A stretch of DNA of 63,830 bases, taken from assembly GCA_945897885.1 (NCBI GenBank), contig CAMDGU010000010.1, positions 1 to 63,830 of the forward strand, given 5' to 3'. This document shows, one piece after another, positions 1 through 63,830 of the stretch. The first letter of the stretch is position 1; each line of letters begins with the position of its first letter. The notes beneath the pieces were generated by a model, which was not told where the DNA came from, searched no databases, and was given only the letters and a program-made list of their open reading frames with translations. Source of the stretch: Chitinophaga pinensis. Its GTDB lineage: Bacteria > Bacteroidota > Bacteroidia > NS11-12g > UBA9320. Both the position numbers and the translations under genes were made by a program.

Positions 1-1
1 C

Positions 2-289
2 AAACAGCAAGCCGACAAGGTGAAAGATATTGCTATTATCAGGTTAGAACAATTATACCCAATGCCGCAAAAACAAATTTTGGCATTGATTGAAAAATAT
101 AAAAAAGCCGAATTTTATTGGGTTCAGGAAGAGCCTAAAAATATGGGAGTATGGTTGCACCTGTTCCGATACGATTGGCCGGTAAAACTAAATCGAATAA
201 GCCGCGAAAGCAGTAGCACACCTGCCACAGGATTTGCATCGGTGCATGCTAAGGAGCAAGCTGAAATAGTACAAAAGGTGTTTGAATAA
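2..289 (+). CDS. sucA: 2-oxoglutarate dehydrogenase E1 component, C-terminal end (partial)
   Basis: This is the last 95 codons of a gene that begins before the window. The C-terminal piece carries the E1 signature IIRLEQLYPMP followed by WVQEEPKNMG, which in SucA belongs to the C-terminal transketolase-like domain of the thiamine-diphosphate-dependent E1 subunit. The enzyme decarboxylates 2-oxoglutarate in the TCA cycle and feeds the lipoyl arm of SucB. The active-site half lies outside the window, so I cannot check catalytic residues. A perfect palindrome begins 2 bases after the stop and may end transcription. Family assignment is by recognition of the motif; sister E1 proteins (for example DHTKD1-like) share it, but SucA is by far the likeliest. 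Confidence 0.88.
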   Translation, partial: KQQADKVKDIAIIRLEQLYPMPQKQILALIEKYKKAEFYWVQEEPKNMGVWLHLFRYDWPVKLNRISRESSSTPATGFASVHAKEQAEIVQKVFE

Positions 290-290
290 T

Positions 291-341
291 TCCCTCCATT
301 GCCGTTGGCTTAAGTTTCTTAAGCCAACGGCAATGGAGGGA
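291..341. repeat. REP-like perfect palindrome (24-bp arms, 3-nt loop)
   Basis: The two 24-base arms are perfect reverse complements around a TTT loop. The half-element AAGCCAACGGCAATGGA recurs at 57633-57649, so this is one member of a dispersed palindromic family, not just a terminator. It sits 2 bases after sucA and could still act as a transcription terminator or RNA stabiliser. There is no U-tract after the hairpin. Confidence 0.8.
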
Positions 342-363
342 ACCGCCGTTTATAAAGTCACGT

Positions 364-393
364 TTTGTTAAGTGTAATATTGGTATAACTTTG
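364..393 (+). promoter_or_regulatory. Bacteroidota-type promoter of the decayed delta-60 gene
   Basis: TTTG at 364-367 and TAACTTTG at 386-393 are 18 bases apart and match the TTTG/TAnnTTTG consensus of Bacteroidota promoters. The presumed (mutated) start codon is only 9 bases downstream. Confidence 0.55.
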
Positions 394-402
394 TTTGGTT
401 CA

Positions 403-1805
403 ATCAAAAAAAAAATTAAACGCTTTTCAAATCTCATTCTTCTTTTCATTTGTTCTTTCTCAATAGTAAAAGCCCAGCCGGGTTCTATTGATTGGAGTTT
501 TGATATGGATTTTAATTTCGCAAACAGTGATCAATTAAATTCTATTGCAATTCAAGAGGATGGAAGAATTATTGTTGGTGGAAAATTTACAATCCCATTG
601 TTTTTTAGGGATAGTCCACAAAATATTTTAAGACTTGAGAAAAATGGAGGTTTTGATACAACATTTAAAATTGGAACAGGCTTTGACGATAAGGTGAATT
701 TTATATTGATTCAACCTGATGAAAAAATTTTAGTTGGGGGAGATTTTAAAAGCTTCAATGGTGCAAAATGTCAATCAATAATAAGGCTTAATAAAGATGG
801 TAGTATTGATACCTCATTTAATCCCCCTGTTATTGATAAATTTGTTGCTAAAATAGCATTACAATCGAATTCTAAAATAATTATTGGAGGGCAGCATCTA
901 TTAATAAGATTGAATCAAGATGGTAGTATTGATTCTAATTTCAAATTTATTAATAACAACATTTATTTGTATTTCATCGCTGGCATCTGTCAACAAACAG
1001 ATGGTAAAATTATTATTGGAGGTTATTTTCCTCCGAATTCTGATTTATATACTCGTAGAGTATTATTTAGAATTAATGAAGATGGCAGTTTAGATAACTT
1101 TGACCCTGGAAAAAATATAGAATTGATTGGCGCAGTTCGAAGTATGTTAATTCAGAAGGATGGGAAAATTTTAATAGGACGTTATGTGATTAGTTCAAAG
1201 AAGAATGTTAAAATAACAAACATTGTCCGTTTTAATGCTGATGGAAGTTGGGATAGCACATTTAATCTTGCAACAGGATTTGAAAAAAGTATTGGTTCTT
1301 ATAAGTATGTGAACTCAGTACTTGTTCAAAAAAATGGAAAAATTATCATAGGAGGATTCTTTGATAAATATTCTGAAAAAATAAACAGAAATATAGTTAG
1401 GTTGAATATCAATGCTGGTTTTGATAGCAGTTTTGAAACAGGAACTGGTTTTGACAATGAAGTTTTTTGCCTTGCTCAGCAGGGGGAGGAAAAATAATAG
1501 TTGCAGGTAATTTCAAGAGCTTTGACTTCAATTCAACTAATCGCATTGTTCGGCTGAGTATTAAAGATGAATTACCGTTAAATTTTTTTATTTTCCCTAA
1601 TCCTACTTTTGGCAATTTTAAAATAAAATCCTCCCAATCACTCAACTTAATAACCATAACCGATGCTGTAGGTAAAGAAATATTAAGAACCGAACCCATG
1701 GCTTTTGATGCAGAAATTGATTTAAGCGATAAATCTTCCGGGGTGTATTTTATTACTGTATTTTCTGATGGCGGAAGCAAAAGCCAAAAGATTTTGAAAC
1801 AGTAA
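403..1805 (+). pseudogene. Delta-60-repeat secreted protein with T9SS tail, start lost and frameshifted
   Basis: The reading frame encodes a basic, hydrophobic signal peptide ending VKAQ, then about eight repeats of the delta-60 type (QEDGRIIVGGKF, RLNKDGSIDTSF and variants), which are predicted to fold as a beta-propeller-like surface domain, then a T9SS type A sorting domain (FPNPTFGNFKI to SQKILKQ). Two lesions are visible. The codon where the signal peptide should begin, followed by AAA AAA AAA ATT AAA, is ATC (403-405) rather than ATG. The frame also breaks in a run of five G at 1482-1486: one missing base separates LAQQ from GGKIIVAGNF. The only in-frame start further up is a TTG inside the -7 promoter box. 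A single sequencing error could explain the frameshift but not the start codon. The rest of the frame is intact, so decay would be recent, or the gene is phase-variable. Confidence 0.7.
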
Positions 1806-1808
1806 ATT

Positions 1809-2165
1809 TTAGGCAGAGTGTAAAAAGATTTCAGCAGGTAAATGAAAATAATCCTTTAAGCGTTGTGCCATTTTTAGGGTAATTTCTCTTCGGCCTGAAA
1901 GAATGGATGACACATGGCCTTTACTGCCAATGATATGTTCAAGGTCTTTAGCTTTCATACCTCTTTCTTCCATTTTTAATTTTATTACTTCCACCGGATT
2001 TACTTCGGGTATATGAACATGTTTATCTTCATAATCTTTTACCAAAACCAATAACAACTCCAATTCATCAGCTTCAGGTGTTCCTTCATTTGCTTGAAAA
2101 ATATCTAAAGTTCTTGCAATTGCAACCTGATAGTCTTCTTCTGTTTTTATTACTTTCCAGTTCAT
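1809..2165 (-). CDS. higA: HigA-type antitoxin (XRE helix-turn-helix)
   Basis: A 118-residue protein. The N-terminal half is acidic and helical; the C-terminal half is an XRE helix-turn-helix (VIKLKMEERGMKAKDLEHIIG, SGRREITLKMAQRLKDYF), the layout of HigA antitoxins that bind the toxin and repress their own operon. It starts 4 bases after the stop of the toxin gene, so the order is toxin first, as in classical higBA loci. What I see is the domain layout and the pairing; neutralisation of the toxin is family knowledge. The gene ends 4 bases from the end of the convergent pseudogene. Confidence 0.9.
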   Translation of the reverse strand: MNWKVIKTEEDYQVAIARTLDIFQANEGTPEADELELLLVLVKDYEDKHVHIPEVNPVEVIKLKMEERGMKAKDLEHIIGSKGHVSSILSGRREITLKMAQRLKDYFHLPAEIFLHSA

Positions 2166-2169
2166 ATTT

Positions 2170-2493
2170 TTATTTATAGGCTAAAATTTTTGTATCAAAC
2201 TCCACAGTTTCAGCATTAATTTTATCATACTCTTGGTGTGCACCAAACCAAATAATATATGCCGCTAGTTGTTTAAAATTTACGGAAACAATTAGCCTAA
2301 AATCATTTCCCTTAATATTAAAAATCACTCTGTTATTTCCTACAATACTTGCATTTCCGTATGTTTCCTTTAATTCATTAAAATTTTCAAATTCTTGTTT
2401 TAAAAATTCATTATACCACACCAAAAGAGAGGTTTTTGCTTTTGGATACTTATCAATATAATAAAGCACCGCTCTTTTTACGATGATATTCAT
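2170..2493 (-). CDS. higB: HigB-type mRNA interferase toxin
   Basis: A 107-residue basic protein of the HigB_toxin family (RelE-like fold; ribosome-associated mRNA cleavage). Recognisable features are the N-terminal AVLYYIDKYPKAKTSL helix, the core RVIFNIKGNDFRLIVSVNF and the C-terminal AYIIWFGAHQEYDKI, with the family's basic and histidine residues. I chose the ATG at 2493: an upstream in-frame extension of 11 codons would lie across the -7 box TATCTTTG (2498-2505). It is first gene of the higBA pair. Confidence 0.88.
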   Translation of the reverse strand: MNIIVKRAVLYYIDKYPKAKTSLLVWYNEFLKQEFENFNELKETYGNASIVGNNRVIFNIKGNDFRLIVSVNFKQLAAYIIWFGAHQEYDKINAETVEFDTKILAYK

Positions 2494-2497
2494 AGAG

Positions 2498-2527
2498 CAA
2501 AGATACCAAATGTTTTCAATTTGCAAA
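2498..2527 (-). promoter_or_regulatory. higBA promoter
   Basis: On the minus strand TTTG (2527-2524), an 18-base spacer and TATCTTTG (2505-2498), then only 4 bases to the ATG at 2493. The transcript must be leaderless or nearly so. The same 18-base spacing is seen at 364-393. Confidence 0.65.
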
Positions 2528-2631
2528 CAATATAAAGGTAAAAATAATTGTATTGATGAATAAAACAGTAAATTTCACTAGACTATTTTTAGCATTCACT
2601 CCGTTCTGTTTTAGTGGCAGTGCAAAATCCC

Positions 2632-2639
2632 TATTTTTG
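2632..2639 (+). promoter_or_regulatory. -7 box of the Omp85-like gene
   Basis: TATTTTTG matches TAnnTTTG and lies 11 bases before the ATG at 2651. No clear -33 TTTG is visible at the usual spacing. Confidence 0.5.
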
Positions 2640-2650
2640 AAAGGTATATA

Positions 2651-4423
2651 ATGAAAAGAGCGGCAACCCTTTTATTTTTCTTTAGTATCAGCCTGCCAAA
2701 TTTATTTGCACAAAAAGGATTTGTTTTCTTTCCTACCAATTCATTGCCAAAAGAAATAAGTTATGAAAAACAGGTAACCGATAAATCGGGTGCCGAAATG
2801 CAAGCCAATAAAATTGTTACCCAACTCATGAATAAAGGGTTTCTTACTGCCGGGGTCGATAAAATTTGGTTACAAAATGACACGGCTTTTATTACTATTT
2901 ATCTTGGGACTAAATTTAACTGGGGCCAGATAAATTATAAATATTTACCACTGCCCATGGTTAAGCAATTTGGTTTTGACCAAGCCACGAGAGGAATTGC
3001 AGGAGTAGAAGCTTTAAAAAAATCGATGACCCAAACCATCAGCTATTTTGAAAACCGGGGTTATCCATTTGCCTATTTTTACTGGGATTCGCTGGTTATA
3101 AAAAACGATACTATTCATGGCTCACTTTACTTTGAAAAAAATATTTTAATAACCTTTGATACTTTAGCCCTATATGGCGATGCGGGGTTAACCAAAAATT
3201 TTCTTTACAATTATTTGGGATTTAAACCAGGGCAACCCTACAATGAAACCATTGTAACCCAGTTGAACGATAAGCTTTCAAAATTACCATTCACGACACA
3301 GGCGGCACGACCACAGCTTTTTTTTGTAGATAGAAAGGCCATTATTTTACTAAACCTAAAAAAAAGAAATACGGATAGATTGGATGGATTGATAGGTTTT
3401 GCACCCAATACCGGAACGCCGGGAGATACAAAACTACTAGTAACCGGAGAATTTCACTTAGACTTTAAAAATTTGAAAGGAACCGGAAAAGGATTTAAAA
3501 TTGATTGGCAAAGTTTTAAGGCAAGAAGCCAAACATTGAGTATTGGAGCCTCCTTACCCTATTTATTAAACCAACCCATAGGGGCCGAAATAGGTGCTGA
3601 TTTATTAAAATACGATACCCTTTATACCGAAACCAAATTAGGTGTAGCTACCCAGTATATTTTTTCGGGATTGGATAACATCAAAATTTTTTATGAACAG
3701 AAAAATACGAATCTTCAATCGGTAGATACCAATAGTATAAGGCAAAGCCGCCGCCTAGGTAATTTAACGGCTATGAAAACCAACCGCTATGGAATGGCCT
3801 TAAACTGGGTAACGTTTAATAACAGAATAAGCCCAACGAAGGGATTTATGGCGGATGCCACGGCCTCGATTTTTAAACGAAAAATTGAAAAAGATATACG
3901 AATAGAAAAAGTAAGGTTCTATAATTCAGCGTCGTCATCGTATTACACTGTCTATGATTCTACCAAACAGGTTTCGTATCAAATGTTGTTTCAATACAAT
4001 CTTGCCAAACCTTTTTTACTTGCAAAAAAACTAGTGTTGTTTAATGAATTGGTAGGATACCATTTTATTTCACCCACAGTGTATTTTAATGAACTGTACC
4101 GATTGGGTGGAAATAAAACACTAAAAGGCTTTAATGAACAATCATTATTTGCCAGTTCGGTATCCATTATTACTATGGAAGTACGTTATTTGCTGTCGGA
4201 AAATTCGTTTTTAAAAGTGTTTGGAAATGCCGCGTATTATATGGATGCGAGTGAACGACAAGGAAAAATAAATTCAGATATTCCTTATGGTTTTGGAGGC
4301 GGATTAAATTTGGATACAGGAAACGGAATTTTTAATATTAGTGTGGCTTTAGGCAAATCAAAATACAATCCGATTGATTTTAAAAATTCTAAAGTTCATT
4401 TTGGATTGATAAATTATTTTTAG
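2651..4423 (+). CDS. BamA/TamA-family outer-membrane protein
   Basis: A 590-residue protein with a signal peptide ending NLFAQ. An N-terminal POTRA-like soluble region (about residues 30-200) is followed by a 16-strand-type Omp85 barrel. The barrel's conserved loop-6 segment appears as RLGGNKTLKGFNEQ, with KGF where BamA usually has RGF, and the chain ends with an aromatic residue (NYF), as outer-membrane barrels do. It probably helps insert or export proteins or lipids at the outer membrane. It is shorter than true BamA (about 800 residues, five POTRA), so it is a TamA-like or phylum-specific paralogue. DUF4271 follows after 7 bases, indicating an operon. Confidence 0.8.
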   Translation: MKRAATLLFFFSISLPNLFAQKGFVFFPTNSLPKEISYEKQVTDKSGAEMQANKIVTQLMNKGFLTAGVDKIWLQNDTAFITIYLGTKFNWGQINYKYLPLPMVKQFGFDQATRGIAGVEALKKSMTQTISYFENRGYPFAYFYWDSLVIKNDTIHGSLYFEKNILITFDTLALYGDAGLTKNFLYNYLGFKPGQPYNETIVTQLNDKLSKLPFTTQAARPQLFFVDRKAIILLNLKKRNTDRLDGLIGFAPNTGTPGDTKLLVTGEFHLDFKNLKGTGKGFKIDWQSFKARSQTLSIGASLPYLLNQPIGAEIGADLLKYDTLYTETKLGVATQYIFSGLDNIKIFYEQKNTNLQSVDTNSIRQSRRLGNLTAMKTNRYGMALNWVTFNNRISPTKGFMADATASIFKRKIEKDIRIEKVRFYNSASSSYYTVYDSTKQVSYQMLFQYNLAKPFLLAKKLVLFNELVGYHFISPTVYFNELYRLGGNKTLKGFNEQSLFASSVSIITMEVRYLLSENSFLKVFGNAAYYMDASERQGKINSDIPYGFGGGLNLDTGNGIFNISVALGKSKYNPIDFKNSKVHFGLINYF

Positions 4424-4430
4424 AACACCG

Positions 4431-5264
4431 ATGCAATTTTATTTTTATACCTTTTTACTCCTATTCTTTTCGGCCGGTGCATTTGCCGATACTAATGCTT
4501 TAGCAGTGCCTGACAGTTTGCAGCAACAAACAGATTCCTTAACAAAAGATACTGCAAAAATTACAGATACTACCGCAGCTACCATTCAGGCCCCTTTAGC
4601 TAATCCAAGGCATCAAAGTACCGAACTTTGGGTATTTATTGCATGTTGCTTAACTTTTTTTATAGCCGGGATAAATCGTCGTATAAATGAAAAAAAACAC
4701 GACCAATCGATACTCGGATTTCTAAAAATAGGGATTCTTGGTCAATCAACCGAGCGCTCTTTTTACGAGTTTAATATTCACCAAATGATTGGTCTTGCGG
4801 TGCACAATCTTATTTTAGCCTTATGGGCTTTCTATTTTTTAAGAGGTACCGACTACCAATTTTCAACTAATTCTTTGTTATTTTTCATTCTCCTTTTCTT
4901 TCTTATATCCATCATTTATTTGTGCAAATTTTTCTTTCAATATTTAGCTTTAAATATTTTACAAATTAATGACCTACCCATACTGTTAGTCAAATGCACT
5001 ATAGGATTGGGGTATTTTACTACCCTTATTTCCCTGCTCCTGTTTATGGTTATTTACCACATTCAATATACAGAATGGCATGAGGCACTTGTTACTATTT
5101 TTCTGATATTAATGTCAACTTATTTAGTATTTAGAGCATTTAAATATCTTCAATTATTTTTACAATTTTTCAACGGTTCTATTTTTTACATAATTCTGTA
5201 TTTTTGCGGTTTGGAATTGATGCCGCTTCTTGTCTTTATCAAGATAAGTTTAGGTATCTTTTAA
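4431..5264 (+). CDS. DUF4271 integral membrane protein
   Basis: A 277-residue protein with a signal peptide (to about residue 19), a short Thr/Asp/Ala-rich periplasmic stretch (residues 20-65) and six or so membrane segments (first LWVFIACCLTFFIAG, last IFYIILYFCGLELMPLLVF). The charged RRINEKKHDQ stretch and the EFNIHQM motif between helices fit the DUF4271 family of Bacteroidota. The function is unknown. It lies between the Omp85-like gene and the HemD homologue (28-base gap), a neighbour pairing I recognise from other genomes of the phylum. Confidence 0.75.
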   Translation: MQFYFYTFLLLFFSAGAFADTNALAVPDSLQQQTDSLTKDTAKITDTTAATIQAPLANPRHQSTELWVFIACCLTFFIAGINRRINEKKHDQSILGFLKIGILGQSTERSFYEFNIHQMIGLAVHNLILALWAFYFLRGTDYQFSTNSLLFFILLFFLISIIYLCKFFFQYLALNILQINDLPILLVKCTIGLGYFTTLISLLLFMVIYHIQYTEWHEALVTIFLILMSTYLVFRAFKYLQLFLQFFNGSIFYIILYFCGLELMPLLVFIKISLGIF

Positions 5265-5292
5265 TTACAACTAAAAAAAGGGGCCAGACACA

Positions 5293-6039
5293 TTGAAAGT
5301 AAAAAGCATGCTTATCTCCCAACCTCATCCGGGGGATAAAAAAACACTTTATCACACATTGGCGGAAAAGTTCAATTTAAAACTTGATTTTCGCCCTTTT
5401 ATTGAGCTTGAGGCTATACCCGGAAGGGATTTAAGACGACTTAAAGTTAATATACTTGAGCATTCTGCGGTTATATTTAATGCCCGAAATGCGGTAGATA
5501 ATTTCTTTAGAGTGGTTGAAGAACTAAAGATTGATCTGCCCATAACAATGAAATACTTTTGTATAAATGAGGGTATTTCTCTTTATATTCAAAGATATAC
5601 TGTTTTAAGAAAACGCAAAGTTTTTTACGGAAAGGGTACCGAAAAAGAATTTTTGGCAGAAATAAAAAAACATTCAACAGAAAATTATTTGTTTCCTTGT
5701 TCGGATATACGAAAAAATACGATTCCTGATTTTTTAAGAGATCATAATATTCAGTATAAAGAGGCGGTTTTTTATAAAACTATCACTTCTGATTTAAGCG
5801 ACTTGGCAAATGTATATTATGATGTCATTGTATTTTTCAGCCCTGCGGATATAAAATCGTTGTTTGATAATTTTCCGGATTTTAAACAAAATGACACGCG
5901 AATAGCTGGATTTGGTGCTACTACCGACGAAGCTATACGTGAAGCTGGTTTGGAAAATAATATTCCGGCTCCTACTCCCGAATCGGCAAGTATGGTTTCA
6001 GCCTTAGAAAAATATATTTTAAAAGCTAATAAGGGATAA
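5293..6039 (+). CDS. hemD: Uroporphyrinogen-III synthase family protein (HemD-like)
   Basis: A 248-residue protein with the two-lobe HemD layout: N-lobe ARNAVDNFF and C-lobe IVFFSPADIKSLF, IAGFGATTDEAIREAGL, and the C-terminal PTPESASMVSALEKYI. HemD closes hydroxymethylbilane to uroporphyrinogen III in tetrapyrrole synthesis. I chose the TTG at 5293 over the ATG at 5308 because the family usually begins MKVKSxLISQP, as this frame does from the TTG. It is isolated from other hem genes and sits with DUF4271, so a role other than haem synthesis cannot be ruled out. Confidence 0.82.
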   Translation: MKVKSMLISQPHPGDKKTLYHTLAEKFNLKLDFRPFIELEAIPGRDLRRLKVNILEHSAVIFNARNAVDNFFRVVEELKIDLPITMKYFCINEGISLYIQRYTVLRKRKVFYGKGTEKEFLAEIKKHSTENYLFPCSDIRKNTIPDFLRDHNIQYKEAVFYKTITSDLSDLANVYYDVIVFFSPADIKSLFDNFPDFKQNDTRIAGFGATTDEAIREAGLENNIPAPTPESASMVSALEKYILKANKG

Positions 6040-6046
6040 ATTTACT

Positions 6047-7240
6047 TTACAATTGTTGGCAATGAAATAGCCAACTGTTTCTTTCATTATCAATTGAAAA
6101 ACACAGGGTAGTTGTCCCTCCGTCTTTTAGTTCGAATCGTTTTTTAAGATTTTCAGGCGTTTCTCTAAAGTTACGGGTTGTAATGTTAGCTTGTTTTATT
6201 CCATTCGTTTCAAAATAGGTTTTGATAATTTTTGGCTTATAGGCCAATCGCTCAATAATCTCAAACCTTCTGCCATCAAAATCAGGCAATAAATTATCTG
6301 AAATAAAAAAGTGGCTATGTATTGAAAGCATTTTTAATCCAAGAAAACTTGAATATTCTGAACTCAGGCCGGCCTTTATAATTGATTTATTTGGTTCGTA
6401 TAAATAATTCCCGGCATTACCAAAAGAAGCAGGTTTGGGATTGCATTCTTTTTCAAAGGTCGATGTTTTTTGAGAACCAATATTCACAGCTACTAATTTT
6501 TTTAAAGCATTTTCATTTTTATCGCAGCAAAGCAAAATCTCCTTTACCTCGCCCATCCAAGAAATAACGTATATCTCCTTTATTGAAGGAATTGATTTTT
6601 TTAAATAAGTGATATCAGCCATCGGCGATATTTTTAACCATACTTTATCGGCTTTATCAAGCAGCATTTCCATATTAGATAAAATATCTGGCTGGCTATC
6701 TTCAAGTCTAAAAACTCTTCCATGGCCAGGCCTGCGGTCTGGGTCTGCATATACTGCATCGGCTTTTTTGCTGCTATTTACGAACGTTATGCCATCAATC
6801 AAGTGCCTTTCAATTTTTTCATTTTTAAACAAAGTATTATTAAAAACTGCCATTTCATGTATTTCGGCATCCATATCGCATGAATCAATTTTTAAAGCAT
6901 ATTTGGCCATTGCCCAATCATCAATGCCGATACCTCCGGTTATATTGATAATCTTTTTGTTTTCAAGACCCATTATTTCTGCTTTGAATTTTGCAACGGC
7001 TTCAGAGGTACTTTGCTCATAACTTTTAGGGTTCAAAGCAGCTCTTATCTTATAATGTTCCGGTAATTTTAATGCAGCCTTTTTATAAAGTGAAATGAGG
7101 GTTGATATGGCCTTAATATCAATTTCAGGATACTTTTTGGCATCCAATGCCAATTTATTTACATCATCTTTTATATGTAACCCAATAAATTTGATAACAT
7201 CTTCGTTACCTAATAAGTTAATTATTGTTTTACTTTGCAT
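6047..7240 (-). CDS. THUMP-like class I SAM-dependent methyltransferase
   Basis: A 397-residue protein. A helical N-terminal region is followed by a Rossmann methyltransferase core with SAM-loop ITGGIGID (residues 100-107) and the catalytic-type motif DPDRR (166-170) in YADPDRRPGHGR. The C-terminal part has the THUMP-like domain (ETNGIKQANITTRNFRETPENLKKRF). The family is assumed to modify RNA, but the substrate is not established. The gene is convergent with the HemD-like gene (7-base gap) and divergent from the small lipoprotein at 7255. Confidence 0.82.
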   Translation of the reverse strand: MQSKTIINLLGNEDVIKFIGLHIKDDVNKLALDAKKYPEIDIKAISTLISLYKKAALKLPEHYKIRAALNPKSYEQSTSEAVAKFKAEIMGLENKKIINITGGIGIDDWAMAKYALKIDSCDMDAEIHEMAVFNNTLFKNEKIERHLIDGITFVNSSKKADAVYADPDRRPGHGRVFRLEDSQPDILSNMEMLLDKADKVWLKISPMADITYLKKSIPSIKEIYVISWMGEVKEILLCCDKNENALKKLVAVNIGSQKTSTFEKECNPKPASFGNAGNYLYEPNKSIIKAGLSSEYSSFLGLKMLSIHSHFFISDNLLPDFDGRRFEIIERLAYKPKIIKTYFETNGIKQANITTRNFRETPENLKKRFELKDGGTTTLCFSIDNERNSWLFHCQQL

Positions 7241-7254
7241 TAATATTAAAATAT

Positions 7255-7371
7255 ATGAAGTTTAGAAATGTGATTTTATTGGCGATTTTGGCATTGTGTA
7301 TCGGAGTAACTTCTTGTAAATCAGGTGGAGGTATTCGCAAAAAAGACAAATGTCCGGGAATGAGAATGTAA
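7255..7371 (+). CDS. 38-residue lipoprotein
   Basis: A very small gene: ATG at 7255, stop at 7369-7371. The peptide starts MKFRNVILLAILAL, has a lipobox-like stretch GVTSC with the lipidated Cys at residue 21, and a mature part of only 18 residues (CKSGGGIRKKDKCPGMRM), strongly basic with a second Cys. Bacteroidota encode many such minimal lipoproteins; the function is unknown. It starts 14 bases from the divergent methyltransferase start, and TTACTTTG (near-match to TAnnTTTG) ends about 17 bases before it. Confidence 0.7.
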   Translation: MKFRNVILLAILALCIGVTSCKSGGGIRKKDKCPGMRM

Positions 7372-7425
7372 TTAGGTTTACCAAAAGGAACTTGCACCTT
7401 TATTATCTGCGAACGTTACAAATCC

Positions 7426-7445
7426 TTCAGATTCCTTAATCTGAA
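7426..7445. repeat. Short palindrome between convergent genes
   Basis: TTCAGATT-CCTT-AATCTGAA, a perfect 8-bp stem between the small lipoprotein and osmC, which converge here. It may be a weak bidirectional terminator or a REP-like fragment. Confidence 0.4.
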
Positions 7446-7456
7446 CTATTTTGTAT

Positions 7457-7867
7457 TTAATAATAATTAAAACTCAGTGATTGAATCAAGTCTGCCGATA
7501 AGCTTTTAGCCACCGGACAATTAATTGCAGCAACTTCTAAAAGATGCTTTTGTTTGTCAGTAAAATTCTTATCTTCAATTAAAAAATCAACAATTATCTG
7601 CCCTACTCTTCTTGGATTACTTTCCATAATTTTTTGAACGGAAGCATCCATTTTTCCTAATTCAATTCCATGTGTTTTTGCGGCTATTCCCATTAACGTA
7701 ATAGCGCAAATACCGAGGGCTGTACTCATTAAATCTGTAGGAGAAAAAGCTTCACCCCTTCCATGATTGTCAGCAGGAGCATCTGTTATTACTTCCTCCC
7801 CCGATTGTAAATGTTTTGATACCGCTCGTAAATTACCCTTGTATGAAATTTCTGAAATTTTTGTCAT
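7457..7867 (-). CDS. OsmC/Ohr family peroxide-type protein
   Basis: A 136-residue OsmC-fold protein. It contains the N-terminal SPTDLMSTALGICAITLM helix and the C-terminal INCPVAKSLSAD with the conserved resolving Cys; the first redox Cys is in ALGICA. Family members reduce organic hydroperoxides using thiols. Length and both Cys positions fit the OsmC/YhfA-like branch. A TAATTTTG box lies at 7900-7893, 25 bases before the start. Confidence 0.88.
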   Translation of the reverse strand: MTKISEISYKGNLRAVSKHLQSGEEVITDAPADNHGRGEAFSPTDLMSTALGICAITLMGIAAKTHGIELGKMDASVQKIMESNPRRVGQIIVDFLIEDKNFTDKQKHLLEVAAINCPVAKSLSADLIQSLSFNYY

Positions 7868-7921
7868 AGTTGTATCTCTGTATATGGTTTCTCAAAATTA
7901 GTATTATTTTTACAATCAGGA

Positions 7922-8644
7922 ATGCACAAGTTGTTACTATCCATATCCCTTATTTGTTTTGGCTTTATTGCAAAAAGCCAACCAACCGAGCGTGCATTTT
8001 ATGGTGGTGTAATTTATAAATCATCCGGATTGGGTTTTGCCTATCAAAATAAACTAGGTGCAGGCAAAGGTTTAGGAAAACAGTTTGATTTAGAACTGGT
8101 AACATACAGACATCCTCAGGAAACCAAAACATTTAATGCCGACATAAACAATCCCACTCCATTTGTGTTTGGAAAGCAAAATAAAGTGGCTTTGCTAAAA
8201 GTTCAGTATTCTATTTCACACAAAATATCCCAATTTTCAGATGCTCAGAGAATAGGGATTGATATCAATTGTGGGGCAGGTTTGACATTCGGGTTTTTAA
8301 AGCCGGTTTATATTAACATGATTTATCCTGATGGGGCAGGTTATGAAATTATTGTTTCTGAAAAATACGACCCTGAAAAACACACAGATAAAACAAGGAT
8401 TGCAGGTTACTCAGATGGACGGATAGGGTTAAATGAGATTACATACAAAACAGGCCTTTCAGCTTCAGTAGGTATAGGGTTTATGTGGGGTTATTACACT
8501 AATTTTCCAAAGAGACTTGAAGCAGGATTTTATTCCGAATACTTTAATAAAGGGCTTCCGGTAATGGCTTTTGCAAAAAACAAAAACCTTCAAAATGGTG
8601 TTTATATAAAAATGTTTTTAGGAAAAAGAGTTGCAAAAAATTAA
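7922..8644 (+). CDS. Conserved outer-membrane beta-barrel protein
   Basis: A 240-residue protein with a signal peptide ending AKSQ and a mature part rich in alternating hydrophobic/aromatic strands and Gly (for example FYGGVIYKSSGLGFAYQNK, SASVGIGFMWGYY). It ends in YIKMFLGKRVAKN. This looks like a small 8-strand barrel. I recognise no named function. It lies 54 bases upstream of lipA but lipA has its own promoter. Confidence 0.6.
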   Translation: MHKLLLSISLICFGFIAKSQPTERAFYGGVIYKSSGLGFAYQNKLGAGKGLGKQFDLELVTYRHPQETKTFNADINNPTPFVFGKQNKVALLKVQYSISHKISQFSDAQRIGIDINCGAGLTFGFLKPVYINMIYPDGAGYEIIVSEKYDPEKHTDKTRIAGYSDGRIGLNEITYKTGLSASVGIGFMWGYYTNFPKRLEAGFYSEYFNKGLPVMAFAKNKNLQNGVYIKMFLGKRVAKN

Positions 8645-8656
8645 AGGAAAACGATA

Positions 8657-8687
8657 TTGATGAAACGAAGTTATAAAAATATATTTG
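8657..8687 (+). promoter_or_regulatory. lipA promoter
   Basis: TTG at 8657-8659, a 20-base spacer, and TATATTTG at 8680-8687, a perfect TAnnTTTG. The ATG of lipA follows 11 bases later. Confidence 0.6.
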
Positions 8688-8698
8688 CGGCTTAGCAG

Positions 8699-9568
8699 AT
8701 GATAGAGTTACCTACCCTAGAACAGCCGAGGCAAAGAACAAAACCTGATTGGTTAAAGATACAATTACCAACGGGACCGAACTATGCCGGAGTAAAAAAA
8801 ATTGTTAGGGAAAATAAATTACATACGATATGTGAGGATGGAAATTGTCCTAATATGGGAGAATGCTGGGGCTCGGGAACTGCCACATTAATGATTTTGG
8901 GTAATGTATGTACTCGTTCTTGTTCATTTTGTGCAGTAGCAACCGGACGACCTAACGAATATGATTTAGATGAACCAAGACGAGTGGCTGAAGCAGTTAA
9001 GTTAATGAAACTAAAACATTGCGTAATTACTTCAGTAAATAGAGATGAACTAAAGGATAAGGGAAGCATTGTTTGGGCAGATACTATACGAATGATAAAA
9101 TTGGTAAATCCCGGCACCACTATTGAGACACTCATTCCCGACTTCAAGTCAGATTGGGAAGCCTTAGAAAGGGTTTTGGACCAAAATCCTGAAGTTATTT
9201 CGCACAATATGGAAACTGTGAAACGACTTTACAGAATTGTTAGACCTCAAGCTAAATACGAACGCAGCCTTGAACAGATAAAAAGAACAAAAGAATATGG
9301 TTTAAGAACCAAAAGTGGCATAATGGTTGGTTTGGGTGAAACGGAAGACGAAGTATTTGAAATAATGGATGATTTAGTAGCCCATGGATGTGATGTAATG
9401 ACCATAGGTCAGTATTTGCAACCAACTAAAATGCATTTACAAGTAAAAGAATATGTGACACCAAAACAGTTTGAAAGATATACAGAAGTAGGATTAAAAA
9501 AAGGTTTTAAAATAGTGGAATCTGGCCCAATGGTAAGGTCGTCTTACCATGCCGAAAAACACATATAA
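8699..9568 (+). CDS. lipA: Lipoyl synthase
   Basis: A 289-residue radical SAM enzyme that inserts two sulfurs into octanoyl groups on E2 and H proteins. Both iron-sulfur clusters are visible: the auxiliary cluster [12 protein letters not shown] (Cys45, 50, 56) and the radical SAM cluster CTRSCSFC (Cys71, 75, 78). The C-terminal RSSYHAEKH supplies the conserved Ser ligand of the auxiliary cluster. Length is normal and the start is fixed by the -7 box 11 bases upstream. Its product modifies the E2 partner of the SucA encoded at the left edge, though the genes are 8 kb apart. Confidence 0.97.
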
Positions 9569-9601
9569 TTAAGTTTAAACAATAAAATAAATAAAATACA
9601 C

Positions 9602-12226
9602 ATGAAGAAAATTGTACTATTTTCAGTTGGGTTTGCAATAGTTGCAGGTTCAATATTTTTTGCGGTAAATACTTCTAAAGGGTATTACAGCTCAAAAAAC
9701 TACTTCAGTAATAAACAATTTACATCCATGAAAGGATTGGAAATGCTTTATAAAATGAAGGCAAATCAAATAACAGGTTTAATAGATTTTGCTGATGTTC
9801 AAGCAGCCAAATCACAACTAAACTCTATGCGGTTAAACAAGGCTGGATTTCCATTAATATGGGAAGAATCAGGTCCTGATAATGTTGGTGGTCGTTGTAG
9901 AACAATATTGGTTGATAGAATTACACCTAACACACTTTATGCAGCTGGTGTTTCAGGTGGAATTTTTAAATCTACCAATGCAGGTGGATCATGGTCGGCA
10001 GTTAATGATGCTATGTCTACATTGGCATTTCAAAGTTCATGTCAAACCATTGATGGAACCATTTATTTTGGGTCTGGAGAAAACTCAGGTTCATTTGGTG
10101 GAGGTGGAGATAACGAAGGTAGCTCTTTCCCGGGTGAAGGTATTTTTAAATCCGCGGATGGAGGTGCTACCTTTACTCAATTAGCTACCACAAAATCCCT
10201 TGCTTATATTAACGCCATGGCATCGGCACCTGATAAAAATGTGGCTTATGCTGCCACAAACTCAGGCCTTAAATATTCTGACAACGGCGGAACAAGCTGG
10301 ACTAATTTATTAACCGGTTCGTTCAGAGATGTAAAAGTTGCTACAAATGGAACTGTTCTGGCATATGGAGCTGGTAAAATATACAAATCCACCAATGGCA
10401 CCGTAGGCTCTAGTTATTCTGCTGCCACAGGTATTACTGGTTCTTTTAACCGTTTGGTTATAGGTATTTCACCGCAAGACCCTGATTTTGTTTATGTGTT
10501 AGCCTCTGCAAGTAATAACTTTGGTGGATTATTTCAATCAACCGACGGTGGTTCTACCTTTAAATTATTAGTACCAGGCGGAAGTACAATTTTTAACCCG
10601 TTAAATGGCGGTGCTGGTGGACAGGGTGATTATGACCTTACAATTGCCGTTCATCCAAGAGATAAAAAACATGTTTACATGGGTGGTGTAGGAATGGCAG
10701 AATGGACTGAAAATCTTGGTCCTTATGATGTATATAATGGGACTCATTCCGATCATCATTGGATTACTTATGATACAGTTTCTCGTCCAATGAGAATGTA
10801 TAATGGTAACGATGGTGGAGTATATCGCTCAACTACAGATAAGTTTAACTTTTTTGCTCCCTATAATATTGGTTTTAACGTTACCCAATTTTATGGCATT
10901 GCTGCCAGTGCTGATGGTGCTATTATTGGAGGAACTCAAGATAACGGAACTCAATATATTAGTAAAGTAGGTACTGAGAAAAAACGTGCACAAGCTATTT
11001 ATGGTGGTGATGGTTTCCGTTGCGAAATATCAAATGTTAATCGTTCAGCCTTTATTGTAGAAGGCTATTATGGCAACATAGCACGTTCCTTAAATAAAGG
11101 TTCAGGTCCTTCTTCCATTCTTGACAGAAGGGTTCCTCGATTTAAATTTACAGCAGGTAGCCAAAATTTAGAAGCCGACCCTAAAGGTCCATACATTAAA
11201 GCGCCATTTAATACCTCTATTAAATTATCGGAAGTAGATACCTTATCTCGCCTTTATGTTGGGGCTGACCAGTGTATATGGATGGTTGAACATGTTTTAA
11301 CTACTTCCAAAAACCCAACTTGGTTTAAAGTAAGCACGTTCAGCAATGCCTTTGTCATAGAAAACTCTCAAAGCGGCAGATATATTTTTGCAGGCAAAAG
11401 CGGTCAACTGGTAAGAATTCAAGTACCAATGAACCATTTTGATACAATGAAAAATTTGGATCCTAATATAGTCTACCCAGGCTGTGTAACCGAAAACATT
11501 ACAGGAAACCTTCCTGGAGGTCGTTTTATAACAGGTATTGGTATTGATAGAAATGATAGCAATAGAATGATAGTAACTTTAGGTAACTATGGCAATACAA
11601 ATTACATATACTATACCGAGAATGCATATGCACCTGTTCCTACATGGAAAGCTATTCAAGGTAACTTACCTGCTATGCCGGTATATGATGCTGAATTTGC
11701 CTATGATAACCCTAATATGGTAATTATTGGTACCGAATTTGGAGTATACGGAACAACCAATGTAACTGCCGCATCTGTTAACTGGACAGAACAAAATACA
11801 GGAACAGCAACCGGAAAACCTTTCCCAAGAGTAGCAACCTATGAACTTCGCCAGGTGGAAAATAAAATTGGAGATATTGGCTCGGTAATAGTTGCCGGTA
11901 CACACGGTCGTGGAATTTTTGAAACCAAAACACTTTTTACAGGAATTAAAAATACAGATGGAACCCTTTCTGCACAATTAAGTGTATTCCCAAACCCTGC
12001 TATTGATTTTGCAACTATACAGTATAGCATTAATCAAAAAGATAATATTTCAGTTACCGTAATGGACATGACAGGTAAAGTGGTTTATCAGCAGCTATTA
12101 AATAATCAAACTCCCGGTTTAAAGAAACACCGTATTGAAACTAATAATTTACCAAAAGGTACTTATATTGTTCAAGTAGCTGGAGCCAAACACAAAGGCG
12201 CTGCTAAAATGATAGTTCAAAACTAG
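9602..12226 (+). CDS. Large secreted propeller protein with T9SS type A sorting domain
   Basis: An 874-residue protein with a hydrophobic signal sequence (residues 3-23). The body contains sortilin/BNR-type Asp boxes (STNAGGSW, SADGGATF, SDNGGTSW, STDGGSTF), typical of two stacked beta-propellers in the Vps10/Ycf48-like superfamily. Glycine-rich loops such as GGAGGQGDYD fall between. The C-terminus, from LSVFPNPAIDF to KMIVQN, is a type A T9SS sorting domain, so the protein is exported and anchored or released at the cell surface. Substrate is unknown; it could be a structural, adhesive or glycan-binding protein. A strong terminator follows. Confidence 0.82.
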   Translation: MKKIVLFSVGFAIVAGSIFFAVNTSKGYYSSKNYFSNKQFTSMKGLEMLYKMKANQITGLIDFADVQAAKSQLNSMRLNKAGFPLIWEESGPDNVGGRCRTILVDRITPNTLYAAGVSGGIFKSTNAGGSWSAVNDAMSTLAFQSSCQTIDGTIYFGSGENSGSFGGGGDNEGSSFPGEGIFKSADGGATFTQLATTKSLAYINAMASAPDKNVAYAATNSGLKYSDNGGTSWTNLLTGSFRDVKVATNGTVLAYGAGKIYKSTNGTVGSSYSAATGITGSFNRLVIGISPQDPDFVYVLASASNNFGGLFQSTDGGSTFKLLVPGGSTIFNPLNGGAGGQGDYDLTIAVHPRDKKHVYMGGVGMAEWTENLGPYDVYNGTHSDHHWITYDTVSRPMRMYNGNDGGVYRSTTDKFNFFAPYNIGFNVTQFYGIAASADGAIIGGTQDNGTQYISKVGTEKKRAQAIYGGDGFRCEISNVNRSAFIVEGYYGNIARSLNKGSGPSSILDRRVPRFKFTAGSQNLEADPKGPYIKAPFNTSIKLSEVDTLSRLYVGADQCIWMVEHVLTTSKNPTWFKVSTFSNAFVIENSQSGRYIFAGKSGQLVRIQVPMNHFDTMKNLDPNIVYPGCVTENITGNLPGGRFITGIGIDRNDSNRMIVTLGNYGNTNYIYYTENAYAPVPTWKAIQGNLPAMPVYDAEFAYDNPNMVIIGTEFGVYGTTNVTAASVNWTEQNTGTATGKPFPRVATYELRQVENKIGDIGSVIVAGTHGRGIFETKTLFTGIKNTDGTLSAQLSVFPNPAIDFATIQYSINQKDNISVTVMDMTGKVVYQQLLNNQTPGLKKHRIETNNLPKGTYIVQVAGAKHKGAAKMIVQN

Positions 12227-12251
12227 GTTTATAAAAAAAGCTTTAAAAAAA

Positions 12252-12283
12252 AACCGCTCTGAGAAATTAGAGCGGTTTTTTTT
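12252..12283 (+). terminator. Rho-independent terminator
   Basis: Stem AACCGCTCT / AGAGCGGTT (9 bp, perfect) with an 8-base loop, followed by a T-tract, 25 bases after the stop of the propeller-protein gene. Confidence 0.9.
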
Positions 12284-12348
12284 ATGGGATGATTTCAGTT
12301 TTTACTAAATAACCCAATAACTAAACACTCAATTTTAAATAACCCTAT

Positions 12349-12356
12349 TATCTTTG
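12349..12356 (+). promoter_or_regulatory. -7 box ahead of the pheT leader
   Basis: TATCTTTG, a perfect TAnnTTTG. It lies 19 bases before the ATG of a 30-codon ORF (12376) but 150 bases before pheT, so pheT would carry an unusually long leader for this genome. No good -33 is seen. Confidence 0.55.
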
Positions 12357-12375
12357 CCCCTTTTATGAAATAACC

Positions 12376-12468
12376 ATGAACGAATTCACACAAACTGCGA
12401 ATGAGCATAGGGCATTATATATGGCTCATAGCCAAAAAACAGAAAACTACAAATCGAAGATTCGATAA
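12376..12468 (+). CDS. 30-codon ORF in the pheT leader (leader peptide or gene remnant)
   Basis: An ATG 19 bases after a perfect -7 box opens a frame of 30 codons (begins MNEFTQTANEHRALY, ends KSKIR). Its last 11 codons lie inside the 68-bp dispersed repeat (12434-12501). Only one Phe codon is present, so it is not a classical Phe attenuation peptide. It may be the head of a gene cut by repeat insertion, or a real short leader ORF. I do not recognise the peptide. Confidence 0.3.
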   Translation: MNEFTQTANEHRALYMAHSQKTENYKSKIR

Positions 12469-12501
12469 TACCTATAAATAAAAATAAAGCATAGAATAAT
12501 T
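12434..12501. repeat. 68-bp dispersed repeat, copy A
   Basis: Matches the reverse complement of 28959-29026 at 65 of 68 positions. The core holds the palindrome ATCGAAGATTCGAT. This copy ends 5 bases before the pheT start codon, so it forms the immediate leader of pheT. No transposase is near either copy, so it resembles a miniature non-autonomous element. Confidence 0.85.
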
Positions 12502-12506
12502 CACAT

Positions 12507-14846
12507 ATGAAAATTTCGTTTAACTGGCTTATCAAACATATTACTTTAACAGAAACTCCTGAACAAATAGCCGAGTTACTAACCAACTGTGGATTAGAGG
12601 TAGAAGACCTTTATGAAACCGGAGCGGTAAAAGGTGGGTTTGAAGGTTTGAAGGTTGGGCATGTGCTGGAAGTAACCCAACATCCCAATGCGGATAGGTT
12701 AAGACTTACCAAAGTTGATATCGGGAATGAAGTTACGTTGAATATTGTTTGCGGAGCGCCCAACGTTGCTGTGGGGCAAAAGGTAATTGTAGCTCCTATC
12801 GGAACGACTATTTATCCATTAACTGATGGACCCATAACCATGAAGAAAGCCAAAATACGCGGCGAAGAATCGGAAGGAATGATTTGTGCCGAAGATGAGA
12901 TAGGTTTAGGAACCAGTCACGATGGTATTTTGATTTTAGATGCCGATTGTAAAGTTGGAACTCCGATTTCGGAGGTTATCAAAACAGATTCAGACTTTAT
13001 TTTTGAAATTGGATTAACACCAAACCGGGGCGATGCAGCCTCACATTTAGGTATAGCCCGTGATCTAAAAGCGATATTAAACCGTACTTTAACGGATGAT
13101 GATAACTATTCATTTTCATCGGATGCTAAAGGAAGTTCAATAAGTCTTTCTATTAAGGACAGGAATACCTGTGGACGATACAGCGGGTTACTACTAAAAG
13201 ATATTTCCATTGCACCATCACCCGATTGGTTGCAAAAAAGCCTGAAAGCCATTGGAATAAATCCCATTAATAATGTGGTAGATACTACCAACTACATTAT
13301 GCATGATATAGGGCAACCAATGCATGCTTTTGATGCGGATAAACTAAAAGACAGCATTAATGTAAGGTTGTCCAATTCAGGAGAAACCCTAACCTTGCTT
13401 GATAAAACCGAGCGAAAACTAACAGGAGTCGAGCTAGTGATAGCTGATAAAAACGGACCTTTAGCCCTAGCCGGTGTAATGGGTGGTTTATCATCTTCCA
13501 TTACCGAAAGTACTAAAACTATTTTTTTGGAGAGTGCATGGTTTAATGCAGCAAATGTTCGTAAAACAGCTAAACTTCATTCCATAAGTACCGATTCATC
13601 CTTCCGTTTTGAAAGAGGAATTGACCCACACAATACTGCCAATGCTCTAAAAAAAGCAGCCAAACTTATTTTAGAAATAGCAGGTGGAACAATAGCATCA
13701 GAGTTAATTGATGTTCAGCCTGAAAGTATCGTTTCGCCTAAAGTCAATTTTTCTTATAAAAAATTTAAAACTTTAGCCGGGGTAAATATTGATAATGTTA
13801 CATTAAAAACAATTCTTAAAAATTTGGATATTGAAATAGTATCCGAAACAACAGATAGCTTGGAACTAAGAATACCTAATTATAGAACTGATGTAAACCG
13901 CGATATTGATGTATTTGAAGATATTTTACGAATTTATGGTTACAATAATATTCCGTTTCCTGAAATAATGCATAGCGCTGCAGTGGTTCAGCCAAAGCCT
14001 GATAAAAATTTCATAAAACAAACCATCAGCAACTATTTATCCGCACAAGGGTTTAATGAAATAATGACCAATTCACTTACCCGTGAATCCTATTATGGAG
14101 CAGATGAACTTGAAAAAGCTGTAAAATTATTGAACCCTCTGAGCAATGAACTTGCCATCTTGCGCAACGGTATTTTACCTTCCATGTTGGAGGCTATAGC
14201 TTACAATAAAAACAGAAAAGCGAATGATTTAAAATTTTATGAGTTTGGAAAAGTTTACCAACATTCAGAAACCGGATTTAAAGAATTTGAAAAATTAGCT
14301 TTGGTAGTTACCGGAAATAAAGAAGCACCTAATTGGAGACAAAAACCTGCCAAAGCAGATTATTACTTCATCAAATCCGTCGTTGAAAATGCTTTAGCAG
14401 CGGTTGGGGCAAAAAAAACAAAAGGAGTAATTATTGAAGAGGTAGGAAGAGAAATACTAAAAAAACTAGATATAAAAGGCACCGTGTGGTATGCTGAAAT
14501 AAATGTGGCGGCCTTGATTTTAGCCACCACTAAAAATAAATTTAAACTTCAGGAAATTCCGGTTTTTCCGGAGGTAAGCAGGGATTTAAGTTTGGTATTA
14601 AACAAAGTCGTTCCATACAGTGACATTGAAACTATTGTAAACCAAACCATCGGAAAGTATTTAAGAAAACTAACCGTTTTTGATGTTTTTGAAGGCAAGC
14701 CGCTTGAGGAGGGTCAAAAATCATACACCTTTAATATGGTTTTGTATGACAATGAAAAAACCATGAACGACATACAAATAGACGCAATAATGCAAAAACT
14801 AATTGCTACATTTGAAAACCAACTGAAAGCTGTTGTAAGAAAATAA
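12507..14846 (+). CDS. pheT: Phenylalanyl-tRNA synthetase beta subunit
   Basis: A 779-residue PheT. In order: EMAP/tRNA-binding domain near the N-terminus (VGHVLEVTQHPNADRLRLTKVDIG, residues 50-73), B3/B4 editing domain (SSFRFERGIDP region), B5 domain, a catalytic-like core, and the C-terminal FDX-ACB domain (FPEVSRDLSLVLNK). It pairs with PheS to charge tRNA-Phe; PheS is not in this window. The next gene starts after 3 bases, so pheT leads a run that continues into zapA. Confidence 0.97.
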   Translation: MKISFNWLIKHITLTETPEQIAELLTNCGLEVEDLYETGAVKGGFEGLKVGHVLEVTQHPNADRLRLTKVDIGNEVTLNIVCGAPNVAVGQKVIVAPIGTTIYPLTDGPITMKKAKIRGEESEGMICAEDEIGLGTSHDGILILDADCKVGTPISEVIKTDSDFIFEIGLTPNRGDAASHLGIARDLKAILNRTLTDDDNYSFSSDAKGSSISLSIKDRNTCGRYSGLLLKDISIAPSPDWLQKSLKAIGINPINNVVDTTNYIMHDIGQPMHAFDADKLKDSINVRLSNSGETLTLLDKTERKLTGVELVIADKNGPLALAGVMGGLSSSITESTKTIFLESAWFNAANVRKTAKLHSISTDSSFRFERGIDPHNTANALKKAAKLILEIAGGTIASELIDVQPESIVSPKVNFSYKKFKTLAGVNIDNVTLKTILKNLDIEIVSETTDSLELRIPNYRTDVNRDIDVFEDILRIYGYNNIPFPEIMHSAAVVQPKPDKNFIKQTISNYLSAQGFNEIMTNSLTRESYYGADELEKAVKLLNPLSNELAILRNGILPSMLEAIAYNKNRKANDLKFYEFGKVYQHSETGFKEFEKLALVVTGNKEAPNWRQKPAKADYYFIKSVVENALAAVGAKKTKGVIIEEVGREILKKLDIKGTVWYAEINVAALILATTKNKFKLQEIPVFPEVSRDLSLVLNKVVPYSDIETIVNQTIGKYLRKLTVFDVFEGKPLEEGQKSYTFNMVLYDNEKTMNDIQIDAIMQKLIATFENQLKAVVRK

Positions 14847-14849
14847 GTT

Positions 14850-15140
14850 ATGGCCGATTTGAAGATTTTGATACAAAATATTAAGCTGAAAGCTGAAAAA
14901 ATAGTAGAAAAAAACCACCGTTTGCTGGATGATAACACCAAGTTGAACGAAAAAATAAATTTATTGCAGCGTTCTATAGATATACAACGTGAAACGATAA
15001 AGGATTTAGAAGAGAAGAATAAAATGCTTAAAATTGCAAATTCAATTTCATCGGACGAAGAAGGAAGAAAAGCACTGAAGCAAAAAATTAATTCGGTAAT
15101 CCGTGAAATTGATAAAAGCATGTCATTACTTAATGACTAA
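14850..15140 (+). CDS. Small coiled-coil protein beside zapA (ZapB-like candidate)
   Basis: A 96-residue, highly charged, all-helical protein. Heptads run from about residue 5 to 65 (for example NHRLLDDNTKLNEKINLLQRSI), followed by a short helix ending DKSMSLLND. It has no signal or membrane segment. It sits 3 bases after pheT and 18 bases before zapA. Size and coiled-coil nature recall ZapB, the partner of ZapA in E. coli, but this is inference from context; coiled coils are easily mis-assigned. Confidence 0.6.
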   Translation: MADLKILIQNIKLKAEKIVEKNHRLLDDNTKLNEKINLLQRSIDIQRETIKDLEEKNKMLKIANSISSDEEGRKALKQKINSVIREIDKSMSLLND

Positions 15141-15158
15141 AAAAAACGATAATTAACG

Positions 15159-15455
15159 GTGGAAAACAAGGAAATATCCATCAAAGTATTAATAGGAGAC
15201 AGACAATATCCGCTCAAGATTTCTTCTGTAGAGGAAGAAAATGTAAGAAAGGCGGCTAAATTAGTAAATGAACGTTCCAAGTTTTATACCGAAAATTTTT
15301 CGGTTCAAGACAAACAGGACGCTATAGCGATGTCGGCACTTGAGTTTGCTTCAGAAAATCTGAACGCAGTATCAAATGACCAATCAATATCTGCAGAAAT
15401 GGAGCAATTACTGATTAAACTGGATCAGTACCTTGATGAGCAAGATATTTCTTAA
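15159..15455 (+). CDS. zapA: Cell division protein ZapA
   Basis: A 98-residue ZapA-family protein: N-terminal globular head (ISIKVLIGDRQYPLKISSVEEENVRKAAKLVNER) and a C-terminal helix for coiled-coil tetramerisation. ZapA binds and bundles FtsZ filaments at midcell. The start is GTG at 15159, which places the family's first beta strand at residue 5. It follows the coiled-coil gene by 18 bases and precedes rny by 47. Confidence 0.9.
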   Translation: MENKEISIKVLIGDRQYPLKISSVEEENVRKAAKLVNERSKFYTENFSVQDKQDAIAMSALEFASENLNAVSNDQSISAEMEQLLIKLDQYLDEQDIS

Positions 15456-15502
15456 GAATTCCGCTACATTTTTACAGTAATTAACCAAGAGAAAATTAAA
15501 AA

Positions 15503-17077
15503 ATGGATGCACTATCACTCGTATTAGGTATTGCGGCAGGAGGAGCCATAGGCACTTTTGCAGCAATATTTTTAATTAACAAAAGAAATGATGCCAAAGC
15601 CAATAGCAGTGTAAACGAAGCCACCCAAAGAGCTGCTACTATTATTAAAGATGCAACGCAAAAGGCTGATAGCATAATTAAGACAAAGGAATTAGAAGCT
15701 AAAGAAAAGTTTTTTGAACTAAAAAACGAGCACGACGAAAAAGTAAATAGTCGAAATAGAGAATTGGCTGAGTCTGAGAATAGATTCAGAGCTAAAGAAC
15801 AAAGTATTAATGACAAAATTGCGAACCTTGATAAGAAACAAAAGGAAAATGATTTGTTAAAAGATGAGCTTACCAAGCATTTGGAAGTAGCTAAGGTAAA
15901 AAAACAGGAGGCTGAGAAGCTTCACGCCAGTCAGGTACAGCAGCTTGAAAAAATTGCAGGCTTATCAGCAGAACAAGCTAAAAATGAATTGGTAGAGGCC
16001 CTAAAAGCCGAGGCGCAAACTCAGGCATTATCTCAAATGAAATACATTATTGATGAAGCCAAGCTTACTGCTACAAAAGATGCTAAACGTATCGTTCTTC
16101 AAACCATTCAACGAACTGCGGCTGAACAAGCTATTGAAAATACAGTAACCGTTTTCCATATTGAAAATGATGAAGTAAAAGGAAGAATTATTGGTAGAGA
16201 AGGAAGAAACATCAGAGCTTTAGAAGCTGCTACAGGTATTGAGATAATTGTGGACGATACACCGGAAGCAATTATCCTTTCAGGTTTCGACCCAATTCGC
16301 CGCGAAGTAGCCCGTTTGTCATTGCACCGCTTGGTTTCTGACGGACGTATACACCCGGCTCGTATTGAAGAGGTAGTAGAAAAAACCAAAAACGATGTAG
16401 AGCAAGAAATTATTGAAATCGGCCAAAAAACAGTAGTTGACCTTGGTATAAACGGACTTCACCCAGAATTAATTCGTATGGTGGGAAGAATGAGATACCG
16501 TTCATCTTACGGGCAAAATTTGTTGAAACACAGCCGCGAGGTAGCAAATCTTTGCGCTATAATGGCTACTGAGTTTGGCTTAAACGCTAAAATGGCTAAA
16601 CGTGCAGGATTACTGCATGACATTGGAAAAGTTCCTGATGACGATCCAGAAACTCCACACGCATTGTTAGGTATGAAGCTGGCTGAAAAATATGGAGAAC
16701 ATCCTGATGTTGTAAACGCTATTGGAGCTCACCATGATGAAATAGAAATGAACAATCTTATTTCGCCAATCATTCAGGCTTGTGATGCTATTTCGGGTTC
16801 AAGACCGGGAGCAAGAAGAGAAGACAGCGAAGCTTATATTAAGCGATTGGTAGATTTAGAAAAATTAGCCGTAGGATTTGACGGGGTTGATAAAGCCTTT
16901 GCTATTCAGGCCGGCCGTGAACTCAGAGTTATTGTAAACAGCGATGTATTGGATGACAAACAATCGGATTTATTATCATTTGATATTTCTCAAAAGATAA
17001 TGAAGGAAATGATATATCCAGGTCAAATAAAAGTAACCGTAATTCGTGAAAGAAGAGCGGTAGCTTTCGCAAAATAA
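15503..17077 (+). CDS. rny: Ribonuclease Y
   Basis: A 524-residue RNase Y. An N-terminal membrane anchor ([20 protein letters not shown]) is followed by a long coiled coil (residues 30-200), a KH domain ([17 protein letters not shown]) and an HD phosphohydrolase domain with LLHDIGK and AHHDE. It is a membrane-tethered endoribonuclease that starts mRNA decay. All catalytic HD residues look intact. It lies in one run with zapA and adk (10-base gap). Confidence 0.96.
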
Positions 17078-17087
17078 TACGCCTCAT

Positions 17088-17654
17088 ATGAAAAATATAG
17101 TATTATTTGGCCCTCCGGGAGCAGGCAAAGGAACCCAATCCGAACGATTAATTGAAAAGTATAAACTCATCCATCTTTCAACAGGAGATATTCTAAGAGC
17201 CGAACGAAAAGCCGGAACAACTTTAGGAAAAAAAGCCAATGAGTATATTGAAAAAGGAGAATTAGTGCCTGATGAAGTGGTGATTGGGATGGTAGCAAAT
17301 AAAATAAATGAAAATTTAAACGCTATCGGATTCATTTTTGATGGATTTCCAAGAACTACCGCTCAAGGTGAGGCATTGGATGAAATGCTTAATAAATTGG
17401 GGCATCCCATCACAAAAATGATTGCTTTAGAAGTGGATGAAGATGAATTAACCAAAAGACTTTTGCTTAGAGGTGAAACTTCAGGCAGAGCTGATGACCA
17501 AGATGAAGCCACCATTCGCAATCGTTTTAAAGTTTACAATAATGAAACACTGCCTTTAAAGGATTACTATGATGCTCAAGGAAAATATCTTGGTGTAAAT
17601 GGTATGAACAGAATTGAAACAGTGTTTGGTGACCTTTGTAAAATACTGGATTAA
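17088..17654 (+). CDS. adk: Adenylate kinase
   Basis: A 188-residue enzyme that interconverts ATP + AMP with 2 ADP. It has the P-loop GPPGAGKGT (residues 8-16), the AMP-binding HLSTGDILRAE, FDGFPRT, and a short lid RGETSGRADDQDEATIRNR. The lid is the short form, without the four-Cys zinc motif, which explains the length of under 215 residues. Confidence 0.96.
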   Translation: MKNIVLFGPPGAGKGTQSERLIEKYKLIHLSTGDILRAERKAGTTLGKKANEYIEKGELVPDEVVIGMVANKINENLNAIGFIFDGFPRTTAQGEALDEMLNKLGHPITKMIALEVDEDELTKRLLLRGETSGRADDQDEATIRNRFKVYNNETLPLKDYYDAQGKYLGVNGMNRIETVFGDLCKILD

Positions 17655-17661
17655 TCCTTGA

Positions 17662-17690
17662 TGTTTGTCATTTCGACGAAGGAGAAATCT
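17662..17690. repeat. Half of a GTCATTxCGACGAAGGAGAAATCT repeat
   Basis: This partial copy matches the right arm of the palindromic elements at 23264-23370 and 58641-58711. It sits in the 68-base gap between adk and obgE. Confidence 0.7.
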
Positions 17691-17722
17691 AAAAAAATCT
17701 AAAATCATAATTCTAAATTCAA

Positions 17723-18712
17723 TTGGCCGAATCAAATTTTGTTGACTATGTAAAAATCTTCTTCCGTTCAGGAAAAGGTGGTGCAGGTTGTATGCACTTT
17801 CATCGTGATAAACTGACAGCCATGGGTGGACCAGATGGAGGTGATGGTGGAAATGGAGGCTCTGTTATATTGCGGGGAAATGCTCAAATGTGGACGCTTC
17901 TGCATTTAAAATTTAAAAAACATATACACTGTGATGATGGTAATAAAGGAGAAGGAAGTAATAAAACCGGTAAACAAGGAAAGCCTGAAGTTATAGATGT
18001 TCCATTAGGAACGGTTGCTCGTGATGCGGACACCGGTGAATTTATATTTGAAATAACTCAGGATGGCCAACAAGAAGTATTAATGGCCGGTGGCCGAGGA
18101 GGATTAGGAAACTGGCATTTTAAATCGCCAACCAAGCAAACTCCACACTATGCCCAACCGGGTGAAGATGGAATAGAAGGCTGGCGGATACTGGAATTAA
18201 AAGTACTGGCGGATGTTGGTTTAGTAGGATTTCCAAATGCAGGAAAAAGCACGTTGCTTTCGGTTATTTCTGCTGCAAAACCTGAAATTGCCAATTATGC
18301 ATTTACTACTCTGGTACCCAATTTAGGAATCGTAAAATACCGCGATTACAAGTCCTTTATAGTAGCTGATATTCCCGGAATTATTGAAGGAGCATCCGAA
18401 GGAAAAGGTTTAGGAACACGATTCTTAAGACACATTGAACGTAACTCTGTTCTTTTGTTTATGATACCAGCTGAGGCTGGAAATATTACAAAAGAATTTA
18501 ATATTTTATTAAAAGAACTAGAAAAGCACAATAAAGAACTTCTCTTTAAAAAACGCTTGGTAGCCATTACCAAAACCGACCTAATTGATGATGAATTAAT
18601 GGGTATGTTGAAATCAGATTTGCCACCAAACGAAGAGTGTATATTTATATCATCGGCTACGGGTTATAATATTTTGCCATTGAAGGATAAGTTGTGGGAA
18701 ATGCTGCAATAA
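17723..18712 (+). CDS. obgE: GTPase Obg (CgtA)
   Basis: A 329-residue Obg GTPase involved in 50S ribosome assembly. The glycine-rich Obg fold covers residues 1-158 ([31 protein letters not shown]). The G domain has GFPNAGKST (G1), DIPGIIEGA (G3) and ITKTDL (G4). There is no C-terminal OCT domain. The start is TTG at 17723, giving the usual N-terminus ([14 protein letters not shown]). Confidence 0.96.
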
Positions 18713-18769
18713 TTAGTATTCAAAGTAATTTGCAAAATCTAGTAATTTAAATAAATCATGAAATAGATT

Positions 18770-18777
18770 TAACTTTG
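18770..18777 (+). promoter_or_regulatory. -7 box of the YeiH-family gene
   Basis: TAACTTTG, a perfect TAnnTTTG, 13 bases before the TTG start at 18791. It supports that start over later in-frame codons. Confidence 0.5.
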
Positions 18778-18790
18778 TTAACAAATAGCA

Positions 18791-19729
18791 TTGGCTTACT
18801 TTTCATCAACTCAAAAAACATCAATCGCTATACTCATTATACTAAGTATTTGCATTATTCTGTTTAATATTCCTACTCATTTTTCACTAACCATAGGTCT
18901 TATAATAGGCTTTAGTGTTGTCAATCCTATACAAAAAATAACCAAACCGGTTACTAAATACCTATTGCAGGCTTGCGTTGTTGGGTTGGGCTTTGGAATG
19001 GATTTTATGAAAGTTATAGATGCAGGTAAAACAGGAATCATTTTTACACTCATTACAATATTTGGAGCATTGGCTTTAGGTTTGCTTTTGGGAAAAATTT
19101 TAAAGGTTTCAGGAAAAATCACCTATCTTATTTCTTGCGGTACAGCCATTTGCGGTGGAAGTGCCATAGCAGCCGTTAGCCCTTCAATAGATGCGGATGA
19201 AAAGGAAATTTCAATGTCCATGGCTACTGTTTTTACTTTAAATGCCATTGCTTTATTATTATTCCCATACATTGGTCATTTATTGGGTTTAACACAATAT
19301 CAATTTGGGTTATGGTCGGCCATTGCCATTCATGATACCAGTTCGGTGGTAGGGGCAGCAGCAGCTTATGGCGACGAAGCATTAACTATAGCTACATCTA
19401 TCAAACTAGCCCGTGCTCTATGGATAATTCCTCTGGTATTGGTTACAGCTTTGGTTTATGGCAAAAAAGCAGGAATGGCTTCTTTTCCACTCTTTATTCT
19501 ATTGTTTATTTTAGCGTCATTAGCCAATACATATCTTAACATACCTCCGGAAATTTCAAAAGGTATTGTTAATATTTCCAAATCGGGCCTAAGCATTACC
19601 CTTTTACTAATCGGAGCCAATATATCAGTTAATAATATCAGAGAAACTGGCTTTAAAGCCTTCTTGCTTGGATTTTTATTGTGGTTTATCTTGTTGTTGG
19701 GGACCTTAGCGGTGGTAGTAAATCTATAA
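18791..19729 (+). CDS. YeiH-family putative sulfate exporter
   Basis: A 312-residue membrane protein with about ten hydrophobic helices and the family motifs CGTAICGGSAIAAVSP and IHDTSSVVGAAAAYG. Members of this family (PF03601) are annotated as putative sulfate exporters and occur with sulfonate and taurine breakdown, but no such genes are nearby. The start is a TTG. Confidence 0.85.
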   Translation: MAYFSSTQKTSIAILIILSICIILFNIPTHFSLTIGLIIGFSVVNPIQKITKPVTKYLLQACVVGLGFGMDFMKVIDAGKTGIIFTLITIFGALALGLLLGKILKVSGKITYLISCGTAICGGSAIAAVSPSIDADEKEISMSMATVFTLNAIALLLFPYIGHLLGLTQYQFGLWSAIAIHDTSSVVGAAAAYGDEALTIATSIKLARALWIIPLVLVTALVYGKKAGMASFPLFILLFILASLANTYLNIPPEISKGIVNISKSGLSITLLLIGANISVNNIRETGFKAFLLGFLLWFILLLGTLAVVVNL

Positions 19730-20027
19730 ATTTATTTAAAAAATCTTACGATAGAGTTTCAATCATCTAGTGATAAATTCATTTATAGATTTTATTTCAC
19801 ACAACATTTTATAGAACCAATGAAAAAATTTAAATCTGGCTTAATGTATTTACGTATTTTGATGTTTTTTTAAATATTTAATAAAAATGTTGTTAATACC
19901 AATAAATAAAGGGGTAAAGTGATAGTTTGTAAAAATTTCAATGTTATTAAATTGTTATGATTATGCTGAAATACTTAAATATTGTTAACATTAGCGTAAC
20001 ATTGAAAAATATTTATACTGTAAAATC
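19730..20027. other. AT-rich regulatory gap with paired repeats
   Basis: The gap holds no convincing gene. Near its right end are two paired-repeat motifs: TTAACA-N5-GTAACA at 19985-20001, and an opposite-strand pair ATAACA-N5-ATAACA (from ATGTTAT TAAA TTGTTAT, 19950-19967 approx.). Both have the 11-base period of PHO boxes. They precede the H1-like gene. Confidence 0.45.
19985..20001 (+). promoter_or_regulatory. PHO-box-like direct repeat before the H1-like gene
   Basis: TTAACA TTAGC GTAACA: two hexamers 11 bases apart, one mismatch from a perfect repeat, 26 bases before the ATG at 20028. The same arrangement is found before the phosphate porin (45694-45710) and DUF47-Pit (47445-47461). It resembles the TTAACA-N5-TTAACA PHO box of Bacillus and the 7+4+7 layout of E. 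coli. Confidence 0.45.
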
Positions 20028-20429
20028 ATGAAATACGCCAAATTAAAAAGTGATATTGAAGATAAGATAGCTTCAAAAGTCAATGAGATTGTAAATGAAC
20101 TTCAAGTGGAAGGACATGCAATTAGCAAGTCGATTGCTGATGCCTCAAAAAAAATAGCGAAAACCATAGCAAAAAAATTAAAGGAACTAGAAAAGAAAAA
20201 TGCTCCTGTAAAAAAGAAGCTGCCAACACCGATTAGTAAAAAGGCAACTTCAACTACTTCTAAACCTACATCAGAGAAACCTGCCGCTAAAAATAACGCA
20301 GCCAAAGTGGCTCCTAAGGTAGTGAAACCTGCTGTTAAGAAAACCGAAATTGCCCAAAAAAAAGCTATTGTGCCTAAGAATAGCCCAGCTAAGAAGGCTG
20401 CTGCAACAACAAAGACTGCTAAAAAGTAG
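20028..20429 (+). CDS. Histone-H1-like Lys/Ala/Pro-rich protein
   Basis: A 133-residue, extremely basic protein. Residues 1-57 form one or two amphipathic helices (DIEDKIASKVNEIVNELQ, KKIAKTIAKKLKELEKK). Residues 60-133 are a low-complexity tail of Lys, Ala, Pro and Thr (PAAKNNAAKVAPKVVK and similar), like the tails of eukaryotic H1, PhaF and AlgP. Such tails bind polyanions, either DNA or polyphosphate. It lies 63 bases ahead of a ParA ATPase and behind a PHO-box-like repeat. I infer that the helical head is an adaptor, for example for ParA, and the tail grips DNA or a granule. Confidence 0.6.
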   Translation: MKYAKLKSDIEDKIASKVNEIVNELQVEGHAISKSIADASKKIAKTIAKKLKELEKKNAPVKKKLPTPISKKATSTTSKPTSEKPAAKNNAAKVAPKVVKPAVKKTEIAQKKAIVPKNSPAKKAAATTKTAKK

Positions 20430-20492
20430 TTTCAAAATTTCATGGACATGAACTTATATATTGCCAATCATTTCAATTATATTTAGTAAAAT

Positions 20493-21236
20493 ATGGTTAC
20501 GATTGCCTTATATAATTTTAAAGGCGGTGTGGGCAAAACCACCTCTGCGGTAAACCTCGCTTATTTAGCCTCGCAAGAAAGTAAAAAAACACTTTTGTGG
20601 GATTTTGACCCTCAAGGTTCGGCTTCCTTTTTTTGCAAAGTAAATACAAAAGTAAAGGGTGGTGCAAAAAATATTATAGATAGGAAAAATGATATTTTTG
20701 AAGCTGTCAGAGAAACTAATTTTCAAAATTTGGAGGTTTTACCAGCAGATTTTTCATTACGAAATATGGATATTTTGCTAGAGGAAACAAAAAAATCAAA
20801 GAAAAAATTAAAATCTATTACAGATTTACTTAGCAAAAAATACGATTACACATTTATTGATTGTCCTCCAGGTTTATCACTCTTGACAGAGCATATTTTT
20901 AACACAGCTGATTATTTTGTTGTGCCAATAATACCAAGTACCCTTTCAATACGGACCTATCATTTAATATTTGAGTATTTTAAAAAGAATGATCTTGACA
21001 CTGGAAGTATCCTACCATTTTTTTCAATGGTTGATATAAGAAAAAGTATGCATAAGGATATAATGACCTCAAGTATTAAGGATGTACCTAATATTTTAAA
21101 AACAATAGTCAAATATTCTTCAGATATTGAAAAAATGGGGGTAGAACTTGCGCCCTTGCCTTCATTTGCCCCTAATTCAAAATCAGCATTGGCTTATAAA
21201 TCCTTATGGAAAGATATTAAGAAAAAGATTAATTAA
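20493..21236 (+). CDS. Orphan ParA-family ATPase
   Basis: A 247-residue ParA/MinD-superfamily ATPase with deviant Walker A KGGVGKTT (residues 9-16), Walker A' DFDPQGSAS and Walker B FIDCPPGLS. No ParB, parS-like repeats or replication gene is near, so it is not an evident plasmid or chromosome partition pair. The only likely partner is the H1-like protein upstream. Orphan ParAs position cargo such as carboxysomes (McdA) or chemoreceptors (PpfA). A Bacteroidota-specific branch, as I recall, sits near polyphosphate genes; that would need a search. Confidence 0.85.
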   Translation: MVTIALYNFKGGVGKTTSAVNLAYLASQESKKTLLWDFDPQGSASFFCKVNTKVKGGAKNIIDRKNDIFEAVRETNFQNLEVLPADFSLRNMDILLEETKKSKKKLKSITDLLSKKYDYTFIDCPPGLSLLTEHIFNTADYFVVPIIPSTLSIRTYHLIFEYFKKNDLDTGSILPFFSMVDIRKSMHKDIMTSSIKDVPNILKTIVKYSSDIEKMGVELAPLPSFAPNSKSALAYKSLWKDIKKKIN

Positions 21237-21431
21237 TTTTATCAAAACCTAAACCCTTCTTCTTTTAATTCTAATAACCTTTGGTGTTCAATCTATTTAT
21301 CGTTGTGTTTTTCATTGACATGGAAAGCAATAAAATTGTAGTTAGATTTTGAACTATCAGTTTTTAAACAACAAATTCTGATTTTTTTAAATTTTGATTG
21401 TATAATTTGCACCGCAAATCCAAAACAACTT

Positions 21432-23207
21432 ATGGCTAAAAAAACGGAACAACAGAAGGCTGGCACAAATAACTGGGGAATAATTGGAATTGCAATTTTC
21501 ACTTTTCTGTTATTTATAAGAGTAAAAAATGGTGATTTTCTCACGAATTGGGATGATGATGCCTACATAGTAAATAACCCATCCATTCAGCAATTGAGTT
21601 GGGAAAACCTTAAAAAAATATTTAGCTCCTTTTATGTAAGCAACTATCAGCCATTGTCAGTATTGAGTTATGCTATTGAATTTATTTTTTTTAAACTAAC
21701 CCCTTCTTCCTATCACATAGTTAATCTCCTGTTTCATATTGCCAATGTCTTTTTAGTTTTTAAGCTATTCAAAAAATTAAAAATGAGTGATGTGGTATGT
21801 TACACTGTGGCCATTTTATTTGCTATTCATCCCACTCGAGTAGAGTCGGTGGCATGGATTGCAGAACGCAAAGATGTAATGTATGCTATGTTTTACCTTC
21901 TGTCTATTCTTTATTATTTAGAATATCGAGAGATAAAAACTTTAAAAATATACCTCACAAGTCTGGTTTTATTCTTATGTTCTGTCATGTCAAAATCAAT
22001 GGGAATAACACTTCCCGTAATTTTGGTATTGATAGATATTTTTATTGACAGAAAATTTGATGTAAAAAATTTAGCAAACAAAATACCCTATTTTATTCTT
22101 TCAATTATTTTTGGGTTGCTGGCCTTATATACCCAAAAGGGTGAAGCAATGGCCATTGCCAAAGATTTTATTTTAGTAGATCGCATTGTTTTGATTTTTG
22201 TAGCTATTGGCAAATACTTCGTTTTAGTTTTTGCACCTTTCAATTTATCGGCTATTCAATACTACCCAATTGAACCCGGTGAAACAATGCCTCTGTGGGC
22301 TTATTTTTCAGTAATTGTAATTATTGGTTTATTAATCATGGCTATTAGAACCAAGAAATATCGATTTGAAATTTTATTTGGCCTTTTGTTTTTCTTTGCC
22401 ACCATTGGCATGGTTCTTCAGTTTGTTCCCTTTGGCCATGCTATTATAGCCGAGCGCTATACTTACCTTCCTTATTTGGGTTTATTTTTTATTATTGGAA
22501 TTTTTGTCGACCAGTTTTTGAAAGACAAATCGAAAGCAAGCATGGTTTACACCTTGGTTGCAGGTTTTGTACTTTTTATGGCAGTGCTAACCTACCAAAG
22601 AATCTCCGCTTGGAAAAGCAGCATTGCACTCTTTAGTGATGTGGTAGAAAAATTTCCTAATTCGAGCAATGCCTTTTGGTACAGAGGCAATGTATACCGT
22701 GAATATAAACAACATGATTTAGCTATTAAAGATTATACAAAAGCTATTGAATTAAATCCTAAATATGATAAGGCTTATTTTAACAGAGGCACATCTTTGG
22801 CCGCATTAGAAAGAAATGAAGAAGCCCTGCCTGATTATGATAAATCCATTGAACTAAATCCGGAATATATTCCTGCCTACTACAATAAGGCCAATAGTTT
22901 AATAAAATTAAAACGGAATGATGAGGCTATGGTATTTTATCAAAAAACTCTGGATAGAGACTCTTCTTTTAAACAGGCTTGGTTGGGTATTGCAGATACT
23001 TATATTGCCAAAAGTGAACCTCAAAAAGCAATTACAGTTTATGAAAAATATTTAAGCAGAAATCCTAATGATGATAAGGCTCTTAATGGCTTGGGTATTG
23101 CCATGTACAATACAAATAACCGTGAAAAAGCATGTGCCAACTGGAAAAAAGCTTCAGAATTAGGTAACACTGCTTCTCAAGAATTTTTGAATAAATTTTG
23201 TAAATAA
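21432..23207 (+). CDS. GT-C-type membrane protein with C-terminal TPRs (TMTC-like)
   Basis: A 591-residue protein. The N-terminal 400 residues hold about ten membrane helices with GT-C features: the WDDDAYIVNNP acidic motif in the first periplasmic loop, SNYQPLSVLSY, and HPTRVESVAWIAERKDV. The C-terminal 190 residues are about five TPRs (AIKDYTKAIELNPKYDKAYF and relatives). This matches the layout of animal TMTC O-mannosyltransferases and their bacterial relatives. Donor and acceptor are unknown; a role in glycosylating secreted proteins is inference. It is preceded by 195 bases with a TATAATTTG-like box at about 21401. Confidence 0.75.
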   Translation: MAKKTEQQKAGTNNWGIIGIAIFTFLLFIRVKNGDFLTNWDDDAYIVNNPSIQQLSWENLKKIFSSFYVSNYQPLSVLSYAIEFIFFKLTPSSYHIVNLLFHIANVFLVFKLFKKLKMSDVVCYTVAILFAIHPTRVESVAWIAERKDVMYAMFYLLSILYYLEYREIKTLKIYLTSLVLFLCSVMSKSMGITLPVILVLIDIFIDRKFDVKNLANKIPYFILSIIFGLLALYTQKGEAMAIAKDFILVDRIVLIFVAIGKYFVLVFAPFNLSAIQYYPIEPGETMPLWAYFSVIVIIGLLIMAIRTKKYRFEILFGLLFFFATIGMVLQFVPFGHAIIAERYTYLPYLGLFFIIGIFVDQFLKDKSKASMVYTLVAGFVLFMAVLTYQRISAWKSSIALFSDVVEKFPNSSNAFWYRGNVYREYKQHDLAIKDYTKAIELNPKYDKAYFNRGTSLAALERNEEALPDYDKSIELNPEYIPAYYNKANSLIKLKRNDEAMVFYQKTLDRDSSFKQAWLGIADTYIAKSEPQKAITVYEKYLSRNPNDDKALNGLGIAMYNTNNREKACANWKKASELGNTASQEFLNKFCK

Positions 23208-23263
23208 TGAGCAATAAAAATTTATTTGAATAATATTAAAAATTCTTTAAAGTTTTTAAGCAT

Positions 23264-23370
23264 TAGAGATGTCTCGTTCCTCGATAGGACAAATTCTCTA
23301 TGGATTGTCATTCCAACGAAAGGAGGAATATTTTCTGAAGAGATGCCTCGTACCTCGGCATGACAAACTA
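23264..23370. repeat. Palindromic repeat pair downstream of aspS
   Basis: Contains GAGATGTCTCGTTCCTCG, GGATTGTCATTCCAACGAAAGGAGGAA (split across arms) and GAGATGCCTCGTACCTCG, all related to 17662-17690 and 58641-58711. Lies between the convergent TMTC-like and aspS genes. Confidence 0.7.
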
Positions 23371-25110
23371 CTAAGATTGGACTCCCAACTCTTTTTTCTG
23401 CTCATCGCTAATAACCGATGGTGCATCAATCATTACATCACGGCCCATATTATTTTTGGGGAATGCAATAAAATCGCGAATGGTTTCGGAACCACCAAAC
23501 AAGGAACACAAGCGGTCAAATCCAAAAGCAAGCCCTCCATGTGGTGGAGCTCCATATTCAAAGGCATTCATTAAAAAACCAAACTGGGCCTGTGCTTGTT
23601 CATCCGTAAAACCCAACAAACTAAACATCTGTTTTTGCAAATCGCGGTTGTGTATTCTGATGCTTCCTCCACCAATTTCCACCCCATTTATAACCAAATC
23701 ATAAGCGTTGGCTCTTATTTTTCCCGGGTCAGTTTGCATTAATGCAATATCTTCAGGCTTGGGTGATGTGAATGGGTGGTGCATAGCATGCCAACGGTTG
23801 CTTTCTTCGTCAAGTTCCAAAAGTGGAAAGTCGGTAACCCAAAGGGCCTTGTAATTATCAGGTTGACGCAAGCCCAATTGTTTCCCTACTTCCAAGCGAA
23901 GTTCATTCATTTGCTTACGGGTGGAGTTTAGGTCACCACTCAATACCAAAATCAAATCATTTTTATCAGCCTTGCAGGCAGTAGCCCAAAGTTGTAAAGC
24001 TTCTTGATCATAAAATTTATCAACTGATGATTTTAAAGAACCATCATCACCCACACGGCAATATATTAATCCTTTGGCTCCTATTTGTGGTCGTTTTACA
24101 AATTCTGTTAACTCGTCTAATTGCTTGCGGGTATAATTAGCAGCACCTTTGGCATTAATGGCAATAATGGTTTCGGCAGTATCAAAAATTCCAAATCCTT
24201 TTCCTTTTGCTACCTCATCCAAATACACAAATTGCATATCAAAACGAATATCGGGTTTATCACAACCATACAATCGCATAGCATCATCATAATTCATGCG
24301 AGGTACATTTGGTATATCAAGCCCTTTTACTTCCTTAAAAAGGTATTTAATTAAACCTTCAAACGTATTTAAAATATCTTCTTGTTCCACAAAACTCATT
24401 TCGCAATCTATCTGAGTAAATTCAGGCTGACGGTCAGCCCTTAAATCTTCATCTCTAAAACATTTAACAATTTGATAGTATCTGTCGAACCCACTTACCA
24501 TAAGTAATTGCTTAAACGTTTGTGGGCTTTGCGGCAAGGCATACCACTCTCCTTCATTTAAGCGGGAAGGAACAATAAAATCACGAGCACCTTCGGGCGT
24601 TGATTTTATTAAAACGGGGGTTTCCACTTCAATAAAATTTTGGTTATCTAAATACTGACGGGTGTATTTTGAAACTTTGTGGCGCAATTCTAAATTTTTA
24701 CGAACCACTTCTCGTCTTAAATCCAAATAACGGAATTTCATTCGCAATTCATCCCCCCCGTCGGTTTCTTCCTCTATTGTAAACGGAGGTGTTTTTGATT
24801 CGTTCAAAATTTCAATATTAGAAACCTGAACTTCAATATCGCCTGTGGTTATTTTCGGGTTTTTTGCAGTTCGCTCTATTACAGTTCCTGTTATTGTTAA
24901 AACATACTCACGACCAAGGGTTCTGGCTATATCAAACACCGGTTTATTTCTACCTTCATCAAACGATAATTGGGTTATTCCGTAACGATCGCGCAAATCA
25001 ATGAAACCTATGGTACCAATATCTCTGCTTTTTTGCAACCAACCACTTAAGGTTACTTCTTTTCCTACATCTGAAAGGCGGAGTTCTCCGCAAGTATGTG
25101 TTCTTAACAT
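23371..25110 (-). CDS. aspS: Aspartyl-tRNA synthetase
   Basis: A 579-residue bacterial-type class II synthetase: N-terminal OB anticodon-binding fold ([23 protein letters not shown]), motif 2 ([18 protein letters not shown]), the bacterial GAD insertion (residues 290-410), and motif 3 ([15 protein letters not shown]). It charges tRNA-Asp. I start it at the ATG at 25110; an upstream in-frame TTG is part of the -7 box TATATTTG (25127-25120). Confidence 0.97.
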
Positions 25111-25119
25111 TTTAAGCTG

Positions 25120-25127
25120 CAAATATA
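25120..25127 (-). promoter_or_regulatory. aspS -7 box
   Basis: TATATTTG on the minus strand, 9 bases before the ATG at 25110. The box contains a TTG that would otherwise look like a start codon. Confidence 0.55.
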
Positions 25128-25191
25128 TTATATGTAATTCATATCTATTTTTAAAATCAAAGTCTCATTTCATTTGTGTTGATTATTTATG

Positions 25192-25199
25192 TATGTTTG
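25192..25199 (+). promoter_or_regulatory. -7 box of the small exported protein at 25216
   Basis: TATGTTTG, a perfect TAnnTTTG, 16 bases before the ATG at 25216. It supports that start over an ATG further upstream at 25189. Confidence 0.55.
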
Positions 25200-25215
25200 T
25201 TATATAATTACAGTT

Positions 25216-25650
25216 ATGAAAAAACTAATTTATTCTTTTTTGATCCTTGCATTACCTACATTCTCATTGGCTGGTGATACTGACTTTTCCTATGATAAAA
25301 GTTCTTTAATTAGTGAATTTAGTCAGTTAGACAAAGTAGCTGCTTATGTTGATGAAACAAATGTTTCATACACCGAACTTTCAAATTCTCCTGTTTTTGA
25401 AGGCAATATTGAATTGACTAATGCAATAGCCGTTAAACCAAATTTAAAATTTGAAGATGTAGATTGGGGGGCTTTTGCTTGGGGCTTTTGTTGCTGGCCA
25501 ATAGGTATTTTTACAGTAATATTAAAAGATGATGTAGATAAAAACTCTAAAAATTCCTTTTTCGCAGGAATTGCATCAGCTACAATTGCAACAACTGTAT
25601 CCTACATAGCTGTGTATGTTATAGCTATTGCATCATACAGTGGATTTTAA
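25216..25650 (+). CDS. Small exported membrane protein with YDK...F motif
   Basis: A 144-residue protein: signal peptide ending SLAGD, then FSYDKSSLISEF, a linker, then a hydrophobic C-terminal third with GFCCWPIGIFTVI and IASATIATTVSYIAVYVIAI. The YDxxxLxxxF motif is shared with 26410, 37500 and 38028, and GFCCxPxG with 26410. The pattern of a Cys/Pro/Gly turn followed by two membrane helices recalls TM2-domain proteins. Function unknown. Confidence 0.65.
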   Translation: MKKLIYSFLILALPTFSLAGDTDFSYDKSSLISEFSQLDKVAAYVDETNVSYTELSNSPVFEGNIELTNAIAVKPNLKFEDVDWGAFAWGFCCWPIGIFTVILKDDVDKNSKNSFFAGIASATIATTVSYIAVYVIAIASYSGF

Positions 25651-25657
25651 AATCTAA

Positions 25658-26338
25658 CTATTGAGATGGCAGTTCTGTGTTAACTTCAGTCATTCTATCC
25701 TTTTCCAATTTTCTCTCATTTATTAATTCAATAGCATTATTAAGATGCATATAGTTTTTTAAATAGGTTTCAATGGTTATCCTATTTATTTTGTACTTGT
25801 ATTTTTTAATCAATTCAATAGAGGCTTCGGCAAAGTGTTCAAGAAAACTTTCTTTAACCAAACCTAAAGCTGCAGCATTGGCAATGTGGGCTTTTTGAGC
25901 ATAAAATTTTAAAGATAAATCGGTTTCTGAAATAGTTCCCGATTTTCGGGCATTAAATTTAAAGTTAGTGCTATTGAAGGCTGTTTTCCAATAAAAAACA
26001 TAATCTTTATAATTTTCTAATTTTGAAAACCGGGTAAATAAAATAGAATTTTCGTTAAGCAATTGAACATCCTTTAGCACTTTCATGGTGTCAAAACCCA
26101 AATCGAGCAAAGCATAAATATTGGCATTGCGTATAATCATCGCCTTATTCCACTTATCCTGATTATCGGTTACTTTAGCCCAATACCTATTATTTTCGTC
26201 GGTAAATGAACTATCAGATTTTTCATCAAACCATTTATAGTTACCATCTTTATCTTTGTACCCAAAATATTTATAGGCAAAACTGTTTGACAATGTTGAA
26301 ATAAATAAGATTACAGATAAAAAAAGTTTAATTTTCAT
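25658..26338 (-). CDS. Exported hypothetical protein
   Basis: A 226-residue protein with a signal peptide ending SNSFA, then a short region rich in aromatic and charged residues (YKYFGYKDKDGNYKWFDEKSD), and a mostly helical remainder (KFYAQKAHIANAAALGLVKESFL). No Cys, no membrane segment after the signal. I recognise no family. It is placed convergently 7 bases after one small exported protein and divergently from its relative at 26410, which suggests a local set of envelope proteins. Confidence 0.55.
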   Translation of the reverse strand: MKIKLFLSVILFISTLSNSFAYKYFGYKDKDGNYKWFDEKSDSSFTDENNRYWAKVTDNQDKWNKAMIIRNANIYALLDLGFDTMKVLKDVQLLNENSILFTRFSKLENYKDYVFYWKTAFNSTNFKFNARKSGTISETDLSLKFYAQKAHIANAAALGLVKESFLEHFAEASIELIKKYKYKINRITIETYLKNYMHLNNAIELINERKLEKDRMTEVNTELPSQ

Positions 26339-26409
26339 TATTTATTTTAGCAGCGGTTTGGTTAAAATAACGGCAATAATAAAAGTTTTAAAATTAATAA
26401 TAGACTGAT

Positions 26410-26787
26410 TTGCAAAAATTACTTTTAATAATTACATCACTCTTGGTAATGTGTGTTACCAAATCTTATGCCAATAGCGATTTTTGGTATGATAAGGAAC
26501 AATTAGACCTAGAATTTCGCGAACAAGATAATAACGAAATTACTGAACTCTCAAAAGTAAATCTACAATCAATAGATTCATCAGAGTTTACACTTTACGA
26601 TTTAGAGTTGGAACCTTTTTGCACAGGTTTTTGTTGTGGACCTGTTGGCTTAATTACTTATTACAAAGGAAAAAACTCTGAAACCAATAAAAAATCCTAT
26701 TGGTTAGGGTGTGCATCGTTAACTGTTTCATTAGCAGCAGCATTTGTAGGATTGGTAATTTACGATGGCGGGTTCTTTTTCTTTTAA
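26410..26787 (+). CDS. Small exported membrane protein, relative of 25216
   Basis: A 125-residue protein: signal peptide (QKLLLIITSLLVMCVTKSYA), then FWYDKEQLDLEF, a linker and FCTGFCCGPVGLITYYKG followed by hydrophobic LGCASLTVSLAAAFVGLVIY and an odd C-terminus GGFFFF. The start is TTG at 26410 (no ATG fits the signal peptide). It is a clear paralogue of 25216 in both the head motif and GFCCxPxG. Function unknown. Confidence 0.6.
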   Translation: MQKLLLIITSLLVMCVTKSYANSDFWYDKEQLDLEFREQDNNEITELSKVNLQSIDSSEFTLYDLELEPFCTGFCCGPVGLITYYKGKNSETNKKSYWLGCASLTVSLAAAFVGLVIYDGGFFFF

Positions 26788-26794
26788 AAAAGAA

Positions 26795-28744
26795 TTAAAC
26801 ATCCAATCGCTTTAAAGGAAAGTCCTTCACCTTTCTATTAAAAATAAGAGGATAGGTTTCGGTTGTTACTATGGCTTGATCTAAACCAAAGCCCTTTTCG
26901 TCTGACAATCCAAAACGTTTGATAATAGAATGACCAAACACGAGAAGTTTATCGAAAAAGCGCATTTCATTTTCATACGAAAATTCTTTATTAATCAACA
27001 CATATCTGAAATCGCCTCCTATAAAACTATATTGAGTACGGTATTTTTGATCCACATCCAATTCATGTGATGCTATTAAATCTTCAATTACTTTGCGAAG
27101 TAAAATATTTATTTTTTGTTCTACCCTAAAGCCAAGCTTGAAATCAACCCTGATAATATCATTTGAAACAACATGATTTACTGTGTATTCGCATGTATAT
27201 GGATGATCCTGAACATCAACATGCACCAGCCAATAAACATCTGCTCTTTTTGGCTTATTTTCAAAAATAGAATAAATAATCTTTTTTTCTACCTTATCTA
27301 CTTTTTCACTGCTGGTTAAAAAAACAAGATTTGTTGCATACTTAGGAAAAGATGTATCATTACTCAATTTTTCTACCATGGGTATAAATGGCTTTAATTC
27401 CACAAATTCAACCAATTGGTTACGAATTTGACGGGCTCTGTACCAAATTAACATTACAGAGACAATGCAGGCCATAATAATTAATGTAACATACCCTCCA
27501 TGACTAAATTTTTGAAGATTGGCAATCATAAATGAACCTTCAATAGTTAGAAAAAGAGCCAGATACAAAACAAATATTATTGGACTCAGTTTGAGTCGTT
27601 TTCGTATGTAAGCAGCAAAAAGTATAGTAGTCATAGGCATTGCTGTATTTATTGCCATTCCATAGGCAGCTTCCATTCGAGCTGATTCTTCAAAGAAATA
27701 AACAATAAACATGCACCCAACCCAAAGTAAAAAATTTATTGTTGGAACGAAAATATGTCCTTTCTTTTCGGTAGTATAAACAATTCGCATTTTAGGCCAA
27801 AAACCTAATCGAATAGCTTCACTAATTAACGTAAAAGAACCAGTTATCATAGCCTGACTGGCTACCACAGCTGCTATGGTAGCTATAATTACGCCTATAA
27901 TTAAGAATTGCGGCGGCATAGTTTCAAAAAACACTCTTTTATTTCCAAGTGTTTCACCTGTGTGCTGCATTAACCATGCTCCCTGTCCAAAATAATTAAG
28001 GACCAGACATGTTTTAACAAATATCCAACTGATTCTAATATTTTTCCTGCCTACATGTCCAAGGTCACTGTATAAGGCTTCGGCTCCTGTAGTGCAGAGA
28101 AAAACACCCCCTAAAAGAAAAAAACCACTTGGATAATCAGAAAGCAATATATATCCATAGTATGGATTAATAGCTCTAAATACTTCAGGAAACTGGCTTA
28201 TTTGAGAAACACCTAAGATAGCAATCATAAAAAACCAAAGTACCATAACCGGAGCAAACCATTTACCTACGGTAGTTGTACCAAACTGCTGAATAATAAA
28301 TAGTAAACTTAATATGACAATAACTATTTCTAAGGTTGGTAGGTGAGGTATTCGTGATTCCAAACCTTCTACGGCAGAAGCTACAGAAATAGGCGGTGTA
28401 ATTATGCCCTCAGCTAATAAGGCTCCACCTCCAATAATTGCAGGCAAAAGCATATATTTGGTTCGTCGTTTTATAAGAGCATACAGTGAAAACATTCCAC
28501 CTTCCCCATTATTATCAGCTGTGAGAGTGAGTAATACATATTTTAAAGTGGTTTGGAGGGTTAATGTCCAAAAAATACAACTCAGAGCCCCTAAAACCAA
28601 TTCTTCTGAAATGACTCTTGAACCAACAATTGCATTAAAAACATAGAGAGGTGAGGTGCCTATATCGCCATAGATAATGCCGATTGCGATTAGAATTCCC
28701 GCCATGTTAAATGGAATATGGTGGGATCCATTGGTGTGTTTCAT
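26795..28744 (-). CDS. kup: KUP-family potassium uptake protein
   Basis: A 649-residue K+/H+ symporter of the KUP/HAK/KT family with about 12 membrane helices (residues 10-440) and a cytosolic C-terminal domain. Signature GDIGTSPLYVF is at residues 25-35, and AEGIITPPISVASAVEGLE follows. Length is normal. It is preceded by a leader of about 100 bases with an upstream ORF and interleaved stems, unlike most genes here, and has a porin as upstream neighbour on the same strand. Confidence 0.95.
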   Translation of the reverse strand: MKHTNGSHHIPFNMAGILIAIGIIYGDIGTSPLYVFNAIVGSRVISEELVLGALSCIFWTLTLQTTLKYVLLTLTADNNGEGGMFSLYALIKRRTKYMLLPAIIGGGALLAEGIITPPISVASAVEGLESRIPHLPTLEIVIVILSLLFIIQQFGTTTVGKWFAPVMVLWFFMIAILGVSQISQFPEVFRAINPYYGYILLSDYPSGFFLLGGVFLCTTGAEALYSDLGHVGRKNIRISWIFVKTCLVLNYFGQGAWLMQHTGETLGNKRVFFETMPPQFLIIGVIIATIAAVVASQAMITGSFTLISEAIRLGFWPKMRIVYTTEKKGHIFVPTINFLLWVGCMFIVYFFEESARMEAAYGMAINTAMPMTTILFAAYIRKRLKLSPIIFVLYLALFLTIEGSFMIANLQKFSHGGYVTLIIMACIVSVMLIWYRARQIRNQLVEFVELKPFIPMVEKLSNDTSFPKYATNLVFLTSSEKVDKVEKKIIYSIFENKPKRADVYWLVHVDVQDHPYTCEYTVNHVVSNDIIRVDFKLGFRVEQKINILLRKVIEDLIASHELDVDQKYRTQYSFIGGDFRYVLINKEFSYENEMRFFDKLLVFGHSIIKRFGLSDEKGFGLDQAIVTTETYPLIFNRKVKDFPLKRLDV

Positions 28745-28767
28745 CTTTTTATAATTGTTTTTTTAAT

Positions 28768-28826
28768 GGTAAGATGGAATGCTTGTTAATTTTTTATTAC
28801 TAGACTTACCAGCAATTTCAAGCATT
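28768..28826 (-). promoter_or_regulatory. Structured kup leader with interleaved stems
   Basis: In transcript order: AATGCTTG (28826-28819 as its complement), TGGTAAG (28811-28805), CAAGCATT (28785-28778), CTTACCA (28773-28767). The first pairs with the third (8 bp) and the second with the fourth (7 bp), so the stems interleave. They could form a pseudoknot or be mutually exclusive. No T-tract follows, so control would act on translation or RNA stability. Confidence 0.45.
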
Positions 28827-28830
28827 TCAT
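28786..28830 (-). CDS. 14-codon upstream ORF in the kup leader
   Basis: ATG at 28830, peptide MKCLKLLVSLVIKN, stop TAA at 28788-28786. The start lies 20 bases after a perfect -7 box, the normal distance for this genome. The stop is directly followed by the third strand (CAAGCATT) of the interleaved stems, so a translating or stalled ribosome would decide the folding. Whether it is translated is unknown. Confidence 0.35.
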   Translation of the reverse strand: MKCLKLLVSLVIKN

Positions 28831-28850
28831 TTTTTTAAAAATATAAGGGG

Positions 28851-28858
28851 CAAAATTA
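28851..28858 (-). promoter_or_regulatory. kup -7 box
   Basis: TAATTTTG on the minus strand, a perfect TAnnTTTG, 106 bases before the kup ATG and 20 before the upstream ORF. Confidence 0.5.
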
Positions 28859-28958
28859 AATGAACGAATAGGACTAATTTACGTTTTTTAATAATTTTTA
28901 TATATTAACTTTTAGATAGTTACATCCTATGAAAGGGGTAAATGAGTTTTAATATGAT

Positions 28959-29026
28959 AATTGTTCTATGCTTTATTTTTAGTTATAGGTATTATCGAAT
29001 CTTCGATTTGTAGTTATCTGTTTTTT
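28959..29026. repeat. 68-bp dispersed repeat, copy B
   Basis: Reverse complement of 12434-12501 with three mismatches. It lies in the 453-base gap between kup and the porin; the rest of the gap (29027-29197) shows nothing I can name. Confidence 0.85.
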
Positions 29027-29197
29027 ATTTAGTTGCCAATAGGTATCCACATCATATCAGAATCAATTACTCTCTTTTATTTATTCATTTTATGGTGAAT
29101 CCCTTTAAAAAAAGTGGTGGTATAACTTTTTTAATACGTTGTATCCTTGTGGACTTTGTGCGCCTTTTGAAGCATTCTATTTAGCATATTGTATTAA

Positions 29198-30292
29198 TTA
29201 AAATGAAATAGCCAGTGACGTAGTAAAGAATGTATTCTGATTGCTGACTTTATCATCCATCATAAAAATTTGATCCTTACTGTTCAATCCTCTTCCTTCC
29301 ATTCGGAACATCACATTATCACTTGCCAGATAATCAAAGTTCAAAGAATATCCCATAGTTTGAAAACCATTTTGAGTTCCGGTATTAATAATTACACCGG
29401 TTTTATCTGAATAATATTCTGCCCTTACAGCTATCCTTGTTTTAGCATTTGGGGCATAACGTAAAATAAATACTGGTGTGTACCAGGAAGCCATTCCGTC
29501 TTGTAAAATATTTGCGGTATCTCTATCTTGTTGTATACCAAAATCAAAACCGGCTGTTAAGCCAAATTTTTCTGTGAACTGAAATTGTCCGTAAAAATTA
29601 TTGAAATATCTCCATTTTTTAAAACTATCGTTTTGTTCATTCCCAACAAAAGTACTCCAGTTCAATACCGTGGTTGAATTCGGTTTAAAGGTAAATTGGG
29701 TTCCAAATGCAGGAGTTTGATTATTTGCAATACGTTGAATCCTCTGCCATCCGTTCAAGTACATAGCAGATAAATAAAGTTTTTCGTTTTTTGAAGTATA
29801 ACCAAGCTTTACACCCGATTCAAAGTAAGGAGAGTTGTCGGCTAAAATACTACGGGTAAGATTCCAACAATCTTTACCAATGGCACTTTCAAAACCAATA
29901 TGAGAAGGCATTACTCCTGCATCCACCCATACGTTTTTGGTCTTTGAAATTTTGATACCGGCATTGGCTTCAAAAATATTTTTTAATAATCCCTGTTCAC
30001 CGGCCATATTATACTGGGCATAGGAACCTCCCATTAAAGCAAAATTGCCTCTAACTTTTTCCGTTGAATAGTTTGCTTTGATAAATCCTATGTTCAGATT
30101 GGCCTCATTATGACGATTGAAATTATAAAAAAAAGATGGGCGTTCGTGGTTATTTGGTTTTCCTATGTCATAGCTAAAATAAGTCTCAATGTACCCTGAA
30201 AACTTCAATGGGATATATTTTATTTTTGCTGTGTCTTGCGCGTATGTTAAAGTTTTACAAAAGGCTAATGCAAATAATATTACTTTTCTCAT
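29198..30292 (-). CDS. OmpL-like beta-barrel porin
   Basis: A 364-residue outer-membrane protein with a signal peptide ending LTYAQ and barrel strands throughout (KFSGYIETYFSYDIGKPNNHERPSF, GFIKANYSTEKVRGNFALMGG), ending LAISF with the terminal Phe of barrels. It fits the putative beta-barrel porin-2 (OmpL-like) family. In Bacteroidota such porins often neighbour potassium transport genes, and kup is next, so a role in K+ passage is plausible but unproven. Confidence 0.75.
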   Translation of the reverse strand: MRKVILFALAFCKTLTYAQDTAKIKYIPLKFSGYIETYFSYDIGKPNNHERPSFFYNFNRHNEANLNIGFIKANYSTEKVRGNFALMGGSYAQYNMAGEQGLLKNIFEANAGIKISKTKNVWVDAGVMPSHIGFESAIGKDCWNLTRSILADNSPYFESGVKLGYTSKNEKLYLSAMYLNGWQRIQRIANNQTPAFGTQFTFKPNSTTVLNWSTFVGNEQNDSFKKWRYFNNFYGQFQFTEKFGLTAGFDFGIQQDRDTANILQDGMASWYTPVFILRYAPNAKTRIAVRAEYYSDKTGVIINTGTQNGFQTMGYSLNFDYLASDNVMFRMEGRGLNSKDQIFMMDDKVSNQNTFFTTSLAISF

Positions 30293-30434
30293 GGTATGAT
30301 TTAATTTGTATTTAAGAGGGCTGCATTCTTTTTAAAAATATTTACTTTTTCTGAATCACTAATTGCAAATTAAGGTCATTCGGTAGCTTCGAAAATTTTA
30401 TAAAAACACTTTTTATTCATTTTCATGGTATTAT

Positions 30435-30959
30435 CTATCCTTGGTTTTTAGCCTTTAACTTAGTCACAATCATTTTGTCTACAGGAAAAGTAACATCACT
30501 TTCTCCAATTGTTTTAATATCAATCCAAAAAAACTCGAGTTGGTGTGTTTGGCTTTGTGGAAATGAGATTGGAAAGCTTTCAAAAGCGGGACAGTTTAAA
30601 ATATTAATAAAATAATACACGGAAATAAGTTGCTCGCTTTTATAAAAGGCACTTCGTTGAAAAAAATCAGTGGTATAAAAATGACCTCCAATTTCACAAT
30701 CCAAATCCAGTTCTTCACGAATTTCGCGTTTCAATCCCTCTAGCAAACCTTCACCAAACTCAAGCCCACCACCCGGAAATTTTGTAAACTCATGCCCGTT
30801 CATATTTTCCTTTACCATCAATACTTTTTGGTCTCTTATAAAAATCCCATAAACTCTAATATTAAACTTACTTATTTCAGGCAGTACTTCATTCATTGTT
30901 TTCAAAATTAACTCATCTGAGGTTAAAGAATTAAAAAATGGTTTTACCAACGTGGTCAT
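30435..30959 (-). CDS. NUDIX hydrolase
   Basis: A 174-residue NUDIX protein with the box GGGLEFGEGLLEGLKREIREE, which matches G-x5-E-x7-REUxEE. It hydrolyses a nucleoside diphosphate linked to X; the substrate cannot be read from sequence. The first 28 residues are unusual for the family; an internal ATG (30896) gives the more common N-terminus (MNEVLPEISKFNIRVYGI), so the start is uncertain. Divergent from the dihydroorotase gene (60-base gap). Confidence 0.87.
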   Translation of the reverse strand: MTTLVKPFFNSLTSDELILKTMNEVLPEISKFNIRVYGIFIRDQKVLMVKENMNGHEFTKFPGGGLEFGEGLLEGLKREIREELDLDCEIGGHFYTTDFFQRSAFYKSEQLISVYYFINILNCPAFESFPISFPQSQTHQLEFFWIDIKTIGESDVTFPVDKMIVTKLKAKNQG

Positions 30960-31019
30960 AAAGTCTTTTATCTTTTATTAATTAATTAACTGAAATTTGC
31001 AGAACAATTCTCACATCCA

Positions 31020-32357
31020 ATGAAACCAACTCTAATTAAAAATGCCTTAATCATAAATGAAGGTATCTCGTTTATCGGTGATTTACTTATAAGAAACGGC
31101 AGAATAGAGCAAATAAGTCAACAAGGTATAAGTGATAATAATTATGAAATTATAAATGCTGAAGGTCTTTGGTTATTGCCAGGAGTTATTGATGACCAAG
31201 TGCATTTTCGTGAGCCGGGGCTAACTCATAAAGCTACCATAGCTACCGAATCGGCTGCTGCTGTAGCAGGCGGAACTACCACCTTTATGGAAATGCCCAA
31301 CACAGTGCCAAATGCTATTACCCAAGAACTACTGCAACAAAAATATGATATAGCCGAACACTGTTCGCCGGCAAACTATTCCTTTTTTATGGGAACCACA
31401 AACGATAATTTAGAAGAAGTTTTAAAAACCAACCCTAAAAATGTTTGCGGTGTGAAGATTTTTATGGGTTCAAGCACGGGTAATATGTTGGTAGATGAAC
31501 CTAATATATTGGATAAACTGTTTGAAAAATGTGAGTTGCTAATAGCCACCCATTGTGAGGATGAAGCTACCGTGAGACGGAATACCGAATTGTACTTAGC
31601 AAAATACGGTGATGACATGGCAGCCCGCTACCATCCTGAAATACGAAGTCGTGAAGCCTGCTTGCTTTCCTCCACCTTTGCGGCCAACTTAGCTAAGAAA
31701 CATGGCACCCGATTGCATATTTTACATATCACAACAGCGGATGAAGTTTCACTTTTTTCAAACACCTTGCCACTGAGAGATAAAAAAATTACTTCGGAAG
31801 TATGTGTGCATCACTTAACGTTTGAGGCCTCGGATTATGAAACCTTAGGCAATAAAATAAAATGCAATCCGGCAATTAAATATGCCGCAGACCGAACTGC
31901 TTTATGGCATGCTTTAAACAATGACCTTTTTGATATAGTGGCTACCGACCATGCGCCTCATACCATTGAAGAAAAAAATAATGTTTATATAAAATCACCT
32001 TCCGGCTTGCCTTTGGTTCAGCATAGTTTGGTACAAATGATAGAACACAGCAAAAATGGATTGATATCAAAAGAGCGAATGGTTGAAAAAATGAGTCATT
32101 CACCAGCTGAATGCTTTAAAATTTCAAACCGTGGCTATTTGCGTGAAGGGTATTTTGCCGATTTAGTATTAGTAAATCCAAACCAAAATTACACGGTTAC
32201 TAAAAATAATATTTTATACAAGTGCGGTTGGTCGCCGTTCGAAGGAAAAACATTTTCATCCAGTATTCACAGCACTTATGTGAATGGGATTAAGGTGTTT
32301 GATCAAAAGGGATTAACAGGAGAATTAGCCGGAATGCGGCTTGAATTTCAGAGATAG
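31020..32357 (+). CDS. pyrC: Dihydroorotase (class I)
   Basis: A 445-residue amidohydrolase that forms dihydroorotate in pyrimidine synthesis. Motifs: VIDDQVHFREPGLTHKA, FMEMPNT, the carboxylated-lysine motif GVKIFMGSSTG, ATHCEDE, LHILHIT, and ATDHAPH. The metal motif normally HxH reads QVH here: the first His is Gln. I believe many Bacteroidota homologues share this. All other ligands are present, so it is likely active. Alone in its transcription unit. Confidence 0.88.
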   Translation: MKPTLIKNALIINEGISFIGDLLIRNGRIEQISQQGISDNNYEIINAEGLWLLPGVIDDQVHFREPGLTHKATIATESAAAVAGGTTTFMEMPNTVPNAITQELLQQKYDIAEHCSPANYSFFMGTTNDNLEEVLKTNPKNVCGVKIFMGSSTGNMLVDEPNILDKLFEKCELLIATHCEDEATVRRNTELYLAKYGDDMAARYHPEIRSREACLLSSTFAANLAKKHGTRLHILHITTADEVSLFSNTLPLRDKKITSEVCVHHLTFEASDYETLGNKIKCNPAIKYAADRTALWHALNNDLFDIVATDHAPHTIEEKNNVYIKSPSGLPLVQHSLVQMIEHSKNGLISKERMVEKMSHSPAECFKISNRGYLREGYFADLVLVNPNQNYTVTKNNILYKCGWSPFEGKTFSSSIHSTYVNGIKVFDQKGLTGELAGMRLEFQR

Positions 32358-32361
32358 GTTT

Positions 32362-33087
32362 TTACTGTCTTAGCACAAAGTTTTGTCCTAAATATACTTT
32401 TCTTACAATTGGGTCAGCAGCTAGTTCTTCTGCTGTTCCGGCCATCAGTATTTTTCCTTCAAATAATAAATATGCCCTATCCGTAATTGTTAAGGTTTCA
32501 TGAACATTATGGTCGGTTATTAAAACCCCGATATTTTTATCAATCAATTTTTTAACAATGGCCTGAATATCTTCCACCGCTATAGGGTCTACCCCTGCAA
32601 AAGGTTCATCCAATAAAATAAATTTAGGATTTACCGCTAAAGCTCTGGCTATCTCCGTTCTTCGCCTTTCTCCTCCTGACAATACGGCTCCCATATTTTT
32701 TCTTACATGTGTTAAGTGAAACTCCTCCATCAAGGTTTCCAATCTCTCCTTTTGCTCGGCTTTTGGCAGGTCAGTCATTTCTAATATGGCTTTCACATTA
32801 TCCTCCACACTCAGGTTTCTGAATACCGATGCCTCTTGTGGCAAATACCCAATGCCATATTGAGCCCTTTTATACATAGGCATTTTGGTAAGTTCTACAT
32901 CATCCAAAAATATTCGGCCTTGGTCGGCTTTTATCAAGCCCACGGTCATATAAAAGGTTGTTGTTTTTCCGGCTCCGTTTGGCCCAAGCAAACCCACAAT
33001 TTCCCCTTGATTTACCTCAATAGATACATCGTTTACAACCTTTCGGCTTTTGTATTGCTTTATAAGATGCTCTGCCCTAAGTTTCAT
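32362..33087 (-). CDS. lptB: LPS export ABC transporter ATPase LptB
   Basis: A 241-residue ABC ATPase with Walker [10 protein letters not shown], signature [15 protein letters not shown], Walker [14 protein letters not shown] and the H-loop DHN. The spacing and the short C-terminal tail (KVYLGQNF) fit LptB, which powers LPS transport to the outer membrane with LptFG. I start at the ATG at 33087; an upstream in-frame TTG is inside the -7 box. No other lpt gene is adjacent, as is common for the phylum. Confidence 0.93.
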
Positions 33088-33099
33088 TTTTTTGTGCAG

Positions 33100-33107
33100 C
33101 AAAGATA
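33100..33107 (-). promoter_or_regulatory. lptB -7 box
   Basis: TATCTTTG on the minus strand, 12 bases before the ATG at 33087; identical to the higBA box. Confidence 0.55.
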
Positions 33108-33184
33108 TCTATACCAATAAAATAACCGTTATAATTTTGCATTAATTAAAATTCTGATTAGGTTTGTAGACTTTAATAAAATTC

Positions 33185-33952
33185 ATGAAAAACAAGATAC
33201 TATTATTAACAGCGCTTTTAACCACTTCGTTTTTAAGCAAAGCCCAATTATACCTTGGAGCCAAGGTGGGACTAAACATGGCCAACATATCGGCTACTTT
33301 TGATAAAACCTCATTTAGCACCAAAATTGGAATTAACGGTGGTGCTACGGTAAAGTATAATTTTATAAAAACCTTTGGCGTTCAGGCTGATGTGCTTTAT
33401 TCTCAAATGGGTTCTCAATCAAAAAAAGTAGAAGTGGTGGATGATGCTATTATTGGGAAAACCACAACCACCACAGAAACAGTTTATGACTATTCATACC
33501 TTCAAATTCCTATTTTTGCCAATTGGGAAATTCCTATTAAGTCAGAAAAACTTATTCCATACCGTTATACTGAAAATGTAGTTTCTGTTCATTTATATGG
33601 CGGTGGTTTTTTTGGATACGCTCTTGGTAACAATTCAGCTATCAGCACCAGACAATACTTGGTTGATTTGGACAATAACCCAACCACAACGGTATTGCCT
33701 AAAGTAAGTGGTGCCAGTACCAAATTTAATGCTATAGATTTTGGTGTTGCGTTTGGTGCCGGTGTTTCATTTAATCTTAGCAAAAAAGGAAAACTTACTG
33801 TTGATGGAAGATACCTTATGGGATTAGGAAATCCAAACAGTAACAAGGCCTACAAAGATGTAACAGGGAAATATCCGGTTATGAAAAATTCAGCTCCACA
33901 AATACAGTTGGGTTACATACACCAAATTACCAGAGGCAAACGCTGGCAATAA
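33185..33952 (+). CDS. PorT-family outer-membrane beta-barrel protein
   Basis: A 255-residue protein: signal peptide ending LSKAQ, then LYLGAKVGLNMANISA, the usual opening of the outer-membrane beta-barrel family PF13568 (PorT-like), with strands such as FGVQADVLYSQMGSQSKK and QIQLGYIHQITRGKRW. Many paralogues exist per genome; specific role unknown. Preceded by AGACTTTAATAAAATTC, no perfect promoter. Confidence 0.78.
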   Translation: MKNKILLLTALLTTSFLSKAQLYLGAKVGLNMANISATFDKTSFSTKIGINGGATVKYNFIKTFGVQADVLYSQMGSQSKKVEVVDDAIIGKTTTTTETVYDYSYLQIPIFANWEIPIKSEKLIPYRYTENVVSVHLYGGGFFGYALGNNSAISTRQYLVDLDNNPTTTVLPKVSGASTKFNAIDFGVAFGAGVSFNLSKKGKLTVDGRYLMGLGNPNSNKAYKDVTGKYPVMKNSAPQIQLGYIHQITRGKRWQ

Positions 33953-34003
33953 TTAAACAGCAGTATATCGGGAATCATATTCCCTGTTATTCTTAATTTA
34001 TAA

Positions 34004-34744
34004 ATGACATCCTTATTAAAGATGCGTATATCAAAGGGTTTTGTTCTTTGTTTCCTTCTATTTTTTCAAAGTTCCTTCGTTATTCCCGTTCCTGTAGAAA
34101 GCATCAGTTTGGATATGAGTGCCAAGATACTGAACAAGGGAAAATATGTAGCCGTATCAGGGCAGGTTTTTTATAAAAAATCGGGCGGTTTGATGGTTAC
34201 AAAATTTTTAAAGCCATCCGAATCCGTTACCATCACCAATGCCAATGGTGAAATGAAAATTTATGATGTAAAAGCCAATACGGTATTACAAATGCAGGGT
34301 TTGGATTTTAGTTCTGATAATAGTTTTTTCTATTACTTTTTGTGCGGCAAAACTCAGGATATGGGTTTAAAATCAACTGGATTTAAACTAGAAAGTACCA
34401 AAATAGAAGATGGAATGGTAGTAACACAATGGGTGCCTGAAAAGGGTGGAACCAATGAACTAAGCCGAATTGAAATGGTACACGAAAAGTATAAACCCAT
34501 CTATATGGCTTTGTATAATGTTCAAAAAAAAGTAATTAAGAAAACGTATTACACCAATTATAATAAAATTCAAGACATTTCATTTCCTTTAAATATTACC
34601 GAATTTAACTACGATATCAAAGGTGACTCTACCATTACACGCCGCTTATACAGCAATGTTAAAACCAACAAGGAAGTAGATGAAACCTATTTGAATTATA
34701 AGATTCCAAGCAATGCCAAGGTTTTGGCTCCTTCAAAAAAATAG
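34004..34744 (+). CDS. LolA-like exported protein
   Basis: A 246-residue protein with a signal peptide (FVLCFLLFFQSSFVIPVP) and a beta-rich mature part resembling the LolA half-barrel: VAVSGQVFYKKSGGLMVTKF, TITNANGEMKIYDVK, and DISFPLNITEFNY. LolA carries lipoproteins across the periplasm; this divergent relative may do so or bind other lipids. It starts an operon with YidD (4-base gap) and two TPR proteins. A second in-frame ATG at 34022 is also possible. Confidence 0.6.
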   Translation: MTSLLKMRISKGFVLCFLLFFQSSFVIPVPVESISLDMSAKILNKGKYVAVSGQVFYKKSGGLMVTKFLKPSESVTITNANGEMKIYDVKANTVLQMQGLDFSSDNSFFYYFLCGKTQDMGLKSTGFKLESTKIEDGMVVTQWVPEKGGTNELSRIEMVHEKYKPIYMALYNVQKKVIKKTYYTNYNKIQDISFPLNITEFNYDIKGDSTITRRLYSNVKTNKEVDETYLNYKIPSNAKVLAPSKK

Positions 34745-34748
34745 AGTA

Positions 34749-35219
34749 ATGAAAACGCAACTTCTTTTAGTTTTAATCCTTACGTCTTTTTTTACAATTA
34801 TTTCCACAGCCCAAAGTGCAACCGATAGGGACTTAATAAAGGAGCAAACTTTTGAGGATAAAACATTTATCAAAAAAAGGCACGTTTCATTTTTGTTTAC
34901 AAAAATTAAAAACCCGATTGTGCGATACAACCCCATAAGCCTTTCATTTGGTGGAATGATGTATGTTTATCAAAAGTTTATTTCGGTTCAAATTGGAGCT
35001 AATTGTCCTTATGAAATTAGCTGTTCTGCTTTTAGCAAACAATGCATTCAAAACTATGGATTGATTAAAGGCGTGGCATTAAGTGCCGACAGGTTGATGC
35101 GCTGCACCAGGTTGGCTTCGGCTGATCTTACCCCATCCGATATTGGGGAAGATTCGCATGCCATTATAGACCAAATTGAATCGTATCAAAATACCCATAA
35201 ACTGCATAAAGGTCAATAG
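34749..35219 (+). CDS. YidD-family protein with an N-terminal signal peptide
   Basis: A 156-residue protein with the YidD core MMYVYQKFISVQIGANCPYE, SCSAFSKQCIQNYGLIKG, and DRLMRCTR (the Cys pattern of the family, once called haemolytic domain). Classical YidD is about 80 residues, cytoplasmic-face and next to yidC/rnpA. This one has a signal peptide (LLLVLILTSFFTIISTAQ), an extra 40-residue segment, and sits in an envelope cassette instead. The core may thus act in the periplasm, or the first helix may anchor it. Confidence 0.85.
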   Translation: MKTQLLLVLILTSFFTIISTAQSATDRDLIKEQTFEDKTFIKKRHVSFLFTKIKNPIVRYNPISLSFGGMMYVYQKFISVQIGANCPYEISCSAFSKQCIQNYGLIKGVALSADRLMRCTRLASADLTPSDIGEDSHAIIDQIESYQNTHKLHKGQ

Positions 35220-35226
35220 AATAAAG

Positions 35227-36099
35227 ATGTTTAAAGCTTTTTTCTTCATTGTTACTTCCTTTCTTTTTTTTAACCTTTCGCTGGCACAATCCCGTTCATT
35301 TCAAAACGAAATAAAATTTGCAAGCCATTTAATTGATAATTACGAATACAAGGATGCCTCATTGGTATTAAAAAATATTTCAAAAAATAACACCCTTAAT
35401 TCAGCCCAATTTGATTCCGTCAATTATTTTATTGGTTGGATTTTTTACAATCAGAAAACGCTTGACAGTTCGTCTTTCTATCTAAATATGGTTTCATCAC
35501 ATTCATCCTATTTTTATAAAAGTAAATTTTATGAAGCATTTAATTCTGCTTATTTAGGAAAGTATTCAAATGCCATTCTTCTTTTAGATTCCATAAAAAC
35601 GGATTCCTTTACAGATTATGAAAAGCTTAAAAATTTTGAAAAAGCGGCCTTTTCGATACTTCAGCATGATTACAAAAGCTTTGAAAAACTCTCCAATCAA
35701 TTTACAGGCTCTTATTTTCCGATAGCGAATGAAGAAAAAGCTTTAACAAATTATTATACCAAAATAAAAGAGCATAACCCAAAATCGCCCTTGCTAGCCG
35801 GGGTCATGTCGGCCATTGTGCCGGGTTCAGGAAAATTTTATACCGGTCATCGTGGTCAGGGAGCTACAGCGTTGGTTACGGTGGTTTCACTGGCAGCTAT
35901 TGCCGCCGAAAGTTATTACAGAGCCGGGCCAAAAAGCATCCAATTTATTTCCTTTGGTGCCATATTCAGTATTTTTTATGCAGGCAATATTTGGGGAAGT
36001 GTAAACAGTGTAAAAAAACGAAATGATACATTTTATAAAGAACTTGAGCGGAACGTGTTGCTTGATATGCACATTCCTCTTAGGCGGGTTTTCAATTAG
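35227..36099 (+). CDS. Exported TPR-like protein with PGSG/membrane C-terminal domain (paralogue 1)
   Basis: A 290-residue protein: signal peptide ending LSLAQ, helical TPR-like repeats (residues 20-180), then the C-terminal LAGVMSAIVPGSGKFYTGHRGQGATALVTVV and hydrophobic AAIAAESYYRAG, a TM2/DUF5683-like hairpin around P-G-S-G-x-x-Y-x-G. Start 35227 is 7 bases after YidD. Its 3' end overlaps the next gene by 77 bases. Probably an inner-membrane protein with a periplasmic or cytosolic repeat arm; function unknown. Confidence 0.65.
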   Translation: MFKAFFFIVTSFLFFNLSLAQSRSFQNEIKFASHLIDNYEYKDASLVLKNISKNNTLNSAQFDSVNYFIGWIFYNQKTLDSSSFYLNMVSSHSSYFYKSKFYEAFNSAYLGKYSNAILLLDSIKTDSFTDYEKLKNFEKAAFSILQHDYKSFEKLSNQFTGSYFPIANEEKALTNYYTKIKEHNPKSPLLAGVMSAIVPGSGKFYTGHRGQGATALVTVVSLAAIAAESYYRAGPKSIQFISFGAIFSIFYAGNIWGSVNSVKKRNDTFYKELERNVLLDMHIPLRRVFN

Positions 36100-36889
36100 C
36101 CATGCCCAAAACCCGGGCGTTTTTAATGAGCCCGACAGTTTATATGCTATCAAACAATATGATGAAGCCCTCTTAGCTTTTGAAAGGATACATTATTTTA
36201 ATGACGAAAACTTTTTAAAAATAGAAGCACTTTCTAAAAAAGCAGAATGCCTAAAACAACTAAAACGCTTTAATGATGCTGAACGCTGTTTAAATCGAAT
36301 TGATTTAACCGAATTGCCGGATAGTGTATCCTTTAAAATAAGATACCAAGCCGCATTGAATGCATATTTAGGCAGTCACTTTCCAGATGCCGAATCGTAT
36401 TTAACCCAATTGTTTTTTTATACCACTGATAGTAATTTAACAAACAAAGCCCTGCCATTATTTGCCTTAGTGCTTAACGAATTACAAAAATGGAATGAGG
36501 CCAAGGAAAAACTAATTCAATACAAATCAAACGATTCATTAACCACTGCCTTAACCGCTCTTTACAACCCTAAAAATATCCCGAAGCTTAAAAATTTAGA
36601 AAAAGCCACACTTTTATCAACGCTTATTCCCGGATCGGGGCAAATGTATGCCGGTTATTTTTGGGAAGGATTGGGCAATGCTACCTTGCAGGTGGTTTGC
36701 CTTGGTTTTACAGGTGTAGCCATTTGGCAAAAGTATTATGTATCATCTCTTTTTGTTGGTTACTCTACCTTTTTCAGGTTTTATCAGGGTGGAGTGGTAA
36801 GAACTGAATATTTGGTAAACAAAAAGAATTATGAACTAACAAGAAAGTATAATGACACCCTCAAAACCGAAATTTTAAAGGTGATGTAA
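36023..36889 (+). CDS. Exported TPR-like protein with PGSG/membrane C-terminal domain (paralogue 2)
   Basis: A 288-residue protein with the same plan as its upstream neighbour: signal peptide (CCLICTFLLGGFSISHAQ), TPR-like repeats (YAIKQYDEALLAFERIHYF, CLKQLKRFNDAERCL), then LLSTLIPGSGQMYAGYFWEG and hydrophobic helices. Sequence identity outside the PGSG block looks low, so the duplication is old. The ATG at 36023 overlaps the previous gene by 77 bases; TTG at 36044 is an alternative but would still overlap. Translation of the pair is likely coupled. Confidence 0.65.
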   Translation: MIHFIKNLSGTCCLICTFLLGGFSISHAQNPGVFNEPDSLYAIKQYDEALLAFERIHYFNDENFLKIEALSKKAECLKQLKRFNDAERCLNRIDLTELPDSVSFKIRYQAALNAYLGSHFPDAESYLTQLFFYTTDSNLTNKALPLFALVLNELQKWNEAKEKLIQYKSNDSLTTALTALYNPKNIPKLKNLEKATLLSTLIPGSGQMYAGYFWEGLGNATLQVVCLGFTGVAIWQKYYVSSLFVGYSTFFRFYQGGVVRTEYLVNKKNYELTRKYNDTLKTEILKVM

Positions 36890-37499
36890 TTTAACATTAA
36901 AGATATTTAATACCTTGAAATGGCTCGGTTTAAGATAAGAAACCGTGTAAATTCTTTTCAAAGATTTTAAAAAAATTATTACAATCTTCACAAATAAATG
37001 TATGTCGTTTTCTCATCGAAAAAGCCTTTCCGTTCATTTTCCTTTAACTTTTTTCTTGAAAAAAAAGTTACAAAAATTCAAGCCAAAAATATGCTTCCTC
37101 CCGCATTTCGGGGTCTCGGCCCGCATTTTTGGCAACCCAACCCGCAACTGCTAGTAACAAATTTTGTTTTTAAATGAAAGTGTCGGGTTAAGGTGCGGAG
37201 GGAAGGTCAAAACGGCGGGGGTTTTGCTGGCATGGAGCCCGGGAGCATCGTTTTGACTAGACTTTTTTAGTTACTTTTTGGGGCAATGCCAAACGAAGTT
37301 CGCGAATGCCTTTAAAAATTTAACATAAGCAGATGAGCAAAAAGTAACTCCAGGTTATAGAGCTGAAAAGTCCTTATCCAAGATTATTTGTTTAACAAAA
37401 TAGATTTTTGAGGTTCAACTTTAAAGGTAAAAAAATAAAGCCCACTGTATTTAAACAATGCACTTTAAACAGATTAGGCTTTGTGCGCATCGGCTAACT
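36890..37499. other. 610-base gap with a GC-richer repeat-like block
   Basis: No gene found. From about 37040 to 37350 the base composition is richer in G and C than the surroundings, with internal palindromes: TAACTTTTTT/AAAAAAGTTA (37046-37070), GTCAAAACG/CGTTTTGAC (37206-37214 and 37249-37257) and flanking AAAAAGTAACT/AGTTACTTTTT motifs (37268-37280, 37339-37349). I recognise the sequence style as an intergenic repeat seen in many Bacteroidota; its function is unknown. Confidence 0.55.
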
Positions 37500-37946
37500 T
37501 TACATATCATCCTTCCACATAATAACATTGCTGTTATCTAGGTAATTGGTTTCATCAAAATTTATAAAAAGAAATATGGTATCCAATATCAAACCAACCC
37601 CACAACCACTTGCAGTGCAGAAATAGGCAAAGAAAATTGTTGCTGAATTTCCACCGGTGCCCAGCACAAATCGGTGTATTGGAACCAAGGCCCCAATACC
37701 TGTAATTACTTGCACCAAAGCCACAACGGCAGCCGTTTGTTGTTTCGAATCAAAAACCGGTTTTTTAGCTGTTCCGCTCAATTCATTATTAATAAAAAGC
37801 TGATCAACCTCAGAAGTTACATCCGTAGCTTGCTCAAATTGAGCATCAATGGCTGTTTCATCTAATTTGAAACGACTTTCATGCGTTGCAAATGCAACAT
37901 GGCCCAAGGCAACGAGTAATGCTAAAAAAATGAATATCTTTTTCAT
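37500..37946 (-). CDS. TM2-like small exported protein
   Basis: A 148-residue protein: signal peptide ending VAFA, then RFKLDETAIDAQFEQA, a linker, and a TM2-like hairpin: VITGIGALVPIHRFVLGTGG, then FCTASGCGVGLILDTIFLFI. The HRFxLGTGG and D in LILDTIF fit the TM2 domain (PF05154). It carries the shared LDExxIxxxF head motif. The -7 box TAATTTTG (37958-37951) is only 4 bases before the ATG. Confidence 0.72.
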   Translation of the reverse strand: MKKIFIFLALLVALGHVAFATHESRFKLDETAIDAQFEQATDVTSEVDQLFINNELSGTAKKPVFDSKQQTAAVVALVQVITGIGALVPIHRFVLGTGGNSATIFFAYFCTASGCGVGLILDTIFLFINFDETNYLDNSNVIMWKDDM

Positions 37947-37950
37947 GCGG

Positions 37951-37958
37951 CAAAATTA
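37951..37958 (-). promoter_or_regulatory. -7 box of the TM2-like gene
   Basis: TAATTTTG on the minus strand, perfect TAnnTTTG, followed by CCGC and the ATG at 37946. Transcripts must be leaderless or nearly so. Confidence 0.6.
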
Positions 37959-37973
37959 AAAAGTTTACTAAAC

Positions 37974-38007
37974 AAAAAACGCCTTAATTTGAATTAAGGC
38001 GTTTTTT
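37974..38007. terminator. Bidirectional-looking terminator
   Basis: AAAAAACGCCTTAATT-TG-AATTAAGGCGTTTTTT: perfect 16-bp arms. It lies 20 bases downstream of the gene 38028-38438, which it probably terminates. Confidence 0.9.
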
Positions 38008-38027
38008 CTGACATATTTAAAAAGGTT

Positions 38028-38438
38028 CTATTGTTTTCCTTTAGCAGTCCAGCAAACAAAGTTTGGATTTCCGGTAAAGTTATCCAATCCTTCTTGTCCT
38101 GTAAAAACAGTGTACCAAAAATCAATGGTTCCTACTATTCCTAAAGTAATGCAATACTTAAAAGCTAATCCTTTGGTTCCGGCATAACTTCTGTGAACAG
38201 CAAAAGTTCCACAAAAGAAATTTCTAACCAAAAAACCACCCAAGGTAACATCATCCGATGGTGAAGCAGTTGTGTTAAGGTTTAAATTTTCTAAAGCCAT
38301 TTCATTGGCAGTAATTTCAGAGGCTGAAGCAAATGTTTTTTCTACAGCAGTTTCATCCAATTTGTAAGGGTTAGCATTAGCAACCTGGGCTGCAAAAAGC
38401 CCCATGATACAGGTAAACGTGATTAATAGTTTTTTCAT
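38028..38438 (-). CDS. TM2-like small exported protein, paralogue
   Basis: A 136-residue protein: signal peptide ending VANA, then PYKLDETAVEKTFASA, a linker, and FLVRNFFCGTFAVHRSYAGTKG, a TM2-like turn, with one or two membrane helices (YCITLGIVGTIDFWYTVF). It is a tandem paralogue of 37500-37946; both end with a polar tail containing W (FVCW, IMW). TATAATTG lies 22 bases upstream. Function unknown. Confidence 0.68.
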   Translation of the reverse strand: MKKLLITFTCIMGLFAAQVANANPYKLDETAVEKTFASASEITANEMALENLNLNTTASPSDDVTLGGFLVRNFFCGTFAVHRSYAGTKGLAFKYCITLGIVGTIDFWYTVFTGQEGLDNFTGNPNFVCWTAKGKQ

Positions 38439-38519
38439 GATTATTTAAAATTTGGTCTGCAATTATAAAGGTTTTATTCCTATATAAAACCATAGTTATC
38501 AACAATAAAATATATTTTT

Positions 38520-39359
38520 TTAATTCAAAAGTCGTATACCGTCGGGCTCAATAATTATAGTTCTATTTTTATACAAGGCACCAACTGCTTTTTTAAAGGT
38601 TTTTTTACTCATCCCCAGCTGATGGTATATGATTTCGGAAGGGCTTTTATCAGTAAACGGCAAAAAACCACCTTTGGCTTCAAGTTTGTTTAAAAGTGAC
38701 TGAGCTACCTCGTCTATTACCTCATATCCCGGCTTTTGCAGTAACAAATCTATTTTACTGTCTTCCTTTATTTGTTTTACATAGCCCACCATTTCGGTGC
38801 CAATATCAATCGGCATAAAAATATCGCTGTTATGCACCACACCAATATGCTTTTGATTAACTATTGCTTTATAGCCGATATCCGTTTTTTGATAGATTAG
38901 CAAGGAAACTGCCTCCCCTGTAATATACTCATGGGGTTCTAAATTTAGATATTTCTCCACCTTTGCTGTGGCAGCTATGCGCTTAGAAAGCTCGTCGTAG
39001 TATATAAAAACTATATACTTTCGGCCTTCGCCCATATCTACTTTTTGCTCACGAAACGGCACCAAAATATCTTTTGGCAATCCCCAATCTAAAAAAGCTC
39101 CGGTTGGATTTACAGACACCACCTTTAAACAAGCAAATTCGTTAACTTGGGCTAATGGCACCAAGGTGGTAGCAATTATGCGGTCTTCCGAATCAAAATA
39201 AATAAAGCAATCAACCATATCCCCGGGTTTTGTGCCTTCGGGTATGTATTGACGGGGCATGAGTATTTCCCCTTCATTAAGTCCGTCAAGGTAAATCCCA
39301 AAATCAAGTTCTTTTATAACTTTAAGGGTATTGGTTTTTCCAATTTGTAATTTTTCCAT
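38520..39359 (-). CDS. CvfB-like S1 RNA-binding protein
   Basis: A 279-residue protein of the CvfB/YitL family: several S1-like beta barrels (residues 1-210; GIYLDGLNEGEILMPRQYIP, GAFLDWGLPKDILVPFREQ, IGVVHNSDIF) and a C-terminal winged helix (SEIIYHQLGMSKKTFKKAVGAL). It binds RNA and influences gene expression in Firmicutes; its role here is unknown. Length is typical. Confidence 0.88.
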   Translation of the reverse strand: MEKLQIGKTNTLKVIKELDFGIYLDGLNEGEILMPRQYIPEGTKPGDMVDCFIYFDSEDRIIATTLVPLAQVNEFACLKVVSVNPTGAFLDWGLPKDILVPFREQKVDMGEGRKYIVFIYYDELSKRIAATAKVEKYLNLEPHEYITGEAVSLLIYQKTDIGYKAIVNQKHIGVVHNSDIFMPIDIGTEMVGYVKQIKEDSKIDLLLQKPGYEVIDEVAQSLLNKLEAKGGFLPFTDKSPSEIIYHQLGMSKKTFKKAVGALYKNRTIIIEPDGIRLLN

Positions 39360-39462
39360 TTACTATAAAAGTAGTGCACTGCAAATCACGGGGAAATTAT
39401 GTAAGAATTTATTTGTTTTATTTTATAGTTATTTTTTAAAAGTGATTGAATACTTGATATTA

Positions 39463-39480
39463 TATCGTAATATTGCAATA
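39463..39480 (+). promoter_or_regulatory. ArsR operator-like palindrome
   Basis: TATCGTAATATTGCAATA: imperfect 18-bp inverted repeat centred on AATATT, 7 bases before the arsR ATG. Position and shape fit an ArsR operator released by arsenite. Confidence 0.6.
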
Positions 39481-39487
39481 TACAAAT

Positions 39488-39817
39488 ATGGGGATTTCAA
39501 AAACAGAACATTTTACTGAGCGGCAAAACGAATTAGCAACGCTGGCAAAGGCTTTAGGCCATCCTGCACGCATTGCCATTATTGATTTTTTATTAAAAAC
39601 GGAGAGCTGTATTTGCGGCGACATTGTAAATGAATTGCCTTTAGCCCAACCTACTGTATCACAACATTTAAAGGAATTGAAAAATGCAGGAATTATTAAA
39701 GGAAGTATTGAAGGAAATGCCATTTGCTACTGTATTAATGAAGTAACCTGGAATAAATTTAAAGCTTTTTTGGAAAGCCTTTTTGAAACTTACAATCTAA
39801 AAAATAACTGTTGTTAA
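39488..39817 (+). CDS. arsR: ArsR-family arsenic-responsive repressor
   Basis: A 109-residue winged-helix repressor. It has the metalloid site in ESCICGDIV (Cys41, Cys43), recognition helix QPTVSQHLKELKNAG, and a C-terminal NNCC that may add thiol ligands. It should bind the palindrome at 39463-39480 and leave DNA when it binds As(III). I chose the ATG at 39488; an upstream in-frame start would lie in the operator. First gene of the ars operon. Confidence 0.92.
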   Translation: MGISKTEHFTERQNELATLAKALGHPARIAIIDFLLKTESCICGDIVNELPLAQPTVSQHLKELKNAGIIKGSIEGNAICYCINEVTWNKFKAFLESLFETYNLKNNCC

Positions 39818-39835
39818 AACCTAATATTAAAAAAA

Positions 39836-40681
39836 ATGGAAACTACAAATCAAGAAATTAAAGAAATGGTAAAACAGAAGTATGCTGAAATTGCTTTACA
39901 AGATAAAGAAACCAATGCAGCTTCATGTTGCGGTGCCGGTGGTTGCTCTAATGAAGTATATAATATTATGACGGATGATTATTCTGCAGTGGAAGGTTAT
40001 AACCCGGATGCAGATTTAAGCTTAGGTTGCGGTTTACCTACACAATTTGCCAAAATACAAAAAGGCAATACCGTGATTGACTTAGGTTCAGGAGCCGGAA
40101 ACGATTGTTTTGTAGCTCGGGCTGAAACTGGTGAAACGGGCCGAGTAATTGGTATTGATTTTACCCCTGAAATGATAAACCGAGCCAGAATAAACGCCGA
40201 AAAACTTGGGTTTAACAATGTAGAATTCCGTCAGGGAGATATTGAAAAAATGCCTGTTACTTCCAATATTGCTGATGTTGTGGTGAGCAATTGTGTTCTA
40301 AACTTGGTGCCGGATAAAGAAGCTGCCATTAAAGAAATTTTCAGGGTATTAAAACCCGGGGGACATTTCAGTATTTCTGATATTGTGCTTAAAGGGGAAT
40401 TGCCCGAAAAAATCATAAATGCTGCTGAAATGTATGCAGGCTGTGTTTCAGGAGCTTTGCAAAAAGATGTATATCTTAACTATATTTATAACGCAGGATT
40501 CACAAAAATCACTATTCAAAAGGAAAAACAAATCATTGTACCTAATGATATTTTGTCAAACTATCTGTCACAATCAGAAATTGATGAATTTAACCAAAGC
40601 GGTTCAGGAATTTATAGTGTTACTGTCTACGCTGAAAAAAAGGATGAAAATGTTTGCACCCCCGGAGGCGGTTGCTGCTAA
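39836..40681 (+). CDS. arsM: Arsenite methyltransferase
   Basis: A 281-residue SAM-dependent enzyme that methylates As(III). SAM loop VIDLGSGAGND (residues 80-90); the three conserved As-binding Cys are likely Cys65 (LGCG), Cys153 (SNCVLNL) and Cys203 (AGCVSGA). Extra Cys pairs lie at the N-terminus (CCGAGGC) and the C-terminus (GGGCC). It follows arsR by 18 bases. Confidence 0.95.
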   Translation: METTNQEIKEMVKQKYAEIALQDKETNAASCCGAGGCSNEVYNIMTDDYSAVEGYNPDADLSLGCGLPTQFAKIQKGNTVIDLGSGAGNDCFVARAETGETGRVIGIDFTPEMINRARINAEKLGFNNVEFRQGDIEKMPVTSNIADVVVSNCVLNLVPDKEAAIKEIFRVLKPGGHFSISDIVLKGELPEKIINAAEMYAGCVSGALQKDVYLNYIYNAGFTKITIQKEKQIIVPNDILSNYLSQSEIDEFNQSGSGIYSVTVYAEKKDENVCTPGGGCC

Positions 40682-40711
40682 AAACTAAAACTTTTTTTAA
40701 ACCTTTGAATA

Positions 40712-41770
40712 ATGACAAGCAACAAAAAAAAATTAAGCTTTTTAGACCAATATCTAACTCTTTGGATTTTTCTGGCTATGGCAACGGGTGTAGCTATTGG
40801 GTATTTCATTCCTGAATCATCGGGTTTTATCAATTCATTTTCCACCGGTACAACCAATATTCCTTTGGCTTTGGGATTAATATTAATGATGTATCCGCCT
40901 TTGGCCAAGGTTCGTTTTGAAAAAATTCCAAAGATTTTAGGAAACGTAAAATTACTATTTGTTTCCTTTTTTATAACCTGGATTGTGGGTCCGTTCTTGA
41001 TGTTCAGTTTGGCCATAATATTTTTAAAAGATTATCCAGATTACATGACAGGGCTTATTATTATTGGCCTTGCCCCATGCATAGCTATGGTAATAGTGTG
41101 GAACGAACTGGCTGAAGGAAACCGAGAATATGTGGCAGGGTTGGTTGGCATTAATAGCCTTTTGCAGGTATTCTTCTTTAGTGTTTACGCATATTTCTAT
41201 CTTGAAATTATGTTGCCGTTATTCGGAATCAATGGTTTGTCTATTGATATCACCATTGCCGAAATAGCCAAAACAGTAGGCATTTATTTAGGGATTCCTT
41301 TTGCGGCAGCAGTTATAAGCCGCATAGTTTTAACGAAACTCAAAGGCAATGATTGGTTTAATACCAAGTTTATTCCATTCATCTCTCCCATTACCTTGAT
41401 AGCTTTACTTTTTACCATTGTGGTTATGTTTAGCCTTAAAGGACAACTCATTGTCCAAATACCGCAAGATGTGATTCGAATTGCCATTCCACTAGTTATA
41501 TTTTTTGCCACCATGTTTACCTTAACCTTTTTGATTGGGAAATTTTCAGGTGCTAAATATGATGAAAATGCAGCTATCTCATTTACAGCTTCTGGCAATA
41601 ATTTTGAATTGGCTATTGCAGTGTCTATTGGTGTTTTTGGTATTAATAGCGGTCAAGCCTTTGCAGGGGTTATTGGTCCATTGGTTGAAGTTCCTGCCTT
41701 AATTTTATTGGTAAAATTTGCCTTTTGGTTAAAGAAAAAGCTTTATAACAACAAACTTCAAACAGCTTAA
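40712..41770 (+). CDS. acr3: ACR3-family arsenite efflux transporter
   Basis: A 352-residue transporter with ten membrane helices. The essential Cys is at GLAPCIAMV (Cys123), and FTASGNNFELAIAV has the conserved Glu in helix 9. It exports As(III) using the proton motive force. Operon position 3 of 5. Confidence 0.95.
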   Translation: MTSNKKKLSFLDQYLTLWIFLAMATGVAIGYFIPESSGFINSFSTGTTNIPLALGLILMMYPPLAKVRFEKIPKILGNVKLLFVSFFITWIVGPFLMFSLAIIFLKDYPDYMTGLIIIGLAPCIAMVIVWNELAEGNREYVAGLVGINSLLQVFFFSVYAYFYLEIMLPLFGINGLSIDITIAEIAKTVGIYLGIPFAAAVISRIVLTKLKGNDWFNTKFIPFISPITLIALLFTIVVMFSLKGQLIVQIPQDVIRIAIPLVIFFATMFTLTFLIGKFSGAKYDENAAISFTASGNNFELAIAVSIGVFGINSGQAFAGVIGPLVEVPALILLVKFAFWLKKKLYNNKLQTA

Positions 41771-41782
41771 TAAATTATAATA

Positions 41783-42196
41783 ATGAAGAAAATACTTGTA
41801 TTATGTACTGGCAATAGTTGCCGCAGTCAAATAGCTGAAGGGTATTTACGTTTTTTCGCAAAAGATAATGCACAAATTTACAGTGCCGGAATTGAAACCC
41901 ACGGGGTAAACCCAAGAGCCATTGCCACCATGAAAGAGGATGGTATTAATATTTCAAATCATACTTCCAACAATGTGGATGAATATGGCAATATTGATTT
42001 TGATTTTGTTATAACCGTTTGCGACAATGCCAATGAGCAGTGTCCTGTTTTTCTAACCAAAGCCAAAAAATTTCATCACAATTTTCCTGATCCGGCCAAA
42101 GCTAAAGGAACTGAGGAAGAAATAGCGGAAGAATTTAGAAAAGCAAGGGAAATGATAAAAGAATATTGTGATAATTTTGTTAAGGAAAATTTATAA
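41783..42196 (+). CDS. arsC: Arsenate reductase, thioredoxin-coupled
   Basis: A 137-residue low-molecular-weight-phosphatase-type ArsC. The P-loop CTGNSCRS gives Cys8 and Arg14; the relay Cys pair is Cys80 and Cys87 (VCDNANEQCP), as in the B. subtilis enzyme. It reduces arsenate to arsenite, which Acr3 exports or ArsM methylates. Follows acr3 by 12 bases. Confidence 0.95.
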   Translation: MKKILVLCTGNSCRSQIAEGYLRFFAKDNAQIYSAGIETHGVNPRAIATMKEDGINISNHTSNNVDEYGNIDFDFVITVCDNANEQCPVFLTKAKKFHHNFPDPAKAKGTEEEIAEEFRKAREMIKEYCDNFVKENL

Positions 42197-42212
42197 TTCA
42201 AACTTAGTTTCG

Positions 42213-42233
42213 TTCGGTGAAGACACCAACCGA
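42213..42233. repeat. Short interrupted palindrome between arsC and the acetyltransferase
   Basis: TTCGGTG-AAGA-CACCAACCGA: an imperfect stem in the 58-base gap. It resembles small dispersed palindromes of the phylum and is weak as a terminator (no T-tract). Confidence 0.4.
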
Positions 42234-42254
42234 TAAAAATAAATCAATAACTAA

Positions 42255-42743
42255 ATGATACGAAATGCCAAACCTGAAGATGCCCAAGCTATTTGTGATA
42301 TCTACAATTACCATGTTCTGAATACGATTGTAACCTTTGAGGAAGAGAGTATATTGGCTGATGACATGGCCGATAGAATAAACAAAGTTTCGGAAAAATA
42401 TGTGTGGCTGGTTTATGAGCTGGAAGGTGAAATTGTAGGATATGCCTATGCCGGCGAATGGAAATCGAGATGCTCCTATCGGTTTTCAGTAGAAAGTTCG
42501 GTGTATTTAAAAAATGGTTTTTCGGGCAAGGGAATGGGTTCAAAATTATATGAAGCCCTATTAAAAAAATTAGAAAAAACAGACATCCATGCTGTCATTG
42601 GAGGTATTTCTTTACCCAATGAAGGCAGTATTGCCTTGCATGAAAAGTTTGGTTTTGAAAAAATAGCCCAATTTAAAGAAGTGGGTTATAAATTTGAGAA
42701 GTGGATAGATGTTGGGTATTGGGAGAAGATAATTTCAAACTAG
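42255..42743 (+). CDS. GNAT acetyltransferase, ArsN1/phosphinothricin acetyltransferase-like
   Basis: A 162-residue GNAT enzyme. It has the family N-terminus IRNAKPEDAQAICDIYN and HVLNTIVTFEEE, GYAYAGEWKSRCSYR, the acetyl-CoA loop GFSGKGMGSKLYEAL, and the tail FEKIAQFKEVGYKFEKW. Pat/Bar enzymes acetylate phosphinothricin and its arsenic analogue arsinothricin. Placed right after arsC on the same strand, an ArsN1 role (resistance to arsinothricin) is the best reading; plain Pat or methionine sulfoximine acetyltransferase remain possible. Confidence 0.75.
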   Translation: MIRNAKPEDAQAICDIYNYHVLNTIVTFEEESILADDMADRINKVSEKYVWLVYELEGEIVGYAYAGEWKSRCSYRFSVESSVYLKNGFSGKGMGSKLYEALLKKLEKTDIHAVIGGISLPNEGSIALHEKFGFEKIAQFKEVGYKFEKWIDVGYWEKIISN

Positions 42744-42760
42744 ATATTAGATGATTCTTT

Positions 42761-42838
42761 TACCACGGAGGCACGAAGGTCGCAGAGATAAATAGAGACT
42801 TCTTAGTGTTTCTTGGTGTTCTCAGTGCCTCCGCGGTA
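42761..42838. repeat. Imperfect palindrome with ACCACGGAGGCAC ends
   Basis: Arms TACCACGGAGGCAC (42761-42774) and GTGCCTCCGCGGTA (42825-42838) differ at one position. This is a familiar intergenic repeat style in Bacteroidota. It lies between the convergent acetyltransferase and esterase genes. Confidence 0.7.
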
Positions 42839-42849
42839 GTTTTTAAAGA

Positions 42850-44286
42850 CTAAAACTCAATTACTAACTTCTTAACAAAATTCCCTTCCTCCGTTTTTAT
42901 TCTAATAAATATTAAGCCCGACTCAATTTGACTCAACTTAATTTGGTTTTTATCCATCCATTCAAAATCCAATTGCCTTCCTAAAAAATCGGTTATTTCT
43001 ATATCTGGTTTATCAATCCCCTCCATTCCGTTTATAAAAATTGTACCCTTTGAAGGATTTGGCAAAATAGTAATTCCACTATTTTTACCAAGGTTTTTAA
43101 TTCCTGCTGTTGCACAGTTTTTGGTAGTAGCTATAGCTATTGATGCTATAAACTTAGCAATAGTATCGCACCTCACAACTGTATTTACCAAATAATGATA
43201 ACTGCCATTATTGGCAAAACGGATGCAATCAGTTAAAGGAAAAACTATTGGGTCACAATTAAAAATTTCAATCTTAAGTTTTTTTATTTTTGGTGTACCT
43301 GTTGTAAAATCAGTTTTCAATGCACAGCTTCCATAACTAATTGGCCATTTGGTATGAAAAGGTGTATTGCCCAAATTGCAATTAATAGACATGGGCGAAA
43401 GACAAACTGCAGCATTGCAAGGAACAATTCCATCACACGTTTGGTGGGTCATATACACCAGCATGGAATCGTTGCCCGATACCCAATTATTACTAATCCC
43501 TTCTGATAAAAATCCGCCAAATAGATTAAGTACCCCTTTCACTTTCGAATTGTAACCATTGATATTTAACGAGCCCTCAATACCTCCCAAATCGGGTCGT
43601 TTTAATTGCGTTGTTGTTACTTTTCCTCCCGGATAATTGTCTAATAAATTACTTTGAGGCATGGGTACATCGGCAATAGCTGAGCATGAAGCAGGTTTTT
43701 CAGAGTTTAAATCCAAGAAAGCTACTCCCATGGAATTGAAACCTCCGGCACTTTCTCCACCTATAAAAACGGCTTCGCTGCAAGTGGAATCCAAAGCATG
43801 TCTGGCTTTCATAAAACGAATAGCTCCTTTTAAATCCTGAATAGCCCTGTACCAAGCCCTAAAAACCTCTGCCGAATCAGAAATATAAACCGCATGAAAA
43901 CCGGCATTTACAGCTTTTTGAAAAGGGGTCATAGCCCAATTGGCTTTGTGAGTACCTAAACGATAATTAACTGAGGCCACAACATACCCGCGTTTGGCAA
44001 ATTCTTGTGCGATTAATACAATATTTGCTTCGCTTTTATCACCTCCAACCCATGCCCCACCATGATTTAATACTAATATGGGCCGTTGGGTATTCGTATT
44101 TCCGGCAGGTTTATATATGTCTAACTTTAGGGTATCAGTAGCTCCTAAATAATTGGTGGCCGTACCATAAACTACATTGGTTTTGGCAATTTGTAAACCA
44201 AATTGCTTGGTAGTGTAATTTTGTGCAAAGGCTAAATTTATTAGCAGAAATAATGAAACAGAAATTACTATTGCTATTTTTTTCAT
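42850..44286 (-). CDS. Secreted alpha/beta-hydrolase (carboxylesterase-like) with T9SS tail
   Basis: A 478-residue protein: signal peptide ending LAFAQ, an esterase domain with oxyanion-hole motif NHGGAWVGG and nucleophile elbow GGESAGG, several Cys that may form disulfides, and a T9SS type A domain (ILPNPSKGTIFI to KKLVIEF). It should hydrolyse esters outside the cell; substrate unknown. The start is 5 bases after TTTCTTTG. Confidence 0.85.
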   Translation of the reverse strand: MKKIAIVISVSLFLLINLAFAQNYTTKQFGLQIAKTNVVYGTATNYLGATDTLKLDIYKPAGNTNTQRPILVLNHGGAWVGGDKSEANIVLIAQEFAKRGYVVASVNYRLGTHKANWAMTPFQKAVNAGFHAVYISDSAEVFRAWYRAIQDLKGAIRFMKARHALDSTCSEAVFIGGESAGGFNSMGVAFLDLNSEKPASCSAIADVPMPQSNLLDNYPGGKVTTTQLKRPDLGGIEGSLNINGYNSKVKGVLNLFGGFLSEGISNNWVSGNDSMLVYMTHQTCDGIVPCNAAVCLSPMSINCNLGNTPFHTKWPISYGSCALKTDFTTGTPKIKKLKIEIFNCDPIVFPLTDCIRFANNGSYHYLVNTVVRCDTIAKFIASIAIATTKNCATAGIKNLGKNSGITILPNPSKGTIFINGMEGIDKPDIEITDFLGRQLDFEWMDKNQIKLSQIESGLIFIRIKTEEGNFVKKLVIEF

Positions 44287-44346
44287 TAGTCCAAAGAAAG
44301 GAATATAAATTGAACAAAAAAAACAGACATAGAGCCAGCAAAATTA

Positions 44347-44381
44347 AAAAAGCTCTTAATTCAGGAATTAAGAGCTTTTTT
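44347..44381. terminator. Terminator between porin and esterase genes
   Basis: AAAAAGCTCTTAATTC-AG-GAATTAAGAGCTTTTT, perfect 16-bp arms, 20 bases after the end of the minus-strand porin gene. Confidence 0.88.
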
Positions 44382-44400
44382 AAAGTGCTTTTTATTTTTA

Positions 44401-45627
44401 CTAAAAATTAAATTGGGCTTGTAACCTTAATAAACTTCCCTTTTGTTTATTATTTTGGAGTTTAAAATCTTCAAATCTGCGATCTGAAATGGTATACATA
44501 GCTACCAATTCAAAGTTTTTTATGGGTTGCCATTCTGTTCCTATTTCTAATTCCTTTAAGGTGTAGCTTCTGGCATCCAACTCGTGCTTTTTGCCGCCAT
44601 CATAATAATGATATCTTACAAAAGGGATTAATATTTGTTCTTGAATTTTCAAAAAGTAGGATGCAATAATATATCCCCCTTTTAATTTTTGAGTTTCTAT
44701 AGAATCGGTTGCCGGATTAAACTCAGGGCCACGGCCAATATTATACTCAGCCTGAATACCAAATGGTTTTGGAAATAGAATAAGGCTTGCTGCTGCCCTT
44801 TCATCATCGTAATTCAAATCTTTTACATATTTCACCTTGTCTGATTTGCTTTCTATAGCATATTTTCCTTTGTATCCTTGAATTCCGGCTTCAAATACTT
44901 GGCCTTTAAACTCAAATGGATAACTTACTCTGGCAACAATATGTGGTTCTTTATTGGCATCATTCTTATTAGCAGTTTGCCCATTATAGGCACCTATTCC
45001 AAATACACCATAATCGCCGCTTCCTTTATACCCATCATTTACCAATGAACTAAACAACTTTCTTGTTTTTTCAGGAGCCCAATAAAAGAAAACGCCAAGG
45101 TCACGCTCATTGGAAACAGCACTATTCAGAGCATCATTTCTATCTAGCGGCAAACGGTTTTGGCTCGACTGCATATTTTCAAAACCAAACGGAACTTTGC
45201 TTTGTCCAACTCTAAATCTGTATTCCTTCTTTTTGTCTAATGATAAATCAAAATAAGCATCTCTTAATTGCCCAAAATGATTTGACCCTGAAGACGGAGA
45301 GGATGCAAAATCAGGTTGAATGTATATATATACCCTTTCCGAAACATTTCCGTAAAAAATGATTCGCATCCTGCGAATGAAAAAACCACCATTACCCCAT
45401 GATTTATCCCCTTGTTCATTTTTCAACGAATCGTTCGTTTCTAATAACCGGTTATATCGCACTTGCGTATATCCTCTAATGGCAATTTGCTCATACCAAT
45501 GTTTGGATGGAGTTTTTGGTTTATCCTGAGCGGTAACGTTCCAAAATGTGAAACATGTAACAGTAATAAGCGTTAAGGTTCTGATTTTCAATAATAAAAA
45601 ATGCTTTACCATGAATAATTTTTTCAT
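44401..45627 (-). CDS. Phosphate-selective porin O/P family protein
   Basis: A 408-residue outer-membrane porin: signal peptide ending WNVTAQ, barrel strands such as FIRRMRIIFYGNVSERVYIYIQ and YRFRVGQSKVPFGFENMQSS (the OprP-family GQxKVPFG motif), ending LQAQFNF. OprO/OprP porins pass phosphate or polyphosphate. A perfect PHO-box-like repeat lies at 45694-45710, supporting a phosphate role. I start at the ATG at 45627; a later Met (45612) is possible. Confidence 0.85.
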   Translation of the reverse strand: MKKLFMVKHFLLLKIRTLTLITVTCFTFWNVTAQDKPKTPSKHWYEQIAIRGYTQVRYNRLLETNDSLKNEQGDKSWGNGGFFIRRMRIIFYGNVSERVYIYIQPDFASSPSSGSNHFGQLRDAYFDLSLDKKKEYRFRVGQSKVPFGFENMQSSQNRLPLDRNDALNSAVSNERDLGVFFYWAPEKTRKLFSSLVNDGYKGSGDYGVFGIGAYNGQTANKNDANKEPHIVARVSYPFEFKGQVFEAGIQGYKGKYAIESKSDKVKYVKDLNYDDERAAASLILFPKPFGIQAEYNIGRGPEFNPATDSIETQKLKGGYIIASYFLKIQEQILIPFVRYHYYDGGKKHELDARSYTLKELEIGTEWQPIKNFELVAMYTISDRRFEDFKLQNNKQKGSLLRLQAQFNF

Positions 45628-45693
45628 TTGCAAAACAAATTATTTTATATGTTACCTGTATATTATGCTTTTGTTATGTTTTAAAAATTAGCC

Positions 45694-45710
45694 TTAACAT
45701 TAAGTTAACA
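45694..45710 (-). promoter_or_regulatory. PHO-box-like perfect direct repeat
   Basis: TTAACA TTAAG TTAACA (as read on the plus strand; with the next T it is TTAACAT-TAAG-TTAACAT, 7+4+7). It is 67 bases upstream of the porin start. The minus-strand reading continues into TAATTTTT, a near -7 box. Confidence 0.6.
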
Positions 45711-45727
45711 TTACGTGTATATTACCT

Positions 45728-47434
45728 CTATCTTAAATCTCTTATGTTAAACTGAACATTTTTTCTGCCATTAAATTCTTCCTCTTGAATAGAAAATATA
45801 GCCTCAAATGATTTACCTGTTTTAATGCTTTCATATTTTTCGCCTTGCTTAAAGGCCACCCCTTTTATTGGGGTTTCAAAATTTGGGTTTTGAATATTGA
45901 GACTTAAATGACTATTCCCACCACCCATTTGCCTTGCAAATCCTGTATCTCGAAGGGATGACGTGTAAAAAATAGGGGTCATATTCCCCGGCCCAAAAGG
46001 TTCAAATTGTTTTAATAATTTTATAAAGGAAGGAGTAATTTCATTTTCTGTAATTTTTACATCGTAATTAATAACCGGTTGCAACATATCTCGGGTAAGG
46101 TGCCTAGAAGCTATTTCATCAAACTTGTCAATGAATAATGGTAAATTCTCAGGAAGTAAACTTAGGCCTGCTGCATGGGTATGCCCGCCAAATTGCACCA
46201 ATAAATCCCTACATTCAATCAATGCTTCATGAATATCAAATCCTTTGATAGAACGTGCTGATCCCGAAATTTTACCATCTGAAAATCCAAGCACAATGGT
46301 AGGGCGATAGTGGTGTTCAATAATTCGAGAAGCCACAATTCCTATTACCCCTTTGTGCCAATCAGGACTGAACAAAACATTTGTAAATCGATTGGGATGA
46401 AGCGCATCATTACTTATCATTTCCAAAGCTTGTGCCGTAATCGTTTCATCAATTCCTTTGCGCTCGGTATTCGTTGAGTTTAAAATTTCAGCATAATCAA
46501 TAGCATCTTCTTCATTTTTTACAATCAATAATTTTACTGCTGTTTTAGCATCGTATAATCTTCCAACTGCGTTGATTCGTGGACCTATATAAAACACCAC
46601 ATCTGAAGTGATTAATTCTTTTTTATTAATACAGCTTTCCTTTAAAACTTTTAATCCTAAGGTCGGATTTTGATTTAATTTTTCGAGACCATATTTAACA
46701 ATAACACGGTTTTCATCAACTATAGGAACTATGTCACAACAAGTGCTTATTGCGACTAAATCCAAGTATTGCAAATATCTTTCATCCGGTAGCTTTTTAG
46801 AAATACAAAGGGCTTGAATTAATTTAAATCCAACTCCACATCCGGATAATTCTTTAAAAGGATAGGATTCGCCAGGTACTTTGGCATCTAATATTGCCAA
46901 TGCCGGAGGCAAAGTTTCGCTAGGTAAGTGATGGTCGCATATAATAAAATCAATCCCTTTTGAATTTGAATATTCCACCAATTTTTCGGATCGAATGCCA
47001 CAGTCTAAAGAAATAATTAATGAAAAATTATTTTGTGCTGCATAATCAATTCCTGCTTTAGAAACTCCATAACCTTCTTTATATCTATCGGGAATATAGT
47101 ATTCAATGGCATTTGTAAATTCACTTAAAAAAGAAAAAACAATGGCTACTGAAGTGGTTCCATCCACATCATAATCGCCATATACCATTATTTTTTGGCC
47201 TTTTTCAATGGCTAATTCTATCCGGTCCACGGCCTTTTTCATATCCTTAAATAAAAAAGGATTATGAAGCTGATTAATTGTTGGCCTAAAAAACTGTTTA
47301 GCGGCTTCGTAGTCACTAATCCCTCGTTGACAAAGCAAAGTAGCAATAATGCGGTTTACATTTATTGCACTTTTCAACCCTTCAACATTTTCATTTGAGG
47401 ATTGAGGTAACTCATTCCATTTTAATTCAGCCAT
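45728..47434 (-). CDS. recJ: Single-stranded-DNA-specific exonuclease RecJ
   Basis: A 568-residue DHH-family 5'-3' exonuclease. Motifs: VYGDYDVDGTTS, ISLDCGIRS, CDHHLPSE, the DHHA1 domain GGHTHAAGLSL, and a C-terminal OB-like region. It acts in recombination and mismatch repair. ATG at 47434 is preferred to a TTG two codons upstream. Divergent from DUF47-Pit; the shared gap holds a PHO-box-like repeat. Confidence 0.95.
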   Translation of the reverse strand: MAELKWNELPQSSNENVEGLKSAINVNRIIATLLCQRGISDYEAAKQFFRPTINQLHNPFLFKDMKKAVDRIELAIEKGQKIMVYGDYDVDGTTSVAIVFSFLSEFTNAIEYYIPDRYKEGYGVSKAGIDYAAQNNFSLIISLDCGIRSEKLVEYSNSKGIDFIICDHHLPSETLPPALAILDAKVPGESYPFKELSGCGVGFKLIQALCISKKLPDERYLQYLDLVAISTCCDIVPIVDENRVIVKYGLEKLNQNPTLGLKVLKESCINKKELITSDVVFYIGPRINAVGRLYDAKTAVKLLIVKNEEDAIDYAEILNSTNTERKGIDETITAQALEMISNDALHPNRFTNVLFSPDWHKGVIGIVASRIIEHHYRPTIVLGFSDGKISGSARSIKGFDIHEALIECRDLLVQFGGHTHAAGLSLLPENLPLFIDKFDEIASRHLTRDMLQPVINYDVKITENEITPSFIKLLKQFEPFGPGNMTPIFYTSSLRDTGFARQMGGGNSHLSLNIQNPNFETPIKGVAFKQGEKYESIKTGKSFEAIFSIQEEEFNGRKNVQFNIRDLR

Positions 47435-47444
47435 TTTCAATAAT

Positions 47445-47461
47445 TTAACAATTCCTTAACT
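47445..47461 (+). promoter_or_regulatory. PHO-box-like direct repeat before DUF47-Pit
   Basis: TTAACA ATTCC TTAACT, one mismatch from perfect, 11-base period. It lies 20 bases upstream of CACCTTTG (47482-47489, a near -7 box) and 51 bases before the ATG at 47513. Confidence 0.5.
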
Positions 47462-47512
47462 TTAGAACAAAGATTCTATCACACCTTTGCAAATACTATA
47501 TAGACGCAAGAT

Positions 47513-48160
47513 ATGAGTAATTTATTAAGTTTTTTTATCCCTAAAGAAAGAAAGTTCTTTACAATGTTTGAACAAGCTACCAGCAATTTGGTAGAAATCT
47601 CAAAATTATTAGTAGAAATGGTAAAGGCTACTTCTACAGAGGAGAGAAAAAGACTAAGAAATGAAATTGAAAACCTGGAACACGTTGGAGATAATGTAAC
47701 TCACGATATTTTAAACCAGTTGAGTTTAAGTTTTATCACCCCTTTTGACCGTGAAGATATTCATGAATTGGCTGTGGTTATTGATGATATTGCCGATTAT
47801 ATTAATGGTGTATCTAGTCGTATTATTATTTATAAAATAGAACCCGCTGATATTACACCAGAAGTTGTAAAACTTGCTGAATTAATACAGCGCTGCACTG
47901 AAGAATTACATATTGCTGTGGGGCAGTTAAGAGATTTGAAAGATGTAGAAAAAATTAACGAGGCTTACGTTCGCATTAATAGTATTGAAAACCATGCCGA
48001 TGATATATTTGATATGGCCATAGGACAACTTTTTGAAGATGAAAAGGACCCTATTAAACTAATAAAAATGAAAGAACTGTATGCCACACTTGAAACCGCT
48101 ACAGATAAGGCTGAAGATGCCGCTGATATTATCAAATCAATACAGGTTAAAAACGCCTAA
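47513..48160 (+). CDS. DUF47-family (PhoU-like) Pit accessory protein
   Basis: A 215-residue all-helical protein with paired three-helix bundles and acidic metal-binding motifs (NLEHVGDNVTHDI, ENHADDIFDMA), as in PhoU and DUF47. Such proteins sit before pit genes and tune phosphate uptake. Pit follows after 21 bases. Confidence 0.92.
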   Translation: MSNLLSFFIPKERKFFTMFEQATSNLVEISKLLVEMVKATSTEERKRLRNEIENLEHVGDNVTHDILNQLSLSFITPFDREDIHELAVVIDDIADYINGVSSRIIIYKIEPADITPEVVKLAELIQRCTEELHIAVGQLRDLKDVEKINEAYVRINSIENHADDIFDMAIGQLFEDEKDPIKLIKMKELYATLETATDKAEDAADIIKSIQVKNA

Positions 48161-48181
48161 TAATTACACCTTTCTAAAAAA

Positions 48182-49834
48182 ATGGAACTGATAATTATTG
48201 TAATTGCCCTTGCATTAATCTTTGATTTTATCAATGGATTTCATGATGCGGCCAATTCCATAGCCACCATTGTTTCTACCAAAGTATTAACTCCAGTACA
48301 AGCGGTACTTTGGGCTGCTTTTTTCAACTTTGTGGCTTTTCTTATTTTTAAAGATCATGCCGTAGCTAATACCATTGGCAAAACTGTATATTCTGACTTT
48401 ATTACTCTTCCAGTTATTTTAAGTGGATTACTGGCAGCCATATTCTGGAATTTACTTACCTGGTGGTATGGAATTCCTTCCTCTTCTTCTCATACTTTAA
48501 TAGGAGGATTTGCCGGAGCTGCGATATGCCATGCCTTTATATCAAAAGGTATGATGCCAATAAATGAAATAATAGATAGCGGAAAAATTGGCAAAACAGC
48601 CATGTTTATTTTCTTAGCTCCAATTGTTGGTATGATTATCTCCATCATTTTTACTTTAATCTTTATTCAAAGAAACACATGGCTTAAAGTGGGTATTTTA
48701 ATGAGTTCAGCCGCGCTGTTGTTTTATGTTTTTATTGGATTTCAGGAAAATAAACTGGAAGAAAATATGAACAAGTTTTTTAAGGTAGACAAATATACGA
48801 TTGATGTAAATATCAAACATGATTCTACAAAAATTGAAAAACTTGAAATAGCTAAGGCTAGTGCAAAATCATGTTATCCTTACTTGGTTGCTTATGAAAA
48901 AGATGGTGCAGATAAAGTAGCCGGTGAAATAGTTGCCAATGTTGATTTAAAAGATATTACAATTAGCAAAATTGGCGATAAAATCGGCAGATTTTTCAAA
49001 ATAGAACTTTTAAAAAATAAAGCTAAAAAAGATACCTCATTTAAACAAGAATATTTGGCCACTCAGGCTATAATTGATAGTTTAAAACCTGTTTCAAAAA
49101 AATACTTTGAATTAGGATTTGACGGAATGGTAGCTAAAATGAACGGGATTTACCCAATGAGTCCCGAAATGCTTTCAAATTTCAAAAAAGCTGTAAAAAT
49201 TGACATCAAAGAAGATTTGAAAAAGGAAATAGAAAAAGCGGATAACAAATTTTTAAGATGGGCCCTTGTTAGTGCGTTATTCATATTTGCTCTCACCTTT
49301 ATTTATACAGAAAAAATAAAGGAACCCAATGCACGTAGAACTTCCAATTCATTTAAAAAATTACAACTTCTTTCCTCGGCAGCATTTAGTATTGGTCATG
49401 GAGGCAATGATGCTCAAAAAGTAATGGGAATTATTGCTGCTGCTTTAATTGCCAATGGAAACATTGTAGATATAAAGTCAATGCCTGATTGGGTGCCTTT
49501 AAGCTGTTATCTTGCCATTGGAATTGGAACTCTAAGCGGTGGTTGGAAAATAGTAAAAACCATGGGAACCAAAATAACCAAGGTAACACCATTAGAAGGA
49601 GTTTGTGCTGAAACTGCTGGTGCCACAACCCTATTCCTTACTGAGCAAATGGGAATTCCCGTAAGTACAACTCACACTATCACAGGTTCTATTGTAGGGG
49701 TTGGGTTGGTAAAAGGTGTTTCTTCTGTAAAATGGGGGGTTACTATAAGTTTGCTTTGGGCGTGGGTATTAACCATACCCGTATCAGCTGTATTAGCAGC
49801 CCTAGTTTACTATATTGTTCATTTTTTTGTTTAA
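48182..49834 (+). CDS. pit: Pit-family inorganic phosphate transporter
   Basis: A 550-residue transporter. The two Pit repeats carry FDFINGFHDAANSIATIVST (near N-terminus) and SIGHGGNDAQKVMGII (residues 398-413), plus SSSHTLIGG and STTHTITGS. Between the halves is an unusual hydrophilic insert of about 160 residues (about 196-355), rich in Lys and Asp, after a hydrophobic segment; most Pit proteins have shorter loops. It likely moves phosphate with protons or sodium as part of the phosphate set. Confidence 0.94.
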   Translation: MELIIIVIALALIFDFINGFHDAANSIATIVSTKVLTPVQAVLWAAFFNFVAFLIFKDHAVANTIGKTVYSDFITLPVILSGLLAAIFWNLLTWWYGIPSSSSHTLIGGFAGAAICHAFISKGMMPINEIIDSGKIGKTAMFIFLAPIVGMIISIIFTLIFIQRNTWLKVGILMSSAALLFYVFIGFQENKLEENMNKFFKVDKYTIDVNIKHDSTKIEKLEIAKASAKSCYPYLVAYEKDGADKVAGEIVANVDLKDITISKIGDKIGRFFKIELLKNKAKKDTSFKQEYLATQAIIDSLKPVSKKYFELGFDGMVAKMNGIYPMSPEMLSNFKKAVKIDIKEDLKKEIEKADNKFLRWALVSALFIFALTFIYTEKIKEPNARRTSNSFKKLQLLSSAAFSIGHGGNDAQKVMGIIAAALIANGNIVDIKSMPDWVPLSCYLAIGIGTLSGGWKIVKTMGTKITKVTPLEGVCAETAGATTLFLTEQMGIPVSTTHTITGSIVGVGLVKGVSSVKWGVTISLLWAWVLTIPVSAVLAALVYYIVHFFV

Positions 49835-49864
49835 TTAAAATTTTTTAAGTCATAATCAAATCGT

Positions 49865-49903
49865 AAAATTGGATGATTAAATAATTAATCATCCAATTTT
49901 TTT
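49865..49903 (+). terminator. Terminator hairpin between pit and the sensor kinase
   Basis: AAAATTGGATGATTAA-ATAA-TTAATCATCCAATTTT plus three more T; perfect 16-bp arms. It ends only 10 bases before the kinase ATG, so the kinase is expressed by read-through or by a promoter inside the hairpin's T-tract (TTTTTTTG). Confidence 0.85.
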
Positions 49904-49913
49904 GACCCTACAA

Positions 49914-50963
49914 ATGAAAAAATTAACTCTCTGGCTATTTACTCTGGCGGCCAGCTTGGCAGCATTTATCACGGCCATTATTGTTATTGGCTTATGGCTT
50001 TGGCTTGGAGGTAAACAAGTGGAATTTGAACTTCAAATTTTTGATGTAGTTATCATACTAGTTAGTATATCCGTTATTCTGTTCCTATGTCTGTATATTA
50101 TTTTTTATAAACCATTTATTGATGTAAAAAAATTACTATCTGAAAATCCGTTTAGTGATATGTATGCTTTTTACACCAACAGTTTCAACCCTTTTATTTC
50201 TATTAAAAAAGCTATTAAAAAGAACAATGATAAAAGCAATGCAGAACTGGATAAACTAAATACCTTAGAGGAATACAGACGGGAGTATATTGGTAATGTA
50301 TCGCATGAATTAAAAACACCAATATTTAACATTCAGGGATATATAGAAGCCTTGCTTGATGGTGGGTTAGAAGACAAAAATATCAATCGCCACTTTTTGG
50401 AAAAAGCTGATAAAAATGTGGATCGTATGATAAATATTGTGATGGATTTACAAACCATTAGCAGGTTTGAAGCCGGTGAATTGGAACTTCATAAAGAACC
50501 TTTTGAAATATATCAATTAATAGAGGATGTAATAGAAACCGAGAAAGAAACGGCTGCTAAAAGCAATGTTTCCTTTGAGCTTTTTGGAGGAAAAGAAATA
50601 ATTGTAAATGCTGACAAATTCAGAATACGGCAGGTATTAACAAATCTTTTGGTTAATTCAATTAAGTACTGCAAACCAAATGGTGGTGAAACTAGTATTA
50701 GGATATACGATCTCGAAGATTCTATTAAAGTTGAAATTTCGGACAATGGAATAGGAATGAACGAAAAACATTTAGGCCGTATATTTGAACGTTTTTACCG
50801 CGTTGACTCATCACGAAGTCGTGAAAAAGGCGGTTCTGGTTTGGGCTTAGCCATCGTAAAACATATTATTGAAGCCCATGGCGAAACCATTGAGGTAATG
50901 AGTACCCCCGGTGTTGGTACCGTATTTAGTTTTTCATTGTCTAAGCCTAAAAAGGAGGATTAA
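49914..50963 (+). CDS. PhoR-like sensor histidine kinase
   Basis: A 349-residue kinase with two N-terminal membrane helices (residues 7-31 and 43-64) and little periplasmic sequence between them, a short linker (no clear PAS), H-box VSHELKTPI (His131), and an ATPase domain with N box LLVNSIKYC, G1 DNGIGM, and GGSGLGLAIVKHI. The small sensor region and position after DUF47-Pit suggest PhoR, which senses through transport proteins. No response regulator is adjacent, so its PhoB-like partner must be elsewhere. Confidence 0.82.
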   Translation: MKKLTLWLFTLAASLAAFITAIIVIGLWLWLGGKQVEFELQIFDVVIILVSISVILFLCLYIIFYKPFIDVKKLLSENPFSDMYAFYTNSFNPFISIKKAIKKNNDKSNAELDKLNTLEEYRREYIGNVSHELKTPIFNIQGYIEALLDGGLEDKNINRHFLEKADKNVDRMINIVMDLQTISRFEAGELELHKEPFEIYQLIEDVIETEKETAAKSNVSFELFGGKEIIVNADKFRIRQVLTNLLVNSIKYCKPNGGETSIRIYDLEDSIKVEISDNGIGMNEKHLGRIFERFYRVDSSRSREKGGSGLGLAIVKHIIEAHGETIEVMSTPGVGTVFSFSLSKPKKED

Positions 50964-50996
50964 TACTTTTTTATCAATCTGGTTCGTTGTTAAGTA

Positions 50997-51716
50997 ATGA
51001 AAAACAACGCAACAATTTTCTTTCTTCTTTTGCCGGCATTTGCTTCTTCACAAAACAAAAATTTAGATTATAAACGTGCCATAAAATTTTATAACCTTTC
51101 AACTTACCAAAAAACTACATCCAACTCGTCGGATAGCGTGTTAACATACAATTCTTACAGCTCAAATTTCCAAATTCTACATCCTACAATTGCTTTTTGC
51201 TGGAAAGCAAAAAATCAAAACAGCAATGAAGTAGAATTAACAGGATTACTGGTTAAAAAAACTAACAGTAATTCTTCCATTGCCACCACCTCAAGTAATC
51301 TACCACCAAATACTGTTTCAGGTGCAGACGTATTTTCCTCCTCCATTTCATTGCGGTATGAATACATTATTAATTACTTTAAAAAATCAGATTGTTCACT
51401 TGCTCCCTCTCTGGGGTGTGCCATTAATCCTTACTTGGATCAAACAAAGCAAAAACCACAAACAACTCAATCCTTCCCATCTTCTTATATAACGGCGGGG
51501 GTAAGAGGTTTTATCACCCCAAGGCTTACCTATTATTATTCATCAAAATGCTTCTTCGATTTAAATATCCCTATAGCTCTTTTTGATGCACAAAACAAAT
51601 ATAGTACTGTAAGAAACCCAGGCATCAGGGTAGCGAATCAACGCATTTCGGAAGCCAATTTTGATGTATTCCCAAAACAGTTTTATCTAAGATTGGGGGT
51701 TGGCATAAAAATTTAA
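50997..51716 (+). CDS. Exported barrel-like hypothetical protein
   Basis: A 239-residue protein with a signal peptide ending ASSQ and a Ser/Asn/Thr-rich mature part with barrel-like strands near the end (SYITAGVRGFITPRLTYYYS, FYLRLGVGIKI). It starts 33 bases after the sensor kinase stop and may be co-transcribed. I recognise no family; an outer-membrane role is inferred from composition. Confidence 0.5.
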   Translation: MKNNATIFFLLLPAFASSQNKNLDYKRAIKFYNLSTYQKTTSNSSDSVLTYNSYSSNFQILHPTIAFCWKAKNQNSNEVELTGLLVKKTNSNSSIATTSSNLPPNTVSGADVFSSSISLRYEYIINYFKKSDCSLAPSLGCAINPYLDQTKQKPQTTQSFPSSYITAGVRGFITPRLTYYYSSKCFFDLNIPIALFDAQNKYSTVRNPGIRVANQRISEANFDVFPKQFYLRLGVGIKI

Positions 51717-51807
51717 ACCTATCCAAAATTTTAAAGCATTTGTCCATTTAGTAATAGTTAATTCACTTTATAAGGTTTTCCTTTGATACACTTTTTAAAC
51801 TAAAGAC

Positions 51808-52275
51808 ATGAAAAAAACATTGCAACGCGACCGAAGTAATAAAGTAATAGGAGGAGTATGCAGCGGATTGGGAAATTACTTCGATTCAGACCCCATACTT
51901 TTTAGAGCCATATTTTTAGTGCTTTTATTTGTAGGCGGTGGTGGGGTTTTGTTGTATTTAATTTTATGGATTGTATTGCCCGAAAAAAATCAGCCGTATA
52001 CCACCAATAGCAGCAGTTTTTATCAGGAAGAATTTAAGCCTACTGAGGAAGAAACCAAGAAACCTGAATCTGAGAATGCCAATATTACCATGGGCTTGCT
52101 GCTTCTTTCTGCGGGTATATTGCTGCTTGTAAACAACCTAGTTCCCGATTTTGACTTTAAAAAATACTGGCCGGTTATACTTATAGTAGTTGGCGGTGGC
52201 TTAATCTTTGGCCACAGAAAATTAAACGAATCTGAAGAAAACCTTAACGAACCAAATAATGAAGAATCCAAATAA
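51808..52275 (+). CDS. PspC-domain protein with LiaF-type membrane domain
   Basis: A 155-residue protein: N-terminal PspC domain (LQRDRSNKVIGGVCSGLGNYF and helix AIFLVLLFVGGGGVLLYLILWIVLPE), an acidic linker, then a LiaF/DUF5668-type hairpin (LLLLSAGILLLVNN, YWPVILIVVGGGLIFG). PspC proteins respond to envelope stress. Its end overlaps the next gene by 17 bases. Confidence 0.88.
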   Translation: MKKTLQRDRSNKVIGGVCSGLGNYFDSDPILFRAIFLVLLFVGGGGVLLYLILWIVLPEKNQPYTTNSSSFYQEEFKPTEEETKKPESENANITMGLLLLSAGILLLVNNLVPDFDFKKYWPVILIVVGGGLIFGHRKLNESEENLNEPNNEESK

Positions 52276-52516
52276 TACCCTCGGCTTTATACTGGTAATA
52301 GCGGGTGCATTGCTATTGCTTAATAATTTTGACCTGCTGCAGATTAATATTCGTGAAATGATAAAATTTTGGCCTTTGTTGCTGGTTTATTTAGGCTTGG
52401 TATTATTGGCAGGAAACAAAAAAGGGTATGCCGTATCCTTGGCCATGGTATCCATCACTGTTATTTTTATCATTGTTTATTTTATCTTTAGAGATTTGGA
52501 TGCCTACATTATTTAA
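52259..52516 (+). CDS. Small LiaF/DUF5668-type membrane protein
   Basis: An 85-residue protein with three hydrophobic helices (LGFILVIAGALLLLNNF, FWPLLLVYLGLVLLAG, VSITVIFIIVYFIF) repeating the hairpin of the upstream PspC protein. It overlaps it by 17 bases in another frame, so translation is likely coupled. The stop overlaps the end of the convergent adhesin gene by 4 bases. Confidence 0.75.
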   Translation: MKNPNNTLGFILVIAGALLLLNNFDLLQINIREMIKFWPLLLVYLGLVLLAGNKKGYAVSLAMVSITVIFIIVYFIFRDLDAYII

Positions 52517-55500
52517 TCCCTAATAAGCGTAACCGTTCCGTGCGCTTCTCGTTTTTTATCCTCACATTTAAATTTGTACTTAAACAAATAAAAATAGGTT
52601 CCTTCGGGGCAGTTTAATCCTGTATTTATAGCTTTACCTGTCCAGTTTATTCCATCATTCCGAATTCCGTCTTTATCAGAAAAATAAACCAATTGCCCCC
52701 AGCGGTTGTAAATGGATAAGTTATATTGCTCCGCATTTTCCAATACGATATCAAATGCATCGTTCAAATTATCATCATTATCGGGGGTAAATACATTTGA
52801 AAAAATGGCTTTTAGATTAAAGTTTATTTTGATTTCAGCACACACCGTATCGCGGCATCCATATTTGCTTTCGGCAAAAAGACATGGATAAAACGTTCCG
52901 GTATCAGGCAAATAATTGTGGGTTACACTGTTCTCATAGCGTATATTATTTTCATCACCAGAGGCCGCATGTCCCAAATCCCATTTAATGGCATTGTATC
53001 CTGTAGATTTATTGGTAAATGTGTACACAGGGCAAAGGTTATCTTTCACATAATCTAATGCTGCAATTATCTGAGTAACTTTTACCACCTTACTTGTAGT
53101 GTCAAAACAATACCGCTGATACGGGCCTTTTGGTGTATAAAAGGGGGTATACTTTATTGTATAATTACCGGTGTCATTTACATCCAAACCGGCTGATTTA
53201 TCAGTAGTTTCGATGCTATCGGTGTTATAAATAACCCATTTGTAACGGGTGTAAATAGAATCTGAATTATCGGTAACCAAGAGGGGTTGGCCGGCACAAA
53301 GAACAGAATCTACAATAAAATCAACTTTTGGAATGGGCAAAACCACCACACGTCTTATCGCCGGTTTTAAGGAAGATGTATCAGGAAAAGTAGTACTGCA
53401 AAAGTGAATGGAATTACCGGTATTAGGATTTACCACACTATCGCTGCCAAATAAATAAATATAGTAAATACCGGGTTTGGTGTAGGTAAATTTCACATTG
53501 GTATCTTGCGTAGTAGAAAGCACCGATTTGGCTGAATCGCCAAAATACCAAATGTAATCCTTGGCTTTAATGGATGTATTTTTAAAAACACCCGTAAACG
53601 GAACACATCCCACTGTATCACTTATGATATCAAATTTAGGTTCGGGCCCTTCTATTTTTATGGTTATGTAAGCACTGTCTTTGCAGCCCATTGTATTTTC
53701 AACCTTATGAAAAATTATAAACTGGCCATAGGATTTGTAATAATGATAAGGGTCTACCAGGTAGCTTGGGTTTCGTTGGTCGCCAAATTCCCAATAGTAT
53801 TTAATAATTCTATCAGCAACAAAATCAACAGAAGATGAATCAAAAAACTGAAGGATATCGTTACAAATTATCTTTTTGGTAATGGCTTTTATGCCTGCTT
53901 TTACACCGCCAACTAACAATTTTTTACTTACGGTATCCATGCAATTGGAGGAATCTTTGGCAGCCAATCGTATGTTATACATTCCGCTTATAGGAAATTT
54001 GATTTTAGGCATAGCGGTATCAACCATAAATCCTCGGCCATCATCAAAATTCCATTTAAAGTTTTCTTTGTTATCCTGCTTTCGTTGGGCATTGTGCCAA
54101 TAATCGGTGCCATCATACAGGTAGTTGAGTTTTTCTTTAAATATAACTTCCTCGCCCGGGCAAATTATTGAATCAAAATCCATACTACTTTCAAAACCTA
54201 CCATAACTGGTTTATTGTAGATTTCATAACATCTGTTTTTATTTTCTATATAAAACGTAACATTATAAATTCCAGACTTTTTATATCTGTGTTTTGGTGG
54301 TTTAATGGAAGTATCACCGGGGAGCATAAATACAGTATCTACTTTCGAATCATCACCCCATTTCCAAAACGTGAATGAAATATTTTTTTGAATTGAATCT
54401 TTGATAACAGGCTGAATTTCTGAATTGATACATTTACCTTTAATATTAAAGTTAGCCAGTGGTTCTGTCATTAATTGAAACCAATTGTGATACCAAATGG
54501 TGTCAAAGCACTCACGGCTTGGGTCTATATAATAATCAGTAGTATCGCAAATGGTACGATATACTTTTTTATTCCCATGTTTAACCGAAAATCCTACTGT
54601 AACCCAACCATCTTTATTGCATGTTTTAGAATAGGTATTAACTGGCGAAAAATATCCAAAACCATTGCGTCCGCAAGCTGAATCAAAATTTACTTTAATT
54701 TCGGTAGCACTGCAAAGTGAACTGGAAAAATTAACGGCATAATCGTATTTATTTCCTCGGCATTTTCTGCCTACGGTATATGAAAATTGAATTTTATCAG
54801 GTTTTTTTAGATTTACAATTCCTTCCCGTTCTAAATTACATCCATTATCACGATCTATTATTGTGAGTTTCCAGGTTCTGCAAATACCGTTTACATACAG
54901 ATGCTTTCCTATGGAATCAGTGGAATAATTGCAATTACTTTTAACATTGGCACTATTCTTATAACTTGTGGTACATTTTGGTGCGGCATCATCTCCAAAG
55001 TCCCATAGAAATGAAACACGCTTTGTTCCATACCGTATATCTCTTTCACAAAAATACACGGTGTCTCTATTTTGACATTGAACGGTATTTAAAATGGTAA
55101 GTGTAGGTTTAATGCCCACTACTTCTATCGAATCGTATTTAAACGTTTTGAAACAGCCGCCATAATTAATCGTAAGCTGAACCAAGTTTTTCCCAAGTTC
55201 AGGCTTTAATTCTACGGTTTTTCCTTCTATTCCAAGGGGGCCAATTTTCCAAAGGTAATAGGCATCCTTAAGTGAATCGTGTTGCTCAAATCTAAAATCA
55301 TCACCATAACATTTTTTATAAGCATCTTTATAAATGTTAAACTTTATTTGTTTAATAAAAATGGTTACAACAGTATCTTTTGAGGTTCTGCACCCATTTT
55401 TTTGAACCAAAGTTAAGGTTACCTTGTAATTACCCGGATTTTTATAAAAGTGATCTGCTGTTTTAGCGGCAGTTGACAGTTTGTTTCCATCACCCCAATC

Positions 55501-56187
55501 ATAAATTCTGCCCACAATTTCCGAGGTATCTTTTTTGGTTAAATCTTCAAAAATTGCCAGAGATGAATCGCAGCCAGGCAATGAACTAAACCCAAGTTTT
55601 GGTATTACATCAGGCAATATTGTTATACTAAACTCTTTTTTAGCCTTGCAATCTTTATCATTGGTAAGTTCTATTGTAATTTTATAGGTCCCTATTTTGC
55701 TGAATGTATGGCACACTTCATTACCAATTGCAGGATTTGGAGTAGTCGTTTGATTGCCATCATCCCATAAAACAATACGCTTTTTTAAGTTAATACCAAT
55801 ATCGCCACCTGCTGAACTATCAATAAAACAAACCCTATTTTGCGACAAACAATAAATGTTATCCGGTTTTAAGCGGCTTTTAAATTGCGGTAGTTCGTAA
55901 ACGGTAATTTGCTTGGTGGCAGTGCATGACCCACCCCCATTTAACTTTACAATAACCTTAACTTTTTTGGTGCCTGCTATCGAGTATTTATGACTAAAAC
56001 TTTTTTGGGTAGATGTATTGCCATCGCCCATATCCCAAGCAACAGAACTAATTCCACCACTAGCCGTAATGTCAAAACTCATCAATTCTTCTTTACAAAC
56101 AATATCAGAAGAAACGACAGAACATGTTTGAGCAACAGATGAAAACCAGCATAAAATAAGGGTAGCTAATGTTAAAAGCCTAAACAT
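52513..56187 (-). CDS. Giant PKD-repeat adhesin with T9SS type B (CHU_C) domain
   Basis: A 1224-residue secreted protein. After the signal peptide (ending SSVAQ) come about nine or more PKD-like domains marked by WDMGDG, YDWGDG, WDFGDD, WKWGDD, WNFDDG, WEFGDQ, WYFGDS and WDLGH. Many Cys suggest disulfides. The C-terminus (FTPDNDDNLNDAFDI, IYNRWGQLVYFS, CPEGTYFYLFKYK) is the gliding-motility-associated CHU_C domain, a type B T9SS signal. Likely a surface adhesin. The -7-like TATCATTG is 6 bases before the ATG. Confidence 0.92.
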   Translation of the reverse strand: MFRLLTLATLILCWFSSVAQTCSVVSSDIVCKEELMSFDITASGGISSVAWDMGDGNTSTQKSFSHKYSIAGTKKVKVIVKLNGGGSCTATKQITVYELPQFKSRLKPDNIYCLSQNRVCFIDSSAGGDIGINLKKRIVLWDDGNQTTTPNPAIGNEVCHTFSKIGTYKITIELTNDKDCKAKKEFSITILPDVIPKLGFSSLPGCDSSLAIFEDLTKKDTSEIVGRIYDWGDGNKLSTAAKTADHFYKNPGNYKVTLTLVQKNGCRTSKDTVVTIFIKQIKFNIYKDAYKKCYGDDFRFEQHDSLKDAYYLWKIGPLGIEGKTVELKPELGKNLVQLTINYGGCFKTFKYDSIEVVGIKPTLTILNTVQCQNRDTVYFCERDIRYGTKRVSFLWDFGDDAAPKCTTSYKNSANVKSNCNYSTDSIGKHLYVNGICRTWKLTIIDRDNGCNLEREGIVNLKKPDKIQFSYTVGRKCRGNKYDYAVNFSSSLCSATEIKVNFDSACGRNGFGYFSPVNTYSKTCNKDGWVTVGFSVKHGNKKVYRTICDTTDYYIDPSRECFDTIWYHNWFQLMTEPLANFNIKGKCINSEIQPVIKDSIQKNISFTFWKWGDDSKVDTVFMLPGDTSIKPPKHRYKKSGIYNVTFYIENKNRCYEIYNKPVMVGFESSMDFDSIICPGEEVIFKEKLNYLYDGTDYWHNAQRKQDNKENFKWNFDDGRGFMVDTAMPKIKFPISGMYNIRLAAKDSSNCMDTVSKKLLVGGVKAGIKAITKKIICNDILQFFDSSSVDFVADRIIKYYWEFGDQRNPSYLVDPYHYYKSYGQFIIFHKVENTMGCKDSAYITIKIEGPEPKFDIISDTVGCVPFTGVFKNTSIKAKDYIWYFGDSAKSVLSTTQDTNVKFTYTKPGIYYIYLFGSDSVVNPNTGNSIHFCSTTFPDTSSLKPAIRRVVVLPIPKVDFIVDSVLCAGQPLLVTDNSDSIYTRYKWVIYNTDSIETTDKSAGLDVNDTGNYTIKYTPFYTPKGPYQRYCFDTTSKVVKVTQIIAALDYVKDNLCPVYTFTNKSTGYNAIKWDLGHAASGDENNIRYENSVTHNYLPDTGTFYPCLFAESKYGCRDTVCAEIKINFNLKAIFSNVFTPDNDDNLNDAFDIVLENAEQYNLSIYNRWGQLVYFSDKDGIRNDGINWTGKAINTGLNCPEGTYFYLFKYKFKCEDKKREAHGTVTLIRD

Positions 56188-56244
56188 GCACTACAATGAT
56201 AAAAAACTAATTTGTGGAAAACGGGTATTCTAGATAAATTTACT

Positions 56245-57264
56245 CTAAACCCACACTTTTGTGCCTTCGGTGCAATTTTTACATATCTCGATGTTTTTAC
56301 GTGATTTAAGTAAGGATTGCCTGAATCGTTCATACAATGGCCCTTGCCAAATTTCAGTAAACGATTTATCACCTAGTTCGCCCAATCGGTAAGTTGCATC
56401 TTTATCAAAACAACATGGCACCACTTTACCATCCCAGGTTATTACGCAGCCTTGCCACATTCGCCAGCAATGGTTTAATAATTTATTCTTTATTGAAAAT
56501 TTTGAAGTTTCCTTGCTGTATCTGGAATATTTAGGGTTGTTGGGTATTAAATCACTTCCGGTTTCAAAATCATAAACTTGGGCACTTTTCATCGCCAAAT
56601 AATCTATACCGGTTTCTTTGGCTATTCGCTTTACATCCTCTATTTCATGCTCATTGTGGCCAAAAACAATAAACTGCCAAACAATATAAGGCGTTTGGCT
56701 TTTCATCTTCCGTTTCCAGGCCACCAGGTTTCGGGTTCCTTCCATCACTTTTTCCAACTGACCGCCAATTCTGTATTTTTTGTAGGTTTCTTCGGTCACC
56801 CCGTCAATGGATATGATTAATCTATCCAAGCCCGATTCAATCGTTCGTTTACAATTTTCATCATCCAAATAATGCGCATTGGTGCTAGTGGCAGTATAAA
56901 TTTTCTTTACTGAAGCATAACTCACCATATCTAAAAAAGACTTATTCAAATACGGCTCGCCTTGAAAATACAATGTGAGATAAGTGAGTTTATCGCCCAA
57001 TTGATCAATGGCTTTGCTATAAATTTCCATATTCAGCATCCCCGTTGGTCTTGAAAACTCGCGCAAGCCGCTGGGGCATTGTGGGCAGCGCAAATTGCAG
57101 GAGGTAGTTGGCTCTATACTTACCGAAACCGGCATTCCACGGTGGTAGTTTTTCTTAGTGAGTTTAGAAAAATAATAGCTTCCCAATATTTCAAGCATAT
57201 TCCAAATCCGGTTTGCATTTAGTTTTGAAATATAATTAAGACCGTCTTTGGTTTTGGCAAGCAT
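56245..57264 (-). CDS. Radical SAM protein with SPASM domain
   Basis: A 339-residue enzyme. The radical SAM motif CNLRCPQC lies at about residues 57-64. The C-terminal SPASM domain has Cys at CWRMWQGC, VVPCC, and ICKNC, for one or two extra clusters. SPASM enzymes mature peptides or modify protein side chains. No precursor peptide gene was found next to it; sugar or lipid-linked substrates are also possible. Isolated gene. Confidence 0.87.
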   Translation of the reverse strand: MLAKTKDGLNYISKLNANRIWNMLEILGSYYFSKLTKKNYHRGMPVSVSIEPTTSCNLRCPQCPSGLREFSRPTGMLNMEIYSKAIDQLGDKLTYLTLYFQGEPYLNKSFLDMVSYASVKKIYTATSTNAHYLDDENCKRTIESGLDRLIISIDGVTEETYKKYRIGGQLEKVMEGTRNLVAWKRKMKSQTPYIVWQFIVFGHNEHEIEDVKRIAKETGIDYLAMKSAQVYDFETGSDLIPNNPKYSRYSKETSKFSIKNKLLNHCWRMWQGCVITWDGKVVPCCFDKDATYRLGELGDKSFTEIWQGPLYERFRQSLLKSRKNIEICKNCTEGTKVWV

Positions 57265-57300
57265 AGTGAGGGAACAAAAATAGGCTTTGTGTGTTTGTTA

Positions 57301-57333
57301 AACTTTCCCAAAGTTTGAAACTTTGAGAAAGTT
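57301..57333. repeat. Palindrome AACTTTCCCAAAGTTT-G-AAACTTTGAGAAAGTT
   Basis: 16-base arms with one mismatch and a 1-base centre. It looks like a dispersed palindromic repeat and lies 36 bases upstream (on the minus strand) of the radical SAM gene. Confidence 0.7.
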
Positions 57334-57373
57334 CTAAAAAAAATAAATTTTTATCCATTGCCAATGTTTAGAG

Positions 57374-57538
57374 CATTATAAATTACCATTGGGCAGTATT
57401 GGTGAGGCATTGCGCATGGTTACCTCTCTTCAGTTTCATGAAGAAAATGGCGAAGCATGCCCTGCTGATTTTAACGACGGCAGAGACGGATTGGTAGATA
57501 CAGCCCAAGGAATAGCGGGATATTTAGCTACTCACTAA
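57374..57538 (+). pseudogene. ahpC: Remnant of a peroxiredoxin (AhpC) gene, C-terminal end
   Basis: A 54-codon open stretch without start, ending at TAA 57536-57538. It encodes HYKLPLGSIGEALRMV, then LQFHEENGEACPADF and a short tail, matching the C-terminal end of AhpC-type peroxiredoxins, including the resolving Cys in the ACP motif. Nothing of the N-terminal thioredoxin fold or the peroxidatic Cys remains upstream, where a palindrome now lies. This is a truncated relic. Confidence 0.72.
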
Positions 57539-57621
57539 AATTTTTAAAGCTTTATATAGCAAAAGGCATGGAGCGGAATGACTTCGAGCCTTTATTTATT
57601 GTGAAATATTCTTTCCTTATT

Positions 57622-57650
57622 CGTTGGCTAAAGCCAACGGCAATGGATGA
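57622..57650. repeat. Second member of the 291-341 palindrome family
   Basis: CGTTGGCT-AA-AGCCAACG followed by GCAATGGATGA; shares AAGCCAACGGCAATGGA with 291-341. Between the ahpC relic and ccmC. Confidence 0.7.
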
Positions 57651-57718
57651 AAAAATCACCTAAAAATGGATTTAATTATCCTTAATTTTACCCTAAATTC
57701 GCATCAAATTTCAATTCC

Positions 57719-58402
57719 TTGATTTATTCTAACTGGTGGAAATATGTAGGGGCAGCATTTGTGCTGTATTCCATTATTGGCGGGTTGCTTTTTGTTAATC
57801 CCAACAATCTGTTGTTTTTGGACGAAACCGTCCGCAATCTTAATTTTCATGTGCCCATGTGGTTTGCCATGATTGCGTTGCTGTTTATTTCGGTAATTAA
57901 TAGCATTCGCTATTTAAAAACCTTTGATATTAAGTATGATATCATTGCCTCAAAATGTGCAGCCGTAGGGGTATTGTTTGGATTAATGGGCTTGGCCACC
58001 GGCTCGGTATGGGCCCGGTTTAGCTGGGGCGATTGGTGGACTGCCGATGCTAAGTTAAACGGTGCTGCCATCGGCGAGTTGCTGTATTTGGCCTATTTAA
58101 TTTTACGCAACTCTATTGAAGAACCTTCAAAAAAAGCACGATTATCTTCCGTGTACAGCATTTTTGCTTTCCCTATCTTCATCGTGTTTGCTTGGATATA
58201 TCCTAAAATGGTTACCAACTCCATGCATCCGGGAAGCGGTGATACCGTGGGGTTTAATAAATATCCTTTAAATAACAATTTGCGCATGACATTTTATCCC
58301 GCCGTTATTGGCTGGGTATGCATGGGCTGGTGGATGACTACTTTGCTTATTCGCAACGAATTTTTGATACTTAATAAATCAAAAAATAAAACGCCTGATT
58401 AG
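57719..58402 (+). CDS. ccmC: Cytochrome c biogenesis protein CcmC
   Basis: A 227-residue membrane protein with six helices. It has the tryptophan-rich motif as WGDWWTADAKLN (E. coli WGxWWxWD) and two likely haem-ligand His in NFHVPMW and SMHPGSGD. CcmC loads haem onto CcmE. The start is TTG at 57719. The cluster continues with CcmD-like, CcmE and CcmF; CcmA and CcmB are not seen here. Confidence 0.92.
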   Translation: MIYSNWWKYVGAAFVLYSIIGGLLFVNPNNLLFLDETVRNLNFHVPMWFAMIALLFISVINSIRYLKTFDIKYDIIASKCAAVGVLFGLMGLATGSVWARFSWGDWWTADAKLNGAAIGELLYLAYLILRNSIEEPSKKARLSSVYSIFAFPIFIVFAWIYPKMVTNSMHPGSGDTVGFNKYPLNNNLRMTFYPAVIGWVCMGWWMTTLLIRNEFLILNKSKNKTPD

Positions 58403-58424
58403 GCATTACTAAAAACATATAACC

Positions 58425-58634
58425 ATGAAAATTAAATTAATATTCCTTTTTCTCCTTAGTTTTATAGCCAATAGCTTGTTTGCCCAAACTCAGGACAATC
58501 CTTTTTACAGCAATGGAAAAATTTATGTGGTGGTAACTGTTATCTCTATCATTTTTACCGGAATCATTATTTATTTAATTCAAATAGACAGACGGTTACG
58601 AAAAACTGAAAAAGAATTAAAAGATAAAAATTAG
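58425..58634 (+). CDS. CcmD-like small membrane protein
   Basis: A 69-residue protein: signal-like first helix ending SLFAQ, then one membrane helix (IYVVVTVISIIFTGIIIYLIQ) and a basic tail (DRRLRKTEKELKDKN). Size, topology and location between ccmC and ccmE fit CcmD, which supports haem transfer. The first hydrophobic segment is an addition compared with E. coli CcmD. Confidence 0.75.
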   Translation: MKIKLIFLFLLSFIANSLFAQTQDNPFYSNGKIYVVVTVISIIFTGIIIYLIQIDRRLRKTEKELKDKN

Positions 58635-58640
58635 AATTAG

Positions 58641-58711
58641 AGGAGAGATGCCTCGTGCCTAGGAATGACAAACTTATGGGATTTGTCATTCCGACGAAGG
58701 AGAAATCTCAA
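58641..58711. repeat. Palindromic repeat inside the ccm cluster
   Basis: GAGATGCCTCGTGCC, GGAATGACAAA and its inverse TTTGTCATTCC, then GACGAAGGAGAAATCTC. Same family as 17662-17690 and 23264-23370. It separates ccmD from ccmE and creates a false N-terminal extension of CcmE in frame. Confidence 0.8.
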
Positions 58712-58726
58712 AATAATAAAACACAC

Positions 58727-59116
58727 ATGAAAACAATAAACATCGTAATTTTAGTAGTAATAGCAGCCGCTATTGCGATATTTGCCGGGGCCTATGCGGA
58801 TAGCAGCACGTATGCCGATTTTGCCACTGCCAAGAAAAATATTGGTCAGGAGTATCATATTGTAGGTACCTTAAACAAGGAAAAACCTATGGTATATGAA
58901 CCAATGAAAAATGCCAATAGATTCGAATTTTACTTATTAGATTCTTTAGGAAATGAAGCAAAAGTAATTTACAGTGAACCTAAACCAGCAGATTTTGACA
59001 GGAGTAATAAGGTTGTTGTAATTGGCAAATTTGATACCCCGGAAGGGGATTTCATAGCCAAAAAAATTCTTTTAAAATGTCCTTCGAAATACGAGGCTGA
59101 AAATCCTGCTAAATAA
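58727..59116 (+). CDS. ccmE: Cytochrome c maturation protein CcmE, CxxxY type
   Basis: A 129-residue haem chaperone: membrane anchor (INIVILVVIAAAIAIFAG, residues 4-21) and an OB-fold periplasmic domain (EYHIVGTLNKEKPMVYE). The haem-attachment motif is Cys118-PSK-Tyr122 instead of the HxxxY of E. coli. CxxxY variants are known from some sulfate reducers and archaea and bind haem through Cys. I start at the ATG at 58727; codons further up are repeat sequence. The next gene overlaps the stop. Confidence 0.9.
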   Translation: MKTINIVILVVIAAAIAIFAGAYADSSTYADFATAKKNIGQEYHIVGTLNKEKPMVYEPMKNANRFEFYLLDSLGNEAKVIYSEPKPADFDRSNKVVVIGKFDTPEGDFIAKKILLKCPSKYEAENPAK

Positions 59117-61686
59117 TGGAGGTACTATACAAAGGCGAAAATCTGTTAATTGGCAACATAGGCCATTTTTTAGTAGCCTTGGCTTTCTGCACCGCCATAT
59201 TCAGTGCTGTTTCTTATTTCTTTTCTGCTAATAATAATGATGATAAAAACTGGAAAAAAGTAGGTCGTATTTCATTTTGGATACATGCAGCTGCGGTAAC
59301 CGGTGTTTTTATAACACTTTTTATCATCATTTATGGCCATTACTTCGAATACCAATATGCTTGGCAGCATAGTTCAAGAAGTTTGCCATGGTATTATATG
59401 CTTTCGTGTTTTTGGGAAGGACAAGAGGGAAGTTTCCTACTTTGGTTAATTTGGGATGCGGTAATCGGAATTCTATTAATCTACACTGTAAAAAGTTGGG
59501 AAAGCCCCGTACTGGCCATCGTTTGTCTTACTCAAATAGTATTAGCCAGCATGTTATTGGGAATTGACGTTGGCGATATTTATAAAATAGGAAGCAGTCC
59601 ATTTTCATTGCTTCGCGAAAAAATGGCAGACAATGCTCCAATCTTCAGAACCCCCGAATACTTAAACCAAATTACTGACGGAAGAGGACTTAATCCTTTA
59701 CTTCAAAATTACTGGATGGTGATTCATCCTCCTACCCTATTTTTTGGGTTTGCCTCCAGTATCATACCGTTTGCTTTTGCTATTAGCGGTCTGTGGACAG
59801 GAAAATATAAGGAGTGGTTAAAACCAGCTTTGCCATGGACTTTGGTATCTGTAATGATATTGGGAACAGGTATTATTATGGGTGGGTTTTGGGCTTATGA
59901 GTCTTTATCTTTTGGAGGCTATTGGGCTTGGGATCCTGTAGAAAATGCGTCTTTGGTGCCATGGTTATTGTTAATAGCTGCATTGCATTTAATGCTTATT
60001 TATAAAAGCACAGGAACCAGTATCATATTAACCTACATTCTTAGTATTGCAGCTTTTCTTTTAGTCCTTTACGCAACCTTTTTAACACGAAGCGGAATAT
60101 TAGGCGATAGCAGTGTGCACTCCTTTACCGATTTGGGATTAAGCGGGCAGCTTATGATTTTTATGTTTGTTTTCTATGCCTTACCATTATTTGCAATTGT
60201 AAAAGATAAGTTTCAAAAAATGTGGCTGAACCTAATTTATTGGGGGGTATTTCTACTAAATATTGCCGCAGGTATTGTTACTAAAAACGAAACTATTTTC
60301 ATCGTATTAAAATGGGTAGATATTGCCATGTTTGTGGCTATCACATTTGCTTTTGTTTACAAACTTTACCAAACATTTCCGGCAAGCCGCACCGAAGAAA
60401 ATTTTAAAAGCCGCGAATTATGGATGTTTATCGGCAGTTTATTTTTATTACTTTCCGCCTTTCAGGTTATTTTGGTTACATCGTTTCCGGTAATAAATAA
60501 ACTTTTTGGTACCAATATAGCGCCACCAACCGATGCCATAGGGTATTACAACAAATTTCAAATGCCTATTGCCATTGTGCTTGGAATACTTACAGCCATT
60601 AGCCAGTATTTTAAATACAAAACTACGGATGTAAAAAAAATGAGTATCAATCTTTTAAAAACGTTTGCGGCATCTATACTTTTATCTGTAGGGTGCATGT
60701 ATTTATTTCAAATTCGGGATGCTTATTACCTTGTATTTTTGCTTGCAGGGGTTTATACCATTGTAGCCAATACAGCCTACATAACAGATATACTTAAAGG
60801 TAAAATGAAAGTGGCCGGTGGTTCACTTGCCCACATTGGTTTTGGGTTAATGCTTGTTGGCATCTTGGTATCGAGCGCCAAAAAGGAAGTTATTTCTATT
60901 AACGAAACCGTTGATTTTGGCCAAAGTATGGATGACAAAGCCACGCGAGAAAATATGCTCCTGTTAAAAGGAGATACCATTCGTATGTCCGACTATTTAG
61001 TGACTTATACCAAAGATACCATTATTGGACCAAGTACATTTTATAATGTTTACTATAAGGGCATCGGAAACACGGATGAATTTACACTTCAACCCAACGC
61101 ACAAATTAGCAACGGACAATTGAACGCAAATCCAGATACAAGGCATTATCTCACCCACGATGTTTACACCTTTGTGAGCAATGTGCCCGATAAAAGTAAA
61201 CAAAACAGCGAGCCTTGGAGTGCTCCCGAAAAACATCAGGTTTTAATTGGAGATACAATTACGACCATCAATGGAAAAGTTGTGTTTGAAAGCATTGACA
61301 AAAATGCAAAACCTCAGGAACTGAACCTAAATCATCAGATGTGGGGGGCCAATCTTAAGATAATTGATGGCAAACGGATTTTTACAGCCAAACCGATATT
61401 TGCAATAGCTGATAAATCGTTTTATACCATTGAAGATGTAGTAGACGAGGCCGGGTTAAAATTTAACTTTTACATAAAGGCTGGTGAGGCAGGAGTTGCA
61501 GCATTTATTGAAACCTCAGCCCGACCACCCGTTCGCGACTTTATCATCATGAAAGCTATTATTTTTCCATACATAAATTTATTATGGGGTGGTGTTATTG
61601 TAATGATTATCGGTTTTATCATCGCCATAATAAAACGTACTAAAGATTATAAACGAACCTTTGCCATACCAGACAAAACGGAATAG
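59116..61686 (+). CDS. ccmF: Cytochrome c haem lyase subunit CcmF
   Basis: An 856-residue membrane protein of the CcmF/CcsA superfamily. It has about 15 helices, the WWD-like motif GGYWAWDPVENASLVPWL, and QEGSFLLW and HPP motifs. A large periplasmic domain (about residues 600-810) precedes the last helix. It joins haem from CcmE to apocytochrome c. Its ATG overlaps the ccmE stop by one base, so translation is coupled. Confidence 0.94.
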   Translation: MEVLYKGENLLIGNIGHFLVALAFCTAIFSAVSYFFSANNNDDKNWKKVGRISFWIHAAAVTGVFITLFIIIYGHYFEYQYAWQHSSRSLPWYYMLSCFWEGQEGSFLLWLIWDAVIGILLIYTVKSWESPVLAIVCLTQIVLASMLLGIDVGDIYKIGSSPFSLLREKMADNAPIFRTPEYLNQITDGRGLNPLLQNYWMVIHPPTLFFGFASSIIPFAFAISGLWTGKYKEWLKPALPWTLVSVMILGTGIIMGGFWAYESLSFGGYWAWDPVENASLVPWLLLIAALHLMLIYKSTGTSIILTYILSIAAFLLVLYATFLTRSGILGDSSVHSFTDLGLSGQLMIFMFVFYALPLFAIVKDKFQKMWLNLIYWGVFLLNIAAGIVTKNETIFIVLKWVDIAMFVAITFAFVYKLYQTFPASRTEENFKSRELWMFIGSLFLLLSAFQVILVTSFPVINKLFGTNIAPPTDAIGYYNKFQMPIAIVLGILTAISQYFKYKTTDVKKMSINLLKTFAASILLSVGCMYLFQIRDAYYLVFLLAGVYTIVANTAYITDILKGKMKVAGGSLAHIGFGLMLVGILVSSAKKEVISINETVDFGQSMDDKATRENMLLLKGDTIRMSDYLVTYTKDTIIGPSTFYNVYYKGIGNTDEFTLQPNAQISNGQLNANPDTRHYLTHDVYTFVSNVPDKSKQNSEPWSAPEKHQVLIGDTITTINGKVVFESIDKNAKPQELNLNHQMWGANLKIIDGKRIFTAKPIFAIADKSFYTIEDVVDEAGLKFNFYIKAGEAGVAAFIETSARPPVRDFIIMKAIIFPYINLLWGGVIVMIIGFIIAIIKRTKDYKRTFAIPDKTE

Positions 61687-61705
61687 CGTTTCAAAATAAT
61701 TTAGA

Positions 61706-62473
61706 ATGAAAAGCAAGATAACCTTTGTTGGTTCGGGCAATGTGGCCTGGCATTTAGCCAAAGCGTTTGATTTGGCAGGATATCAAATTCATCAAATAAT
61801 AAGTAGAAATGAAACTTCAGGCAAAGAAATGGCTAAAAAATATGCAGCCTTTTTTGATACGAAACCTGAAAATATGTTTGATGACAGCGATTTTGTTTTT
61901 TTAACCATTCCCGACAAAGCTATTTCAGAAGTGCTGAAAACTGTAAAGGCCGAAAATCCCATTTTTGTGCATTGTGCCGGAAGTTGCTCATTGGCTTCTA
62001 TAGAAAGTCTTAAAAAAAATACCGCTGTTTTTTATCCTTTGCAATCTTTTACCAAAGAACGTAATCTCAATTTTTTTGAGGTTCCGGTTTTTATTGAAGC
62101 GTCCGATTCTAATACCTTTCAAAAAATTTTAAATCTGGCTGATAGCATTTCAAACAATGTAAAGCATTTAGACTCGGAAAACCGTCTGTATCTGCATTTG
62201 GCAGCGGTAATGGCTAATAATTTTACAAACCATTTATTGGGGCAAGCAGAAAAAGTAATGGATATGAAAGAACTGCCTTTAGCTTGGTTAAAACCCCTGG
62301 TAGAAGAAACTGTTAAAAAAGCGTTTGAATTAGGACCGGCCAATAGCCAAACAGGCCCTGCCACAAGAAATGATGAACCTACCCTTCAAAAACATTTACA
62401 AATGCTGGAATCAAATCCTGAATTAAAAAAACTCTATACTATTATATCGCAGGATATTTACAAATCAAAATAG
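61706..62473 (+). CDS. Rossmann-fold DUF2520 protein
   Basis: A 255-residue protein: N-terminal NAD(P)-binding Rossmann fold (FVGSGNVAWHLAKAFDLAG), FVHCAGSCSLASI, then the DUF2520 helical C-terminal domain (PLVEETVKKAFELGPANSQTGPA). It resembles 6-phosphogluconate/F420-dependent oxidoreductases; substrate unknown. Follows ccmF by 19 bases. Confidence 0.85.
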   Translation: MKSKITFVGSGNVAWHLAKAFDLAGYQIHQIISRNETSGKEMAKKYAAFFDTKPENMFDDSDFVFLTIPDKAISEVLKTVKAENPIFVHCAGSCSLASIESLKKNTAVFYPLQSFTKERNLNFFEVPVFIEASDSNTFQKILNLADSISNNVKHLDSENRLYLHLAAVMANNFTNHLLGQAEKVMDMKELPLAWLKPLVEETVKKAFELGPANSQTGPATRNDEPTLQKHLQMLESNPELKKLYTIISQDIYKSK

Positions 62474-62476
62474 CCG

Positions 62477-63829
62477 TTATTTTGATTGTTCCTTTACCAA
62501 ATAGTCATCATGAGCCAACTTAAAGATTTTCAATAGATCCTCCTTGTCTTCTGCCAATTTTTTAATGAGAATTTTTTTACGATTGCCAATTAACCAAAGC
62601 TGCAATTGATTCCATCTTGCCCTCAGTTTTGCTAAATAACGAAAGGAGAACAAGCCAAGCGGAGCCAATAAAAAAAAGAATATCACTGCTGTAATTAAAT
62701 TGGTGAGTTTATATACCCAACAGGTAAATAAAAATCCATTTATAGAAAATAGCAATAATCCTATAACAAGTGTTATGGAACCAATAAAATCTGAACGTTT
62801 TACCACTAATCGGGATAAAAAATTGGTTAAATAAAACGGAAGAAAATGCAATACAAAACCTATTAAAAACAAAGGAAACCCCAAACTAAAATAGATAGGT
62901 TGCGCAAACTTCCATCTTGATTTCTGTTTTTTTCCTAAAGGATTTAGTGATTCCTCATTTAGATTTAGAATGTCAATAATAGAAAAATACTGCTTCACTC
63001 GTAATTCTATTCCTTCCAAAATCTCTTGCTTTTCTTTTCTAAAATAATCAATAGCACCGGCAATATCTTTTCGAGCCATATACCATTCGCTATGTTCCAA
63101 ATTTTTATTTTCTATAAACCGATTGATATCGCTATGAACAATCTGTTCTACCTTATCGGTAAGGTCGTACCATCGGCTTTCATCCACCACCACAATTCTG
63201 CGTTTTAGTTCCTCTTCAATATGTTTCGTTAAGCTATGAGAAGCTTCGATTGGGTCATTTTCATACTGCGATTTATAATCTGCAGCAACCATTGATTGCC
63301 CAAAATTGAGAAATAATTTACCTTGAAAATGATGCGGGTTGGTATAATTAATTCCCACTGGAACTAAGGTTACCCCTAATTTAAAATCATTTTTAGCCTC
63401 TGCACCCAAGGCTATTCGTGCTGCTCCGGTTTTTAAAGGTAACAATACCGGTTTTGTTTGGCTGGCCCCTTCGGGAAAAATAACTAAAGCGCCTTGTTGC
63501 TCCAATAAGCCAAAACAAAGCTTAAAAATTTCATCATTCTTGTGTATTTCATCGGGCGAATATTCTTTGCGGTAAATTGGTATCACATTCAGTTTACCCA
63601 ATATATTGGCGATTACAGGATTTTTAAACGATTCACCCCGAGCTAAAAAATGAACCTTGCGGTTTAAAAAAACAGCAACCACAATAGGATCCATAAAGGC
63701 ACTGCGGTGGTTTGGCAAAAAAATAACAGGTCCGCTAGGGGGAAGACGGTCTTCATTGCGTAATTGAACTTCTTTAAAATAAAGTTCAACAGCATAGCCT
63801 ATAATAAATTTAAGAAAACGATAAAGCAT
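62477..63829 (-). CDS. PlsC-type acyltransferase
   Basis: A 450-residue protein: N-terminal acyltransferase domain with HX4D motif NHRSAFMD, the acceptor motif FPEGASQTKP, and IPIYRKEY; a helical middle; and two to four C-terminal membrane helices (residues 325-405). It probably acylates lysophosphatidate or a related glycerolipid. It is longer than PlsC (about 240 residues); the C-terminal membrane part is typical of a Bacteroidota branch. The ATG lies one base from the window edge; a longer N-terminus cannot be excluded. Confidence 0.85.
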   Translation of the reverse strand: MLYRFLKFIIGYAVELYFKEVQLRNEDRLPPSGPVIFLPNHRSAFMDPIVVAVFLNRKVHFLARGESFKNPVIANILGKLNVIPIYRKEYSPDEIHKNDEIFKLCFGLLEQQGALVIFPEGASQTKPVLLPLKTGAARIALGAEAKNDFKLGVTLVPVGINYTNPHHFQGKLFLNFGQSMVAADYKSQYENDPIEASHSLTKHIEEELKRRIVVVDESRWYDLTDKVEQIVHSDINRFIENKNLEHSEWYMARKDIAGAIDYFRKEKQEILEGIELRVKQYFSIIDILNLNEESLNPLGKKQKSRWKFAQPIYFSLGFPLFLIGFVLHFLPFYLTNFLSRLVVKRSDFIGSITLVIGLLLFSINGFLFTCWVYKLTNLITAVIFFFLLAPLGLFSFRYLAKLRARWNQLQLWLIGNRKKILIKKLAEDKEDLLKIFKLAHDDYLVKEQSK

Positions 63830-63830
63830 A

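Follow-up and report, generated by a model that had tools for sequence, protein, structure and literature searches.

The window analysed here, i.e., the whole stretch of 63,830 nucleotides, carries on its forward strand a gene for a small H1-like protein (H1L) followed by a gene for a ParA-family ATPase. The open reading frames bear out what a first-pass annotation of this DNA had described, namely two neighbouring genes 63 bp apart that encode an H1-like protein and a ParA with an intact Walker motif. The locus has the following parts:

20028..20429, + strand: H1L gene; open reading frame with a two-helix head (aa 1–58) and a Lys/Ala/Pro-rich tail (aa 59–133)
20028..20201, + strand: conserved H1L head with the motif ASKxIAK...KxL, from alignments of homologues
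20430..20492, + strand: 63-bp spacer separating the two genes, with no hairpin resembling a terminator on the coding strand
20493..21236, + strand: ParA-family ATPase gene, assigned by Pfam (AAA_31), tree and fold match
20520..20540, + strand: intact deviant Walker A (KGGVGKT), evident from the sequence; hardly varies among the 26 family members compared

Genes for a YeiH-like transporter and a TPR protein flank the pair. The ParA is an orphan, as the annotation had stated: no ParB or replication gene was found among the neighbours, the adjacent ParB or centromere-binding gene of a ParABS system is missing, and the Soj/ParB pair of the genome is encoded separately on another contig. Also, no microcompartment gene occurs among the immediate neighbours of ParA.

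H1L has a predicted helical head and a lysine-rich tail

H1L comprises 133 residues with a computed pI of about 10.2 and starts with the basic sequence MKYAKLK. Its head (residues 1–58) has a net charge of +5, and the tail (residues 59–133) contains 21 Lys/Arg compared with 2 Asp/Glu, together with 15 Ala and 9 Pro. AlphaFold2 modeled helices at residues 2–25 and 30–57 with a pLDDT of about 90 and the tail with a pLDDT of about 57; the head is predicted to be a two-helix hairpin, and the Lys/Ala/Pro tail to be disordered. Among H1L orthologues upstream of ParA, sequence conservation is higher in the head than in the tail. Searches against Pfam, the PDB, and phage and defence families gave no acceptable match for H1L, and Pfam detected no phasin domain. 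In the AlphaFold2 model, H1L has the layout of AlgP/PhaF-type proteins, i.e., a helical N-terminal part and a disordered cationic tail, although this Lys/Ala/Pro-rich tail lacks the KPAA repeat array.

The ParA belongs to a separate family

The ParA protein has 247 residues, matches Pfam AAA_31 at 3e-38 and has a basic C-terminal helix, LWKDIKKKI. Its deviant Walker A motif and ParA fold are those of ParA/MinD (A/D) ATPases. In a fold comparison with the PDB, Soj/ParA proteins were closest (TM 0.84–0.89), and McdA scored a TM of 0.81–0.82. In a rapidly computed tree, in which some entries had flagged long branches, 65 family ParAs were split from Soj and plasmid ParAs with an SH-aLRT of 100. 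Residues such as Y7, P148, R154, H187, E213 and M215 hardly vary among the 26 family members compared, and the outgroups have other residues there.

The H1L-ParA pair is conserved in few Bacteroidota lineages

Of the 108 genomes from the order, only 4, the window genome (G000) included, have a close ParA orthologue (67–81% identity). All four (G000, G005, G006 and G008) encode H1L directly upstream of ParA. The flanks have changed in G008, where an LpxH-like metallophosphoesterase and a Glyco_trans_1_3-type glycosyltransferase follow H1L-ParA (L035) instead of the window's neighbours. These two genes again stand side by side near an H1L gene in G122 (L202, G122:C3:1-9000), followed there by a YegS-like kinase.

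A ParA profile matched 16 of 395 Bacteroidia genomes. In G411, from a distant Bacteroidota family, a short gene with a head and a Lys tail immediately precedes ParA. Most other Bacteroidota ParAs of the family have no adjoining H1L or CHAD gene, and none was found beside ParA at the loci examined in the Chitinophagaceae sister clade. The co-occurrence across Bacteroidota that the first-pass annotation wanted checked thus holds for the four family genomes and G411 but not for most ParAs of the family, and we rejected an H1L gene beside ParA as a general rule in this phylum. In many Chitinophagaceae (L041, L060, L069 and others), an esterase-like gene (about 243 aa) comes shortly after the family ParA, and upstream lies a gene for UvrB or for a ChrA-like transporter, with no polyphosphate (polyP) gene nearby.

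CHAD proteins are encoded beside family ParAs outside Bacteroidota

Members of the ParA family occur in 46 of 274 Gammaproteobacteria genomes. At 28 of the 30 gammaproteobacterial loci read, a homologous protein is encoded immediately upstream of ParA, with about 500 residues as far as the examined stretch reaches. All 20 upstream proteins submitted to Pfam, among them two from L079 and L088, proved to have a CHAD domain. Experiments have established CHAD as a module that binds polyP (PMC6537752). Annotated plasmid records of two Paracoccus species have the gene order CHAD-ParA-CYTH-NUDIX, which in P. marcusii adjoins phoU-phoB. A Desulfurellaceae MAG (L088) has SixA-CHAD-ParA-Ppx-Ppx-PPK1 on one strand.

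For Acidithiobacillus, a folD-ppk-parA-CHAD cluster has been published with its parA read as a plasmid/chromosome partition gene (PMC10892726, PMC6416229). Going by the published description, this cluster resembles H1L-ParA in that an orphan parA stands beside a polyP binder and, in this case, PPK1; it differs in that the adaptor is CHAD, not H1L, and that parA was described only as a plasmid-partition homologue (PMC10892726). Judged by its sequence, the window ParA is a member of the discrete, CHAD-linked ParA family of polyP operons. No CHAD gene lies directly upstream of it; H1L occupies that place.

A distant family ParA is encoded on the conjugative Marinobacter nauticus plasmid pMAQU02 (L167), near phbB and pyruvate kinase genes. 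From this plasmid member, some ParAs of the family could serve PHB granules, with the cargo varying.

H1L homologues precede PPK1 genes

We searched 60 genomes with a profile of the H1L head; besides the ParA-linked genes, it detected additional copies in families f22 and f17. Five f22 genomes (G295, G170, G267, G484 and G431) have a SixA-H1L-PPK1-Ppx operon, with the gene identities confirmed by Pfam in G295. The five PPK1-linked H1L proteins match the profile weakly (E 1e-4 to 1e-2) but have a recurring position and a common aligned motif, ASKxIAK...K. A link to ppk1, ppx or CHAD genes, the second comparison suggested by the first-pass annotation, exists for H1L in these five genomes, but the Chitinophagaceae ParA has no polyP neighbour.

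PPK1 is present in the window genome, there as PPK1-Ppx, and in the three pair-bearing relatives. PHA synthase (PhaC) is absent from all four genomes (G000, G005, G006 and G008), and a CHAD protein is absent from G000. Since PPK1 is present and both PHA synthase and CHAD are lacking, the cargo in the window genome is likely polyP rather than PHB. The PHB granule, which the annotation had mentioned alongside polyP granules, is disfavoured by the missing PHA synthase, and we rejected it as cargo in this genome.

G205 and G122, two genomes with PHA synthase, encode H1L homologues next to helical, phasin-like genes (L200, L201 and L202); Pfam matched no phasin domain in these neighbours. This hints at a PHB-related second branch among H1L adaptors, and H1L-type proteins may serve more than one granule type.

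At genome level, PPK1 occurred within the genus in 3/3 genomes with and 0/4 without the ParA (Fisher p 0.03, ignoring relatedness). Across the class no PPK1 enrichment with ParA was found (14/16 ParA-positive compared with 304/379 ParA-negative genomes), because about 80% of the genomes carry PPK1 anyway, and we rejected the co-occurrence as class-wide evidence. In a second genome set, 25 of 30 ParA-positive genomes had PPK1. CHAD proteins were weakly enriched in ParA-positive Bacteroidia (5/16 compared with 41/379; p about 0.03, ignoring relatedness), with 3 of the 5 CHAD-bearing genomes belonging to one genus.

Repeats upstream of H1L and probable phosphate control

The region upstream of H1L and two phosphate-transport units in the window contain repeats:

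19985..20001, + strand: TTAACATTAGCGTAACA, second repeat with an 11-bp period at -43 of H1L; exact, from a sequence scan
19942..19957, - strand: repeat TAACAATTTAATAACA (GTTATTAAATTGTTA on the + strand), 85 bp upstream of H1L; common to PPK1-linked H1L genes
20010..20017, + strand: possible -10/-7 element TATTTATA, read from the sequence and also present in the G005 orthologue
44401..45633, - strand: phosphate-selective porin O/P gene (PF07396) with TAACA-type repeats upstream at 45650-45710
47446..47461, + strand: TAACAATTCCTTAACT, repeat before the PhoU_div-PHO4 unit (47513-49834), from a sequence scan

According to the first-pass annotation, a TTAACA-N5-GTAACA repeat upstream of H1L had the same design as repeats before two phosphate-transport units. 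The H1L repeat is indeed exact at 19985, but taken alone it is no more frequent than chance predicts: the two-mismatch form of TTAACATTAGCGTAACA gave 16 sites in the window compared with 12.9 expected, and exact matches in the whole genome numbered 3 compared with 2 for a reversed control. We hence rejected both the two-mismatch PHO-box scan and the exact genome-wide count as evidence. Among relatives, TTAACATTAGCGTAACA is conserved in G005, degenerate in G008 and absent in G006. The shared design stood in exact form for one of the two transport units: of the 56 genes in the window, an exact TAACA-N6-TAACA within 200 bp upstream occurs only at H1L and the phosphate-selective porin gene, and the PhoU_div-PHO4 unit has it only with one mismatch. 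The genome's ppk1 is also preceded by this repeat with one mismatch.

The opposite-strand repeat at 19942-19957, which the first-pass annotation had missed, is better conserved than TTAACATTAGCGTAACA at 19985. In the window, G005 and G008, the ParA-linked H1L has GTTANNWAATTGTTA at -81 to -85 relative to its start (one base different in G008); upstream of H1L in G006 the repeat is missing. The PPK1-linked H1L genes in G295, G484, G431 and G170 have it at the same distance, exact or nearly so, and in G267 its position is further upstream. With one mismatch, GTTANNWAATTGTTA is also the repeat before the PhoU_div-PHO4 phosphate transporter. Exact copies occupy seven distinct places in 213 loci (1.57 Mb). 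Six precede H1L, and one lies close to dnaA in the window genome, where TAACA-type repeats, including one exact GTTANNWAATTGTTA, are located in and near the gap upstream of this gene (L205, G000:C7, around 46,900).

Because it is conserved across genomes, we regard the repeat upstream of H1L as more than a chance occurrence. PhoB sites are built as 11-bp direct repeats just upstream of the core promoter. H1L-ParA expression is probably tied to phosphate via these upstream repeats of 11-bp period, with control of the PhoB type as the putative mode.

Discussion

ParA-type positioning combines a nucleoid-bound ATPase with a cargo-bound partner that stimulates it, usually via a basic, disordered N-terminus (PMC10241942). 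AlgP, an H1-like protein, spaces polyP granules (PMC9239181). Based on the gene pairing, the identity of the ParA family, the polyP operon context of both parts and the shared promoter repeat, we consider it fairly probable that H1L and ParA form a module for positioning polyP granules. The cationic H1L tail, which would suit a polyanion, would coat or tether the granule, and the basic N-terminus or the helical head would contact ParA. ParA-ATP dimers would bind the nucleoid, and granules bearing H1L would trigger local ATP hydrolysis and thereby be moved and spaced along it, comparable to McdB-bearing carboxysomes with McdA. As has been suggested for AlgP (PMC9239181), the H1L tail may also bind DNA and link the granule to it. 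The adaptor beside the same ParA family in Proteobacteria would be a CHAD protein. Of the interpretation given in the first-pass annotation, polyP cargo, phosphate-linked control and H1L as ParA partner are backed by the CHAD-ParA operons, the SixA-H1L-PPK1-Ppx operons and the shared promoter repeat, but the pairing of the two genes is not universal. Several results speak against the module: ParA has no H1L or CHAD neighbour in Chitinophagaceae and most other Bacteroidota members, PPK1 shows no class-wide enrichment and CHAD only a weak one, the Marinobacter member is near a PHB gene, and G006 lacks the promoter repeat. More generally, we lean slightly towards the view that this widespread ParA family, with members in Bacteroidota, Gammaproteobacteria, Alphaproteobacteria and a Desulfurellaceae MAG, drives the active positioning of polyP granules on the nucleoid, with phosphate-coupled expression and an interchangeable adaptor, i.e., CHAD in Proteobacteria and an H1-like protein in some Bacteroidota.

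The polyP operon context would fit regulation as well as positioning, and the CYTH, NUDIX and SixA neighbours are enzymes rather than structural parts. ParA might hence be a signalling or regulatory ATPase that switches CHAD, H1L, PPK1 or Ppx by its ATP state, as FleN and BcsQ do in other pathways. We find this unlikely, as the nearest folds are DNA-segregating Soj/ParA proteins, not FleN or BcsQ, and the H1-like partner resembles known granule-nucleoid tethers (PMC9239181). It is also doubtful that H1L is a general nucleoid-associated protein next to an unrelated orphan ParA, with the adjacency merely inherited. H1-like tails do bind DNA in general and the pair is found in few lineages, but it was kept despite the changed flanks in G008, recurs in G411, and H1L homologues elsewhere stand beside PPK1 and share the promoter repeat.

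Another granule cargo such as PHB, or a degenerate plasmid partition system, appears quite improbable to us. PHB would agree with the phasin-like neighbours of the H1L homologues and the PhaC genes in G205 and G122, and with the Marinobacter family member near phbB; against it stands the lack of PhaC in all four pair-bearing genomes of the order. We rejected a plasmid partition relic: the locus has neither ParB nor a replication gene, and plasmid ParAs outside the family share less than about 30% identity across a comparable length and branch apart in the tree.

The positioning module proposed for H1L and ParA shares features with several known systems. Like McdA/McdB of carboxysomes, it combines a ParA-type ATPase and a small partner from the adjoining gene for a non-DNA cargo; unlike there, the probable cargo is polyP, H1L is Lys-rich and H1-like, and the ParA forms a separate family with Soj as the closer match. 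AlgP from Pseudomonas aeruginosa has a helical N-terminal part, a Lys/Pro/Ala tail and a polyP link in common with H1L (PMC9239181), but H1L is much shorter, without the KPAA array or shown homology, and no ParA is mentioned for AlgP. The phasins PhaF and PhaM use the same design of a granule-to-nucleoid tether with an H1-like tail (PMC13052382), whereas H1L has no phasin domain and the window genome no PHA synthase. With ParABS (Soj/Spo0J), the window ParA shares fold and motifs but lacks the adjacent ParB, and the genome has a separate Soj/ParB.

PolyP granules are regularly spaced in several bacteria, but the nucleoid tethers known so far, such as AlgP, are all passive, and a 2025 review named ATP-driven machinery for their placement as a still open question (PMC13052382). 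In the literature covered, which has no bioRxiv preprints and few subscription papers, we found no paper in which polyP granules are proposed to be positioned by a ParA. ParA-type cargo positioning as such is already known; new here would be the cargo and the adaptor. The ParA family with its conserved polyP-binder partner gene provides named candidates for ATP-driven placement, also in Proteobacteria. Moreover, it suggests what orphan ParAs that are now labelled as chromosome or plasmid partition proteins are likely to carry, and gives the small Lys-rich proteins encoded before ppk1 in Bacteroidota a first candidate role.

Two further features of the window genome were noted. The small secreted or membrane proteins encoded at 25189-25650 and 26410-26787 of the window have a common FCCWPIG/FCCGPVG motif and look like paralogues. 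At another locus (L204, about 1860-2340), a short repeated coding-like sequence (IRPRRGR) lies beside a transposase-like gene and is probably a mobile or repeat element.
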